From Ilumatobacter coccineus (lineage in GTDB: Bacteria; Actinomycetota; Acidimicrobiia; Acidimicrobiales; Ilumatobacteraceae), in NCBI GenBank assembly GCA_002748455.1, contig PDSL01000019.1, forward strand, positions 1 through 57,371: 57,371 nucleotides of DNA. The letters are read 5' to 3'. Below the pieces are notes generated by a model. That model was not told the origin of the DNA and did not search any database. It was given only the letters and a program-made list of their open reading frames with translations. Both the position numbers and the translations under genes were made by a program. Below are positions 1-57,371 of this stretch, in pieces (position 1 is the first letter of the stretch; each line of letters starts with the position of its first letter).

Positions 1-1
1 G

Positions 2-307
2 GCCAGCGAGTTTGAGATCTTCACCAAGATGATGCTCCCGCTGTCGGTACCGGTGCTGGCATCGTTTGCGATCTTCCAGTTCCTGTGGACCTGGAACGAT
101 TATCTGGTCGCCCTGGTCTTCTTGGGGATTGAGCCCGACAAGTCGGTCTTGACGGTCAAACTCGCCACCTTGGCCGGTCGGGGAGAAGGGGCGCTCAACC
201 TGCTCCCAGCGGCAGCGTTCCTAACCATGGTCCTACCCCTGATCGTGTTCTTCTCCCTGCAACGGTTCTTTGTGCGCGGCTTGACCGCTGGATCGGTCAA
301 GGGCTAG
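2..307 (+). CDS. Carbohydrate ABC transporter permease, C-terminal fragment (5' truncated by window)
   Basis: Open from window edge; ASEFEIFTKMMLPLSVPVLASFAIFQFLWTWNDYLVALVFLG resembles MalG-type permease C-terminus. Confidence 0.85.
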   Translation, partial: ASEFEIFTKMMLPLSVPVLASFAIFQFLWTWNDYLVALVFLGIEPDKSVLTVKLATLAGRGEGALNLLPAAAFLTMVLPLIVFFSLQRFFVRGLTAGSVKG

Positions 308-310
308 TCG

Positions 311-853
311 ATGGTTCCATCCGATGGGCCGGTCGTCGGCGTCGACCATCGCGAGGTCATCGCGAGTCGACGTCGACGGTGGGTGGCAATCGGTATTGCC
401 ACCGTGGTGATGGCGTTTGGGATGGTCAACTACGCGGCAGCCTTTACTGGTCCCGATGGGGGATTTCGTCCGGCGTATGCGGGGATCGGGCTTGCTCTCG
501 CTCCCTTCGTCTTGGTGATCTGTGGTTTCGTGACCCATCATCCCCAGGCGCCTCGTCGGGTCGTGATCGCCATGGTGGTCTTCGTGATCATCGCGCTCTC
601 GGTTGGTCTCCTCGACCCGCTCCACGGTGCTGCCACCGGATTTGCTGCTGGCGGGGCGATCACCCTCCGGGAGCCGCCGGTTGAACGGGTAGCTCGCTGG
701 CGGGCCTGGTTTGTTGGGTCCTATGCCGTCTATGGCCTGGTGGTGGCGGTGCTTGCCGCTCCAGCGGGCGTGATCGTTGCCCTCACCTTGCCCTTGGTCT
801 TTGTCGGTGTTGCCGACGAATTTGTCGAGTGGTGGGCGACTCGATCACCCTGA
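311..853 (+). CDS. Hypothetical multi-pass membrane protein
   Basis: 180-aa ORF with several hydrophobic segments, directly after the permease. Confidence 0.6.
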   Translation: MVPSDGPVVGVDHREVIASRRRRWVAIGIATVVMAFGMVNYAAAFTGPDGGFRPAYAGIGLALAPFVLVICGFVTHHPQAPRRVVIAMVVFVIIALSVGLLDPLHGAATGFAAGGAITLREPPVERVARWRAWFVGSYAVYGLVVAVLAAPAGVIVALTLPLVFVGVADEFVEWWATRSP

Positions 854-859
854 GCGGGC

Positions 860-1420
860 TCAGATAAAGAGGTTGCGGGTCCACAACTCGGCGGTGTCGT
901 GGCGATCGAGACCGGTGGGGGTCCCGGTCAAGCGGCTGAGCTCGATCGGTTGGGGGAACCCCCACAGTTCAACCGGACCCATCGGTTCAGCACTGATGCC
1001 TTCCGGCAGAGATCCGAGCTGGTCGGTGGGGATCAAGACATCGGTGTTGCGGGCCACATCGCAGAGTCGGGCGGCCAGATTGACCGCTGAGCCGATGTAG
1101 TCATCGCCTTCAAACAAGAGGGCTTCGCCGGAAGCGATACCTGCCCTCAGCATCAAGGGAGCACAGACTCGAGCGGCACGTCGTTCGAGGTCGGTGACGA
1201 ATTCGATCATCGACTGCTGGCCGAACACCACACACATGCAGCCATCGCCGAGCCATTTGGCGACTCGGACTCCCCGCTCGGACGCGACCTCGCGTACCAC
1301 GGTTCGAAAGGTGCTCAGGATCCGTCCAGCGGCCTCGTCTCCATACTCAGCGGTGTAATTGGTGAAGCCCGAGAGGTCGAGAAAACCAAAGGTACGAGGA
1401 ACGCGCATGACCGTCGCCAT
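860..1420 (-). CDS. Adenylate/guanylate cyclase (class III) domain protein
   Basis: FLDLSGFTNYTAEYGDEAAG and KWLGDGCMCVVF motifs; start placed at MATVMRVPRTFGF. Confidence 0.8.
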   Translation of the reverse strand: MATVMRVPRTFGFLDLSGFTNYTAEYGDEAAGRILSTFRTVVREVASERGVRVAKWLGDGCMCVVFGQQSMIEFVTDLERRAARVCAPLMLRAGIASGEALLFEGDDYIGSAVNLAARLCDVARNTDVLIPTDQLGSLPEGISAEPMGPVELWGFPQPIELSRLTGTPTGLDRHDTAELWTRNLFI

Positions 1421-1662
1421 GATATGCCATCGGGCACATGATTTGTCGCGTCGGGAGGGATGGTTCAGGGGGTCTCGCGAGATTCGCGCGAAATACCAGA
1501 GTGGGAGATTGCGAAATACCCTCTTGCGATGTGGGGTTGTGGTATGACAAAATGCCAATAATGTAACTACAAAGCTGTGAGTGCGTGCACCCGTCCGCTT
1601 GCAGCTCCCAGGAACAATCCGGAAGGTCACGCCAACCGGGGGTGCAGTAACAAGGGGCTGAC

Positions 1663-1956
1663 ATGAGCGACGTGTTTGAGGTTATGGCCATACCGCGAGA
1701 GCTGGAAGACGGGTGGCACGACAAGGCAAACTGCCTCGGGGTTGACCCCGACCTCTTCTTCCCCGAGCGCGGCGCATCAACCCGTGAGGCCAAAGAGGTC
1801 TGTCGCAGCTGTGTGGTGCGGTTTGACTGCTTGGAGTACGCCCTCCAAAACGGTGAGAAGTTTGGTATTTGGGGCGGATTGTCCGAGCGTGAGCGGCGTC
1901 GGATTCGTCGTCAGCGGGCCCAGCAGGCTCGCGCGATCGCCGGTGGCCAAGGGTAG
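1663..1956 (+). CDS. WhiB-family transcriptional regulator
   Basis: Four Cys pattern C..CRSCxxxxxC plus GIWGGLSERERRRIRRQ. Confidence 0.93.
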   Translation: MSDVFEVMAIPRELEDGWHDKANCLGVDPDLFFPERGASTREAKEVCRSCVVRFDCLEYALQNGEKFGIWGGLSERERRRIRRQRAQQARAIAGGQG

Positions 1957-1965
1957 GCTGGCGTC

Positions 1966-2139
1966 ATGATCAGCGGTAATGAGTGGATCTGGGTCGTCAT
2001 CGTTCTCTTGGTGGTCTTTGGAGGTTCGCAGCTGCCCAAGATCGCCCGCAACCTGGGCAAGGCCCAGCGGGAGCTCAAGGACGCCATGGCCGAAGGCCTC
2101 GAAGGCGACGACTCAGCCAAAGACGCTGACGCTTCCTGA
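1966..2139 (+). CDS. tatA: Twin-arginine translocase TatA/E-type protein (57 aa; absent from ORF track)
   Basis: MISGNEWIWVVIVLLVVFGGSQLPKIARNLGKAQRELKDAMAEG; TM helix, FGGSQLPKIARNLGKAQREL amphipathic helix. Confidence 0.9.
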   Translation: MISGNEWIWVVIVLLVVFGGSQLPKIARNLGKAQRELKDAMAEGLEGDDSAKDADAS

Positions 2140-2168
2140 TCGTCGTCGGCGCGTCGATCGCCGCCGCG

Positions 2169-2438
2169 CTACGACATCTGTTGAGCAGCCACTCGGCGCT
2201 GCTTGAGGATCTTGCGCCGTTGGCGTTCACTCGCGCCGCCCCACACACCATGTTCGATCCGGTGTTCGAGGGCGTGTTCGAGGCAGGTATCCGCAACCGG
2301 GCAGGTCTCACAGATCGCCCGAGCCTTGATCACACCGACGCCATCGCTAGGGAAAAACGTTGACGGTGGAAAGACTCGGCAAGCGCCCTGAGCCATCCAG
2401 GCGGTGGGTGAATCGGGATCGGGGAGCGCATTGGTCAC
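2169..2438 (-). CDS. WhiB-family transcriptional regulator
   Basis: CETCPVADTCLEHALEHRIEHGVWGGASERQRRKILKQR. Confidence 0.93.
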   Translation of the reverse strand: MTNALPDPDSPTAWMAQGACRVFPPSTFFPSDGVGVIKARAICETCPVADTCLEHALEHRIEHGVWGGASERQRRKILKQRRVAAQQMS

Positions 2439-2648
2439 GGTGAATACTCCTGGTGTCTGATCTGGTGGCTGATCGCCATCAGTTCGATTGGCGAGGACGG
2501 TGCCTCGTCACCTGGTGTGACGTGCGCGGTGCCCTCATTCGGTTCCGCCTAACCCGAAGCGTAACACGATCGTAATAAAAAGTCGACCACCCTCCGTCGG
2601 ATCACCTCGCCTGGTACGACGCTCGAACATGGTCGCTAGAGTGAAGCC

Positions 2649-2912
2649 ATGTCCGACATCGTCGAAGAAGCACAACCACGTGCCCACGCTCGCATCGTCT
2701 ATCTCGGCCCGGTCACCCCTCACTGGGAGGTCTATGGCGACTGGGGCGAGCGTCAGGTGCTCGACGAGTTTCGGGCTCGTGCGCTGGCTCGCTTGGTCTT
2801 GCTGCCCCGTGACGATCCCCAGTTCCGTCGGAATAAGGAACGCATCAATCGCGATGCCGAGCGCGAGCTGATCTCGCTCGAATGGGAACTCGGACTGCCC
2901 GCTGAGGCATAA
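2649..2912 (+). CDS. Hypothetical protein
   Basis: 87-aa ORF immediately upstream of ppk. Confidence 0.55.
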   Translation: MSDIVEEAQPRAHARIVYLGPVTPHWEVYGDWGERQVLDEFRARALARLVLLPRDDPQFRRNKERINRDAERELISLEWELGLPAEA

Positions 2913-2926
2913 CAAAGGAGTGGGGC

Positions 2927-5002
2927 ATGACCGACCGGTCCCCTGACCCATCGACCACCCGCCGCGTCCTCAATCGTGAGTTGAGTTGGCTCGACTTCAA
3001 CAAGCGCGTCCTCGAATTGGCGGAAGAGCCGGGAATACCCCTGCTCGAACGGGCCAAGTTCTGCGCTATCTTCTCGACCAACCTCGATGAGTTTTTCCAG
3101 GTTCGCGTCGCTGGACTCCACGATCAGGTTGCGGCCGGAATCGATGATGAAACCTGGGATGGACGAACCCCGCTCCAACAGCTCGTCGAGATCACCCACC
3201 GGGTTCCCGAGCTGGTGGCCCACCAGGAACATCTCGTCTTCGACATCATCCTTCCCGAGCTTGCTGCTCACGGGATTGAGATCATCGCCTGGAATCAGCT
3301 CGGCGAGGACGATCGCGATCGGCTGCGGGACTACTTCATCGAACGCATCTTCCCGATCTTGACCCCCCTGGTGGTCGATCCTGGCCATCCCTTCCCCTTC
3401 GTCTCCTCGCTCGCCCTGAGCATCGCGGCCTTCGTTTCGAACCCCTCCACCGGCGAGCGCCGGTTTGCCCGGCTCAAGATCCCCGATGTCTTTCCCCGCT
3501 TGATCCCCCTCGGCGACGGCCGTTTCGTGCCTGCCGAAGACGTGATCGGCAACAATCTTTCCAACCTCTTTGTCGGCATGGAGATCGAGGAATGGGCCCC
3601 CTTCCGGGTCACCCGCAACGCCGGGATGTCGCTCGAAGAGGAAGACTCCGAAGACCTTCTCGCCACGGTCGAACTCGAACTGAGGCGCCGTCGCTTTAAC
3701 CGGGCCATCCGCCTCGAGGTTCCCGATGCGATCGGCGACGACATGCTCGATCTCTTGGTGAGAGAGCTGACGATCGATCCCCGCAATGTCTATCGCCACC
3801 GCGGCCTGCTCGATCTCAGCTGCTTCTGGCAACTCCACAGCATCGACCGTCCCGAGATCACCGACCGGGCCTGGCCGCCACTGACCGCTGGACGCTTCTT
3901 CGATGCCGATGAGAACGACCGATCGGTGTTCTCGGTGATCCGCGATGGTGATGTCTTGGTGCACCACCCCTATGAGAGCTTCGCTGACAGTGTTGAAGTC
4001 TTCTTGGATCAGGCTGCCGATGATCCCAAGGTCCAGTCGATCAAGATGACCCTGTATCGAGCTGGGGGAAACAGTCCGGTCATCCGCAGCTTGATCCGTG
4101 CCGCCGAAGCCGGCAAACAGGTTGCTGTTCTCGTCGAGCTCAAGGCCCGTTTCGATGAAGCCAACAATGTCCAATGGGCCCGCGAGCTGGAGCGAGCTGG
4201 GGTTCATGTCGTCTACGGCGTGGTCGGGCTGAAGACCCACTCCAAGACCGTGCTCGTCGTCCGCGATGATGGGGATCGGCTGCGTCGCTACTGCCATATC
4301 GGGACCGGCAACTACAACTCCAAGACCGCTCGCATCTATGAGGATCTTGGCTATTTCTCGTGCAACACCCAGATCGGTGATGATGCCACCCAACTCTTCA
4401 ACCATCTCACCGGCTATAGCCGCTCGGTCGACTACCAGCGCCTCTTGGTGGCCCCTCGCGATCTCAAGAGCCGTCTGATCGAGATGATCGAGAAGGAAGC
4501 CACCTTCGGTGCCGCTGGACGGATCACCCTCAAATGTAATTCGATCGCCGATCGACCGGTGATCGATGCGCTCTACGCTGCCAGTGCTGCCGGGGTCCAG
4601 ATCTCGTGTGTGGTGCGGGGCATCTGCACCATGAGAGCTGGGGTGCCCGGCTTGTCCGACAACATCTCGGTGCGCAGCGTGCTCGGGAGATATCTCGAAC
4701 ACAGCCGGATCTATCGCTTCGATCATGGCGGGGACCAGGATGATCCGGTCTATCTGATTGGCTCAGCCGATCTGATGCCCCGCAATCTCAACCGGCGGGT
4801 CGAGGTCTTGGTCCCGATCGATCGCCCGATCCACCGTCGACGGCTCGACGAGATCCTCGCTATCCACCTCGATGACGAGATCGTTCGCTGGGAACTCCAG
4901 CCCGATGATTCGTGGAAGCGGCGAGGTCCGCTCGATCGGTTTGAGCCCCATGCCCAACACCTGCTCTACCAGGCAGTCGTCGAGCGCCACGGGCGTGGCT
5001 AA
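2927..5002 (+). CDS. ppk1: Polyphosphate kinase 1
   Basis: NRELSWLDFNKRVLELAEEP, HSKTVLVVRDDGDRLRRYCHIGTGNYN, DLMPRNLNRRVEVLVPI. Confidence 0.97.
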   Translation: MTDRSPDPSTTRRVLNRELSWLDFNKRVLELAEEPGIPLLERAKFCAIFSTNLDEFFQVRVAGLHDQVAAGIDDETWDGRTPLQQLVEITHRVPELVAHQEHLVFDIILPELAAHGIEIIAWNQLGEDDRDRLRDYFIERIFPILTPLVVDPGHPFPFVSSLALSIAAFVSNPSTGERRFARLKIPDVFPRLIPLGDGRFVPAEDVIGNNLSNLFVGMEIEEWAPFRVTRNAGMSLEEEDSEDLLATVELELRRRRFNRAIRLEVPDAIGDDMLDLLVRELTIDPRNVYRHRGLLDLSCFWQLHSIDRPEITDRAWPPLTAGRFFDADENDRSVFSVIRDGDVLVHHPYESFADSVEVFLDQAADDPKVQSIKMTLYRAGGNSPVIRSLIRAAEAGKQVAVLVELKARFDEANNVQWARELERAGVHVVYGVVGLKTHSKTVLVVRDDGDRLRRYCHIGTGNYNSKTARIYEDLGYFSCNTQIGDDATQLFNHLTGYSRSVDYQRLLVAPRDLKSRLIEMIEKEATFGAAGRITLKCNSIADRPVIDALYAASAAGVQISCVVRGICTMRAGVPGLSDNISVRSVLGRYLEHSRIYRFDHGGDQDDPVYLIGSADLMPRNLNRRVEVLVPIDRPIHRRRLDEILAIHLDDEIVRWELQPDDSWKRRGPLDRFEPHAQHLLYQAVVERHGRG

Positions 5003-5055
5003 GACCTGATTGGCCGCCAGCGTGGCTGGCCCATGATCACACCCGTCACCTCAGA

Positions 5056-5094
5056 GTTCAATGAGAGTTCACCACATCGCGCCCTAAGTGTTCA
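5056..5094 (+). promoter_or_regulatory. Putative PhoP/RegX3 (PHO) box upstream of pstS
   Basis: GTTCA at 5056, 5067 and 5090: first two exactly 11 nt apart. Confidence 0.6.
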
Positions 5095-5165
5095 TCTCGC
5101 CTGCCTAGGTTCGCAGCAGTGGAATTCCCCTCGATTCCGACCGGCCACATCGATGGAGCTCATCG

Positions 5166-6257
5166 ATGAAGCAGGTTGCGCGTGGTCTGGCTGCTGTCGC
5201 CATCGTGCTCACGGTGACCGCGTGCGGACCTCGCACCACCACGACGGCCTCCAACGATGGTGTGTCCGGCATCCTGATCGGTGCCGGAGCCTCATCCCAA
5301 GCTGCTGCAATGCAAGCCTGGATGGCCGGATTCCGTGAGGTCGCTCCTGGCGCCACCGTCGAATACGACGCCATCGGCTCGGGCGGCGGCCGCGACCGCT
5401 TCCTTGAAGGGGCCGCCATGTTCGCCGGGTCCGATGCTGTCTTAACCGAGGACGAATTCGAGACATCCCGAGAACGCTGCGCTGGCGACCAGGGGGTCAT
5501 CCACCTGCCTCACTATGTGTCACCGATCGCTGTCGCCTACCACCTTCCTTCTCTGGACGGGACCAGCCTGAGGCTCTCCCCAGCGACGATCGCTGGCATC
5601 TTCGCCAACACCATCACCACCTGGGACGATCCGGCGATCGCTGCCGACAACCCTGATGTGGACCTGCCCGGCCTGGCGATCAATCCGGTCCATCGTTCCG
5701 ATGAATCCGGGACCACCGAAAACTTCACCGACTATCTCGCCAAGGCGGCACCCCAGGTGTGGACCTTCGGTGGGATCAAGGTGTGGGATGAGGGGCCCGG
5801 CGGGGGAGAAGGGGCTGATGGGACCTCCGGTGTGGTCGCCGCTGTCGAACAAGGCGCCGGATCGATCGGTTATGCCGACGCGTCCCAGATCAATGACCTT
5901 CCCGCCGCTGCCATCGGGGTGGCTGGAGGGTTTGTCGAATTCAGTCCCGAAGCTGCCGGTCGGATCATCGACGCCTCAACCCGCTTGGAGGGAGCGAACC
6001 CCTATGACTTCCAGATCGAGGTCAACCGCACCCCGGACACCCCTGACATCTATCCGATCTCACTCATCTCGTATCACATCGTGTGTGTCGAGTATGAGAC
6101 TCCGCAACAGGCCGCTCTGGTGAGAGCCTTCATGTCCTATATCGGCTCACCTGAAGGTCAAGATGTGGCAGCGCTCTTGGCCGGATCAGCTCCAATGTCT
6201 GACGAGATCCGAGCCGAGATCACCGCCTCGGTCAACGCGATCGGATCGATCTCATGA
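5166..6257 (+). CDS. pstS: Phosphate ABC transporter substrate-binding protein
   Basis: Lipoprotein signal VTACG; GAGASSQAAAMQAW, YDAIGSGGGRDRF, HRSDESGTTENFTDYL. Confidence 0.95.
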   Translation: MKQVARGLAAVAIVLTVTACGPRTTTTASNDGVSGILIGAGASSQAAAMQAWMAGFREVAPGATVEYDAIGSGGGRDRFLEGAAMFAGSDAVLTEDEFETSRERCAGDQGVIHLPHYVSPIAVAYHLPSLDGTSLRLSPATIAGIFANTITTWDDPAIAADNPDVDLPGLAINPVHRSDESGTTENFTDYLAKAAPQVWTFGGIKVWDEGPGGGEGADGTSGVVAAVEQGAGSIGYADASQINDLPAAAIGVAGGFVEFSPEAAGRIIDASTRLEGANPYDFQIEVNRTPDTPDIYPISLISYHIVCVEYETPQQAALVRAFMSYIGSPEGQDVAALLAGSAPMSDEIRAEITASVNAIGSIS

Positions 6258-7189
6258 CCGAGCTGACCTTGACGACTCAACCCGATGGCCAGGTGAGCAA
6301 GGCTGGCGACCGGATCTTCAAGGGGCTCTCCACCGGGGCGGGGATCCTGATCCTGATCACCCTGGCCGGGATCGCGCTCTTCTTGGCGATCGAAGCCTGG
6401 CCAGCCCTGGTCGCCGATCCCTCAGAGTTCTCCGATGGCGACAATTTCCTCCAATTCGTTGGACCCCTGGTCTTCGGCACCCTCTTGGCATCGGCCCTCG
6501 CCCTCATCATCGCCACTCCGTTGGCGATCTCGGTCGCCCTCTTCATCACCCAAGACGCGCCGCCCCGGCTCTCAAAAGCCTTCGGCTATTTCGTCGACCT
6601 CTTGGCTGCCATCCCCTCGGTGGTATTCGGACTGTGGGGCATCAATACCTTTGCTCCCCTCCTCGCTGATGAGGTCTATCCCCTCCTCAACTCCAAGCTG
6701 GGCTGGATCCCCTTCTTCGGCGGCACCGTGGTGCCCAGCGGTCGGTCGCTGCTGACCGCAACCCTGGTCCTGGCGGTCATGATCCTTCCCATCATCACCG
6801 CCATCAGCCGGGAAGTCTTCCTCCAGACACCTCGCCTGCACAAGGAAGCCTCCCTGGCCCTGGGGGCTACCCGGTGGGAAATGATCACCCAAGCAGTCTT
6901 GCCCTATGGGCGTTCCGGCATCATCTCCGGTGCCATGCTCGGTCTCGGCCGGGCGCTGGGGGAAACCATGGCGGTGGCCATGATCCTGTCACCAGCCGAT
7001 GTCTACTCGATCCGGTTGCTCACCAGTGAGAACCCCAACACGATCGCCGCGAATATCGCCTTGCGGTTCCCTGACTCCGCCGGGCTGGAAGTCAATAGGT
7101 TGATCGCCACCGGCTTGGTGCTGTTCGTGATCACCTTCATCGTCAATGTCTTGGCTCGCAAGATGGCGACCAAGGGAGTCAGCTTATGA
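6254..7189 (+). CDS. pstC: Phosphate ABC transporter permease
   Basis: LAAIPSVVFGLWG, EASLALGATRWEMI; 4-bp overlap with pstS. Confidence 0.95.
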   Translation: MTELTLTTQPDGQVSKAGDRIFKGLSTGAGILILITLAGIALFLAIEAWPALVADPSEFSDGDNFLQFVGPLVFGTLLASALALIIATPLAISVALFITQDAPPRLSKAFGYFVDLLAAIPSVVFGLWGINTFAPLLADEVYPLLNSKLGWIPFFGGTVVPSGRSLLTATLVLAVMILPIITAISREVFLQTPRLHKEASLALGATRWEMITQAVLPYGRSGIISGAMLGLGRALGETMAVAMILSPADVYSIRLLTSENPNTIAANIALRFPDSAGLEVNRLIATGLVLFVITFIVNVLARKMATKGVSL

Positions 7190-8283
7190 CCTTGCTCAGC
7201 TCGGAACGGCGCGGCCCGGTGCCCGACCATCTCTCTAGCGGCAAGGTGACCACAGCGGTCAATCTCACGATCGTGGCCATCTCGGTGATCCTTGCTGCGG
7301 CGGTCGTCACCCTGACAACCGGCTTCAAGATCGGCTGGATCTTTCTCCTCGCCATCGTGATCTATGTGGCCGGGATCTATCTCGCTGCCAGCGTCTTGGA
7401 AGACTCTCGTAAAGCAAAAGACCGGTTGGCCACGGTGATCCTCCGGTCGTCCTTCGTTCTGGTCATCGTTCCCCTCGTGTCGGTCACCTGGACGGTCGTC
7501 ACCAAGGGATTGGCCCGCTTCGATACCACCTTCTTCACCCACACGATGGCTCTCTCGCTCGATGAACTGATCAGCTCCCAAGCCGGAGAGGTCGTCGGCG
7601 GGGCCCAACACGCCATCGTGGGAACCCTCATCGTGACCGGGCTGGCCACCGTGTTTTCGGTTCCCATCGGGCTGTTCACCGCCATCTATCTCGTCGAATA
7701 CGGCAAGGGACGCTTGGCTCGCTCGATCACGGCCATCGTCGATGTGATGACCGGGATTCCCTCGATCGTGGCTGGACTGTTCGCCTATGCCCTCTTCGCC
7801 TTGATCTTTGGACCCGGAACCCTCAATGGGCTGTCGGGAGCGATCGCCCTCACCACCTTGATGACCCCGGTGGTGGTCCGCTCTACCGAGGAGATGCTGC
7901 GCCTCGTCCCCAACGAATTGCGCGAAGCGTCCTATGCCCTCGGGGTTCAGAAATGGCTCACGATCATCAAGGTCGTACTCCCCACCGGGATTGCCGGCAT
8001 CCTCACCGGGGTCACCCTGGCGATCGCCCGGGTGATCGGTGAGACCGCCCCCCTCCTGATCGCTGCCGGGATGTCCCAGGGCACGACGATCAACCCGCTC
8101 GCCGGTCGGATGACCACCCTGCCGGTCTTCACCTACCTGAATTACAAATTCCCGTCACAACCGACCGGAGCAGCGATCGACCGGGCCTGGGCAGCTGCCC
8201 TGACCCTCGTGGTCATCATCGCCATCTTGTTCACCACGGCCCGTCTCCTTTCCAACCTTCTCAAACCGGCAGGACTCCGATGA
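7186..8283 (+). CDS. pstA: Phosphate ABC transporter permease
   Basis: [43 protein letters not shown]. Confidence 0.95.
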
Positions 8284-9182
8284 CCTCACCGTCCCAGTTT
8301 TCTTCGACTCGCTCCAGCGACCTGATCACCCCCCGAGCCGACACCCTCTCATCGACCGATTCGGTGCTCGATACCTGCCCACTCGGCGCGGCGCCCGACG
8401 ACCGAGCCGACAAGATCGTGGTCGATGGCCTCAATATCTATTACGGCAGCACCCTGGCGGTGGCCGATGTCTCGATGAAGGTGGTCGAACGATCGGTGAC
8501 CGCCCTGATCGGTCCGTCGGGATGCGGTAAATCGACCTTTTTGCGATCCCTCAATCGGATGCATGAAGTGATCGATGGAGCCCATGTCGACGGGCAGGTC
8601 CTGGTCAACGGCTATGACCTCTACGGTCCTGGGGTTGATCCGGTGGCGGTGCGGCGCCAGATCGGGATGGTCTTCCAGCGGCCCAATCCCTTCCCCACCA
8701 TGTCGATCTACGACAACGTGATCGCCGGACTCAAGCTCAACTCGATCAAGTTGACCCGCTCCCAATCCGACGAGGTGGTCGAGCGCTCGTTGAGGGGGGC
8801 CAACCTGTGGGATGAGGTCAAGAATCGTCTCAACGCCCCTGGTGCGGGGCTTTCAGGCGGTCAGCAGCAGAGGCTCTGCATCGCGCGAGCGACCGCGGTT
8901 GAACCGGAGATTCTCTTGATGGACGAACCCTGCTCGGCCCTCGATCCGATCTCGACCTTGGCGATCGAACAGCTCATGATTGAACTGAAAGAGCAGTACA
9001 CGATCGTGATCGTGACCCATAATATGCAACAGGCGGCGCGGGTAAGCGAACGAACCGCATTCTTCAATATCGACGGACCGGGCACCCCGGGGCGACTCGT
9101 CGAAATGGATGATACGGTCACCATCTTCTCCAATCCGTCAGAAGAAGCAACGCAGGACTATGTGACCGGGAGGTTTGGCTGA
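8280..9182 (+). CDS. pstB: Phosphate ABC transporter ATPase
   Basis: [45 protein letters not shown]. Confidence 0.97.
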
Positions 9183-9910
9183 TGAATTCCCATGCCGATC
9201 TTCGAACCAGCTTTCACTCCAACCTCGACACGATCAGATCAGAAGTGGCCCGGCTCGGTGCCTCGGTGGTCGAGCTGATTCCTCGAGCCACCGAGATCCT
9301 TCTCGAACAAGACCTTGAGGGAGCTGAATATGTTCTCCAAGGCGATGTTGAGATCGATGTGCGAGCCCTCAAAACCGAGGAGCGTTCGCTCTCGATGCTG
9401 GCCCTCCAAGCTCCGGTGGCGCGCGACCTACGAGAGATCGCTTCAGCCTTCAAGCTGGCCACCGAGATCGAACGATCAGCCGACCTGTGCTGCAATCTCT
9501 GCAAGGCCGCTCGACGTATCTATGGTCACAGTCTCGATCCCAAGATCCGGGGCCTGATCCAGCGCATGAGCGACCAGGCCCTGCGCCAATACAAGGAAGC
9601 GGTCGATGCCTATATCGCCAGCGATGCAGTCCGGGCCGCGGCCCTCGGCGACATGGACGACTATCTCGACGATCTTCATCGCCAGTTCATCGCCCAGATC
9701 TTTGAGAGCCATAGCGCCGACACGATCGACTTGAGCGTGGCTGTTCAGCTTGCGGTGGTGGCCCGGTTCTATGAGCGACTCGGCGACCATGCTGTCACCA
9801 TCGGTCATCGGGTGCGCTATATCGCCAACGGATGGGAGCCCAGCCATATGGCTGAGCGCAGCGAGTCGGTCGGTCTCTTAGAAGACCCACCACCTCCGTC
9901 CGAGTCGTAG
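9182..9910 (+). CDS. phoU: Phosphate signalling complex protein PhoU
   Basis: PVARDLREIASAFKLATEIERSADLC, FYERLGDHAVTIGHRV. Confidence 0.93.
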   Translation: MNSHADLRTSFHSNLDTIRSEVARLGASVVELIPRATEILLEQDLEGAEYVLQGDVEIDVRALKTEERSLSMLALQAPVARDLREIASAFKLATEIERSADLCCNLCKAARRIYGHSLDPKIRGLIQRMSDQALRQYKEAVDAYIASDAVRAAALGDMDDYLDDLHRQFIAQIFESHSADTIDLSVAVQLAVVARFYERLGDHAVTIGHRVRYIANGWEPSHMAERSESVGLLEDPPPPSES

Positions 9911-9912
9911 TC

Positions 9913-11109
9913 ATGTGGCCCGCCGTTCTCCTGGCTGTCGTCGTCGCTGGAGTGGTCGGCTGGGTCCTTGCTCGCTGGCAGTACTCATCGCGCTCAGCCC
10001 ATTCTCGGGACCTTGATCGAGCTCACGAAACCAGCAAACGCTTAGCGGCGATCCTCGACGATCATCCTGACGCCATCATCTTGATCGACGCCGCGGGGGA
10101 GTTTGTCTACCGCAACCAGTCGGCCCAACGCTTCGATGGAACCCATCTTGGGGTCCTCTTCGACGAAGCGATCGAAGGCTGCGTCGCTGAACCGATCAGC
10201 GATGATGAGCCCGAGACGATCATCGAACTCCACGGGGTTCCCAAATCGGTGTTTGGGATCATCCGCCAACCCGGTCCTGACGGATCGACGGCGGTCTATG
10301 TCCGCAACCTCACCGAACAGCGACGTCAGGAACGGGTACGAACCGACTTTGTGGCCAATATCTCTCACGAGCTCAAAACCCCGATCGGGGCCCTGGCGGT
10401 GCTCGCCGAAACCCTCGACGGTGAAACCGATCCCGACATCATCGCTCGGGTGACCGGCCGACTCCATCACGAAGCCAATCGGGCTGCCCGCACGGTGGAC
10501 GACCTGATGGAACTGTCGCGCATCGAAGCCGGTGGTGATCGGTCATTCGAGCCGGTCTCGGTCGATCAGGTCATCCGGGTAGCGATCGAACGGGTCCAAG
10601 AGCTCGCCAAGCAGCGGGCGATCGGGCTGAGGGTGCCCGATCCGACCGATGGCGATGATCAGCCGATCATCGTCTCTGGCGATCGACTCCAACTGGTGTC
10701 AGCGATCGGGAACTTGGTGGAAAACGCGGTCAAGTACAGCGAAGCCGATGGTGAAGTCCAGATCCGATCCCGAGTCCGCGGTGATCTGGTGGAGATCACG
10801 GTGTCCGACCAGGGTGTTGGGATTCCCCAGCGGTCTCTCGATCGGATCTTCGAACGGTTCTATCGGGTGGATCGAGCCCGCAGTCGAGATACCGGTGGGA
10901 CCGGTCTCGGTCTCTCAATTGTGCGCCATGTCGCTGCGAGCCATGGTGGCAAGGTCACCGTGTCATCGGTTGAGGGTGAGGGCAGCACCTTTGTGTTTGC
11001 CCTCCCGCGCCGTCTTGAGCCGTTCGATGCCAGCGGGGATGATGAGAGTGCCGTGCTGGGCTCGAATACCGACTATTCTCCGGCCCACACCGCTGAGGAG
11101 ATGTCATGA
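9913..11109 (+). CDS. Sensor histidine kinase, SenX3/PhoR-like
   Basis: FVANISHELKTPIGALAVLAETL, GTGLGLSIVRHVAASHGG. Confidence 0.93.
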   Translation: MWPAVLLAVVVAGVVGWVLARWQYSSRSAHSRDLDRAHETSKRLAAILDDHPDAIILIDAAGEFVYRNQSAQRFDGTHLGVLFDEAIEGCVAEPISDDEPETIIELHGVPKSVFGIIRQPGPDGSTAVYVRNLTEQRRQERVRTDFVANISHELKTPIGALAVLAETLDGETDPDIIARVTGRLHHEANRAARTVDDLMELSRIEAGGDRSFEPVSVDQVIRVAIERVQELAKQRAIGLRVPDPTDGDDQPIIVSGDRLQLVSAIGNLVENAVKYSEADGEVQIRSRVRGDLVEITVSDQGVGIPQRSLDRIFERFYRVDRARSRDTGGTGLGLSIVRHVAASHGGKVTVSSVEGEGSTFVFALPRRLEPFDASGDDESAVLGSNTDYSPAHTAEEMS

Positions 11110-11807
11110 ACCAGCCCCTGATCCTCGTCGTCGAAGATGAGCCGAGTTTTGTCGATGCACTCCAAATTGGTTTGGGACGAGAGGGTTTCGATGTCCATGT
11201 GGCCACCGATGGCATCACCGCTATCGAACGGTTCCGCGAACTCTCGCCAGATCTGATCTTGCTCGATGTCATGTTGCCCCGTGCCTCGGGGATCGATGTG
11301 TGCCGTCAGATCCGGAAATCGTCCTCGGTGCCGATCATCATGGTGACCGCCAAGTCAAGTGAGATCGACACCGTGGTCGGGCTTGAAGTGGGAGCTGATG
11401 ACTATGTCACCAAGCCCTATCGATTGCGCGAACTGGTGGCCCGCATCCGGGCTCTCCTACGACGCACTCAACCGGCTTCGCCGATTCCTGACGAGTCCGA
11501 TGCCACCCTCCGGGTTGGAGATGTCAGCCTCAATCCTGATGAGCATCGGGTGATCGTCAACGGATCTGAAGTTTCGATGCCCCTCAAGGAATTTGAGGTG
11601 CTCCACCTCTTGCTCGCCAATGTCGGTCGGGTGTTGCCTCGCGAAACCCTGATCGATCGCGTCTGGGGCGGTGACTATGTGGGTGACACCAAAACCCTCG
11701 ATGTCCACATCAAGCGGATCCGGTCGAAGATCGAGCCCGACCCGTCCACTCCCACCCGGATCGTCACCATCCGTGGCCTCGGCTACAAATACGCGCGCCC
11801 GCGCTGA
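11106..11807 (+). CDS. Response regulator, RegX3/PhoB-like (OmpR family)
   Basis: LILVVEDEPSF, LLDVMLPRASG, winged-helix DVHIKRIRSKIEPDP...VTIRGLGYKY. Confidence 0.95.
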   Translation: MNQPLILVVEDEPSFVDALQIGLGREGFDVHVATDGITAIERFRELSPDLILLDVMLPRASGIDVCRQIRKSSSVPIIMVTAKSSEIDTVVGLEVGADDYVTKPYRLRELVARIRALLRRTQPASPIPDESDATLRVGDVSLNPDEHRVIVNGSEVSMPLKEFEVLHLLLANVGRVLPRETLIDRVWGGDYVGDTKTLDVHIKRIRSKIEPDPSTPTRIVTIRGLGYKYARPR

Positions 11808-11885
11808 GCACCACCTCGGCGCGCTCGTCACCACGCCTGGTTTGGACAATCGATTGCCAAGATCGGTGATCGCCGCGGCCTACGA

Positions 11886-13064
11886 TTGAGCTCTATGGTT
11901 CGACGCTCGAACTCGCTGTTTCAGCGGTTAGCAGCAACCCACGCTGCCATGATCGCCGGTGATGCCGCCATGGTGGTCGCCCTCGCTGACTCCTTCTTTT
12001 TCGATGTCGATCCCAATGGAGCTCGCAGCCGGGTCTTGGCCTTTCTTCTGGTGAGTTTTGCTCCGTTCTTGGTGGTCGCGCCCATGATCGGACCAGCGAT
12101 CGACCGGATGCCTGGCGGCCGACGTCTGGTGGTCCGGGTGATGGCCATCGTCCGTATCGTGCTGGCGATCTTGATGGCGCTCAATGCCAACTCTTTTGTC
12201 TTGTTCCCCCTGGTCTTTGTCGCCCTGGTCAGCCAAAAGAGCTATGCGATCGCCAAATCCTCGCTGGTGCCCTCGGTGGTCACCAGTGAACAAGAACTGG
12301 TTGAAGCCAACTCGAAACTGGGCTTGATCGCTGGCGTGGCCGGCGCGATCGCTGTCGCCCCGGCCGGGATTATTCAGGTGGCGCTCGGAACCCCGGCCAC
12401 CCTGGTCTATAGCGGCGTCTGTTTTGGTGTCGCCTTGGTGGCATCACTCCAGCTTCCTCAAGAGTCCCAATCCGACAAGGTGGCCGATGACGGTGGCGAG
12501 CAGCGAGACAGCCCGGCTATCGAAATGGGATGGGTGGCCATGTTTACCCTCCGGGCTGCAGCTGGATTCATGCTCTTCCATCTGGCGTTTTGGTATCGCG
12601 GCATGCCCGGAGAAAAACGGCTTCTCGCGATCGCTGTCGGGGCTTCGTCACTGGCCACCATGGTCGGCAACGCCACAGCGCCCAAGATCCGTCAACGTTT
12701 AGCCGAAGAGAAGATGCTCCTTGTGGCGCTGGCCCTTCCAGCGATCGCTGGACTCGTGGCCATGGTGGTCGGTGGAGTCCGGATCGGGATCGTGGTCGCT
12801 GCATCGGTCAATGTGGCCGCCGCTATCGGTCGGTTGTCATTCGAGAGCTTGCTTCAGCGGGATGGATCAGCAACCGATCGTGGACGAGCCTTTGCCCGGT
12901 TTGAGCTGAGGTTCCAGCTCGGCTGGGTCGGAGCTGCTGTCTTGCCGGTCTTGGTCGATATCCCTGGCTTGATCGGCTTGGGCCTGGTCGGCGCGGTGTT
13001 CGCCGCCGCGGTGATCAATTACGCTCGTGGTCTGCGCCAATCGGTGAGACCCTCGTTCGGCTGA
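11886..13064 (+). CDS. MFS-like multi-pass membrane transporter
   Basis: Many TM segments; possible TTG start (MSSMVRRSNSLFQRLAATHA). Confidence 0.65.
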   Translation: MSSMVRRSNSLFQRLAATHAAMIAGDAAMVVALADSFFFDVDPNGARSRVLAFLLVSFAPFLVVAPMIGPAIDRMPGGRRLVVRVMAIVRIVLAILMALNANSFVLFPLVFVALVSQKSYAIAKSSLVPSVVTSEQELVEANSKLGLIAGVAGAIAVAPAGIIQVALGTPATLVYSGVCFGVALVASLQLPQESQSDKVADDGGEQRDSPAIEMGWVAMFTLRAAAGFMLFHLAFWYRGMPGEKRLLAIAVGASSLATMVGNATAPKIRQRLAEEKMLLVALALPAIAGLVAMVVGGVRIGIVVAASVNVAAAIGRLSFESLLQRDGSATDRGRAFARFELRFQLGWVGAAVLPVLVDIPGLIGLGLVGAVFAAAVINYARGLRQSVRPSFG

Positions 13065-14252
13065 TCAGGCTTCGTCAAGGCGGGCGATCCAGAGCCCGGG
13101 AGCCTCAATATCGTTGGGGGTTGGGAGTGCCCCAGGGAGCTCAAGGAGACGAGACAGCCCAGCTTCGCCCACTCGGTCGACCACGCCCTGGACAAAATCC
13201 TTACCCCGCTTGACCTGGTCATCGCCCACTCGAATGCCGAGGAGTTTCTCGATGAACACATCGTCGGGGGTGGTCTCGGAACGACGGCGTCGCACCGCTT
13301 CAGCGATGCGGAGGGCTTCGCCACCGATCGTTCGAGCAGCGACCGCGTCGACCACCCAATCGACATAGCCGACCACCGCGGCGACCGCCGCGTCGAGGCG
13401 GGGCCGCAGAGCATCCTGTTCCGGCGATTGGACCGCGCCCAGGAGGATGGTTGGATCGGAGAAGGTGTTTTGGAGGGCTGCCATCGGATCACCGCTCGGA
13501 TCGGGCATGTCCATCTCACTGAGATAGTCGGTCATCGCGTTGGGATCGGGGCGGAATCCTCCGACATGGGCCCGCACCAGCGAGGCCAGTTGATCGCGCA
13601 GACCGGCGATCGAGAAGAGCCGGTATCCCGAGAGCTCATGGCTCATCACCCACAACCGGAACTCTTGCACCGGCAGTTCCCATTCGGAGCAAAAGGCTTC
13701 GATCGTGTGATCGACCACCACGACATCGAGTTGATCGCGGGGGATGGGGAGATCGTGAAGGCCGAAGACCCTGGTGGCGAGATGGCCGACCATCGAGCCG
13801 ACCGCCATCCCGATCATGGCGGGGGCCATCATCTGTCCGAGTCCGGCAAGCATGGCGGCCATCGGTACCTCGGGGGTGTCACCCTCGTCGCTATCGGGCT
13901 GTTGCCCAAGCGAATGCGCCAGATCGGTAAAGAGCGGGCGATAGGCGGTGAGGGTGTCGGTTGCCCACCGGCCGGGAGTCACCACCCGAGGCTCGGGAAA
14001 GGACAGATCGGTGCCGGTGATGTCGTTGACGTGGAGGGCAGCGATCTGGGCGAGGTCGGCATAGGCCAGCCGAGCTGATGGATCGACATTGGATTCCGAC
14101 ACACCGCCGGTGGCTCCCAAGAGGGCAAACTGGCGGGCCAGATCCCAATTGAGGGGGCCTTGCCCGCTCATCGCTCGGGCGAGATCGGCAAACATGGGGA
14201 ACCCTGCAAAGGGAGTGTCGTCGTTGCCCGCATCGCCTGGTAACTCGGCCAT
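13065..14252 (-). CDS. DUF2342-type (zinc-dependent metalloprotease-like) protein with degenerate HExxH
   Basis: GMAVGSMVGHLATRVFGLHDLPIPR, LWVMSHELSGYRLF, VRAHVGGFRPD. Confidence 0.75.
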   Translation of the reverse strand: MAELPGDAGNDDTPFAGFPMFADLARAMSGQGPLNWDLARQFALLGATGGVSESNVDPSARLAYADLAQIAALHVNDITGTDLSFPEPRVVTPGRWATDTLTAYRPLFTDLAHSLGQQPDSDEGDTPEVPMAAMLAGLGQMMAPAMIGMAVGSMVGHLATRVFGLHDLPIPRDQLDVVVVDHTIEAFCSEWELPVQEFRLWVMSHELSGYRLFSIAGLRDQLASLVRAHVGGFRPDPNAMTDYLSEMDMPDPSGDPMAALQNTFSDPTILLGAVQSPEQDALRPRLDAAVAAVVGYVDWVVDAVAARTIGGEALRIAEAVRRRRSETTPDDVFIEKLLGIRVGDDQVKRGKDFVQGVVDRVGEAGLSRLLELPGALPTPNDIEAPGLWIARLDEA

Positions 14253-14331
14253 GCTTCGATGCTAGGCGGTGTTGGTCCTCAGGGGACCTCGCTGGGTCGA
14301 GTTCTCACCGGAGACGGCTAGCGTCGACCAG

Positions 14332-15312
14332 ATGGACGCGCCACGTGATCCAACCGCTGCCGCGAATCGCGTCATGATCAGAGGAGCGGCCACCCCGCTC
14401 GGTCAGCGCGTCGTCAACCTCGTCGTTGACGATCCCACGGTGACCCTGGTCGAGGGGTCTGGTGATGCCGACATCATCGTCGATCTCCTCCTCGCCGACC
14501 ATGACCACTTGGAAGATCGCTCCCAGAGCGTGACCGAGGGGCTCGCTGACCTCATCGACGATCTTGAAGGGTCGGGCGCCACCCATCTGGTCGTGGTGTC
14601 GTCGGCCATGGTCTATGGCGCGTGGCCGAACAATCCGGTGCCTCTGACCGAATCGGCGGTCTTACGGCCCGACCCCGAATTCGTCTATGCCCGCCAACTG
14701 GCTGGTGCCGAAGAGCTCATCGAAGCCTGGCGTCAGGGCAAGCCCGATCGTCGGGTTGCGGTCTTGCGCCCGGCCATTCCGATCGCGCTCAATGCCCGGT
14801 CATCCTTGGCGACCGCCTTGACCGCTGGATTGGGAGAACGGTTTGCCGAATCCGATGCTGATGTCCAGTTTGTTCATCTCGACGATCTGGCCTCAGCGGT
14901 AGCGCTCGCCGTTCGGCAGCGCCTCGATGGGGCCTTCAATGTGGCGCCGGACTCGAGCGTGGCCGCTCATCGGGTACGAGACCTGTCGGGGCCGCGATTC
15001 CGGTTGCCCCTTCCCGAACCGGTCGCCGAGGTGGTCGCGTCGCTGAGATGGAAGCTTCTCGGGGAGCCGCTCCCACTCGGAGCTCGGTCCTATATTCGCC
15101 ACTCATGGCTGATCGCCAATGATCGGCTCAGGTCCCAGGGCTGGAAGCCCACCATGACCAATGAACAGGCCTATGTCGAGGGCACCACCACCCCTCGGTG
15201 GTCGATCATTACGCCCCAGCGCCGTCAAGAGATCGCCCTCGGGGTTGTCGGGGGAGCGATCATCCTCGTTGTCGTGGCGATCGGTGGGATGATCCGTCGC
15301 TGGTTGAGGTGA
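14332..15312 (+). CDS. NAD-dependent epimerase/dehydratase-like protein with C-terminal TM helix
   Basis: SDR-like GAATPLG, VVSSAMVYGAWPNNPVPLTE, VVGGAIILVVVAIGGMIRRW. Confidence 0.75.
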   Translation: MDAPRDPTAAANRVMIRGAATPLGQRVVNLVVDDPTVTLVEGSGDADIIVDLLLADHDHLEDRSQSVTEGLADLIDDLEGSGATHLVVVSSAMVYGAWPNNPVPLTESAVLRPDPEFVYARQLAGAEELIEAWRQGKPDRRVAVLRPAIPIALNARSSLATALTAGLGERFAESDADVQFVHLDDLASAVALAVRQRLDGAFNVAPDSSVAAHRVRDLSGPRFRLPLPEPVAEVVASLRWKLLGEPLPLGARSYIRHSWLIANDRLRSQGWKPTMTNEQAYVEGTTTPRWSIITPQRRQEIALGVVGGAIILVVVAIGGMIRRWLR

Positions 15313-15315
15313 TCC

Positions 15316-16053
15316 TCAGCCGTCTGGGTCGAGGAAGTCGACCATCTCGGCAAATCCCGCAGAATCGCACTGACCGACAAGCTGGCCATAACGATCGACC
15401 ACCGGTGTTCCGGAGACCACCTCGTCGGCCATCTCGATCAGGTGGTCTCGGGTGATCTCGGTGGGGGGATTGGGGAGAATGATCAGGGTGGTGTGCTGAC
15501 GGGAGAGATCAGGGGCCAGGTCAAAGAACGTGACCGGGGCAGCCAGGGTGACCAGGATGATGTCGTCGGCCATCGGATGGACTTCTCCGATGATCGATTC
15601 TCCAGTGATGAGCTGGATCTGGACCGGAGCCCCAGAGATCGGAATCCACGGCTGGGAGTCGATCGTCGTCATAGCGAGCAGGGCGAGTTCTCCGGCGGGA
15701 ATGGCCGGAGGCTGGACGATGGTGGTCAGGGGTTGAGCGATGGTGGCCGGAGGTCGAGCGATGGTGGCCAGGGGTTGAGGGATCGGAGACGTGATCGGGG
15801 TGTCGTCTTGGACGTGTGATGAAGAGACCGTGATCGTCGTTGTCGCCGAAACGGCGAGCGAGGTGGTGTGGAAGCGGGGAATCATGATCACGGCGATGGC
15901 GATGATCACCAAGCCAAGCGCGCCGGTCACGATGGCCACAGAATGGGTGGTTGGAGACAGTCGCTCTAGGCGGATCAGGTCACGTTCGTGAGCAGCGATC
16001 TCGGCCGGGTGGCGCCATTCTCGCTCATGGGGGGGTGTTGGCGATGGCTCCAC
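15316..16053 (-). CDS. Membrane-anchored trypsin-like domain protein, probably non-catalytic
   Basis: REWRHPAEIAAHERDL N-terminus, one TM helix, PPATIAQPLTTIVQPP linker repeats, GTPVVDRYGQLVG. Confidence 0.55.
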   Translation of the reverse strand: MEPSPTPPHEREWRHPAEIAAHERDLIRLERLSPTTHSVAIVTGALGLVIIAIAVIMIPRFHTTSLAVSATTTITVSSSHVQDDTPITSPIPQPLATIARPPATIAQPLTTIVQPPAIPAGELALLAMTTIDSQPWIPISGAPVQIQLITGESIIGEVHPMADDIILVTLAAPVTFFDLAPDLSRQHTTLIILPNPPTEITRDHLIEMADEVVSGTPVVDRYGQLVGQCDSAGFAEMVDFLDPDG

Positions 16054-16125
16054 AAAACAAGAATCGTAGTAAATGAGCCTGCTCCATGGGCGTCACCGCT
16101 CGGATGCGGGCGCTACTATACCGAT

Positions 16126-16605
16126 GTGCACCCACCTGATCGCGGCAATACCTGGATTGGTCTCACCCGCGACGCGCTGGTGATCGAGACACTCTACGAG
16201 TGGAGTGTGCTCCCGTCGTGCGGCGCGGTCGTCGTGTTCGGGGGCACCGTTCGCGACCATGCTGAAGGCCGTGATGGCGTGACCCACCTCACCTATGAGG
16301 CCTACGACGAGATGGTCGAACCCCAGCTCGCTCGGATCGTCGAGGAAGCTCGACGACGGTGGCCCGGTATCGGTCGGATGGCCGTGATCCATCGGATTGG
16401 TCGTCTCGAGCTCACCGATACCTCGATCCTGGTGGCGGTATCGGCTCCCCACCGGTCAGAAGCCTTCGATGCCGCTCGCTATGCCCTCGACGCCGCCAAG
16501 GCATCGGTGCCGATCTGGAAACGCGAATCGTGGGCTGACGGCGACGATTGGGGAACCGGCGCTACCGACCTGATCGACCCATCCGATGTGGGTGCCCCGT
16601 CATGA
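16126..16605 (+). CDS. moaE: Molybdopterin synthase catalytic subunit
   Basis: GAVVVFGGTVRDHAEGRDGVTHLTYEAYDEM, HRIGRLELTDTSILVAVSAPHR, KASVPIWKRE; GTG start. Confidence 0.93.
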   Translation: MHPPDRGNTWIGLTRDALVIETLYEWSVLPSCGAVVVFGGTVRDHAEGRDGVTHLTYEAYDEMVEPQLARIVEEARRRWPGIGRMAVIHRIGRLELTDTSILVAVSAPHRSEAFDAARYALDAAKASVPIWKRESWADGDDWGTGATDLIDPSDVGAPS

Positions 16606-16802
16606 TCTGGGTCGTGGTCGGTCTCGCGGTATTGGTCATCGCCGTGGTGGTCATCGTGGTGATGAGGTCACGCAGCGGACCTCGCGATGGTGTTGAGTCG
16701 TTCCGTCGCCAGATCGATGCCCTGTCTCGCGAGGCCCGCCGTCCAGTGGTCGACCAGGTGAGGGCGCGTCAAACCGACGAAGGTGACAACGATGGCACGT
16801 GA
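16602..16802 (+). CDS. Small single-TM membrane protein
   Basis: MIWVVVGLAVLVIAVVVIVVMRSRSG; overlaps moaE and mreB. Confidence 0.65.
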   Translation: MIWVVVGLAVLVIAVVVIVVMRSRSGPRDGVESFRRQIDALSREARRPVVDQVRARQTDEGDNDGT

Positions 16803-17675
16803 CCTGGCAATCGACTTGGGTACCGCGAACACCCTGGTGTATATGAAGGGTCGAGGCATCGTGCTCAACGAGCCATCGGTGATCGCCCTCAACCGTCAAA
16901 CCGGCGAAGTCCTGGCCACCGGACGTGAAGCCTGGCAGATGATCGGACGCACCCCCGGATATATCGTCGCTGTGCGGCCCTTGCGCGGCGGTGCGATCAC
17001 CGACTTTGAGATCACTGAGCGGATGATTCGCCTCCTTCTTCAACGGGTTGGCGTCAGCCGCTTTACCCGTCCCAAGGTCGTGATCTGTGTGCCCTCAGCG
17101 ATCACCGAGGTGGAACGTCGCGCCGTGACCGATGCTGCCCGTCGAGCCGGTGCTGCCGATGCCAACCTGATCGAACAGCCGATGGCCGCAGCGATCGGCG
17201 CCGATCTACCAATCGATGAACCGGTCGGCAATATGGTCATCGATATCGGTGGCGGCACCAGCGAGACCGCGGTGATCAGCTTGGGTGGGATCGTGGCTCT
17301 CGAAGCGGTGCGAGTGGGATCGTTTGATATCGACAACGCGATCCAGAATTACATACCGGCCTTCCCAAGACGGTCATCCTGACGCCCGAAGAAGTGCGAT
17401 ACGCCATCGAAGATGTGGTTTCATCGATCATCTCCTCGGTGGTGCGCTGTCTGGCCAAAGCCCCGCCCGAGCTCTCCCAAGACTTCTTGGTGCGGGGGAT
17501 GTATCTCGTCGGTGGTGGCGGACTCTTGCGCGGCCTGGCCAAGCGGATCGAGCGCGAGACCGAAGTGCCGGTGCGGATGTCGAATGTTCCCCTCGAAGCG
17601 GTGGTGCTTGGGGCGGGTCACGTGATCGAGCACTATGACGCCCTCAAGGGCATGTTTATGGGGGCTCGCCGCTAA
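16792..17675 (+). pseudogene. mreB: MreB/rod-shape-determining actin homolog, interrupted by frameshifting internal deletion near 17354
   Basis: Frame 1 MARDLAIDLGTANTLVYMKGRGIVLNEPSVIA...DIDNAIQNYI; then frame 3 TGLPKTVILTPEEVRYAIED...GMYLVGGGGLLRGL. Confidence 0.85.
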
Positions 17676-17694
17676 GACGCGGTGCTTTGAGCTC

Positions 17695-19077
17695 GTGTCC
17701 GCCGATCAGGCCACCCTGTGGAATCGGGGACTCGACGCCATCGTCGATGAGCTCGATCTTCCGTTGGGCTTTGCTCCCGACCTGGCTGATGCAGCCCGAG
17801 ATGCGGTTCAGCGGGGACCACGGGGACGTCGTACCGATCGGACTCGATGGCCCTACGTCACCCTCGATCCAGCATCATCGCGCGACCTCGACCAAGCCTT
17901 TCGCCTCGAACGAGGATCCGGCGATGACCTGATCCTGCACTATGCGATCGCCGATGTGGGCGCCTTCGTCGCCCCTGGTGATCCACTTGATGTCGAGGCG
18001 TTTCGCCGGGCGGTCACCGTCTATCTGCCTCAACGCCGAATCAATCTCTATCCCTCGGTGATGTCGGAGGAAGCGGTCAGCCTGGTGCCCAATGCCGATC
18101 GCGCGGCGGTGGTATTCACCGTGAGGGTTGGCACCGATGGTCATCCTCGACTCGATGGTGTCGAACGTGCCCTGATTCGCAACCGGGCCAAGTTGGCCTA
18201 TTCATCGGTGACCAGTGGTGATCTTCCCGACGAGTTCGATGAATTTGCCCGGCGCATCCGGGCCGCTGAGATTGCTCGCGGGGCATCTCGGGTGGATTTT
18301 CCCGAGCAGGAAGTGATCCTTGACCGGGCCCAGCTCACCCTGCGGTTCCGTCCCCGTCGCCCGGTGGAAGAACACAATGCTGCACTCTCGTTGGCGACCA
18401 ATCTGGCGGTCGGGGAAGCCCTCTACGATGCCCACACCGGACTCTTTCGGGTCATGCCAGAGGTTGATGCACGCCGTGAAGGGCGGTTGCGGCGGACTGC
18501 CAAGGCGGTGGGCTTGACCTGGGAACCCGATCGATCGTTGGAGGAGTTTGAGCGATCTCTGCCCGCCGATGATCCTCGGTCAGCGGCCTTCTTGGTCGCT
18601 CTTCGTCGGGCGGGCGGTGGGGCATCGTATGAGCCCTATCGGCCCGATTGCCGGCCGTGGCATTCAGCGATCGCCGGAACCTACGCCCACGCGACCGCTC
18701 CCTTGCGCCGACTCCAGGATCGCTATGTGATCGAAGCTGCCTTGGCGGTCGCTGCTGGACGCGAGGTGCCCGAACCGGTTGCTCTCGCGTTCGAGGAGCT
18801 GCCTCGGGCGATGGCCCGTGGTCAGCAGGTTGCCAACCGGGCCGAGCGATGGGCGGTGGACCTGGCTGAAGCGGTCGTTTTGTCTGGTCGAGATGGCGAG
18901 ATCTTCGACGCGGTCGTGATCGATGAACACGATCGTGGGGTTGATATCCAGGTCACCGATCCCGCGATCTTGGCCCACACGATCGCCCACCGGGTCGATC
19001 CCGGCGACCGGATCAGGGTTCGGCTGCGCGGGACCGATCCTGATGCCCGCCAGGTCACCTTTGAGCGGGTGAATTAG
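17695..19077 (+). CDS. Ribonuclease II/R family (RNB domain) exoribonuclease
   Basis: YVTLDPASSRDLDQAF, YAIADVGAFV, YLPQRRINLYPSVMSEEAVSLVP; probable GTG start. Confidence 0.9.
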   Translation: MSADQATLWNRGLDAIVDELDLPLGFAPDLADAARDAVQRGPRGRRTDRTRWPYVTLDPASSRDLDQAFRLERGSGDDLILHYAIADVGAFVAPGDPLDVEAFRRAVTVYLPQRRINLYPSVMSEEAVSLVPNADRAAVVFTVRVGTDGHPRLDGVERALIRNRAKLAYSSVTSGDLPDEFDEFARRIRAAEIARGASRVDFPEQEVILDRAQLTLRFRPRRPVEEHNAALSLATNLAVGEALYDAHTGLFRVMPEVDARREGRLRRTAKAVGLTWEPDRSLEEFERSLPADDPRSAAFLVALRRAGGGASYEPYRPDCRPWHSAIAGTYAHATAPLRRLQDRYVIEAALAVAAGREVPEPVALAFEELPRAMARGQQVANRAERWAVDLAEAVVLSGRDGEIFDAVVIDEHDRGVDIQVTDPAILAHTIAHRVDPGDRIRVRLRGTDPDARQVTFERVN

Positions 19078-19871
19078 GGGGTCGGAAGCAGGCCGACCAG
19101 GGTGTTCAGGGTGGCTGCTACCTCGTCGGGGCCGTCAAGTCGGTAGTGGGCTGCTGTCGCACCTGGTCCGACGCGGACGGTCACATCATCGGGGCCGAGC
19201 ATCTTGAAGGCTTCCTCATCGGTGACATCATCACCGAGATAGATGATGGGCGCCGCATTGAGCTGGTCGGCGAGCTGGTGCAGCGCGTCGCCCTTGGAGG
19301 TCGATCGAGCCAAGAACTCGACCACCTGATGGCCGGCCTTGATTTGGGCTCCATCGATCATCTGGGCCAACCGGGTGGCCGCTGCCAGGGCTGGCCCGAT
19401 GAGGGCTGGATCGGCTTGACGCGTGTGAACGACCACGCTGGCGGGTTTGTGTTCGAGCCAGGCTCCATCGCCGATCGCTTCGACGGTTTTGGTACCGATG
19501 ATGGTGAGCTGGTCGAGGGTGTAGGTCTCATCGTCGTCGAGGGCGATCGGCGCGGTGCCTCGCCATTCCAGGCCGTGGCTGCCGATCACGATGATCGATT
19601 CATCAAATCCGAAGACTCGATCGAGGCTTGAGAGGGACCGGCCTGACACCACTGCGATGTGGGCGTGGGCAGTCAGAGCGGTGAGGGCAGCATCGATGCC
19701 GGGCCCGAGGACCGACTGATCAGCATGGTCGACCAGGGGTGACAAGACGCCGTCAACATCAAAACCGAACAGGCCACGGTCGAGATAGCGGACGAGGAGC
19801 TCGGCGAGATCGCTGGGTGTGATCGGGATGGCGCTCACTGGTCGAGCGCCTGGAGGAAGACTCCGGCCCAA
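19074..19871 (-). CDS. otsB: Trehalose-6-phosphate phosphatase
   Basis: FGFDVDGVLSPLV, VVSGRSLSSLDRVFG, GSHGLEWR, YLGDDVTDEEAF. Confidence 0.92.
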   Translation of the reverse strand: MGRSLPPGARPVSAIPITPSDLAELLVRYLDRGLFGFDVDGVLSPLVDHADQSVLGPGIDAALTALTAHAHIAVVSGRSLSSLDRVFGFDESIIVIGSHGLEWRGTAPIALDDDETYTLDQLTIIGTKTVEAIGDGAWLEHKPASVVVHTRQADPALIGPALAAATRLAQMIDGAQIKAGHQVVEFLARSTSKGDALHQLADQLNAAPIIYLGDDVTDEEAFKMLGPDDVTVRVGPGATAAHYRLDGPDEVAATLNTLVGLLPTP

Positions 19872-21205
19872 TTGTCTAGGTCGGCAGCGGTGACCGCAGC
19901 CCGCATTGCTTTCATGCGAGGACGTCGCTCATGACGGTGCATTTCGACCGCTCGGACGATGGCGTCTTGCAAGGCTTGATCGTCGTGAGGATTGACCAGG
20001 AGGGCATCGTGGAGTTCGTCAGCAGCACCGGTGAACTCGGACAGGACCAAGACCCCATCGCCGTCGACATGGGCGGCCACATACTCTTTGGCCACCAGAT
20101 TCATCCCGTCTCGGAAGGGGGTGACCAGCATGACATCGCCCACCCGATAGAGAGCGATCAGGTCATCGAGGGGGAGGGTCCGGTAGAGGTAGTGGACCAC
20201 CGGGAGACCGATCCGGGAGTGACGACCATTGATCTCGCCAACGATCTGTTCGATCTCGCGGCGTTCTTCTTGGTATTGCTCCACCCCTTCGCGGGTGGGA
20301 GTGGCGACCTGCACCAGGACATGTCGGCTGGGATCGAGACGGCCTTCATCAAGGAGTTGGCCGAAGGCCCGCAACCGGGTCCCGATGCCCTTGGTGTAGT
20401 CGAGGCGATCGACCCCGAGCAGGACCACTTCGGGATCGCCGAGCCGGTTGCGCAATTCGGCGGTGGTGCGCCGCGTCGCCCGGCCGCTGGCGAGGTGTTC
20501 AAACTCGGACACATCGATCGAGATCGGGAAATCGTCGACGATGATTCGACGGCCATCGCAGATGAGGGCATAGTCGTCGGTGGAGCGGGCACCGGTCAGG
20601 TCGGTGGCTGCCGCTCGGAAGTTGTACGCGTCACGGGCTCGTTGGAACCCGATCACATCGGCGCCGAGAAGGCCTCGGGCGATCTCTTCCCGGCTGGGCA
20701 GTCGCTGGAAGAGTTCGAGCGGGGGGAAGGGGATGTGATTAAACCAGCCGATCCTCACGTCATCGCGCTGGTCGCGCAGCATCTGGGGGACGAGTTGGAG
20801 TTGGTAGTCATGGATCCATACCAGGGCATTCGGCGGGGCGACCTGGGCGAGTCGATCAGCGAAACGCTGGTTGACGGTGACATAGCTTTCCCATTCATCG
20901 TTGTGGTAGCCCGACTCACGAATGGCGTCGTGGTAGAGCGGCCACAGGGTGTCGTTGGCAAAGCCTTCGTAATAGAGGCGGTGCTCATCGTCGGAGATCG
21001 GGACCGGTTCGAGGGTGATCCCATCGGCATCAAAGGCGCGGTCGGGAACATCGCTTTCGCCAGCCCAGCCAACCCAGGTGCCGCCTCGTTGGCGAAGCAG
21101 GGGGGCCAGGGCACGAACCAGGCCACCCGGACTGGTGGTCCAGCCATCGTCGGAGCGCTGGACCGGGAGCCGGTTGGCGGCGATGACGAGGGGACGTGTA
21201 CTCAT
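19835..21205 (-). CDS. otsA: Trehalose-6-phosphate synthase (GT20)
   Basis: [55 protein letters not shown]. Confidence 0.96.
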
Positions 21206-21214
21206 GGCTTCTGT

Positions 21215-22126
21215 CTACCGCGACCAGGACGGGCTTGGGGACACATCGGCAGAATTCGCGCTGCTCTGGCGCGATCGCCACACCGACATACCGGTGCTGA
21301 CCGATGAGCGAACGATCAAGGTGATCACGAAGACGGTGACGGTAACCAGGGCCATGGTGGCACCGGCCGCGGTGTCGTCGTGGTAGCTGATCAGGATGCC
21401 GACAGTGGCGCTCAGGCTCCCGATCAACACCGCCACGATCATGATCGACGAAACCCGTCTGACGAGGAGGCTGGCGGTGGCCGGTGGGGCGATCAAGAAA
21501 GCGAAGACCAAGAGGCTGCCGATGATCTCGAACGAGGCCACGATCGTCAAGGCCAAAAGGACCAGGAAAACCAGATGGGTCAACTGAGGTCGGAAGCCGA
21601 TCAGGCGGGCCTGAATCGGATCGAAGGTGCTGATCATGAGGGGTCGGTACAAGATGACGACAGCAACGGCGGTGAGTGCGGTGATGACAGCGAGCATCAC
21701 CAGATCTTGGCTATCGACGGCGGTGATCGAGCCGAAGAGGAATCGGGTCAGGTCTCCACCGCCAGGCTGGGCTGACATGACCACGACCGCGAGGGCCAAG
21801 AACCCGACAAAGAGGATCCCGATCGAGGCATCATTTGGCAGGGGAGAAGCGGTCCGGATCACCTGAACACCTCCGACCATGGCCAGGGCAGCCAGGAGGG
21901 CCCCCACGGTGGTATTCCCCCCGACGACGACAGCGATGGCGATACCGGGAAGGACACCGTGGGCGAGCGCATCACCGAGAAAGCTCAATCCTTTCAGGAT
22001 GACCCAGGTTCCGATCAGGCTGGTGGCGATCGCCGCGAGTAGCGCGGCGATGAGAGCATCGCGCACGAACGCGTTGTCGACGAAGGGCTGGATCCACCAG
22101 CCATAGGGATCGGTCAGCCAGGTCAT
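21215..22126 (-). CDS. znuB: Zinc/manganese-type metal ABC transporter permease
   Basis: Polytopic; GLSFLGDALAHGVLPGIAIAVVVG, PPATASLLVRRV. Confidence 0.9.
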   Translation of the reverse strand: MTWLTDPYGWWIQPFVDNAFVRDALIAALLAAIATSLIGTWVILKGLSFLGDALAHGVLPGIAIAVVVGGNTTVGALLAALAMVGGVQVIRTASPLPNDASIGILFVGFLALAVVVMSAQPGGGDLTRFLFGSITAVDSQDLVMLAVITALTAVAVVILYRPLMISTFDPIQARLIGFRPQLTHLVFLVLLALTIVASFEIIGSLLVFAFLIAPPATASLLVRRVSSIMIVAVLIGSLSATVGILISYHDDTAAGATMALVTVTVFVITLIVRSSVSTGMSVWRSRQSSANSADVSPSPSWSR

Positions 22127-22151
22127 CAGGTGCTCCGCTTCGGTGGTGGGT

Positions 22152-23018
22152 TCAGGATCCGCTGAGGGCGTCGACGATGAGGGTGGTGTTCGATCGCATC
22201 ATCTCGACATAGGTCGACCGATCACCGCTGGGGTCGAGGGTCCCAGTCGCCAGCGCGATGACCGGTATCCCCAAACGCTGTCCCAGTGCGGTGGCATCGG
22301 CATCATGTCCCAGCTCTTCGGTGAAGATCGCCCGGGCGCCGGTGGCCTCGATCGTTTCGGCGAGGTCGGCAAGATTGGCGGCGCTGGGTTCAGCCATCGT
22401 GGTCAACGACGGGATCACTGTGCCGACCACGTCAAAACCGTAGCGATCTGCGAAATAGCCCAATGCATCATGGTTGGTGACCAGGATGCGTTGATCGGGA
22501 GGAATGGTCGCCACCATGGATGCGATGTCGGCATCGAGGGCCAGGAGCTCGTCGCGATAGGCCGTCGCGCAGGACTCGGAGGTGTCGCGGTGGTCAGCGA
22601 TCACCATGACCAGGTCGGCTACCAGGGTGGGATCCATCCAGAAGTGGGGATCGGTTCCGTCGTGATCGTGGTCAGCGGAGATCTGGCGGAGGGAGACGTG
22701 GTCAGCCAAGATCACCAGTTCATCGGCGGTGGTGAGCAGGTCGGCGTAGCGGTCTTCGAGGTGGGCGCCATTGGCGACGACAAGTTCAGCGCCTTCGAGA
22801 CGTTGGCGGTCCCGTAGGGAAGGTTCGTAGGAGTGGGGATCACTTCCCGGCGCGATGAGGGAGTCGACCTCGATGTCGCAGAGTGTGTGGGAGGTGATGT
22901 CGGCCCACACACTGGTGGTGGCCAGGATGGTCGATGATGACTCGTTGCCTGAGCTGCACCCGCTCAGGGCGACGAGGCTGAGACTGAGCCCAAGATGGGC
23001 AGCGATCCTGAGAATCAT
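22152..23018 (-). CDS. znuA: Zinc ABC transporter substrate-binding lipoprotein
   Basis: Lipobox LSGC; PGSDPHSYEPS, DHDHDGTDPHFWMDP, EELGHDADATALG. Confidence 0.9.
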   Translation of the reverse strand: MILRIAAHLGLSLSLVALSGCSSGNESSSTILATTSVWADITSHTLCDIEVDSLIAPGSDPHSYEPSLRDRQRLEGAELVVANGAHLEDRYADLLTTADELVILADHVSLRQISADHDHDGTDPHFWMDPTLVADLVMVIADHRDTSESCATAYRDELLALDADIASMVATIPPDQRILVTNHDALGYFADRYGFDVVGTVIPSLTTMAEPSAANLADLAETIEATGARAIFTEELGHDADATALGQRLGIPVIALATGTLDPSGDRSTYVEMMRSNTTLIVDALSGS

Positions 23019-23023
23019 TCTCA
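23009..23023. promoter_or_regulatory. Putative Zur/Fur-type operator 1 (TGAGAATCATTCTCA)
   Basis: Perfect palindrome; overlaps predicted znuA start codon. Confidence 0.8.
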
Positions 23024-23035
23024 ATGAGGCTATAA

Positions 23036-23050
23036 TGAGAATCATTCTTA
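23036..23050. promoter_or_regulatory. Putative Zur/Fur-type operator 2 (TGAGAATCATTCTTA)
   Basis: Near-identical to operator 1; TATAAT at 23031-23036; overlaps ATG at 23050. Confidence 0.8.
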
Positions 23051-23934
23051 TGACAACCGTCAACCCCTCTCGTTCAAGAAGGTCGAGTACTCCTGGTCCA
23101 GCGTGTTCTCACCAGATCACCGCTCGTGATGTGTGTGTTCACTACGGCTCCACCGTGGCGCTGGCACCGAGCAGTATGGTGGCCGATGCTGGCGAATCGA
23201 TCGCCTTGGTCGGGGCCAACGGAAGTGGCAAGACCACCCTCCTCTCACTGATCGCCGGTGTGGTGGGCCCCACCGGAGGAGACCTGGTCGTCGATGGCAC
23301 CGTGGCCCTGGTCGCCCAGCACCATGACCACCATCGCTGGATGCCGATGTCGGTTGATGAGGTCTTGAAGATGGGGCGATATCGACAGCACGGCTTGATT
23401 GGACGATTCGGCTCCGACGACCGCGACATCATCGATCGATCGGCAGTCCGTCTGGGGATCGACGATCTCCGTCGCCGTCCCTTCGGGGCCTTGTCGGGCG
23501 GTCAACAACAGCGGGTGGTCGTCGCCCGGTCCTTGATCATGTGTCCCGATGTTCTCCTCCTCGATGAACCGATCACCGGGCTCGATCCTCCCAGCCAAGA
23601 GACCATCATGGCGGTGATCGATGACCATGTGGCCAGCGGGGGAGTGGCCATCTTCTCGACCCACCATCTCAGCGAAGCCCAGCGCGCTGATCGGGTGATC
23701 CTCCTCGGTGGAACGATCTTGGCTGACGGTTCACCCGATGAGGTCCTTCAGCCCGATGTACTCGGCTTCGGGGGGCACCTCCAGGCCATCGGTGACACCC
23801 TGATCCCCACCGATCCCGTGGTTGGTGTTCCCCACCACCATCGCAGTGAACCCCATGTGGAACGCCACCGTCATCACCACCGCGCCCTCGCAGCTCGCGA
23901 AGGATGTCGAGAACACCCCGAGGAGAACCGGTGA
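23050..23934 (+). CDS. znuC: Zinc ABC transporter ATPase with His-rich C-terminus
   Basis: [49 protein letters not shown]. Confidence 0.92.
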   Translation: MTTVNPSRSRRSSTPGPACSHQITARDVCVHYGSTVALAPSSMVADAGESIALVGANGSGKTTLLSLIAGVVGPTGGDLVVDGTVALVAQHHDHHRWMPMSVDEVLKMGRYRQHGLIGRFGSDDRDIIDRSAVRLGIDDLRRRPFGALSGGQQQRVVVARSLIMCPDVLLLDEPITGLDPPSQETIMAVIDDHVASGGVAIFSTHHLSEAQRADRVILLGGTILADGSPDEVLQPDVLGFGGHLQAIGDTLIPTDPVVGVPHHHRSEPHVERHRHHHRALAAREGCREHPEENR

Positions 23935-24389
23935 CTCATCATCGACTCGTTGGCGATCCCGACATCATCCATGCCACCGTTGCCCGCCATCTCGCCGAAG
24001 CTGGTCAGACCTATACCGCCAACCGTCGGGCGGTTGTCGCCGCCCTCATCGATGCTCGGGGGCCGATGACCCTGCCCGCCCTGCTCGTGTCGGATTCCTC
24101 ATTGGCCCAGAGCTCGGCGTATCGCTGTCTGGCGGTCTTGGAAGAGGCTGGCGTCGTCACCCGGTTGACCCCCGGTTCGGATCACGCCTTCTTCGAACTC
24201 GCCGAGGAGATCACTGGGCACCATCACCATCTGGTCTGCGAAGCCTGTGGGGTGGTGATCGATATCGTGTTTCCGCCCGAGATTGAGGATCAGATCGATC
24301 GAGGGCTCACCGAGGTGTCAGCGGGGATCGGATTCGCTCCCCGACGCCATACCATCGACATCTTCGGGCGGTGCAGCCGCTGCACCTGA
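23931..24389 (+). CDS. zur: Fur-family transcriptional regulator, probably Zur
   Basis: SSAYRCLAVLEEAGVVTRL, HHHHLVCEACGVVID, C-terminal CSRCT; overlaps the zinc ATPase stop. Confidence 0.88.
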   Translation: MTHHRLVGDPDIIHATVARHLAEAGQTYTANRRAVVAALIDARGPMTLPALLVSDSSLAQSSAYRCLAVLEEAGVVTRLTPGSDHAFFELAEEITGHHHHLVCEACGVVIDIVFPPEIEDQIDRGLTEVSAGIGFAPRRHTIDIFGRCSRCT

Positions 24390-24845
24390 AGCCGCTTCTC
24401 CGGTGATCACCGCAGCCAGCCGCTCAAGGGTGGCAGCGATATTGATGCGGTGGCGAGCCGGATAGCGAGCTCGCTCAATCAACCAGGGGATTCGCGAGGT
24501 TGACCAATCGAAGCTCTCGGTGACTCGGGTGGCCGGGGTACCGGTATCGGTAGTGGTGGGTTCCAACTCATATCGCCAGCGGTGGCCGCCGAAGTGTTGC
24601 CAGGCGATCAGGCGGTCATGCTGGAACTCGACCACTCGGTTCGTGATCCGGTAGGGGATCGGGCCGAGCTTCATCTTCATCGAGAACGTCGATCCGCTGG
24701 TGAGCGGTTCAGTCGTGGAGCGGGTCCCCTGAACGGTGTCAGAGCCGTCGATTTCGGCATGGCGCGCTGGATCTGCCAGGAGGGCGAAAATCTGGTTCGG
24801 TGGAGCGGCAATCGTCACTGTTTGGCTGATCACACGTTCGGCCAT
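24318..24845 (-). CDS. SRPBCC-family (polyketide cyclase/START-like) protein
   Basis: ISQTVTIAAPPNQIFALLADPARHAEIDGS; convergent overlap with zur. Confidence 0.8.
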   Translation of the reverse strand: MAERVISQTVTIAAPPNQIFALLADPARHAEIDGSDTVQGTRSTTEPLTSGSTFSMKMKLGPIPYRITNRVVEFQHDRLIAWQHFGGHRWRYELEPTTTDTGTPATRVTESFDWSTSRIPWLIERARYPARHRINIAATLERLAAVITGEAASGAAAAPPEDVDGMASGSESDPR

Positions 24846-24892
24846 GGCCGCATCGTAGCGCTCTGATTCGTGGGGAGAAAAGAGGGTGGCAA

Positions 24893-25897
24893 CTAGGCGT
24901 GGTCGCTCGCGTTGAGGGCCCACGAGAGCCCTTCTCCTCGGTGATGGATGCCGATCTGGAGACGCCACCCGCCCGCCGGTTCGCCCGCATCCCACACCCA
25001 CCACTCCAACTCATCGAGCAGGGCGCTCAGGTCATCGAGGGTGGGTGGCCAGTCATCGTGGAGATCGCCGAGAGCCCCGAGCACCCACCAGGCAGAAAAC
25101 CGACCGATCGCCATCCCCTGGCGCCGGCCATGGGCTCCTCCCGACGCTCCCGCCCAGGCCAGTCGAGCGATGGCCTCGGCGGCTGAGATCGACCCCAGAC
25201 GAGCCCGCCGAACGCCGAGCGCTGCCAGGGCATCGGTCACCGGTCCCTCAACGCAGCTGACCTCGGCCCGCCCCGTTGAGGCTGATGTCCAGGTCTCGAC
25301 CACGTGGCGCAGGGCTAGCTCGGTGGCTGGATCGTCGACGATGACCGGACAGGAGTCGATCGCGATCTCGTCCAGGTCAGGCAGGGCTATCGGTTCAGGG
25401 TGGGTGCCGGAGACATCGTCATAGGTCGAAATCGGATAGGTCGGCTCCCACGCTTGGAGCTGGGCGGGGATGTCGAGGACCGGGGGGAGTGCGGCCAGGT
25501 CAGCATCGGGGATGGGCTCACCTCGGATGGCTCGCTCGTGGGCGACGAAGGTGGCTGCCGGGGTGGGATCCAGGTGGGGTGCAAGCTCAGCCCACGTGTG
25601 GCGGCTGGCGATGACTTCGGTCAGCGGCCCCACGGTAAATCGACCGGGTTCATCATCGATCATCCCGGCAGCCCATCGCGCTGGTGACCACAGGGCGATT
25701 CGATATTCGGCGAGAGTCGCTGCTGGCCAGAGCTGGCGTCCGGTCTCGCGGGCCGCTGTTCGGCATCGCTGGCGAACTCGTATCAGGCCCTCCCAGTCGC
25801 GGATGGTCGTGCGGGCATCGATCAGACGAATCAGTCCATCGAGATCGACCCGGTGGATCAAGAGATCAAGTTCGTCATCGCTGACGTCAATGGCCAT
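24893..25897 (-). CDS. Hypothetical protein
   Basis: 334-aa ORF, no motif recognised. Confidence 0.6.
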   Translation of the reverse strand: MAIDVSDDELDLLIHRVDLDGLIRLIDARTTIRDWEGLIRVRQRCRTAARETGRQLWPAATLAEYRIALWSPARWAAGMIDDEPGRFTVGPLTEVIASRHTWAELAPHLDPTPAATFVAHERAIRGEPIPDADLAALPPVLDIPAQLQAWEPTYPISTYDDVSGTHPEPIALPDLDEIAIDSCPVIVDDPATELALRHVVETWTSASTGRAEVSCVEGPVTDALAALGVRRARLGSISAAEAIARLAWAGASGGAHGRRQGMAIGRFSAWWVLGALGDLHDDWPPTLDDLSALLDELEWWVWDAGEPAGGWRLQIGIHHRGEGLSWALNASDHA

Positions 25898-25981
25898 GGA
25901 CGCAACCTAGCTCTTGGTGTCGCGCACCGATTGGTCTCGATCTCATGATGCAGCGCCACATGGCGATAGCCTCACAGAACT

Positions 25982-26245
25982 GTGAAGAAGGGTCTCGTCG
26001 CCATCGTTGCCGGTCTGGTCGTACTTACCGGATGTGTCAATACTCCGCCGTCGGCGACCGAGGTGGCCAACGAGATCATCGACAGTCTGGATGAGTCCGA
26101 TCAAGTCAAAGACTGTATGCGGCTCAAGGTGGCTGGCTTTGGCAATCTTGACGATGCCGCGGCCAAAGCCGATGATGGCGATCCTGAAGCCCAAAAGGTG
26201 ATCGACGCGTTCGAGGCGGCCCTCGCCCAATGCAAGAACGGCTGA
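25982..26245 (+). CDS. Small putative lipoprotein
   Basis: GTG start; KKGLVAIVAGLVVLTGC lipobox. Confidence 0.65.
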   Translation: MKKGLVAIVAGLVVLTGCVNTPPSATEVANEIIDSLDESDQVKDCMRLKVAGFGNLDDAAAKADDGDPEAQKVIDAFEAALAQCKNG

Positions 26246-26276
26246 CCGATCAGTTCGGCCACCGGGTGATGCCGAT

Positions 26277-27762
<1,486 letters not shown>

Positions 27763-27766
<4 letters not shown>

Positions 27767-28578
27767 GACGATCCTCCGAGGCGGGGAGCGAGCCATCGGT
27801 GGCGTAACGCGATCAGGGTGGCAAAGCTGACCGTGATCAGGATGAGTGCCAGCATGATCGCTTCATCAGGGTCGGTTTGGAGGGCCAGATAGGTGGCCAG
27901 TGGCATGGTCTGGGTGCGGCCGGGCAGGTTGCCGGCGAAGGTGATCGTGGCGCCGAACTCGCCCAGGGCTCGTGCCCAGGCCAGAACGATTCCGGCGATC
28001 AGGGCTGAACGAATCGAGGGCACGGTAACCCGGCTGAACACATACCAGCTGCTGCCGCCAAGGGTGCGGGCAGCATCTTCGATCCGGCGATCAAACTGGT
28101 GCAGGGCTGATTCGACGGTGAGGACCAAGAAGGGCATGGCCACAAAGGTCTGGGCCACGATCACCCCGGCGGTGGAAAAGGGGAGTTGGATGCCGAACCA
28201 GCGATCGAGATAGGTGCCGAAGAGGCCGCGGCGCCCAAAGGAGGCGAAGAGTGCGACCCCACCGACCACTGGCGGGAGCACCATCGACAGGGTGGTGAGG
28301 GCTCGCACCGCGTTTCGTCCGGGAAAGTTGATGCGGGCCAGGAGCCAGGCCAGGGGAACACCGAGGATGGTGGCGGCGAGGGCAGCGGCGATCGAGGTGG
28401 CCATCGAGAGTCCGAGGGCTTGGACCACGCTTGGCCGGGTGAGAAGATCGCCGAGATGGGCCCACGGCGCTCGCCAGATGAGCCCGATGATCGGGAGGGC
28501 GAAAAACCCGATCGCGATGATGGCGATCACCATGGCTGGGAGGGGAAGCCGTTCGTGATGGCGGCGACGATGGGTCAC
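27763..28578 (-). CDS. modB: Molybdate ABC transporter permease
   Basis: [56 protein letters not shown]-like motif. Confidence 0.94.
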
Positions 28579-29333
28579 GGGGTCTCAAATCCGAATCTGG
28601 ACAGGATCGCCTGGCCGTCGGGGCTGAGGACAAAGTCGATGAAGGCCTGCGCTGATGGGTTGTCAGCGGCGATCACGGCGATCGGATAGTCGGCGGCGAT
28701 ATCGATGCTGTCGGGCAGGGCGATGACATCGATATCAGGATTGGCGAGGGCATCGGTGGCATAGGCGATGCCAACGTCGGCTTCTCCGCTGGCGATCTTG
28801 GTGACCACTCCGGCGGCATTGGGTTCCCACGAATCGGGGTGAATATCGAGGTTGGCCGCGGCGAAGATCATCTCGGCATAGGAACCACAGGGCACCTCGG
28901 GGGCGCAGACCACCAGGGTGATCCCATCATCGGTGAGGTCGTCGAGACTGCCAAGGCCTAAGGGATTGCCGGACGGCACGAGGATCTGGGGGCGATTGCG
29001 AGCGAAGATCTGGGCGGTGTTGGCATGATCGACTCGGCCCATCGTGACGGTGTCGGCAGCAGCGAAGACATCAGCCGGCGCACCATCGGTGATCTGGGTG
29101 GCCAGTTGAGAGGATCCGGCAAGGTTGAGGGTGACCGAGATATCGGGATGGGTGGTCTCAAAGGCCGTTTCGATCTCACGGAATGAATTGGTGAGCGAGG
29201 CAGCGGCGAAGACGACCAATTCGTCGGTGTCATTCGTCGCCCCGCCACATCCGGCAATCGCCAGTGTGAGCGCTGCCATGAGTGCTCGTACCGCGGTGCC
29301 CGTGATCACCCGGCCACTGTAGCGATAGCGCAC
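28575..29333 (-). CDS. modA: Molybdate ABC transporter substrate-binding protein
   Basis: Lipobox IAGC; LVVFAAASLTNSFREIE, GSSQLATQITDGAPADVFAAAD. Confidence 0.93.
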   Translation of the reverse strand: MRYRYSGRVITGTAVRALMAALTLAIAGCGGATNDTDELVVFAAASLTNSFREIETAFETTHPDISVTLNLAGSSQLATQITDGAPADVFAAADTVTMGRVDHANTAQIFARNRPQILVPSGNPLGLGSLDDLTDDGITLVVCAPEVPCGSYAEMIFAAANLDIHPDSWEPNAAGVVTKIASGEADVGIAYATDALANPDIDVIALPDSIDIAADYPIAVIAADNPSAQAFIDFVLSPDGQAILSRFGFETP

Positions 29334-29350
29334 CAGCGATAGCGCGGCGA

Positions 29351-29950
29351 CTAGGGCGTTTCGGGATAGGCAGCGACGAAGAGAACGACCCGTTCGCCCT
29401 CTGACAGGTCGCCGTCGACTTCGGGATCGTAGTCGTTGATCACCGCTTGAAGGCGAGCCATCAACTCGGCACGACGTTTGGGAGAGAGCTGGAGCTCGCG
29501 CAGCGACAGTGTTGAGGTCTCGCCATAGACCGTGGTCTGGTCGTAGGTGCCCAGCTCGATCTCGCGTTGAAAACCGAGTTTGGCGACATCGAAGAGCGAA
29601 CCAAAGGCAGCGGCGAGTTCAGGACGATCTCGTTGGTCAACCGGTTCGATGGCCACGGTGAAGGTGCGGGCGATGCTCTGGTATTGGCGTTCGGTTGCCG
29701 CACCGACCCGCCGGGTGGCGACCACCCGGATCAGACCGATCGATTCGAGCAGGTTGAGGTGGTGATAGAGCCGGGTGACCGGAACGTCGAGCACCTCAGC
29801 GAGCGCGGCAGCGGAGCGCGGGACGCGCAGGCGTCGCATCAGGCGACCGCGGATGGGGTGGGTCACCTCGCTGAGGGCCTTGAGATCGCGCAATTCGACG
29901 ATGTCGGCTTGCCCGTCCCAATCCTCGACGGGATGCCAGTGGTCAGTCAT
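29351..29950 (-). CDS. ArsR-like HTH transcriptional regulator
   Basis: HPIRGRLMRRLRVPRSAAALAEVLDVPVTRLYHHLNLLESIGLIRVV. Confidence 0.85.
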   Translation of the reverse strand: MTDHWHPVEDWDGQADIVELRDLKALSEVTHPIRGRLMRRLRVPRSAAALAEVLDVPVTRLYHHLNLLESIGLIRVVATRRVGAATERQYQSIARTFTVAIEPVDQRDRPELAAAFGSLFDVAKLGFQREIELGTYDQTTVYGETSTLSLRELQLSPKRRAELMARLQAVINDYDPEVDGDLSEGERVVLFVAAYPETP

Positions 29951-30010
29951 AACTCCTTGAGGGTAGCCGTTGGGTGAACAAGAGTGATGAACGTCACGTT
30001 GAGCGTTTTG

Positions 30011-30049
30011 TTCAAAGGGATTGAATAAGGCATGTTCAATATGTTTGAA
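30011..30049. promoter_or_regulatory. Two TTCAA-N5-TTGAA palindromes (putative operator pair)
   Basis: TTCAAAGGGATTGAA 30011-30025 and TTCAATATGTTTGAA 30035-30049. Confidence 0.6.
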
Positions 30050-30082
30050 TGAACTTGTGGCACCGTCGCTTTTTACCACCTA

Positions 30083-30381
30083 CTTGTACGCCGTCAAGGC
30101 GGACTTGAACCAGCGGCGCCATGAGGCTGCTGGGGAACGTCTCGCCCACCGTTGTCATCGTCACGGAGTGCGCCCTCGCCCGGTGCGTCCCCGCTGACCA
30201 GACCGCGACACCTCGGTGTCGCTTCACAATCATCAGCCAACTCCGGTTGGCGTGGTGACGCCCTCCTGCGCACCCACACCGGGTGATCTGGGAATCCTCG
30301 GGTCGCTCGGCCCCGCAGGAGGGCTGGGCGCGTGCCGAGTGTCCTGCCGATCGGCATCTTGCGTCCTCTAGGGTCGAGGCG
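30083..30381 (+). ncRNA. Candidate structured non-coding RNA / long structured leader upstream of 5-FTHF cyclo-ligase
   Basis: No credible ORF; hairpins 30205-30222, 30236-30251 and 30260-30324 (11-bp closing stem). Confidence 0.4.
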
Positions 30382-30867
30382 GTGGACAAGAATGAGTTGA
30401 GGGCCAGCTTGCGAGCGATGAGGCGAGGCCTGACCGATCGGCCCGCTCGGTCAGAGATGATCTGGGATCAGATCGAAGCTGACCCGGCGGTGGTCGATGC
30501 CGCGGTCATCATGGTCTTCGACTCGATTCCTGGCGAACCCGAGACCGCCCCCTTCATCGCTCGTCGTCGCGCTGCGGGTCAGACGGTGGTCATCCCTGAG
30601 GATGATCCACCGCCCGATCCCCGCCAGGTTGATGTGGTCATCGTTCCGGGGGTGGGCTTCACCCCTGATGGTGATCGACTCGGCCAGGGTGGCGGCTGGT
30701 ATGACCGATTCTTGGCCCAACTCCGTCCCGGCACCCCCACCATCGGGGTCTGTTTTGCTGAACAATTGCAAACGACCCTGCCCACCGAACCTCATGATGT
30801 TCGGGTGGACAGGGTCGTCACCGATGTGGTCCCTCACGGCGAGGGCATCGATCAGATCTCGGGGTAG
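30382..30867 (+). CDS. 5-formyltetrahydrofolate cyclo-ligase
   Basis: LRASLRAMRRGL, VIVPGVGFTPDGDRLGQGGGWYDRFLA, GVCFAEQ; GTG start. Confidence 0.93.
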   Translation: MDKNELRASLRAMRRGLTDRPARSEMIWDQIEADPAVVDAAVIMVFDSIPGEPETAPFIARRRAAGQTVVIPEDDPPPDPRQVDVVIVPGVGFTPDGDRLGQGGGWYDRFLAQLRPGTPTIGVCFAEQLQTTLPTEPHDVRVDRVVTDVVPHGEGIDQISG

Positions 30868-32174
30868 TACTCCCGCCCCAAGTGGGTGATCTGTTCTTCG
30901 CCCATCATCCAACGCAGGGTGTTCTTGAGCTTGGTTAACTGGATGAAGAGGTCGTGCTCAGCGGTGAGACCGGGAGCGGCCATCGGGTCTTTGTAGTAGA
31001 AGCTCAGCCACTCCTGGATGCCGGACATACCAGCCCGCTGGGCGAGGTCGCTAAAGAGGACCAGGTCGAGAGCCAGCGGAGCGGCCAGGATCGAGTCACG
31101 GCACAGGAAGTCGATCTTGATCTGCATGGGATATCCCATCCAGCCAAAGATGTCGATATTGTCCCAGCCTTCCTTGTTGTCGCCCCGCGGTGGGTAATAG
31201 TTGATCCTCACCTTGTGGTAGGCATCGTCGTAGAGGTCGGGGTACATCTCCGGCTGGAGGATGTTGTGGAGGACGCCGAGTTTGGAGACTTCCTTGGTCT
31301 TGAAGTTCTCGGGATCGTCGAGCACCTCGCCGTCTCGGTTGCCGAGAATATTTGTGGAGAACCAGCCGTTGAGGCCGAGCATGCGGGCCTTCAACATGGG
31401 GCCGATCACCGTCTTGATCAGGGTTTGGCCGGTCTTGAAGTCCTTACCCGAGATCGGCACATTGCGCTCGATGGCGAGTTCTTGAAGGGCCGGGATGTCG
31501 ACGGTCAGGTTGGGGGCGCCGTTGGCGAAGGGAACGCCTTCGAGGATGGCCGCATAGGCGTACAGCATCGAGGGGGCGATCGTCGGATCATTGGCATCGA
31601 TGGCGGCTTCGAAGGCTTCGATTGACTGGTGGGCGGGGCCGGGAGCGATATAGATCTCGGTGGAGGCTGCCCACAGCATGACCACTCGGTCGACCTTTTT
31701 CTCGTCGCGGAAGCGGTTGATGTCGGCGCGGATGGCATTCAGCATGGCTCGCTTGTCGACGGTGCCCATCGTGTGCTCGCCGTCGAGGCGCTTCACATAA
31801 TTGCGGTCGAAGGCGGCCGGCATGGGGCGTACCTCGCGCAAGGCATCAGAGATGCCTTCGAGATGGCGCCCCGAGTCGAGGACCGCAGCCTTCTGGGCCG
31901 ACACATAGGCATCGTCGGGGAAGGGGTCCCACGAGCCGAACACGACATCTTCGAGGTTGGCCAAGGGGACGAAGTCCTTGATCAAAGGGGAGCGCTGGTC
32001 GGTGCGCTTGCCGAGGCGGATGGTCGACATCTGGCTCAGTGAGCCCACCGGGGCGGCGTGGTTGCGGCGGGCGAGTTCGACGCCAGCGATCAGGGTGGTG
32101 GCAACCGCGCCGAGTCCGACGGTGATGACACCGAGGCGACCGGTAGCGGGAGCGATCTGTTGTGGGGAATCCAT
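30852..32174 (-). CDS. ino1: myo-inositol-1-phosphate synthase
   Basis: GLGAVATTLIAGVELAR, NGWFSTNILGNRDGEVLDDPENFKTKE, IKIDFLCRDSILAAPL. Confidence 0.95.
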   Translation of the reverse strand: MDSPQQIAPATGRLGVITVGLGAVATTLIAGVELARRNHAAPVGSLSQMSTIRLGKRTDQRSPLIKDFVPLANLEDVVFGSWDPFPDDAYVSAQKAAVLDSGRHLEGISDALREVRPMPAAFDRNYVKRLDGEHTMGTVDKRAMLNAIRADINRFRDEKKVDRVVMLWAASTEIYIAPGPAHQSIEAFEAAIDANDPTIAPSMLYAYAAILEGVPFANGAPNLTVDIPALQELAIERNVPISGKDFKTGQTLIKTVIGPMLKARMLGLNGWFSTNILGNRDGEVLDDPENFKTKEVSKLGVLHNILQPEMYPDLYDDAYHKVRINYYPPRGDNKEGWDNIDIFGWMGYPMQIKIDFLCRDSILAAPLALDLVLFSDLAQRAGMSGIQEWLSFYYKDPMAAPGLTAEHDLFIQLTKLKNTLRWMMGEEQITHLGREYYPEI

Positions 32175-32244
32175 AGATGCCCATAGTAAGCAATACCCAA
32201 GAAGAGATGGCGTCAGTTAAGAATATCTAAACTAATATGTCAGG

Positions 32245-33123
32245 GTGCTCCCCCTGCCCGACCTCTCCCTCCGCCAGCTTGAATATCTGGTCGCCGTCGC
32301 CTCACTGCCGACCTGGGCCGCCGCTGCCGACCAGGTCGGAGTGACCCCATCGGCCCTGTCTCAAGGGCTTGCTGAACTCGAACGACGCGTCGGGGTGCCC
32401 CTGTTTGAGACCCAGGGCCGTCGGCGGGTGCTTCGTCCCTCAGCCCAGCCGGTCCTCGACCATGCTCGCCTGGTGATCGGGTCGACGCGCGACCTGATGA
32501 CCTGGTCAGAACGGATGAATGGGGCCCAGACCGGTCGTATCCGCCTGGGCCTCATCGATGTCGCTGCCACCGTCTACTACAGCGAGGTACTCCGCTCGTT
32601 TCGCCGTGACCATGCCGAGGTAGAGCTGACCCTCACCGTCGCTCCATCGTCGGAATTGCTGGCCGGTCTCGTCGATGGTCATCACGACCTCGTCGTCTGC
32701 GTTGAACCAGCTCAGCTACCAGCAGGAATCGAGATCGAACCGGTACGGGATGAATCGCTCACCGTCTATGCACCCCTCGGTATCGAGATCGGCGATCCCG
32801 CTACTTGGGGTCCATGGGTCCTCTTTCCGTCCAGCTCGCATACTCGCCAGCAGATCGAAGTGGCCCTCAGAGATCGTGGGTCCTCCCTCCAGGTTGCTGC
32901 CGAGAGCCACCAACCCAACGTCCTTCGAGAGATGGTCAGACTCGGTGTGGGATGGACCGTTCTCCCAGCTGTGCAAGGGCCGTCGGCAAGCCAAGCCAAT
33001 CGCGGCCCCCAAATCGTGGTGCGCCATCTCGTCACCGCTCGCCGGAGTGGAGCGGTGGTCGACCCGGCGGTGATCTCCTTGGCTCGTCAGATCGCTGAGG
33101 GCGCTGATTCGGCCTTGGTCTGA
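32245..33123 (+). CDS. LysR-family transcriptional regulator
   Basis: LSLRQLEYLVAVASLPTWAAAADQVGVTPSALSQGLAELERRVGVPLFE. Confidence 0.92.
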   Translation: MLPLPDLSLRQLEYLVAVASLPTWAAAADQVGVTPSALSQGLAELERRVGVPLFETQGRRRVLRPSAQPVLDHARLVIGSTRDLMTWSERMNGAQTGRIRLGLIDVAATVYYSEVLRSFRRDHAEVELTLTVAPSSELLAGLVDGHHDLVVCVEPAQLPAGIEIEPVRDESLTVYAPLGIEIGDPATWGPWVLFPSSSHTRQQIEVALRDRGSSLQVAAESHQPNVLREMVRLGVGWTVLPAVQGPSASQANRGPQIVVRHLVTARRSGAVVDPAVISLARQIAEGADSALV

Positions 33124-33214
33124 CTGCACCGGGGCATCTTGGTCTCGAAAACTTGGTCATCGGAGCTGAATCGGTTTGCGTTCGGGCGCTGAGTCTGGCA
33201 AGATTTTCGCCGTT

Positions 33215-33256
33215 ATGTATTCGCGCCCTCTCACCCTCGTAGTAATTCTCGACTAG
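33215..33256 (+). CDS. ilv leader peptide MYSRPLTLVVILD
   Basis: 14 codons incl. stop, 6 of 13 residues L/V/I, followed by intrinsic terminator and ilvB. Confidence 0.8.
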   Translation: MYSRPLTLVVILD

Positions 33257-33283
33257 CGCACCGCCTGCTTCGCTGTGTGCGCC

Positions 33284-33316
33284 ACGACCTCCCAGATGGG
33301 AGGTCGTTTCGTTTTT
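33284..33316 (+). terminator. Intrinsic terminator/attenuator in ilvB leader
   Basis: ACGACCTCCC-agat-GGGAGGTCGT then TTCGTTTTT. Confidence 0.9.
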
Positions 33317-33354
33317 CATCGTCGCTTACCCTTTCGCATTCAGGAGATCACCAC

Positions 33355-35106
33355 ATGACCAAGATGACCGGAGCTGAAGCGCTCATCAAATCCCTCGAAG
33401 CCGAAGGCGTCGAAACCGTCTTTGGCCTGCCCGGCGGGGCCATCCTCCCGGCCTATGACCCCCTCTTAGAGTCACCGATCCGCCATGTTCTCGTTCGCCA
33501 CGAGCAGGGTGCTGGTCATATGGCTGAAGGGTTCTCGCATGCCACCGGCAAGCCCGGTGTCGTCATCGTGACCTCCGGGCCAGCGGCCACCAATATGGTC
33601 ACCCCCTTGATGGATGCCTATCTCGACTCGATCCCGATGGTCTGCATCACCGGCCAGGTGGCGAGTACCAATATCGGTCTTGATGCCTTCCAAGAATGTG
33701 ACACGGTGGGGATCACTCGCTCGTGTACCAAGCACAACGAATTGGTGCTCAGTGCCCAAGACATTCCGATGATCGTCCGCCAGGCCTTCCATCTGGCGAC
33801 AACCGGACGACCTGGTCCCACCTTGATCGATCTCCCCAAAGACATCCTCGGTGAAGAGATGACCTGGTATTGGCCGACCGATGAAGAGGTGTCGGCTTCC
33901 CTTCCCGGGTATCGGCCCACCGTCAAGGGTCATCCCAAGATGATCAAGGAAGCAGCTCGCCTGATCATGGCGGCCGAGCGTCCAGTGCTCTATGTCGGCG
34001 GCGGCATGGTCAAAGCCCACGCTGCCGAGGTGTTGCGAGAACTTGTCGACCTGACCGACATCCCGGTGGTGACGACCCTGATGGCTCGTGGGGTCTTCCC
34101 CGACAGCCATCCCCTCAGCCTTGGTATGCCGGGTATGCATGGCACGCCAACCGCCACCACAGCGATGCAAAAGTCCGATCTCTTGATCACCCTTGGCGCT
34201 CGCTTTGACGATCGGATCACCGGCAATCTTGAGGGCTTTGCTCCCGAGGCGAAGATCATCCATGTCGATGTCGACCCCGCTGAACAGGGCAAGATTCGTC
34301 GTCCCGACGTCCCCATCGTCGGGGACTGCAAGCGGGTCACCACCTCGATCGTGGATGCCCTGCGGACCCTGATCGACAAGGGTGTGGAAACCCCCGACCG
34401 GGGGCCCTGGAAGAGTCGGGTGTCGGGCTGGAAAGAACAGTTCCCCCTGGTCTACGACCAGAGCGAACCCGGCGATCGACTCAAGCCCCAGTACTGCCTC
34501 GAGCAATTGCGTGATGCCGCGCCGGCTGACACGATCCTGGTGTCCGGTGTCGGCCAACACCAGATGTTCTCTTCGCTCTATTGGCGCTTCGAGCAGCCCA
34601 ACAGCTGGATCAACTCTGGTGGTTTGGGCACGATGGGGTTCTCGATCCCAGCGGCGATCGGTGCCAAAGCGGCCCGTCCCGAGGCCACCGTGTGGGCTGT
34701 CGATGGCGATGGCTGTTTCCAGATGACCGCCCAAGAGCTGATCACCGCCACCGTGGAACATCTGCCGATCAAGGTCGCCCTGCTCAACAACAGCTATCTC
34801 GGCATGGTCCGCCAGTGGCAAGACCTGTTCTACGACCACCGCTTCAGCGAGGTGCACCAGTCCGAGACCATTCCCGACTATGTGGCCTGGGCGGAGTCGA
34901 TGGGCTGTGTTGGGATTCGGGTTGAAGCACCCGAAGAGGTCGCCCCGGCGATCGCCCGAGCCAATGAGATCAACGACCGTACCGTGGTGATCGAATTCCG
35001 CACCGATCCCCGAGAGAACGTCTTCCCGATGGTGCCGCCCGGTGCCACCAACGACGAACTGCTCGTCCATCCACGTCAGCAAGACATCCGGCATCGGCTG
35101 GGCTGA
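33355..35106 (+). CDS. ilvB: Acetolactate synthase large subunit
   Basis: GLPGGAILPAYDPL, RHEQGAGHMAEGF, GDGCFQMTAQELITA. Confidence 0.97.
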   Translation: MTKMTGAEALIKSLEAEGVETVFGLPGGAILPAYDPLLESPIRHVLVRHEQGAGHMAEGFSHATGKPGVVIVTSGPAATNMVTPLMDAYLDSIPMVCITGQVASTNIGLDAFQECDTVGITRSCTKHNELVLSAQDIPMIVRQAFHLATTGRPGPTLIDLPKDILGEEMTWYWPTDEEVSASLPGYRPTVKGHPKMIKEAARLIMAAERPVLYVGGGMVKAHAAEVLRELVDLTDIPVVTTLMARGVFPDSHPLSLGMPGMHGTPTATTAMQKSDLLITLGARFDDRITGNLEGFAPEAKIIHVDVDPAEQGKIRRPDVPIVGDCKRVTTSIVDALRTLIDKGVETPDRGPWKSRVSGWKEQFPLVYDQSEPGDRLKPQYCLEQLRDAAPADTILVSGVGQHQMFSSLYWRFEQPNSWINSGGLGTMGFSIPAAIGAKAARPEATVWAVDGDGCFQMTAQELITATVEHLPIKVALLNNSYLGMVRQWQDLFYDHRFSEVHQSETIPDYVAWAESMGCVGIRVEAPEEVAPAIARANEINDRTVVIEFRTDPRENVFPMVPPGATNDELLVHPRQQDIRHRLG

Positions 35107-35126
35107 TCGAGAGACAAGGACTTTCC

Positions 35127-36717
<1,591 letters not shown>

Positions 36718-36913
36718 GCCTCGTAGCGTCGTGGTGGCGGTCGAGTGATCGCCACTCGCGCGATCGCTTGAGAAATTTTTTTGGTCGGCGTCACGATTGG
36801 GGTCGTGTTCTCGTCTTTACCTCAGTGCGACCACACCTGTGTACCCAACGAGATGAGAAGGGTATAGGTTTGGTGAAGTTGCTATGGGGCTTCATACAGC
36901 GCGCTTTGATTCG

Positions 36914-38488
36914 ATGGACACGGAGGCGCTCTTGGCGCGTGTCCGAGACGGCGACATGGACGCCTATGGCGAGATCTATCGTCGCTATGAGCGATTTGCC
37001 CACCAGGTTGCACGCCGGCGTTCGCGGCGTCACTCCGAGGACCTCGTGTCGGAATCCTTCCGTCGCGTGCTCACGGCGATCACTCGGGGCGCCGGTCCCC
37101 GTCAGGCATTTGGGCCCTACCTTGCCACCACTATCCGGTCTGTCGCAGCAGGATTGGCTGGCCCATTTCAGGAGGTTGAACTCGACGTGTCGGCACACCT
37201 GACGGACGACCACGGTGATGTCGACCCTCGAGTCGCTACAGCGTTTGCCAGCCTTCCCGAGGCCTGGCAGAACGCCTTGTGGTACAGCGATGTCGAAGGT
37301 ATGTCGCCGCGCCATGTGGCTCCCTTGATGGGGCTGCCCTCAGCGAACGCCTTTTCAGCCTTGCGTAAACGGGCCCGAGCCGGTCTGCGATCGGCTTATC
37401 TCGTCCAGGTGGTGAACGATGCTTGCAATGATGAGGTTCGTGAACAGCTCGCGCTCTTGGTCACCGGAGCGTTGGATCCCGATCAGCTCGATGCGATCGT
37501 CGATCGTCATCTCGATGAATGCGATCGCTGTCGGGCGGTGGCCTGGCGGATCGAGAAGGTGTCGGGCAAACGGTTGGGCATGGTGCTCGCCCCAGCCCTG
37601 ATCGCCTTTCACGGATTTGCCGCTGATGGTGCGTTGGTGCCCGTTGGTCTTGGCGGCAGCGCTATCGCTGGCTGGTTCCAGCGGCGCCGATCCTCGCGTG
37701 CGGGGTTCATGGTGTTTTGGGGTTCGGCAGCGGTCGCTCTCGCTCTCGGGGTGTGGGCGGTGATCGCCATCGTTCTGCCTGGTGTCAGCCAGTCCACATC
37801 CGGCTCTGCTGATGGTGGAGGAGGGGCTGGGGCTAGCGGTACCCTCGCACCCGCTGGCTCTGACGATGGCGCCGATCCCGCGGAGAACGATGAACCGAAC
37901 AACCTGGTTCCCTTGGTGACGTTGGCTAACCCGACCACCACGGCGGCGTTGCCATCGACAACCACGTCGACCACCTTGCCGCCAGCGCCCCAGGCGGTGG
38001 CGCCACCATCGGGTGCGACACCTCGACCGACACCACGACCGACACCTCGTCCTGCTCCTCGGACTACCGCGGTGGTGACAACCACCACCACGCTTGCCCC
38101 GACAACGACATCGACGACGACCACTACGTCAACGACGACGACCACATCGTCAACGACAACCACGACGACAGTTCCGATTGGTGAGCCTCTGGCTGCCGAT
38201 CTTGTCGTCGTCCGTGATGAGGTGATCATCGAGCACGGCCAACTGGTTCGAGTCTCCGAGTTCCACTTCATCGGGCTGACCGGTGAGCCGGGCCGGATGG
38301 TGTTTGACCCTGGGGTGCTAGCGGTCGAATCCGTTCCTGATGTCGGGTGCACCACCGAGGAGTGCGTGATCGATGGCACCTTGACGGGTGACTTCCAAGT
38401 GATCTTTAGGACCACTCCGGGGAGTGTTCACGATGTCCGAGTGCTCGACCATCTCGATCGGGAGTGGAAGAGCTATCACCTCGAGTGA
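36914..38488 (+). CDS. ECF-type sigma factor fused to zinc-finger-like segment, TM helix, Thr-rich linker and C-terminal extracytoplasmic domain
   Basis: DAYGEIYRRYERFAHQVARR...SEDLVSESFRRVL; FASLPEAWQNALWY; HLDECDRC (Hx3Cx2C); TM ~37715-37785; Thr-rich linker. Confidence 0.85.
   Translation: MDTEALLARVRDGDMDAYGEIYRRYERFAHQVARRRSRRHSEDLVSESFRRVLTAITRGAGPRQAFGPYLATTIRSVAAGLAGPFQEVELDVSAHLTDDHGDVDPRVATAFASLPEAWQNALWYSDVEGMSPRHVAPLMGLPSANAFSALRKRARAGLRSAYLVQVVNDACNDEVREQLALLVTGALDPDQLDAIVDRHLDECDRCRAVAWRIEKVSGKRLGMVLAPALIAFHGFAADGALVPVGLGGSAIAGWFQRRRSSRAGFMVFWGSAAVALALGVWAVIAIVLPGVSQSTSGSADGGGGAGASGTLAPAGSDDGADPAENDEPNNLVPLVTLANPTTTAALPSTTTSTTLPPAPQAVAPPSGATPRPTPRPTPRPAPRTTAVVTTTTTLAPTTTSTTTTTSTTTTTSSTTTTTTVPIGEPLAADLVVVRDEVIIEHGQLVRVSEFHFIGLTGEPGRMVFDPGVLAVESVPDVGCTTEECVIDGTLTGDFQVIFRTTPGSVHDVRVLDHLDREWKSYHLE
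37930..38178 (+). repeat. Low-complexity Thr/Pro-rich coding repeat (ACN/CCN codons)
   Basis: TPRPTPRPTPRPAPRTTAVVTTTTTLAPTTTSTTTTTSTTTTTSSTTTTTTV. Confidence 0.9.
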
Positions 38489-38627
38489 TCCTCGGGCACA
38501 TGCCTAGGTCGTGCCGATATCGATGTCGCCATTCGGCGTGACGATATCGACGATCTCATCGTCAGATGGGGAGGAAGCACCAGGGTGCGATGCACGTTTG
38601 TGCACACTGTGAGAATATTCTTACCTT

Positions 38628-38737
38628 GGCGTCACGATCTCGGATCTGGGTGATCTGTTCTTAGTAACGACGTTGACCACATCGTCGTTTACCGCTCCGG
38701 TGGGAAGCAGAGCGCTTCCGACCACCCACCGGAGCGG
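38628..38737 (+). repeat. Hairpin repeat unit A
   Basis: GTCACGAT-N20-TCTTA, then ACGACG/CGTCGT and CCGCTCCGGTGGG/CCCACCGGAGCGG. Confidence 0.9.
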
Positions 38738-38836
38738 AAGCCAGTCATCGTTGATCGAGTCCACCATGTCTCGGAATCGTCCATCACTGCGCTGTCACCA
38801 GCGCTGGGAGGGGCACGATGAGTTGGTCTTGGCGAT

Positions 38837-38864
38837 CTGGGGTCAGAGCTTGCTCTGACCCCAG
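38837..38864. terminator. Perfect 13-bp hairpin with TT between the arms (terminator-like, no T tract)
   Basis: CTGGGGTCAGAGC-TT-GCTCTGACCCCAG. Confidence 0.55.
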
Positions 38865-38964
38865 CGTCACGATTTGGGATTCTGACGGTCTTTTCTTATT
38901 GGCGACGTTGACCACATCGTCGTTCGCCGCTCCGGTGGGACGTATCCAGTCCCCACCGGAGCGG
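38863..38964 (+). repeat. Hairpin repeat unit B
   Basis: GTCACGAT-N20-TCTTA, GCGACG/CGTCGT, CCGCTCCGGTGGG/CCCACCGGAGCGG with a different loop. Confidence 0.9.
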
Positions 38965-39094
38965 ATGCCGGTCACTCCCGGTGGATCGGGTTCATCCCAG
39001 TGCAGTGGTCGAGATGCTCGATTCGGTGGCGATTGCCAGGGACCACTCAGGGAAGCTTGGACGTTTGTGCATCCAGTGAAATTTCTTTCAGTCT

Positions 39095-39204
39095 GGCGTC
39101 ACGATCTGTCGATATTGTGATCTCTTCTTATTGACGACGTTGGCCACATCGTCGTTTACCGCTCCGGTGGGAAGCAGAGAGCTTCCGACCACTCACCGGA
39201 GCGG
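39095..39204 (+). repeat. Hairpin repeat unit C
   Basis: GTCACGAT-N20-TCTTA, ACGACG/CGTCGT, CCGCTCCGGTG/CACCGGAGCGG. Confidence 0.9.
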
Positions 39205-39226
39205 GTGCCAGTCCTCGTTGATCGAA

Positions 39227-39940
39227 TCAGCTCACCGCCACACGGCAAGCGAGACGCATCATCTTGTCGACGCCCGCCTTGAGCTCTTCGTCGCTGATAC
39301 GGGTGGTTTCGCCGGTGACCTCCAAGAGGTCGGAGACCGTCATCATCGCCAGGGCTTCAACCCCCTTGATCGCGGCGATCGTGTACATCATCGCTGCTTC
39401 CATATCGACACCGATATGGCCGGTGCGCTTCCAACGGGCGAAGGTGTTGGGATCAGGATCGTAGAACACTCCGCTGGTGATGATCGGGCCGACATGAACG
39501 GTCGATCCGCTTTCCCGGCTGAGCTGGGCAGCGGTTTCGGCGAGTTCAAAGGTGGCGGTAGGAGCGTAGGAGCTCATCTGAGCGACGCGCAGGGGCGTGG
39601 TGTCTTCAGCGGTGGCCGAGATCCCGAGCACGGTGTCACCCATCGACATCCCATCCTGGAGGGCACCGCAGGTGCCGACCCGGATGAGTCGCTTGGCGCC
39701 CAACATGATGAGCTCTTCGAACACGATTCCCGATGATGGGGCTCCCATGCCGGTTGTTTGGACGCTGATGGGTGAGCCCTCAAACGTGCCGGTGAAGCCC
39801 AACATGCCGCGCTCCTCATTGACGCAGCGATAGCCAGGATCGAAGAAGGTTTCGGCAATATAGGCGGCCCGGCGAGGATCTCCGGGACACAGAACAGCAG
39901 GGGCGTAGTCGCCATTTTCGGCACGTATATGAATCGGCAT
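39227..39940 (-). CDS. deoD: Purine-nucleoside phosphorylase (DeoD type)
   Basis: MPIHIRAENGDYAPAVLCPGDPRRAAYIAETFF, RVGTCGALQDGMSMGD, GVDMEAAMMYTIAA. Confidence 0.95.
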   Translation of the reverse strand: MPIHIRAENGDYAPAVLCPGDPRRAAYIAETFFDPGYRCVNEERGMLGFTGTFEGSPISVQTTGMGAPSSGIVFEELIMLGAKRLIRVGTCGALQDGMSMGDTVLGISATAEDTTPLRVAQMSSYAPTATFELAETAAQLSRESGSTVHVGPIITSGVFYDPDPNTFARWKRTGHIGVDMEAAMMYTIAAIKGVEALAMMTVSDLLEVTGETTRISDEELKAGVDKMMRLACRVAVS

Positions 39941-40009
39941 GCCATCCAGAGTAGACGCCCTTCGGCTCGTGGGAAAAGTGTTCCGTTGTCGGGCGCCTAG
40001 GCTTGGGGG

Positions 40010-41365
40010 ATGCTTCGCCTCTATGACACCGCCACCCGAGAGGTTCGTGAACTCGCCCTCAGCGTGCCAGGAAAGGTGAGTATCTATCTGTGCGGTCCCA
40101 CCGTGTATGGCCCGCCCCATCTCGGTCACGGACGGGCGACGCTCGAATACGACATCTTGCGGCGCTATCTCACCTGGTCTGGCCTTGAGGTGCGCTTCGT
40201 CTCCAATATCACCGATATCGAGGACAAGATCATCGATCGCGCCCAGCGAGAGGGACGTCCCTGGAATGAGATCACCACCCACTATGAGCAGGTTTGGTGG
40301 GACACGATGGATGCACTGGATTTTGAACGGCCCACCGATACGCCCCACGCCACCGACTATGTCGATGAGATGGTGGCCTTGATCGAAGAACTCATCGAGC
40401 GGGGAGCCGCGTATTCGACCGCTGATGGGATCTATCTTTCGGTCGAATCGGTCGAGGGCTATGGCCTGCTCGCCCACCAATCGCTCGATGACATGAGGTC
40501 AGGCGGCGGTGAACGTGTCGTGGTCGGCGCTGAACTCAAGCGTCATCCCGCCGACTTTGTGTTGTGGAAGCTCGCCAAGCCGGGTGAGCCATCGTGGCCA
40601 TCGCCGTGGGGAGATGGCCGTCCCGGATGGCACAGCGAATGCGTGGTGATGAGCCTGGGACTCTTAGGGGAAGGGTTTGATCTCCATTGCGGCGGTCAAG
40701 ATCTCCGCTTTCCCCATCACGAAAACGAGCGAGCCCAGGCGGTCGCTGTCGGCAAGGACTTCGCCAAGCATTGGATGCATAACGGGTTTGTGGTCGATGC
40801 CGAAGGTGAGAAGATGTCCAAGAGTCTGGGCAATGTGTCGAGCCTGGCCGACCTGGTCGAGCACTATGACCCCCGGGCATATCGGATGGCCCTACTGCAA
40901 GCCCACTATCGCAGCCCGATCTCGATCAATGATCGGGTCTTGAGCTCGGCGGCGACGTCCTTGGCTGGCCTCGATGCCTTTGCTTCGCGTACCAGCGCCA
41001 TCGACGACAGCGAGGCCGATCCTGACGTGATCGCCGCATTTCGGGAAGCGATGGACGATGACCTCGATACCCCGCGGGCGACGGCGATCATGTTTGACAC
41101 CGTGAGGCGGGCCAATATCGCCCTCGATACTGGCGATCCATCAGCGCCAGCCTTGGTGTCAGCGGTGCGCGAGATCAGCGGAGCCTTCGGTCTGGTTATC
41201 GGATCACGCTCGGAGATTCCCGATGAGGTGCTGGCTCAGGCTGCCGATCTTGATGCCGCTCGTCGTCAGCGCGACTATGCGACCGCCGACGCGATCCGAG
41301 CTGCCTTGCAGGCTGATGGCTGGACGGTGGAAACCACTCCTGATGGCACCACGGTCCGACGCTGA
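40010..41365 (+). CDS. cysS: Cysteinyl-tRNA synthetase
   Basis: YLCGPTVYGPPHLGHGRA, GGQDLRFPHHENERAQ, KMSKSLGN. Confidence 0.96.
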   Translation: MLRLYDTATREVRELALSVPGKVSIYLCGPTVYGPPHLGHGRATLEYDILRRYLTWSGLEVRFVSNITDIEDKIIDRAQREGRPWNEITTHYEQVWWDTMDALDFERPTDTPHATDYVDEMVALIEELIERGAAYSTADGIYLSVESVEGYGLLAHQSLDDMRSGGGERVVVGAELKRHPADFVLWKLAKPGEPSWPSPWGDGRPGWHSECVVMSLGLLGEGFDLHCGGQDLRFPHHENERAQAVAVGKDFAKHWMHNGFVVDAEGEKMSKSLGNVSSLADLVEHYDPRAYRMALLQAHYRSPISINDRVLSSAATSLAGLDAFASRTSAIDDSEADPDVIAAFREAMDDDLDTPRATAIMFDTVRRANIALDTGDPSAPALVSAVREISGAFGLVIGSRSEIPDEVLAQAADLDAARRQRDYATADAIRAALQADGWTVETTPDGTTVRR

Positions 41366-41489
41366 GACCGGTGGATAACAACCTGGTCTGACCACGGATC
41401 ACCAGTCGTATTCGGGTCGTGTGCGGCAGCGTGACCGGAGTGTTACCCACGGGTAGCGCACCCTCATTGGCGAGGGCTAACTTGTCACC

Positions 41490-42704
41490 ATGGCCGAATT
41501 CTCGATGGAACTGTCCGACGATCAACTCCAGCTTCAAGAGTGGGTACACGGTTTTGCGGAGGAGGTGATTCGTCCGGTAGCCGAAGAATGGGACGAGCGC
41601 GAAGAGTTCCCCTGGCCAGTGGTCGAAGAGGCTGCCAAGATCGGCCTCTATGGCTGGGAATTTGTCGCTGAAGCGATGATGAACGACCCCACCGGTCTGA
41701 CCTTCCCCGTGGCGATCGAAGAGCTCTTCTGGGGTGATGCTGGCATTGGCCTGTCGATTATGGGTTCTTCGCTGGCTGCCGCTGGGATCGCCGCGAGCGG
41801 TACGCCCGAGCAGGTCATGGAATGGGTGCCCCAGTGTTATGGGACTGCCGACAAGCTCCAGCTCGGCGCCTTTGCAGCCTCAGAGCCCGACGCTGGATCC
41901 GATGTGGCTGGATACCGCACCAGCGCGGTCTATGACGAAAAGACCGATGAATGGGTTCTCAACGGGACCAAGGCGTGGATCACCAATGGCGGTATCGCCG
42001 ACATCCATGTGGTCGTTGGTGTGGTCGATCCCAAGCTGGGTGCCAAGGGCCATGCCAGCTTCGTTGTGCCACCTGGCACCAAGGGTCTCAGCCAGGGCCA
42101 GAAGTATAAGAAGCACGGCATCAAGGCCAGTCACACCGCTGAAGTCGTCCTCGATGATGTGAGGGTGCCCAACCGGATGCTCCTCGGGGGCAAGGACAAG
42201 CTCGATGAGCGTCTCGCTCGGGTGCGTGAAGGTAAGAAGGGCAACGCCCAGGCAGCGATGCAGACCTTTGAAGCCACTCGTCCAGCCGTTGGCGCTCAAG
42301 CCCTTGGGGTTGCCCGGGCAGCGTATGAATATGCGCTCGACTACGCCAAGGAGCGTCACGCCTTCGGACGTCCGATCATCGCCAATCAGGGGATTGCGTT
42401 CATGCTCGCCGACATGGCTACCGAGATTGAGGCCACCCGCTATCTGATCTGGCGGGCTGCCTGGTTGGGCAAGAACGGCAAGTTCAAGAATGCTGAAGGA
42501 TCGATGGCCAAGATGAAAGCTGGGCGGGTTGCCACTTGGGTGACCGAGCGTGCGATCCAGATTCTTGGTGGCTACGGCTACACCCGCGAGTATCCGGTGG
42601 AGCGTTGGCATCGCGATGCCAAGATCCATGACATCTATGAGGGCACCGAGCAGATCCAGCAGTTGGTGATCTCTCGGGCCATTTCAGGACTGCGTATCGA
42701 GTGA
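41490..42704 (+). CDS. Acyl-CoA dehydrogenase
   Basis: FAASEPDAGSDVAGYRT, GTKAWITNGG, RAIQILGGYGYTREYPVERWHRDAKIHDIYEGTEQIQ. Confidence 0.96.
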   Translation: MAEFSMELSDDQLQLQEWVHGFAEEVIRPVAEEWDEREEFPWPVVEEAAKIGLYGWEFVAEAMMNDPTGLTFPVAIEELFWGDAGIGLSIMGSSLAAAGIAASGTPEQVMEWVPQCYGTADKLQLGAFAASEPDAGSDVAGYRTSAVYDEKTDEWVLNGTKAWITNGGIADIHVVVGVVDPKLGAKGHASFVVPPGTKGLSQGQKYKKHGIKASHTAEVVLDDVRVPNRMLLGGKDKLDERLARVREGKKGNAQAAMQTFEATRPAVGAQALGVARAAYEYALDYAKERHAFGRPIIANQGIAFMLADMATEIEATRYLIWRAAWLGKNGKFKNAEGSMAKMKAGRVATWVTERAIQILGGYGYTREYPVERWHRDAKIHDIYEGTEQIQQLVISRAISGLRIE

Positions 42705-42734
42705 TGACCTGAGGCGGACAGACGCCTGAACGCG

Positions 42735-42766
42735 CCAGTGCCCGCGGCCTTGGCCGCGGGCACTGG
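42735..42766. terminator. Bidirectional terminator-like hairpin between convergent genes
   Basis: CCAGTGCCCGCGGCC-TT-GGCCGCGGGCACTGG, 15-bp arms. Confidence 0.75.
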
Positions 42767-42796
42767 TCGTATCTGAGTGGTAAGAAACTGAGGTGA

Positions 42797-43072
42797 TCAG
42801 CGGCCGAGCACGGCCAGGAGATCGGTGGCATCGATGATGAGGTATTCCTTACCGTTGAGGGTGAGCTCGGTGCCGGAGTACTTGGGGAACAAGACGCGCT
42901 CGCCAACCTTGACGGTGATCATCTCGTCATCATCGCCCACCGCGGTGACAACACCCTTTTGCTGCTTCTCGCGAGCGGTGTCGGGAATGACCAGGCCGCT
43001 AGCGGTGGTCGCCTCTTCCTCGAGGATCTCGACGAGGACACGGGAGCCGAGGGGCTGAACAGATTCTGACAT
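42797..43072 (-). CDS. groES: Co-chaperonin GroES
   Basis: VQPLGSRVLVEILEEEATTASGLVIPDTAREKQQKGVVTAVG. Confidence 0.97.
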   Translation of the reverse strand: MSESVQPLGSRVLVEILEEEATTASGLVIPDTAREKQQKGVVTAVGDDDEMITVKVGERVLFPKYSGTELTLNGKEYLIIDATDLLAVLGR

Positions 43073-43150
43073 ATTGGGTGCCTTTCTACAGGTCGAACGA
43101 TCGGCCAGTCAGGCCGGGCAATGTGATGTTGACACAGAAGTATGGCGGGA

Positions 43151-43417
43151 TTAGCCGCTCTTTAGGCCGAGAAGTGCGTTGATCTTTGGTTTGTCGAAGC
43201 CCACGATGGGGCGTCCATTGATCTCCACGACCGGTACGCCCATCTGTCCGGTGCGCCGGACCAGGTCTTTGGCTGCTCGTGGATCGCGGGAAATGTCGAC
43301 CTCTCGGAAGGGAACGTGTTGCTCGCGCAAATAGGCCTTGACCTTGGTACACCACGAACAGGTGGGGGTGGTGAAGACGAGTACTCTCTTCTTGTTGGGG
43401 GTCGTTGGGGCGGGCAT
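43151..43417 (-). CDS. Glutaredoxin/NrdH-like redox protein
   Basis: VFTTPTCSWCTKVKAYLREQHVPFREVDI, GVPVVEINGRPIVGFD. Confidence 0.92.
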   Translation of the reverse strand: MPAPTTPNKKRVLVFTTPTCSWCTKVKAYLREQHVPFREVDISRDPRAAKDLVRRTGQMGVPVVEINGRPIVGFDKPKINALLGLKSG

Positions 43418-43443
43418 GAGTTCCTCCTTGGCAGCCTAGTCTA

Positions 43444-43459
43444 ATACCCCCAGGGGTAT
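43444..43459. promoter_or_regulatory. Putative CsoR/CstR-family-type operator ATACCCC-CA-GGGGTAT
   Basis: 7+2+7 palindrome 27 bp upstream of glutaredoxin start. Confidence 0.55.
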
Positions 43460-43530
43460 CGCCAACCCGGTTGATGTCACCCCTCACCAGACCGCTGGTC
43501 GCGAACTCTCAGGGCCTAAGCTCATGGTCT

Positions 43531-45156
43531 ATGACCAGGTCGTCTGACGCTCTTCATGAGCTCAATGTCATGCTCGGCGCTCTGGAATCGTCACCGGCGA
43601 CCAGGCCTCGAGTTCGAGCGATGGCCAGCGATCTTCGTCGTCTGATCACCCATTCCCTGATTCCTCGCTCGGGCGACCATTCGCGACCAGTGCTCGCGGT
43701 GATCGCTGGATCGACGGGATCGGGCAAGTCAACCATCGTCAACTCGCTGGTCGGTGCAGATATTTCCCCGGTGGGCATCGTCCGCCCCACCACTGCCACC
43801 CCGGTGGTGGTGTGTCATCCTGACGACCTCGATTGGTTCATCACGACCACCGATCCTGACGGACTCTTGCCCGACATGCCCCGATCGATCGGTGCTCAAC
43901 CGGAGTCTGGTCACCTTCACCTGGTCGCATCATCGCGCCTTCCCTCAGGTTTGGCCCTCATCGATGCTCCCGATATCGACTCGGTGGTGACCTCTCACCA
44001 TGAGCTGGCCGGCCAGCTCATCGACAGTGCTGATGTGTGGCTGATCGTGACCACCGCGCATCGCTATGCCGATGCCGCGCCGTGGGTCTATCTTCGTCGA
44101 GCCGGTCAGCGTCGCATCCGGCTGGGTGTGGTGGTCAATCGCCTGCCTGGCGACGGTGGTGACACGATCATCGATCACCTGACAGCCCAATTGGCAACCG
44201 ATGAGGTAGCTGTCGACACCATGGTGACGATCCCCGAACTCCAGCGCCATGTTGGCGGCCATCTCGATTCGTCACTGGTGGCACCGATCGCTGCTTGGTT
44301 GATGACGATCGTCACCGACCGGGCTCACAACAATCGATTCGTCACCGAACGAGCCGCCAAGCTCGATGTCGTCGTCGCCGAGCAGGTCAACGCCCTCGCT
44401 GTCGAACTCGAAGCTCACCACGCCATCGTCGACCACCTTCACACCCTGTCCCATCGCCACTATGACCGAGCCCAACACGAGATGGTGCTGGGTCGTGCGG
44501 TCGAGTGGAACACGGCTCCGCTGGAACGATGGAGCGAGCGAGTGACCGGCATGACCAGCGTGACGAGCCTGAAATCGGGGACCACCCTGATCTCCGACAA
44601 GGTCGGTTCGGTCGCTACTGGACGTCTTGGGCCGACCTCGGCTGCGGTTCGACGTCTCATCCATAACCTTGAGGTCATCGTCCATCACGCTCTCGACACA
44701 GCGTCGGCGAGGACCCTGAAGGCCTGGACCGATCTTGACGACAGCCTTGATGGCCGGGCTGGTGCCGACCTCACGAGATCCGACCTGTCCCGTCAGATCA
44801 TCGCCATCTTGTCCGACTGGGCCGGATCGGTACGCACGATGGTGAAACGAGAACTCGGTGGGATCACCCTGGCCGGTCAGTCCCTGGCGTGGGGTTCGGG
44901 CGATCTCGCTCTGGCGGTCATGCTGGTGACCCTGGCATCGCCAAGATCTAGCACTGGTAGCGCGGTCGTCGGAGCTGCCCATCATGTGGTGGACGCGGTC
45001 TTCGATGATGAGACCACTTCAAGTCTGATCCACCGATCCGAGCGGTCCCTCGATGGACATCTCACCACCCTGTTCGATGCCGAACGATCTCGTCACGATC
45101 GATTGGTCGATCCCGGTTCGGTCTCGCCCGCACGCCTTCGAGAATGGGGACGATGA
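43531..45156 (+). CDS. Dynamin-like/YfjP-type GTPase, first of a pair
   Basis: P-loop GSTGSGKSTIVNSLVG, LIDAPDIDSV, VTTAHRYADAAPW. Confidence 0.8.
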   Translation: MTRSSDALHELNVMLGALESSPATRPRVRAMASDLRRLITHSLIPRSGDHSRPVLAVIAGSTGSGKSTIVNSLVGADISPVGIVRPTTATPVVVCHPDDLDWFITTTDPDGLLPDMPRSIGAQPESGHLHLVASSRLPSGLALIDAPDIDSVVTSHHELAGQLIDSADVWLIVTTAHRYADAAPWVYLRRAGQRRIRLGVVVNRLPGDGGDTIIDHLTAQLATDEVAVDTMVTIPELQRHVGGHLDSSLVAPIAAWLMTIVTDRAHNNRFVTERAAKLDVVVAEQVNALAVELEAHHAIVDHLHTLSHRHYDRAQHEMVLGRAVEWNTAPLERWSERVTGMTSVTSLKSGTTLISDKVGSVATGRLGPTSAAVRRLIHNLEVIVHHALDTASARTLKAWTDLDDSLDGRAGADLTRSDLSRQIIAILSDWAGSVRTMVKRELGGITLAGQSLAWGSGDLALAVMLVTLASPRSSTGSAVVGAAHHVVDAVFDDETTSSLIHRSERSLDGHLTTLFDAERSRHDRLVDPGSVSPARLREWGR

Positions 45157-46769
45157 TCATGACAGCCTGGTCGATACACGAGCTCAGCGATCGTCTCGAC
45201 GCCCTCGATCGGGCGTTGGACGACGCCGCACCCCTGCTGGCCAACACCGAGATCGAACCTCAGGTGTCGGCCACTCAAGCGGTGATCGAGTCGGCCCGTC
45301 ATCGTCTGGCTCATGGTTCGGCCCATACGGTCATCGCTCTGGTCGGGTCGAGCGGATCGGGCACCTCCTCGGTCTTCAATGCCCTGGTGGGTGCACCGGT
45401 GTCAGCGGTGGGGATGCGGCGTCCTACCACCGCAGTACCCCATGCCGCGGTCTTTAGCTGTCAAGGCGATGACACCGCTGATCAGCTCCTCGACTGGATC
45501 GGGATCGATCGTCGCGTGCCGGTCACCGATGATGGCCTTGATGGTCTGGTTCTGATCGATCTCCCGGCGATCGATTCGATCGACGATGCTCATCGGGATG
45601 AAGCTGACCGGATCATCGGCCTGGTCGATGCGGTGGTGGTGGTGATCGATGCTCAGACCTATGCCGATGAGGTCGTTCATCGCGACTATGTCCGGCCGCT
45701 GGTGGGGCGGATACCGATGATGGGATGGGTCCTCAACAAGATCGACTTGGTCTCGGCCCACACCGTCGATGAGATCGCCAGCTTCTTGCTCGATCTTCGT
45801 CATCACCTGACCGATGATGGGGTTGATGATCCGATCGTGGTACCGGTCTCGATGGCCCGGGGTCATGGTCGCGGTGAGCTCCGACAGCTGGTGACCTCGA
45901 TCGTCGCCCACGATCGCGCTGCCACCGATCGGGTGGCAGCAACGCTGAGCGCGGCAGCGGCCGAGCTGGCGGCATCCATCGGTGAGATCAAGGAGATCCC
46001 GTGGCCACAACGACGGCGGTTGGCCAACCGGTTGGCTCACGGTGTGGGGGTTGACGATGCTGCCGATCAGGTCGCTGAGCAGTATCGGCTGACTGCCCGA
46101 TCCGAGATCGATCGAACCCCACTTCGATGGCTTCGCCGCTCATCATCTCTGCCGATCCAGCGCTCGCCGATGGTGGTCTCAGATGTGGAGATCACCCGCC
46201 AGCTTCATCATCTTGCCGATGCAACACCAACCACCGGTCCGTGGCGGCCAGCGGTTCGCCACACGATTATCGAGAGTCGTCGGTCGCTTCGCGATGCGAT
46301 CTCATCGATCGTGTCCCATCGGCCTCAGATCACCGCCCGTCAGTGGTGGACAACCTTGGCATCGATCCAGGCTGGTGCTGGTGCTGTCGGGATGGTCGGC
46401 GCGGTCTGGCTGGTGATCGCTGGTCTCTTGTCATTGGTCTCGGTCGACACCGAGTCGATCCTGGTTCCCACACCGGGGTGGGAGTCGGTGCCCGCTGGGG
46501 TGACGATGGCGGTCGGCGGTCTAGGTGTGGCCGTGGTGGTGGCGTTGATCGGCGCCGTGTTGGCCGCCATCGCTGCTGGCCAATACGCCCAGCGGTGGCG
46601 ACAAGGTGTGGTCGACCAGATCACCACCGCCATCGATGAGACCGTGGTCGTCAACCTTGAGGAAGTGATCGCCGTTCATTCCCGGTGCAGTGAGGCCGTG
46701 GAGGATGCTCAGCGAGGGCCGTTGTCGGGTATCAGCCCAGCAACACCGTCTGACTACGATCGCCGGTGA
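45153..46769 (+). CDS. Dynamin-like/YfjP-type GTPase, second of a pair, with P-loop Lys replaced
   Basis: GSSGSGTSSVFNALVGAPVS, LIDLPAIDSID, LNKIDLV, two C-terminal TM helices; ATGA overlap with first. Confidence 0.8.
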   Translation: MIMTAWSIHELSDRLDALDRALDDAAPLLANTEIEPQVSATQAVIESARHRLAHGSAHTVIALVGSSGSGTSSVFNALVGAPVSAVGMRRPTTAVPHAAVFSCQGDDTADQLLDWIGIDRRVPVTDDGLDGLVLIDLPAIDSIDDAHRDEADRIIGLVDAVVVVIDAQTYADEVVHRDYVRPLVGRIPMMGWVLNKIDLVSAHTVDEIASFLLDLRHHLTDDGVDDPIVVPVSMARGHGRGELRQLVTSIVAHDRAATDRVAATLSAAAAELAASIGEIKEIPWPQRRRLANRLAHGVGVDDAADQVAEQYRLTARSEIDRTPLRWLRRSSSLPIQRSPMVVSDVEITRQLHHLADATPTTGPWRPAVRHTIIESRRSLRDAISSIVSHRPQITARQWWTTLASIQAGAGAVGMVGAVWLVIAGLLSLVSVDTESILVPTPGWESVPAGVTMAVGGLGVAVVVALIGAVLAAIAAGQYAQRWRQGVVDQITTAIDETVVVNLEEVIAVHSRCSEAVEDAQRGPLSGISPATPSDYDRR

Positions 46770-47926
46770 TGCACCTCACATCATCGAACACTCCGAAGCG
46801 AACCATGATCGGGCTTGCAGCCCTCATCCTCGTGGTGGGGGCCATGGTGGTGATCTCCCTCATCCGTGAGGGCCAGCGATCTCAGTCGGTATCACCCAAA
46901 TCATCAACCACGATGGTGGCCCGGTCCGAGTCAACCCCGCCGACCAGCTCGGTGGCGCCGACCACCCTGGCGCCGACCACCACCCTTGGGCCCTTGGGCA
47001 GTGGGGAACCGGTCACCATCGTGTTCGCTGGAGACAGTCACTTCGAATCCCATCTGAGAACCAAGCTCGACAATGATCCCACCGGGATGCTCAATCCGCT
47101 GCTTCCCCTCTTTGCGGGTGCTGATCTGACGGTGCTCAATCTCGAAACAGCGATCACCGAGGGCGGAACTGCAGCGCCCAAGACCTATACCTTCCGGGCA
47201 CCACCGAGTGCCTTTGATGCCTTGGCCGCGGCGGGGGTCGATGTGGTGTCGATGGCCAACAACCACGGGATGGACTATGGCCCCGAAGGATTCGCCGATT
47301 CGTTGGCTGCTGCCGAGCGTGCTGGATTCCCGGTCATCGGGGTCGGCAACACGATCGATGAGGCCTTCGCTCCCTACCTGACCACGATCCGGGGCCAGAC
47401 GATCGCCGTGATCTCGGCTACCCAGGTGTTGGACGACAGCCTGGCATCCCAATGGACGGCTACCGCTGACCAACCCGGCTTAGCTTCGGCTAAGGATGTC
47501 GACCGTTTGGTGCGGGCGGTGACCGACATTCGGGACGACGCCAACACGGTGGTGGTGTTCTTGCATTGGGGGCGCGAACGCGAGATCTGTCCGATCGAGC
47601 GGCAAACCGATCTGGCTCGCCGCCTCGTTGATGCTGGAGCTGACATCGTGGTTGGCGGTCATGCCCATCGACTCCAAGGCGCTGGACGCATGGATGATGC
47701 ACTGGTTGCCTATGGGCTGGGCAATTTCATCTGGTACAACGAGCGGGGCGAGGGTTCGAAGAGTGGGGCTCTGGCGGTCACCGTTACCGGACGTCGGATC
47801 GATGCCTATGAGTGGCGGCCAGCTCGGATCAGCGGGGGCATTCCCCGCCCTCTCGAAGGTCAAGAGCGTGAGGCTGCCCTAGCTGAATGGAACGGGCTGC
47901 GAGATTGCACCGGCCTGAGCGAATAG
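46766..47926 (+). CDS. CapA-family protein (poly-gamma-glutamate synthesis-like metallophosphatase)
   Basis: TIVFAGDSHFESHL, LNLETAITEG, VDVVSMANNHGMDYG, HWGRE, GGHAHRLQG. Confidence 0.92.
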   Translation: MMHLTSSNTPKRTMIGLAALILVVGAMVVISLIREGQRSQSVSPKSSTTMVARSESTPPTSSVAPTTLAPTTTLGPLGSGEPVTIVFAGDSHFESHLRTKLDNDPTGMLNPLLPLFAGADLTVLNLETAITEGGTAAPKTYTFRAPPSAFDALAAAGVDVVSMANNHGMDYGPEGFADSLAAAERAGFPVIGVGNTIDEAFAPYLTTIRGQTIAVISATQVLDDSLASQWTATADQPGLASAKDVDRLVRAVTDIRDDANTVVVFLHWGREREICPIERQTDLARRLVDAGADIVVGGHAHRLQGAGRMDDALVAYGLGNFIWYNERGEGSKSGALAVTVTGRRIDAYEWRPARISGGIPRPLEGQEREAALAEWNGLRDCTGLSE

Positions 47927-47929
47927 GTC

Positions 47930-48190
47930 CTACCGCGAGTTGCGGCGCGTCACCCAAGAATGGACACCCCAGCCCTTGGAGGACAAGGGACGTGGGGTGG
48001 GACCATCATCAGCACGGCGCTGATCATCGCTCGGGGGCTCGGCCCGTCGATTGGCCCACGACACAGCGATCGCCCCGCCGGTGGCATAGAGCGCAGTCAA
48101 GATGATCACCACTCCCAAAGGCAAGACCACAAGACTGGCGATCAAGGCGATGGCGAGGGCCACCACCACGATCACTGCCAACCTTCGCAT
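47930..48190 (-). CDS. Small membrane protein
   Basis: Two hydrophobic segments; 86 aa. Confidence 0.6.
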   Translation of the reverse strand: MRRLAVIVVVALAIALIASLVVLPLGVVIILTALYATGGAIAVSWANRRAEPPSDDQRRADDGPTPRPLSSKGWGVHSWVTRRNSR

Positions 48191-48232
48191 AGGCGCCAGG
48201 GTAGCGTTATCGATTCACGACTGATCGAGGGG

Positions 48233-48640
48233 GTGACGGTGGCGAATTGGTGGGTGATCGACGGCAACAATGTCTATGGATCTCGACCCGATGGTTGGTG
48301 GAATGATCGGCATCGAGCTGCAGCCCGACTGGCCCAACGGGTAGCTGAATGGTGCCGCACCCACGATGATTCGGTGACCCTGGTATTCGACGCCCCGATC
48401 GATGACACCACCTTGAGCATCGCCGGTGGCAATCTCACCATCATCGAAGCGCCGCGTCGGGGACGTAACGCTGCCGATGATCACATCGTCACCTTGGTCG
48501 GTGATCGCTTGGCCGAGATCGAGCTCGATATCGATGATCCCATCTCGGTGGTCACCAACGACCGAGGCCTCCAGGATCGGCTTCCACCAGGGATCAGGAT
48601 TGAGGGTGTGGGTCGGTTCCGGTGTCGGATTGGGTACTAG
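48233..48640 (+). CDS. NYN-domain/YacP-like putative RNA-binding nuclease
   Basis: NWWVIDGNNVYGSRPDGWWNDR, VTLVFDAP, ISVVTNDRGLQDRL. Confidence 0.8.
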   Translation: MTVANWWVIDGNNVYGSRPDGWWNDRHRAAARLAQRVAEWCRTHDDSVTLVFDAPIDDTTLSIAGGNLTIIEAPRRGRNAADDHIVTLVGDRLAEIELDIDDPISVVTNDRGLQDRLPPGIRIEGVGRFRCRIGY

Positions 48641-48709
48641 CTGGCGCTGATCAAGCCAGATTGTCCACGTGTCGATCGGGCATCACTCGCCGCGATCCGG
48701 CGGTGGTCA

Positions 48710-49351
48710 TCAGTCGGGAACGACCGTCTCGGGATGGCGGCGCTGATAGAGATGACGCACGATCTCGATCACCACGGTGGCGGTGAGGGCGATCCCAAAG
48801 GCGGTCAGGAAGGCCTTGGTGTGGTCATCGGCGAAGGCCTTGCCTCCGATATAGCCCAACAAGGCCGAATAGGTGGCCCAGATCACGGTGGCGATCGCGA
48901 TCCAGGTCACAAACCACCGCCGCGGTTGGTGGGTCACCCCTGACGAGATCGTGAGCAGGGTGCGCCCTCCGGGGATGAACCGAGCGGTGATCAAGAGGGG
49001 GCCACCACGCTGGCGGATCTGGCGCTCAGCCCATTGGAGTCGGCGCTTGAATGCGGGCTTTCTCTCGGCTCGCCGCTCAAGCTTGGCCGACAGGAAATAG
49101 CCGATCGTGTAGGCCATATTGTCGCCTACGAAGGCCCCGCTCGCCCCAGCGGCGATGACGACCAGGAGGGGGTAGTGGCCTTGGCCGGCGGCTACGCCAC
49201 CGATGATCACCATCGTTTCGCCGGGAACGACCGGGAAGACCGAGTCGAGCAAGGCGATCACAAACACGATCAGGAGGAACCACCACTGGGATGAGAATGA
49301 GTTCAACCAGTCGGTCGCATCGGTGATCACGCTGGCACACATGAACGACAT
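48710..49351 (-). CDS. DedA-family membrane protein
   Basis: DSVFPVVPGETMVIIGG, GAFVGDNMAYTIGYFL, ARFIPGGRTLLTISSGV. Confidence 0.93.
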   Translation of the reverse strand: MSFMCASVITDATDWLNSFSSQWWFLLIVFVIALLDSVFPVVPGETMVIIGGVAAGQGHYPLLVVIAAGASGAFVGDNMAYTIGYFLSAKLERRAERKPAFKRRLQWAERQIRQRGGPLLITARFIPGGRTLLTISSGVTHQPRRWFVTWIAIATVIWATYSALLGYIGGKAFADDHTKAFLTAFGIALTATVVIEIVRHLYQRRHPETVVPD

Positions 49352-49387
49352 CGCGTTGACGCTATCAGTCGAGGGTGATCGAACGTC

Positions 49388-49708
49388 TTATCTGCCGACC
49401 AGGTGACCCACGGTTGCTGCGCTCAGGCAGACGGCGACCGTAAGCCCGACGATCAGCCAGCGTTGGCGGCGATAATTCACTTCAGCGTCGAGCATGAAGG
49501 TGCCGAAGGTGGTCAGCGCTCCACAGAACCCGGTACCGACCACCCACACCAGATCGTTGGATGGCTCGATCGCTAAGAGCCAGCCCACGATCAGCGAACC
49601 CAACGTGTTGGGCACCAGGGTGCCGTACCATCCCCAACCCCATCGGCTAATCGTGTATCGGGTCATTCCACCGAGGGCGGCGGCCAGACTAAACCAGAGG
49701 GCCATCAT
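49388..49708 (-). CDS. crcB: Fluoride channel CrcB/Fluc
   Basis: AALGGMTRYTISR, TLVPNTLGSLIVGWLL, GTGFCGALTTFGTFMLD. Confidence 0.92.
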   Translation of the reverse strand: MMALWFSLAAALGGMTRYTISRWGWGWYGTLVPNTLGSLIVGWLLAIEPSNDLVWVVGTGFCGALTTFGTFMLDAEVNYRRQRWLIVGLTVAVCLSAATVGHLVGR

Positions 49709-50100
49709 CGGTTGTTCCTCACCAGCGATGAACCGACCTCGACAGCGAGCAACCCCCCACCGAGGGTGATCACCAGATAGACGATCCCGATCAGGGGACG
49801 ATCGGCGCTTATGAGATAGCGGGTTTCTTCGGCCAGGGTAGAGGCGGTGGTGAACCCGCCGAGTACCCCGGTCACCAGGAGATTCCACAGCGCTGATCCG
49901 GCCACCAGACGGCGGGCAGCCAGCCCGATGATGGCCGCTCCAACCAGGTTGACGATCAGGGTGGGCCACGGGATCGAGGCCCCATCCCAGCCGATGAGTT
50001 GGCCGATGGTCCAACGACCCCATGCTCCGATTGCCGCGCCAATGCCCGCGAGGACCCAGGGGCCAATCGCCCTCAGTCGACGGTATTGGGATGCATCCAT
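49705..50100 (-). CDS. crcB: Fluoride channel CrcB/Fluc
   Basis: GAAIGAWGRWTIGQ, TLIVNLVGAAIIGLAA, GVLGGFTTASTLAEET; overlaps the other crcB by 4 bp. Confidence 0.9.
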   Translation of the reverse strand: MDASQYRRLRAIGPWVLAGIGAAIGAWGRWTIGQLIGWDGASIPWPTLIVNLVGAAIIGLAARRLVAGSALWNLLVTGVLGGFTTASTLAEETRYLISADRPLIGIVYLVITLGGGLLAVEVGSSLVRNNR

Positions 50101-50266
50101 CGACCCAAGATCGCACATGGGCACCGAGGAAGGGGGGATCATTCCGATTGTCTGGTCAGCTGTGGTCGATGGTGGTGTCGGTCACGAGTGGGCCCTTCGG
50201 CCCTGGTCACCGTGGTCGTGGAAGTGGACGATGAGGGTGGGAACACCCTCACAAAGGAGTCGGACC

Positions 50267-51127
50267 ATGACCGACCAGCGCACCGTCGTCATCGGGGTCG
50301 ACGACAGCGACGAGTCTCGGCTTGCACTCGAGTGGGCCCGATCGTCATCATCGCCGACCGACCGATTGATCGTCCTCCACGCCTGGGATCTGCCGGTGGT
50401 CACCGGCTATGACATGATCGCCACCGTCAATTCCGACGAGATCGAGGAAGCCGCGTGTCGAGGACTGAATGCCTTGATCGAACCGATCCACGACGACCGG
50501 ATCGACACGGTGATCCGTCAGGGCCATGCTGGCCAAGCCCTTGTTGAGCTCGCCGACAAGGTGGATGCCGACATGGTGGTCGTCGGCCACCGGGGCAGGA
50601 GCCGGGTGGCGCTCATGTTGGGATCGGTGGCCAATTATGTGCTCCACCACACCACCCGCCCGGTGGTCGTGGTCCGCGGCGGCCGGGCTATTCCACCTCG
50701 CCGGGTGGTCGTTGGAGTCGACGATCACGACATCGACGCGACCCATGACAATGAATCGGTCAGGGCGGTGCGCTGTGCTGCATCGATACCGGGTATCGAC
50801 ACGCTCTATGTCACCCATTCATGGTTCTTGCCCGCCCTGGCGGTCGGTGCGTTGACCACAGCGATCGAGACCGATTCGATGGACCGAGCCGCCTATGAGG
50901 TCATCGATCGGGTCCTCGAAGCAGCTGGGCCATTGCCTGCCGACGTCACCGTGGTGCGTGACGCGGTGAGGGGGACCCCCGGATTCGCCCTCATCGAGGC
51001 TTCCCGAAACGCCGACTTGGTGGTGGTGGGATCGCGGGGTCGAGGGGGCTTCGTCGGCCTCTTACTCGGCTCAACCAGCGCTGAGGTCGCTGCCCACAGC
51101 CACGCTCCGGTCTTGGTCGTCCGCTAG
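50267..51127 (+). CDS. Tandem universal stress protein (two USP domains)
   Basis: VVIGVDDSDESRLALEWA, VVVGHRGRSRVALMLGSVANYVLHHTTRPVVVVR, repeated in second half. Confidence 0.95.
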   Translation: MTDQRTVVIGVDDSDESRLALEWARSSSSPTDRLIVLHAWDLPVVTGYDMIATVNSDEIEEAACRGLNALIEPIHDDRIDTVIRQGHAGQALVELADKVDADMVVVGHRGRSRVALMLGSVANYVLHHTTRPVVVVRGGRAIPPRRVVVGVDDHDIDATHDNESVRAVRCAASIPGIDTLYVTHSWFLPALAVGALTTAIETDSMDRAAYEVIDRVLEAAGPLPADVTVVRDAVRGTPGFALIEASRNADLVVVGSRGRGGFVGLLLGSTSAEVAAHSHAPVLVVR

Positions 51128-51194
51128 CTCACCAGGTGGTCCCCGCGTGTGGGGCGCGGGTTCAGCGACGCCAGCGGCGACTATGGTCGACCAC

Positions 51195-52157
51195 ATGAAA
51201 CCTCTCGTGATCCTTGCCAGCTTGACGGTCGCCTTCACCGCCTGCGGCGGCGACGACGGTGTGACAACCGGTGCACAAGCCAATGATGGCGACGCGACCG
51301 AATCGATGTCGGGTGATGTGACTGACGGAGCTGACTCGGGCGAGGCTGCCACCGAGGACATGGGTGGGAGCGGCGATCAAGCTGGCGGCGAGGTCACCTG
51401 GGCCCAACCGGTAGCGGTACTCGACCTTGGTGCCGATAGCCCAACCTTTGTGCCGGCTCCGAACGGCGCCCAGTTCGCTGTGACCACCGGAACGATTGGT
51501 CAGCCCTACACGCTTCGCATCATCGAACGTGACGGCACCGTTTCGGCCGAGTTCGAGACCCAAGGTTCGGTGATGGCGTGGAGCGATGCCGGTATCGCCA
51601 CCGGCACCCTCAACAACACGGTTGCGGTCTATTCGCCTGATGGAACCCAACTGAACGAGTTCGCCGATGCGTGCACCTGGGGCATGGTCGCGAGTGGGCC
51701 CTACCTGGTCGGTATCGCCGGAACCGAGCAGTGTTCGACCAATCTGGAGACCGGCGAGACGGTCAAGGCCGAGGTTGATGTTCCGCTCCAAGGTGTCTTT
51801 TATGGCAGCCTTCCCGGCGAGCCGGTGATCTGGTTGGATCGTCTGGGCGATTCAGCGTTTGGATTTGACCCGGCAACACTCGCTCCTGTTGAGGTCGATG
51901 CCCGCAGTATTGTGCCCGAGGAGTATGGCGAACTGAAGGCGCTCAGCCTCGATCGTTCAAGCGTTGTGGCAGTCGCCCCCGATGCACGTGACGCTGGCGT
52001 GCTGTATCAGCATCTGATGCGAAACGGTTCCCCGGTGGGGAACGTGCTCGCTACGAATGCGGTCATCAGCGCTGACGGCACAACAGCACTGGGCAACTTC
52101 TATCCTGACGGTGATCAGGGAGCTGGCACCCAGCTTGGCATCTTCAGCCTCGGCTAG
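51195..52157 (+). CDS. Putative lipoprotein with extracellular domain
   Basis: LILASLTVAFTACGG-type lipobox, acidic low-complexity linker. Confidence 0.7.
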   Translation: MKPLVILASLTVAFTACGGDDGVTTGAQANDGDATESMSGDVTDGADSGEAATEDMGGSGDQAGGEVTWAQPVAVLDLGADSPTFVPAPNGAQFAVTTGTIGQPYTLRIIERDGTVSAEFETQGSVMAWSDAGIATGTLNNTVAVYSPDGTQLNEFADACTWGMVASGPYLVGIAGTEQCSTNLETGETVKAEVDVPLQGVFYGSLPGEPVIWLDRLGDSAFGFDPATLAPVEVDARSIVPEEYGELKALSLDRSSVVAVAPDARDAGVLYQHLMRNGSPVGNVLATNAVISADGTTALGNFYPDGDQGAGTQLGIFSLG

Positions 52158-52242
52158 CTGCCCACAGTCACGCCTCGCTGGGCGACGAGACCGGTTGGTG
52201 GTCGTGGAGGGGACTGAACTGGCTCTCTAGGATGGAGCGGCC

Positions 52243-54533
52243 ATGTCCGATACCCCGTCCTTGTTTCCCAACCCCAACGTGCCGACGGCGTCGAACGACG
52301 ACCTCACCGGAGAGATCCCCCATCCCGCTGACGAGACATTTCCGGCAAGAGTCAACAGTCAAGCGTTGACCGACAACCTGAACCCCGATCAGCTTGATGC
52401 TGTGGTCCATCGCGGCGGTCCTCTCTTGGTGATCGCTGGGGCTGGGTCGGGCAAGACTCGGGTCTTGACCCATCGCATTGCCCATCTCATCGATAGCGGG
52501 GTTCGGCCATCGGAGATTCTGGCGATCACCTTCACCAACAAGGCTGCCGCTGAGATGCGCGAGCGGGTCGCTGACCTGGTTGGGCCGGTGGTCAAGGCGA
52601 TGTGGGTCTCAACTTTCCACTCCGCCTGTGTGCGCATCCTGCGTCGAGATGCCGATGCGGTCGGCTATCCCCGCAATTTTTCGATCTATGACCAGGCTGA
52701 TGCCGTTCGTCTGACCGGCTATGTGATCCGTGATCTCGGTCTTGATCCCAAACGCTTTGCCGCTCGTGCAGTCCACGCCCGGATCTCGATGTGGAAAAAC
52801 GAACTGGTCACCCCCGATACCGCTCAGGCTCTGGCCGATAATCCCTTCGACCGTCGTGTGGTCGAGATCTTCGCCGACTATCAAAAGCGTCTGGTCCAGG
52901 CAGGAGCGATGGACTTTGACGACCTGCTCGGCCGGGTGGTCGACCTCTTCCGGGGCCATCCCGACATCTTGGAGCACTATCGGAGGCGCTTCCGCCACAT
53001 CTTGGTCGATGAGTACCAAGACACCAATCAGGCCCAAAACGAGATCGTTCTGCTCTTGTCAGCTGAACACGGCAATGTCTGTGCATCGTCTTGGACCAGA
53101 ACTATCGCTCGACCCAGACCATCCTCGATGCTGCCAACGCGGTGATCGACAACAATGTCGAGCGCAAACCTAAGAACCTGTGGACCGACCATGGGCGTGG
53201 TGATCGGATCGTGCGCTACCACGCCGATGATGAGGGTGATGAAGCGATGTGGGTGGCCGGGACCATCCAGCAGCTGCACCGCGACGATGCGGTCAACTGG
53301 CGGGAGATGGCGGTGCTCTATCGCACCAACGCTCAAGCCCGTCTGATCGAAGAAGCCTTCTTGCGCTTAGGCATCGCCTACAAGGTGATCGGAGGTACCC
53401 GGTTTTATGATCGCCGGGAGATCCGAGATGCGATGGCCTACCTGAAAGCGGTACTCAATCCTCTCGATGAGGTCTCGGTGAAGCGGGTCCTCAATACTCC
53501 CAAACGGGGGATCGGGGCCACCAGCATCGAGCGGCTCGATCGGTTTGCCGCGGACCAGGGTGTGGCCTTTGTCGATGCCTTGCGCCGCTCGGATGAGGCG
53601 GGGGTATCGGGGGCAGCCCGGCGGGGCATTGCCCGCTTCATCACCCTGCTCGACGAGATGGCCGAGATCGCTGGCGAAGATGGGGTTGGTCCCAGCGAAC
53701 TGCTTCAAGACGTCCTCGACCGATCGGGTTATCTCGGTGAGCTCGAAGCCCAGGACACGATCGAAGCTCACGGGCGGCTCGAAAACCTCGGTGAGTTGAT
53801 CGGTTCAGCTCTCGAATTCACCGTGGTCGATGAATTCCTCGAACAGGTCGCCCTGGTTGCTGACACCGATGCCCTCGACACCGACGACCATGTGGTCTTG
53901 ATGACCCTGCATTCGGCCAAGGGCCTCGAATACCCCTGCGTCTTCATGGTTGGGGTCGAGGAAGGCATCTTCCCCCATTCCCGAGCCCTCGACTCGCCCG
54001 ACGACATGGAAGAAGAACGTCGCTTGGCCTATGTCGGGATCACCCGGGCGATGAAGCGACTCTTCGTGACCCACGCTTGGAGTCGGGTCTTGTTCGGTTC
54101 CACCCAATACAACCCGCCATCTCGCTTCCTCGACGAAATTCCCGACGAACTCATCGATGCTCGGGGCAGTGTTGAGGGTCGGTCAAGCTATGGGCGGTCT
54201 GGTTCGTCCTATCGGTCAGATGCCCGCTCGTCGTATCGCTCATCATCTCGATCGTCTCACGATCGTTCCCGACGCTGGTCATCGTCTCGCGACCGCTCAG
54301 ACCGTCATCGGGAACGGGTGGTCGATCGGGCCATGTCGGCTGCGCCAACACCATCGCATGCCGAAGAACTCGGTCTACGCATCGGTGACGATGTGGTCCA
54401 TCCGTCCTTCGGTGAAGGCGTGGTGATCGAGATTCGCGGCAGCGGCGATGCCGCTGAAGCGACGGTCAACTTTGCTGAGGCTGGCTACAAACACCTGGCC
54501 TTGGCCTGGGCTCCGCTCAAGAAACTGTCGTGA
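52243..54533 (+). pseudogene. pcrA: UvrD/PcrA-family DNA helicase, interrupted by frameshifting internal deletion near 53084
   Basis: Frame 1 LNPDQLDAVVHRGGPLLVIAGAGSGKTRVLTHRIAHL...VDEYQDTNQAQNEIVLLLSAEHGNVC; frame 3 IVLDQNYRSTQTILDAANAVI...TLHSAKGLEYPCVFMVGVEEGIFPHSRAL. Confidence 0.9.
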
Positions 54534-54578
54534 GCCGGGGCGTCGCCCGATCATGACGACGCCCGATCACCGATTCGG

Positions 54579-56651
54579 TTAACGCTCCTTGGCGGCAGCG
54601 ACGATCGCGCCGGCCAAGTTCGACGGGAGTCGGTCGTAGCGGGAGTGCTCGACGTCATAGCGGCCTCGGCCTCCGGTCATCGCTCGGAGATCCATCGCGT
54701 AGCGGCCGATCTCCGCGGTGGGCACTTCGGCGGTGATGATCTGGGCACCGCGCTCACCGCTGGCACTACCCACGATCTGGCCTCGCCGCGAACTGAGATC
54801 GCCAAGGATGTCTCCCTGGAGCTCGGTTGGCACGGTGATCGTCAGCTGGGAGATCGGCTCCAAGATGACTGGGTTGGCAGCGGCAACAGCGTCGGCAAAG
54901 CCGAGTGCTGCCGCCGTCTTGAACGCCATATCGGACGAGTCGACCGAGTGGGTCTTGCCGTCATAGCACTCGACGCGAACATCGACGATCGGGATCTTGA
55001 GCCCAGCACCATCGGCCATTGCTTCTTCAACCCCATTGCGCACCGCGGCAACATAATTCTTGGGGATCGCCCCACCGACGATGGCATCGACAAAGTCCAA
55101 CCCAGTGCCCGACGGCACCGGCGAGATCCTCAGGTTGACCACCGCAAACTGGCCGTGGCCACCGGACTGCTTCTTGACCCGACCCTCAGCTTCAACGGTG
55201 CCGGTCACCGTGCGGCGATAGGGCACCATGACGTCATCGGTGGTGACATGGACGCCGTAGCGGTTGCGCAGACGGGCCAGGGCGACGGTGAGATGGGCAT
55301 CGCCCACCACCGACAGGGTGGTCCGTCGACTCAGCTCATCATGACCCAGCACATAGGACGGATCTTCTTGGATCAGGCGGTGGAGCGACTCGCCCAACTT
55401 GTCGTCATCGGCCTGGCTCTCGGGCACCAGGGCCACGGTGAGGTGGGCCATCGGCGGCTCGGGGAGCACGACCTTCACATTGGTCTTGGCAGCCAGGGTG
55501 GCGCCAGTCATCGACGAGATCTTGGTGATGCCGCCAATATCACCAGCGATGAGCTTGTCGGTGGGGGTATGGGTGCTCCCGCTGAGGTGGAACAGGCCGT
55601 GCATACGGATGCTGTCATTGGTGTCGACATCGGTGAGGGTTGAATCGGCTTGAACGGTTCCGCTGACCACCTTCATGATCGACACCTGGCCGACATACTG
55701 GTCGGCAACCGTCTTGAAGACCGCCACCGTGGGGGTGCCCGATGGATCGGGAGCCACCTCGGTCTCCTCGTCATCAACCATCACGGTCATGGTCCGATCG
55801 GCGGGCGATGGGCCCACATTGCAGATGTAGTAGGCGAGCCGATCAACGCCGATTCCCAGGGTGCCCGAACCGACCAAGACCGGGAACTCTGAGCAGGCCA
55901 GTACCTCGGCCGCCAACGAGGCGAGCAGCTCTTGGGCGCTGGGGACATCGCCTTCGAGATAGCGTTCGAGTGCTTCGTCGTCACCGGACACGATCTCTTC
56001 GACAACTTCTTCGTGGACCGAACGCTGGCGATCGACCATGTCCTCGGGCAGTTCCCCAATCGTTCGGCTGCCATCATCGCCATAGCGATGGGCTCGTTCG
56101 GTGATCACATCGGCGACCCCTTCGAAGGCTTCCTGTTCGCCGATCGGCAATCCAATCGGGGTAAAGCCCGACCCGAACTGGTTGCGCAGGTCGGTCAGGG
56201 TGCGTTCAAAGTTGGCGCGGGGGCGTCCTTCACGGGTGATGAACACCAGACGAGGAAGGTTGAGCTTTTCGCACTTCTCCCAGGCCAGCTCAGTGCCCAC
56301 TTCGACACCATCGGGAGCGCTGACCACGATCACCGCCAGGTCGGCGACGGCGAGCGCGGCGTCAACTTCGGCTTCGAAGTCGGGGTTACCTGGCGTGTCG
56401 ATGAGATTGATGCGATAGGTGTCGCCATCGATCGTGGTCCAATCGAAGGAGGCGACGCCCAGCGCTACCGACGACTTGCGCTCGATCTCCTCGGGGCACT
56501 GGTCGAGCACGGTATTGCCCTCGTCGATGGTTCCGGCTCGGGTGGTGACCTTGGCGGCATGGAGCAGGGCTTCGGCCAGGGTGGTCTTTCCCACTCCACC
56601 GTGACCGATCAGGGCGACATTGCGGATGTGCTCGGTAGCGAATCCCGGCAT
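54579..56651 (-). CDS. fusA2: Elongation factor G-like protein (EF-G2)
   Basis: ALIGHGGVGKTTLAEALL, LIDTPGNPDFEAEV, KKQSGGHGQFAVVNLRISP. Confidence 0.93.
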   Translation of the reverse strand: MPGFATEHIRNVALIGHGGVGKTTLAEALLHAAKVTTRAGTIDEGNTVLDQCPEEIERKSSVALGVASFDWTTIDGDTYRINLIDTPGNPDFEAEVDAALAVADLAVIVVSAPDGVEVGTELAWEKCEKLNLPRLVFITREGRPRANFERTLTDLRNQFGSGFTPIGLPIGEQEAFEGVADVITERAHRYGDDGSRTIGELPEDMVDRQRSVHEEVVEEIVSGDDEALERYLEGDVPSAQELLASLAAEVLACSEFPVLVGSGTLGIGVDRLAYYICNVGPSPADRTMTVMVDDEETEVAPDPSGTPTVAVFKTVADQYVGQVSIMKVVSGTVQADSTLTDVDTNDSIRMHGLFHLSGSTHTPTDKLIAGDIGGITKISSMTGATLAAKTNVKVVLPEPPMAHLTVALVPESQADDDKLGESLHRLIQEDPSYVLGHDELSRRTTLSVVGDAHLTVALARLRNRYGVHVTTDDVMVPYRRTVTGTVEAEGRVKKQSGGHGQFAVVNLRISPVPSGTGLDFVDAIVGGAIPKNYVAAVRNGVEEAMADGAGLKIPIVDVRVECYDGKTHSVDSSDMAFKTAAALGFADAVAAANPVILEPISQLTITVPTELQGDILGDLSSRRGQIVGSASGERGAQIITAEVPTAEIGRYAMDLRAMTGGRGRYDVEHSRYDRLPSNLAGAIVAAAKER

Positions 56652-56851
56652 TCTGGCTCTCCTCTAGGGTGAACAGGCGCTCGATCGCGCCCTGCTATGA
56701 CTGGTGTGACCGTCCCGCTGATCGGGTTTGATCGACAGGGGCAGAGTACCCCTCGCAGCTCCGGTAGTCCAGTGAGACGCTCTTGGCGTGGGTGAGGTGA
56801 TGTGACCGAGTCACCGTCCCACCAGTTCGCCCCCACCGGCGTTGACCGAAT

Positions 56852-57265
56852 ATGTTCAGGGTCGTGAATCGCCAATACCGTGTTGTGGTTGCCAAGCCAG
56901 GCTTGGATGGTCACGATCGCGGGGCGAAGACCATCACCCGGGCCTTGCGTGATGCCGGCTTTGAAGTGATCTATACCGGGCTGCACCAGTCGGCCGACCA
57001 GATCGCTGAAACCGTGTTGCAGGAGGATGCCGACGCTGTTGGCCTCTCTCTGCTTTCCGGTGCCCATCTCACCTTGTTTCCCCGGGTTGTCGCTGAGCTG
57101 AACGATCGGGGTCTCGACGATGTCCTCGTCTTCGGTGGCGGTGTCATCCCCGATGCTGATGTGCGAGTCCTGACGGATCAGGGGATTGCCAAGATTTTCC
57201 AGCCCGGTGCGTCATTGCGAGAGATCAGTCGATGGCTCGAATCCGAGTTGGATGGTCGAGGTTGA
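56852..57265 (+). CDS. Cobalamin B12-binding domain protein (methylmalonyl-CoA mutase C-terminal domain-like)
   Basis: RVVVAKPGLDGHDRGAKTITRALRDAGFEVIYTGLHQ, GLSLLSGAHL, VFGGGVIPDAD. Confidence 0.93.
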   Translation: MFRVVNRQYRVVVAKPGLDGHDRGAKTITRALRDAGFEVIYTGLHQSADQIAETVLQEDADAVGLSLLSGAHLTLFPRVVAELNDRGLDDVLVFGGGVIPDADVRVLTDQGIAKIFQPGASLREISRWLESELDGRG

Positions 57266-57296
57266 TGTCAACTAACCAGAAAGGGACGGAACCACT

Positions 57297-57371
57297 GTGG
57301 ACCTGTTCGAATACCAGGGCAAGCAATACTTTGCCCGCTACGGCATCCCGGTCAGTCCGGGGGCGACGGCC
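57297..57371 (+). CDS. sucC: Succinyl-CoA synthetase beta subunit, N-terminal fragment (truncated by window)
   Basis: GTG start; VDLFEYQGKQYFARYGIPVSPGATA. Confidence 0.92.
   Translation, partial: MDLFEYQGKQYFARYGIPVSPGATA

Follow-up and report, generated by a model that had tools for sequence, protein, structure and literature searches.

Three tandem hairpin units between an ECF sigma factor gene and deoD in Ilumatobacter coccineus: a candidate sigma-dependent small RNA module

Results

The window (the whole stretch of DNA analysed, 57,371 nt) carries a gene for an ECF sigma factor and a gene for a deoD-type purine nucleoside phosphorylase, separated by a gap of 738 bp. The gap holds three units, A (38629-38747), B (38864-38974) and C (39096-39214), all on the + strand. 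The features of the locus are as follows.

36763..36787, + strand: AT-rich tract (64% AT), UP-element-like, which may overlap an ilvC terminator
36788..36816, + strand: predicted autoregulatory ECF promoter of the sigma gene, with -35 GCGTCACGAT and -10 CGTC(T)
36884..38488, + strand: ECF sigma factor, 534 aa, from Pfam/NCBIfam profiles
38604..38628, + strand: AT-rich tract upstream of unit A
38629..38638, + strand: putative -35 box of unit A, GCGTCACGAT
38654..38663, + strand: predicted -10/start-site block of unit A, TCTGTTCTTA
38666..38689, + strand: hairpin 1 of unit A
38692..38737, + strand: strong hairpin 2 of unit A (13 bp)
38738..38747, + strand: conserved tail of unit A, AAGCCAGTCA
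38837..38864, no strand: perfect palindrome CTGGGGTCAGAGC-TT-GCTCTGACCCCAG, abutting the unit B box
38864..38873, + strand: putative -35 box of unit B
38889..38898, + strand: predicted -10/start-site block of unit B, TCTTTTCTTA
38901..38924, + strand: hairpin 1 of unit B
38927..38964, + strand: strong hairpin 2 of unit B, with a 12-nt loop
38965..38974, + strand: conserved tail of unit B, ATGCCGGTCA
39071..39095, + strand: AT-rich tract upstream of unit C
39096..39105, + strand: putative -35 box of unit C
39121..39130, + strand: predicted -10/start-site block of unit C, TCTCTTCTTA
39133..39156, + strand: hairpin 1 of unit C
39159..39204, no strand: strong hairpin 2 of unit C, beginning about 25 nt past the deoD stop codon (- strand)
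39205..39214, + strand: tail of unit C, GTGCCAGTCC, identical to the end of the sigma-deoD gap of the relative G001
39227..39940, - strand: deoD-type purine nucleoside phosphorylase, convergent with the sigma gene and the units

Sigma70 region 2 of the sigma protein passes its Pfam cutoff, while region 4 (14.7 vs. a cutoff of 25.7) and a zf-HC2 zinc finger (20.4 vs. 22.2) score below theirs. A hydrophobic transmembrane segment and a Thr/Pro-rich stretch, both read by eye, precede a C-terminal domain. As candidate for the class of this sigma factor we considered ECF41; the protein has a zinc-finger-like domain and a transmembrane segment and no SnoaL match in Pfam/NCBIfam, and because the SnoaL domain is absent it was not filed there. 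By its domain layout it can be read as an ECF48/52/53-like sigma factor with a fused zinc-finger-like domain and membrane extension. With ECF48, ECF52, ECF53 and SCO4117 it would have in common region 2, a weak region 4 and a zinc-finger-like domain (PMC5826349, PMC8999054), and also the hydrophobic segment, the Thr/Pro-rich extension and a proposed autoregulation, the likeness being one of layout and not of ECF group models.

Units A, B and C are built alike: GCGTCACGAT is followed by 20 nt, TCTTA, a 24-nt hairpin 1 and a 13-bp GC hairpin 2. The pattern GTCACGAT-N20-TCTTA has three exact matches in the window (38631, 38866 and 39098, all on the + strand) and none in 100 shuffles, and the units fold with z values of about -4.5 to -6.1, such that no shuffled sequence folds equally well. 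The elements described in an earlier sequence-only reading of this DNA (box, spacing, TCTTA, hairpin 1 and strong hairpin 2) are all present, as are the 12-nt loop of unit B and the nested GAAGC/GCTTC of A and C. That reading took the units to be separated by unrelated sequence, which is true only for B because the homology of A and C runs beyond the unit, over about 171 nt in total with 38 nt upstream and about 14 nt downstream. Its variable spacer of 20 nt has to be shortened as well: the first 15 nt drift freely, but the last 5 nt belong to a conserved TCTnTTCTTA block. The box copy upstream of the sigma gene, at 36788, was absent from its description. Since the copies differ from one another by 15-24% in pairwise comparison, they are not a simple assembly duplicate. 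Beside unit B, the palindrome at 38837-38864, with 13-bp arms and a single copy in the window, takes the place of the AT-rich tract of A and C.

Between the units, the box is identical at 10 of 10 positions in every pair, the TCTnTTCTTA block at 9 of 10, hairpin 1 at 22 of 24, the arms of hairpin 2 at 12-13 of 13 and the conserved tail 3' of hairpin 2, which contains GCC(A/G)GTC, at 7-8 of 10, whereas the 15 nt after the box agree at 5-7 positions (33-47%) and the hairpin 2 loop of B agrees with that of A or C at 5 of 12. As the spacer and the B loop have drifted this far, the boxes and stems look as if they were held by selection. Small peptides as products of the units (in A and C, frames TTSSFTAPVGS...) are scarcely credible: open frames do overlap the A and C hairpins and the differences between A and C are, by eye, partly synonymous, but a change of 8 nt in loop length shifts the frame in B, and no ribosome-binding site was seen before the TTG. 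All 22 base pairs are kept across the units and three of them vary, the changes being A-U/G-U or G-C/G-U on the + strand and A-C mismatches if read on the - strand. Because these changes are compatible with G-U pairing on the + strand only, they are weak evidence for a + strand RNA, as against a cruciform in the DNA or an RNA read from the minus strand. The pair-by-pair comparison of the three units gave no two-sided (compensatory) change, so that the covariation proposed earlier as a check of the hairpins was not found among A, B and C.

The 57-kb window has four copies of GCGTCACGA and no more, always on the + strand: in A, B and C and at 36788, 96 nt before the ATG of the sigma gene. The chance expectation for a 10-mer is about 0.36 in the window (both strands) and 0.003 in the two gaps. 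The best reading of this box is as the -35 element of the sigma factor's own promoter. TCT lies 15 nt after the box in the units, and a candidate -10 is loosely conserved across the four sites (CGTC, GATC, GGTC, CCTC); we consider an element within TCTnTTCTTA, 15-17 nt from the box, a more likely -10 than TCTTA alone. An AT-rich tract (64% AT, vs. 38% for the window) precedes the box at the sigma gene, A and C and is absent at B. Before the sigma gene the box reads CGTCACG-N16-CGTC; the ECF41 promoter, TGTCACA-N16-CGTC (PMC3426412), has the same GTCAC core at -35 and, relative to this site, exactly the same N16 to CGTC. The own genome has a fifth copy of the box, on C34, which is directed into a gene on the minus strand at its 3' end and was judged to be chance.

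The closest named relatives of deoD are from Ilumatobacter, and in most members of the genus with a readable flank deoD is directly convergent with ilvC. In the relative G001, a sigma ortholog (57% identical) adjoins deoD as in the studied genome. Both sigma upstream regions contain CGGCGTCACGA, at -98 and -95 from the aligned start, a 10-mer shared at matching distance being found in 0.4% of shuffled pairs (p = 0.004); one further 11-mer is common to them at unrelated distances. The only stretches of at least 10 nt shared by the two sigma-deoD gaps are GCGTCACGAT(C) and GTGCCAGTCC, that is, the two ends of the unit, and one 10-mer common to two gaps of such size is not rare in itself. The unit in the G001 gap consists of the box, 20 nt, TCATT, 3 nt, a 6-bp hairpin 1 (GAACAC/GTGTTC) and a strong hairpin 2 (GATGTGCG..CGCACATC); its spacing is that of A, B and C, its stem sequences are entirely different, and it folds moderately better than shuffles (z -1.96). 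G001 is the one other species in which the arrangement of box and two hairpins was found. Downstream of the box in the G001 gap (L060:2251-2423), a 25-nt motif, CGTCCCAACAGCGGACAGGACGACG, is also present three times in diverged form, which suggests that tandem growth may have occurred there too.

We searched 224 family genomes for a composite of AT-rich tract and box, AWWTT-N4-11-GGCGTCACGA. Of the 10 genus genomes, it occurs only in the studied genome, G000 (three sites: sigma, A and C), and in G001 (one site), which are the two with a close sigma ortholog; 17 other family genomes carry background matches, and the restriction within the genus is a hint and not a test, because it is based on four sites that were already known when the pattern was chosen. 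The upstream regions of more distant ECF homologues show no significant enrichment of GTCAC (7 seen vs. 4.5 expected, p = 0.15), so the motif is not to be generalised beyond the G000/G001 pair. Elsewhere in G001 (C1:2549634-2549662; L281), a box, GGCGTCACGATTCGGG...TCT, is found together with an AT-rich tract 83 nt ahead of the gene for a secreted DUF11 protein of 525 aa, possibly a further target of the sigma factor; the other box copies of G001 mostly overlap open frames in a rough check.

An identical box at four places also resembles the regulon of a transcription factor. On this view another DNA-binding regulator, and not the sigma factor, would occupy the boxes, as genuine binding sites or as decoys, and the units would be regulatory DNA or serve for titration. 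We consider this improbable in view of the second block at a fixed, ECF-like spacing, the AT-rich tract before the sigma gene, A and C, the hairpin changes that are G-U-compatible on one strand only, and the co-occurrence with the sigma ortholog.

No copies of the unit beyond the three in the gap were found in the own assembly (1.25 Mb, 74% complete), no match to it in plasmids, and no match in Rfam at or above the gathering threshold of any family. The exact long pattern was not found in viral contigs, and phages gave only marginal chance matches to the units, in tape-measure genes. The exact core pattern was absent from the GTDB species genomes, a set from which records of the own genome were possibly left out. 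A covariance model gave only weak matches in 224 family genomes, those inspected being coding or poorly aligned. Homologues were also sought by DNA search in relatives, with the hairpin 1 pattern allowing mismatches, and with GTCACGAT-N-TTCTTA; the matches were rejected, as those inspected fell within coding genes, for instance at an HNH-endonuclease-like motif (DVDHIV) and in the ORF of a large membrane protein. The near-copies in tandem, the strong palindromes in an intergenic gap and the separate palindrome abutting B would suit a selfish element of REP/MITE type caught in tandem; this is nevertheless very improbable and largely refuted by these searches, by the conservation of promoter-like boxes and by the syntenic counterpart in G001. 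The new repeat element entertained by the sequence-only reading is not supported, the genome having no dispersed copies, and the outcome which that reading had named against its RNA family, dispersed hits with no conservation, did not occur. ATGTGGYCAA, the complement of the hairpin 1 loop, has no other match in the window, which therefore yielded no target.

In several Ilumatobacter relatives a strong hairpin lies about 10-40 nt downstream of deoD, and hairpin 2 of unit C occupies the same place; because of these relatives, we think that it probably also terminates the deoD mRNA. No U-tract follows hairpin 2 on either strand, which makes termination there uncertain. The hairpins could more generally be bidirectional terminators or stabilisers of mRNA 3' ends between the convergent sigma gene and deoD, amplified in tandem, with the boxes as passengers or minor promoters. 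This seems unlikely to us, though it merits weighing: besides the missing U-tract, a single hairpin suffices in several relatives, and neither the invariant 10-mer box and TCTnTTCTTA upstream of hairpin 1 in all three units, nor the box before the sigma gene in two species, nor the conserved small hairpin 1 is explained by it.

Discussion

A family of small RNAs with promoters of their own is, from these comparisons, the best-supported reading of the three units, which can now be tied to a likely regulator. We think it reasonably probable that the locus is a regulatory module in which the ECF sigma factor drives its own gene and three structured non-coding RNAs of about 80-90 nt. We infer sigma recognition, transcription, RNA ends, targets and function as follows. 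GCGTCACGA (-35) with a TCT-containing -10 about 15-17 nt downstream would be the promoter recognised by the adjacent sigma factor, one copy driving the sigma gene (autoregulation) and three tandem copies each driving a short RNA. A signal would free the sigma domain from the fused zinc-finger/membrane part, such that all three RNAs would be made together. The 5' end of each RNA would fall within TTCTTA or directly behind it, at hairpin 1 or shortly before, so that this hairpin would become a 5' stem-loop; the 3' end would lie at or after hairpin 2. The RNAs may act in trans on mRNAs or on a protein, like the enterobacterial sigma-E-dependent RNAs. The promoter plus structured transcript suggested earlier is favoured by the box before an ECF sigma gene in two species and by the recurrence of the layout with different stems in the relative, and the lack of two-sided covariation counts against it. 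More tentatively, and with rather low confidence, we propose that the sigma factor and its RNAs form a self-contained module, in which a single-protein, membrane-anchored ECF sigma has the adjacent RNA bank as its main dedicated output, fast-evolving in sequence and conserved in box and two-hairpin layout.

The sRNAs that depend on sigma-E in enterobacteria are encoded at a distance from rpoE and have U-tract terminators. In contrast, the three near-identical copies described here adjoin the sigma gene and are followed by no U-tract. Sigma-dependent sRNA circuits are, to our knowledge, little known in this phylum. In common with MicA, RybB and MicL (PMC1804206) and with FoxJ of Fusobacterium (PMC11005410), the units would give short structured RNAs driven by an envelope-responsive ECF sigma, a dependence that is proposed in our case. 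As would be expected of ECF-sigma-dependent sRNAs, the units share their putative promoter motif with the sigma upstream region and with G001. The units likewise resemble the multicopy sibling sRNAs LhrC1-5 of Listeria, Qrr and NgncR_162/163 (PMC4132741, PMC4211561, PMC9973317) in being repeated copies of a putative small structured RNA, and as in those families more than one similar unit is present, each combining a promoter-like part with a structured one. LhrC depends on a two-component system (PMC4132741), whereas here the regulator is presumed to be an ECF sigma with a copy of the box before its own gene, in a different phylum.

Release by proteolysis is expected for the ECF48/52/53 layout (PMC8999054), and autoregulation is proposed for SCO4117 (PMC5826349). 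The motif proposed there for SCO4117, CSGYN-17-SRHA, is unlike GCGTCACGA, and adjacent sRNAs are not mentioned for SCO4117-type sigmas in the excerpts of these two sources (PMC5826349, PMC8999054). For the ECF sigma class with a fused zinc finger/membrane extension, whose promoter is unsettled (PMC5826349), we offer the concrete candidate motif GCGTCACGA-N15-17-TCT. Our proposal would mean that such a sigma factor acts partly via small RNAs, and units that keep box and two-hairpin layout despite changed stems would mark a class of RNA genes missed by sequence search and by Rfam.

A different structured element was found in the deoD 3' gap of three Ilumatobacter relatives, between ilvC or the sigma gene and deoD (L056:2235-2398 and L058:2236-2399 for G004 and G005, L060:2534-2691 for G001; minus strand, with an intrinsic terminator). 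From its 5' end it has the hairpin GAACACTTTCCCTGGTGTTC, then a variable one and last a GC hairpin with TTTT(T) behind it; five pairs are changed on both sides across the three sequences, its promoter-like sequence (TGCTAGAAC or TGCTACAAA) is unlike the box, and Rfam gave no match at threshold. As this second element also lies in the gap, the genus seems to use the 3' side of deoD as a site for small structured RNA genes. A further ilvC-deoD gap (L145; deoD 86% identical) possibly has one more small RNA gene, with TTGCAT-N17-TAGAAA as its promoter-like sequence and GGTGTCGGGC..GCCCGGCACC as its terminal hairpin.
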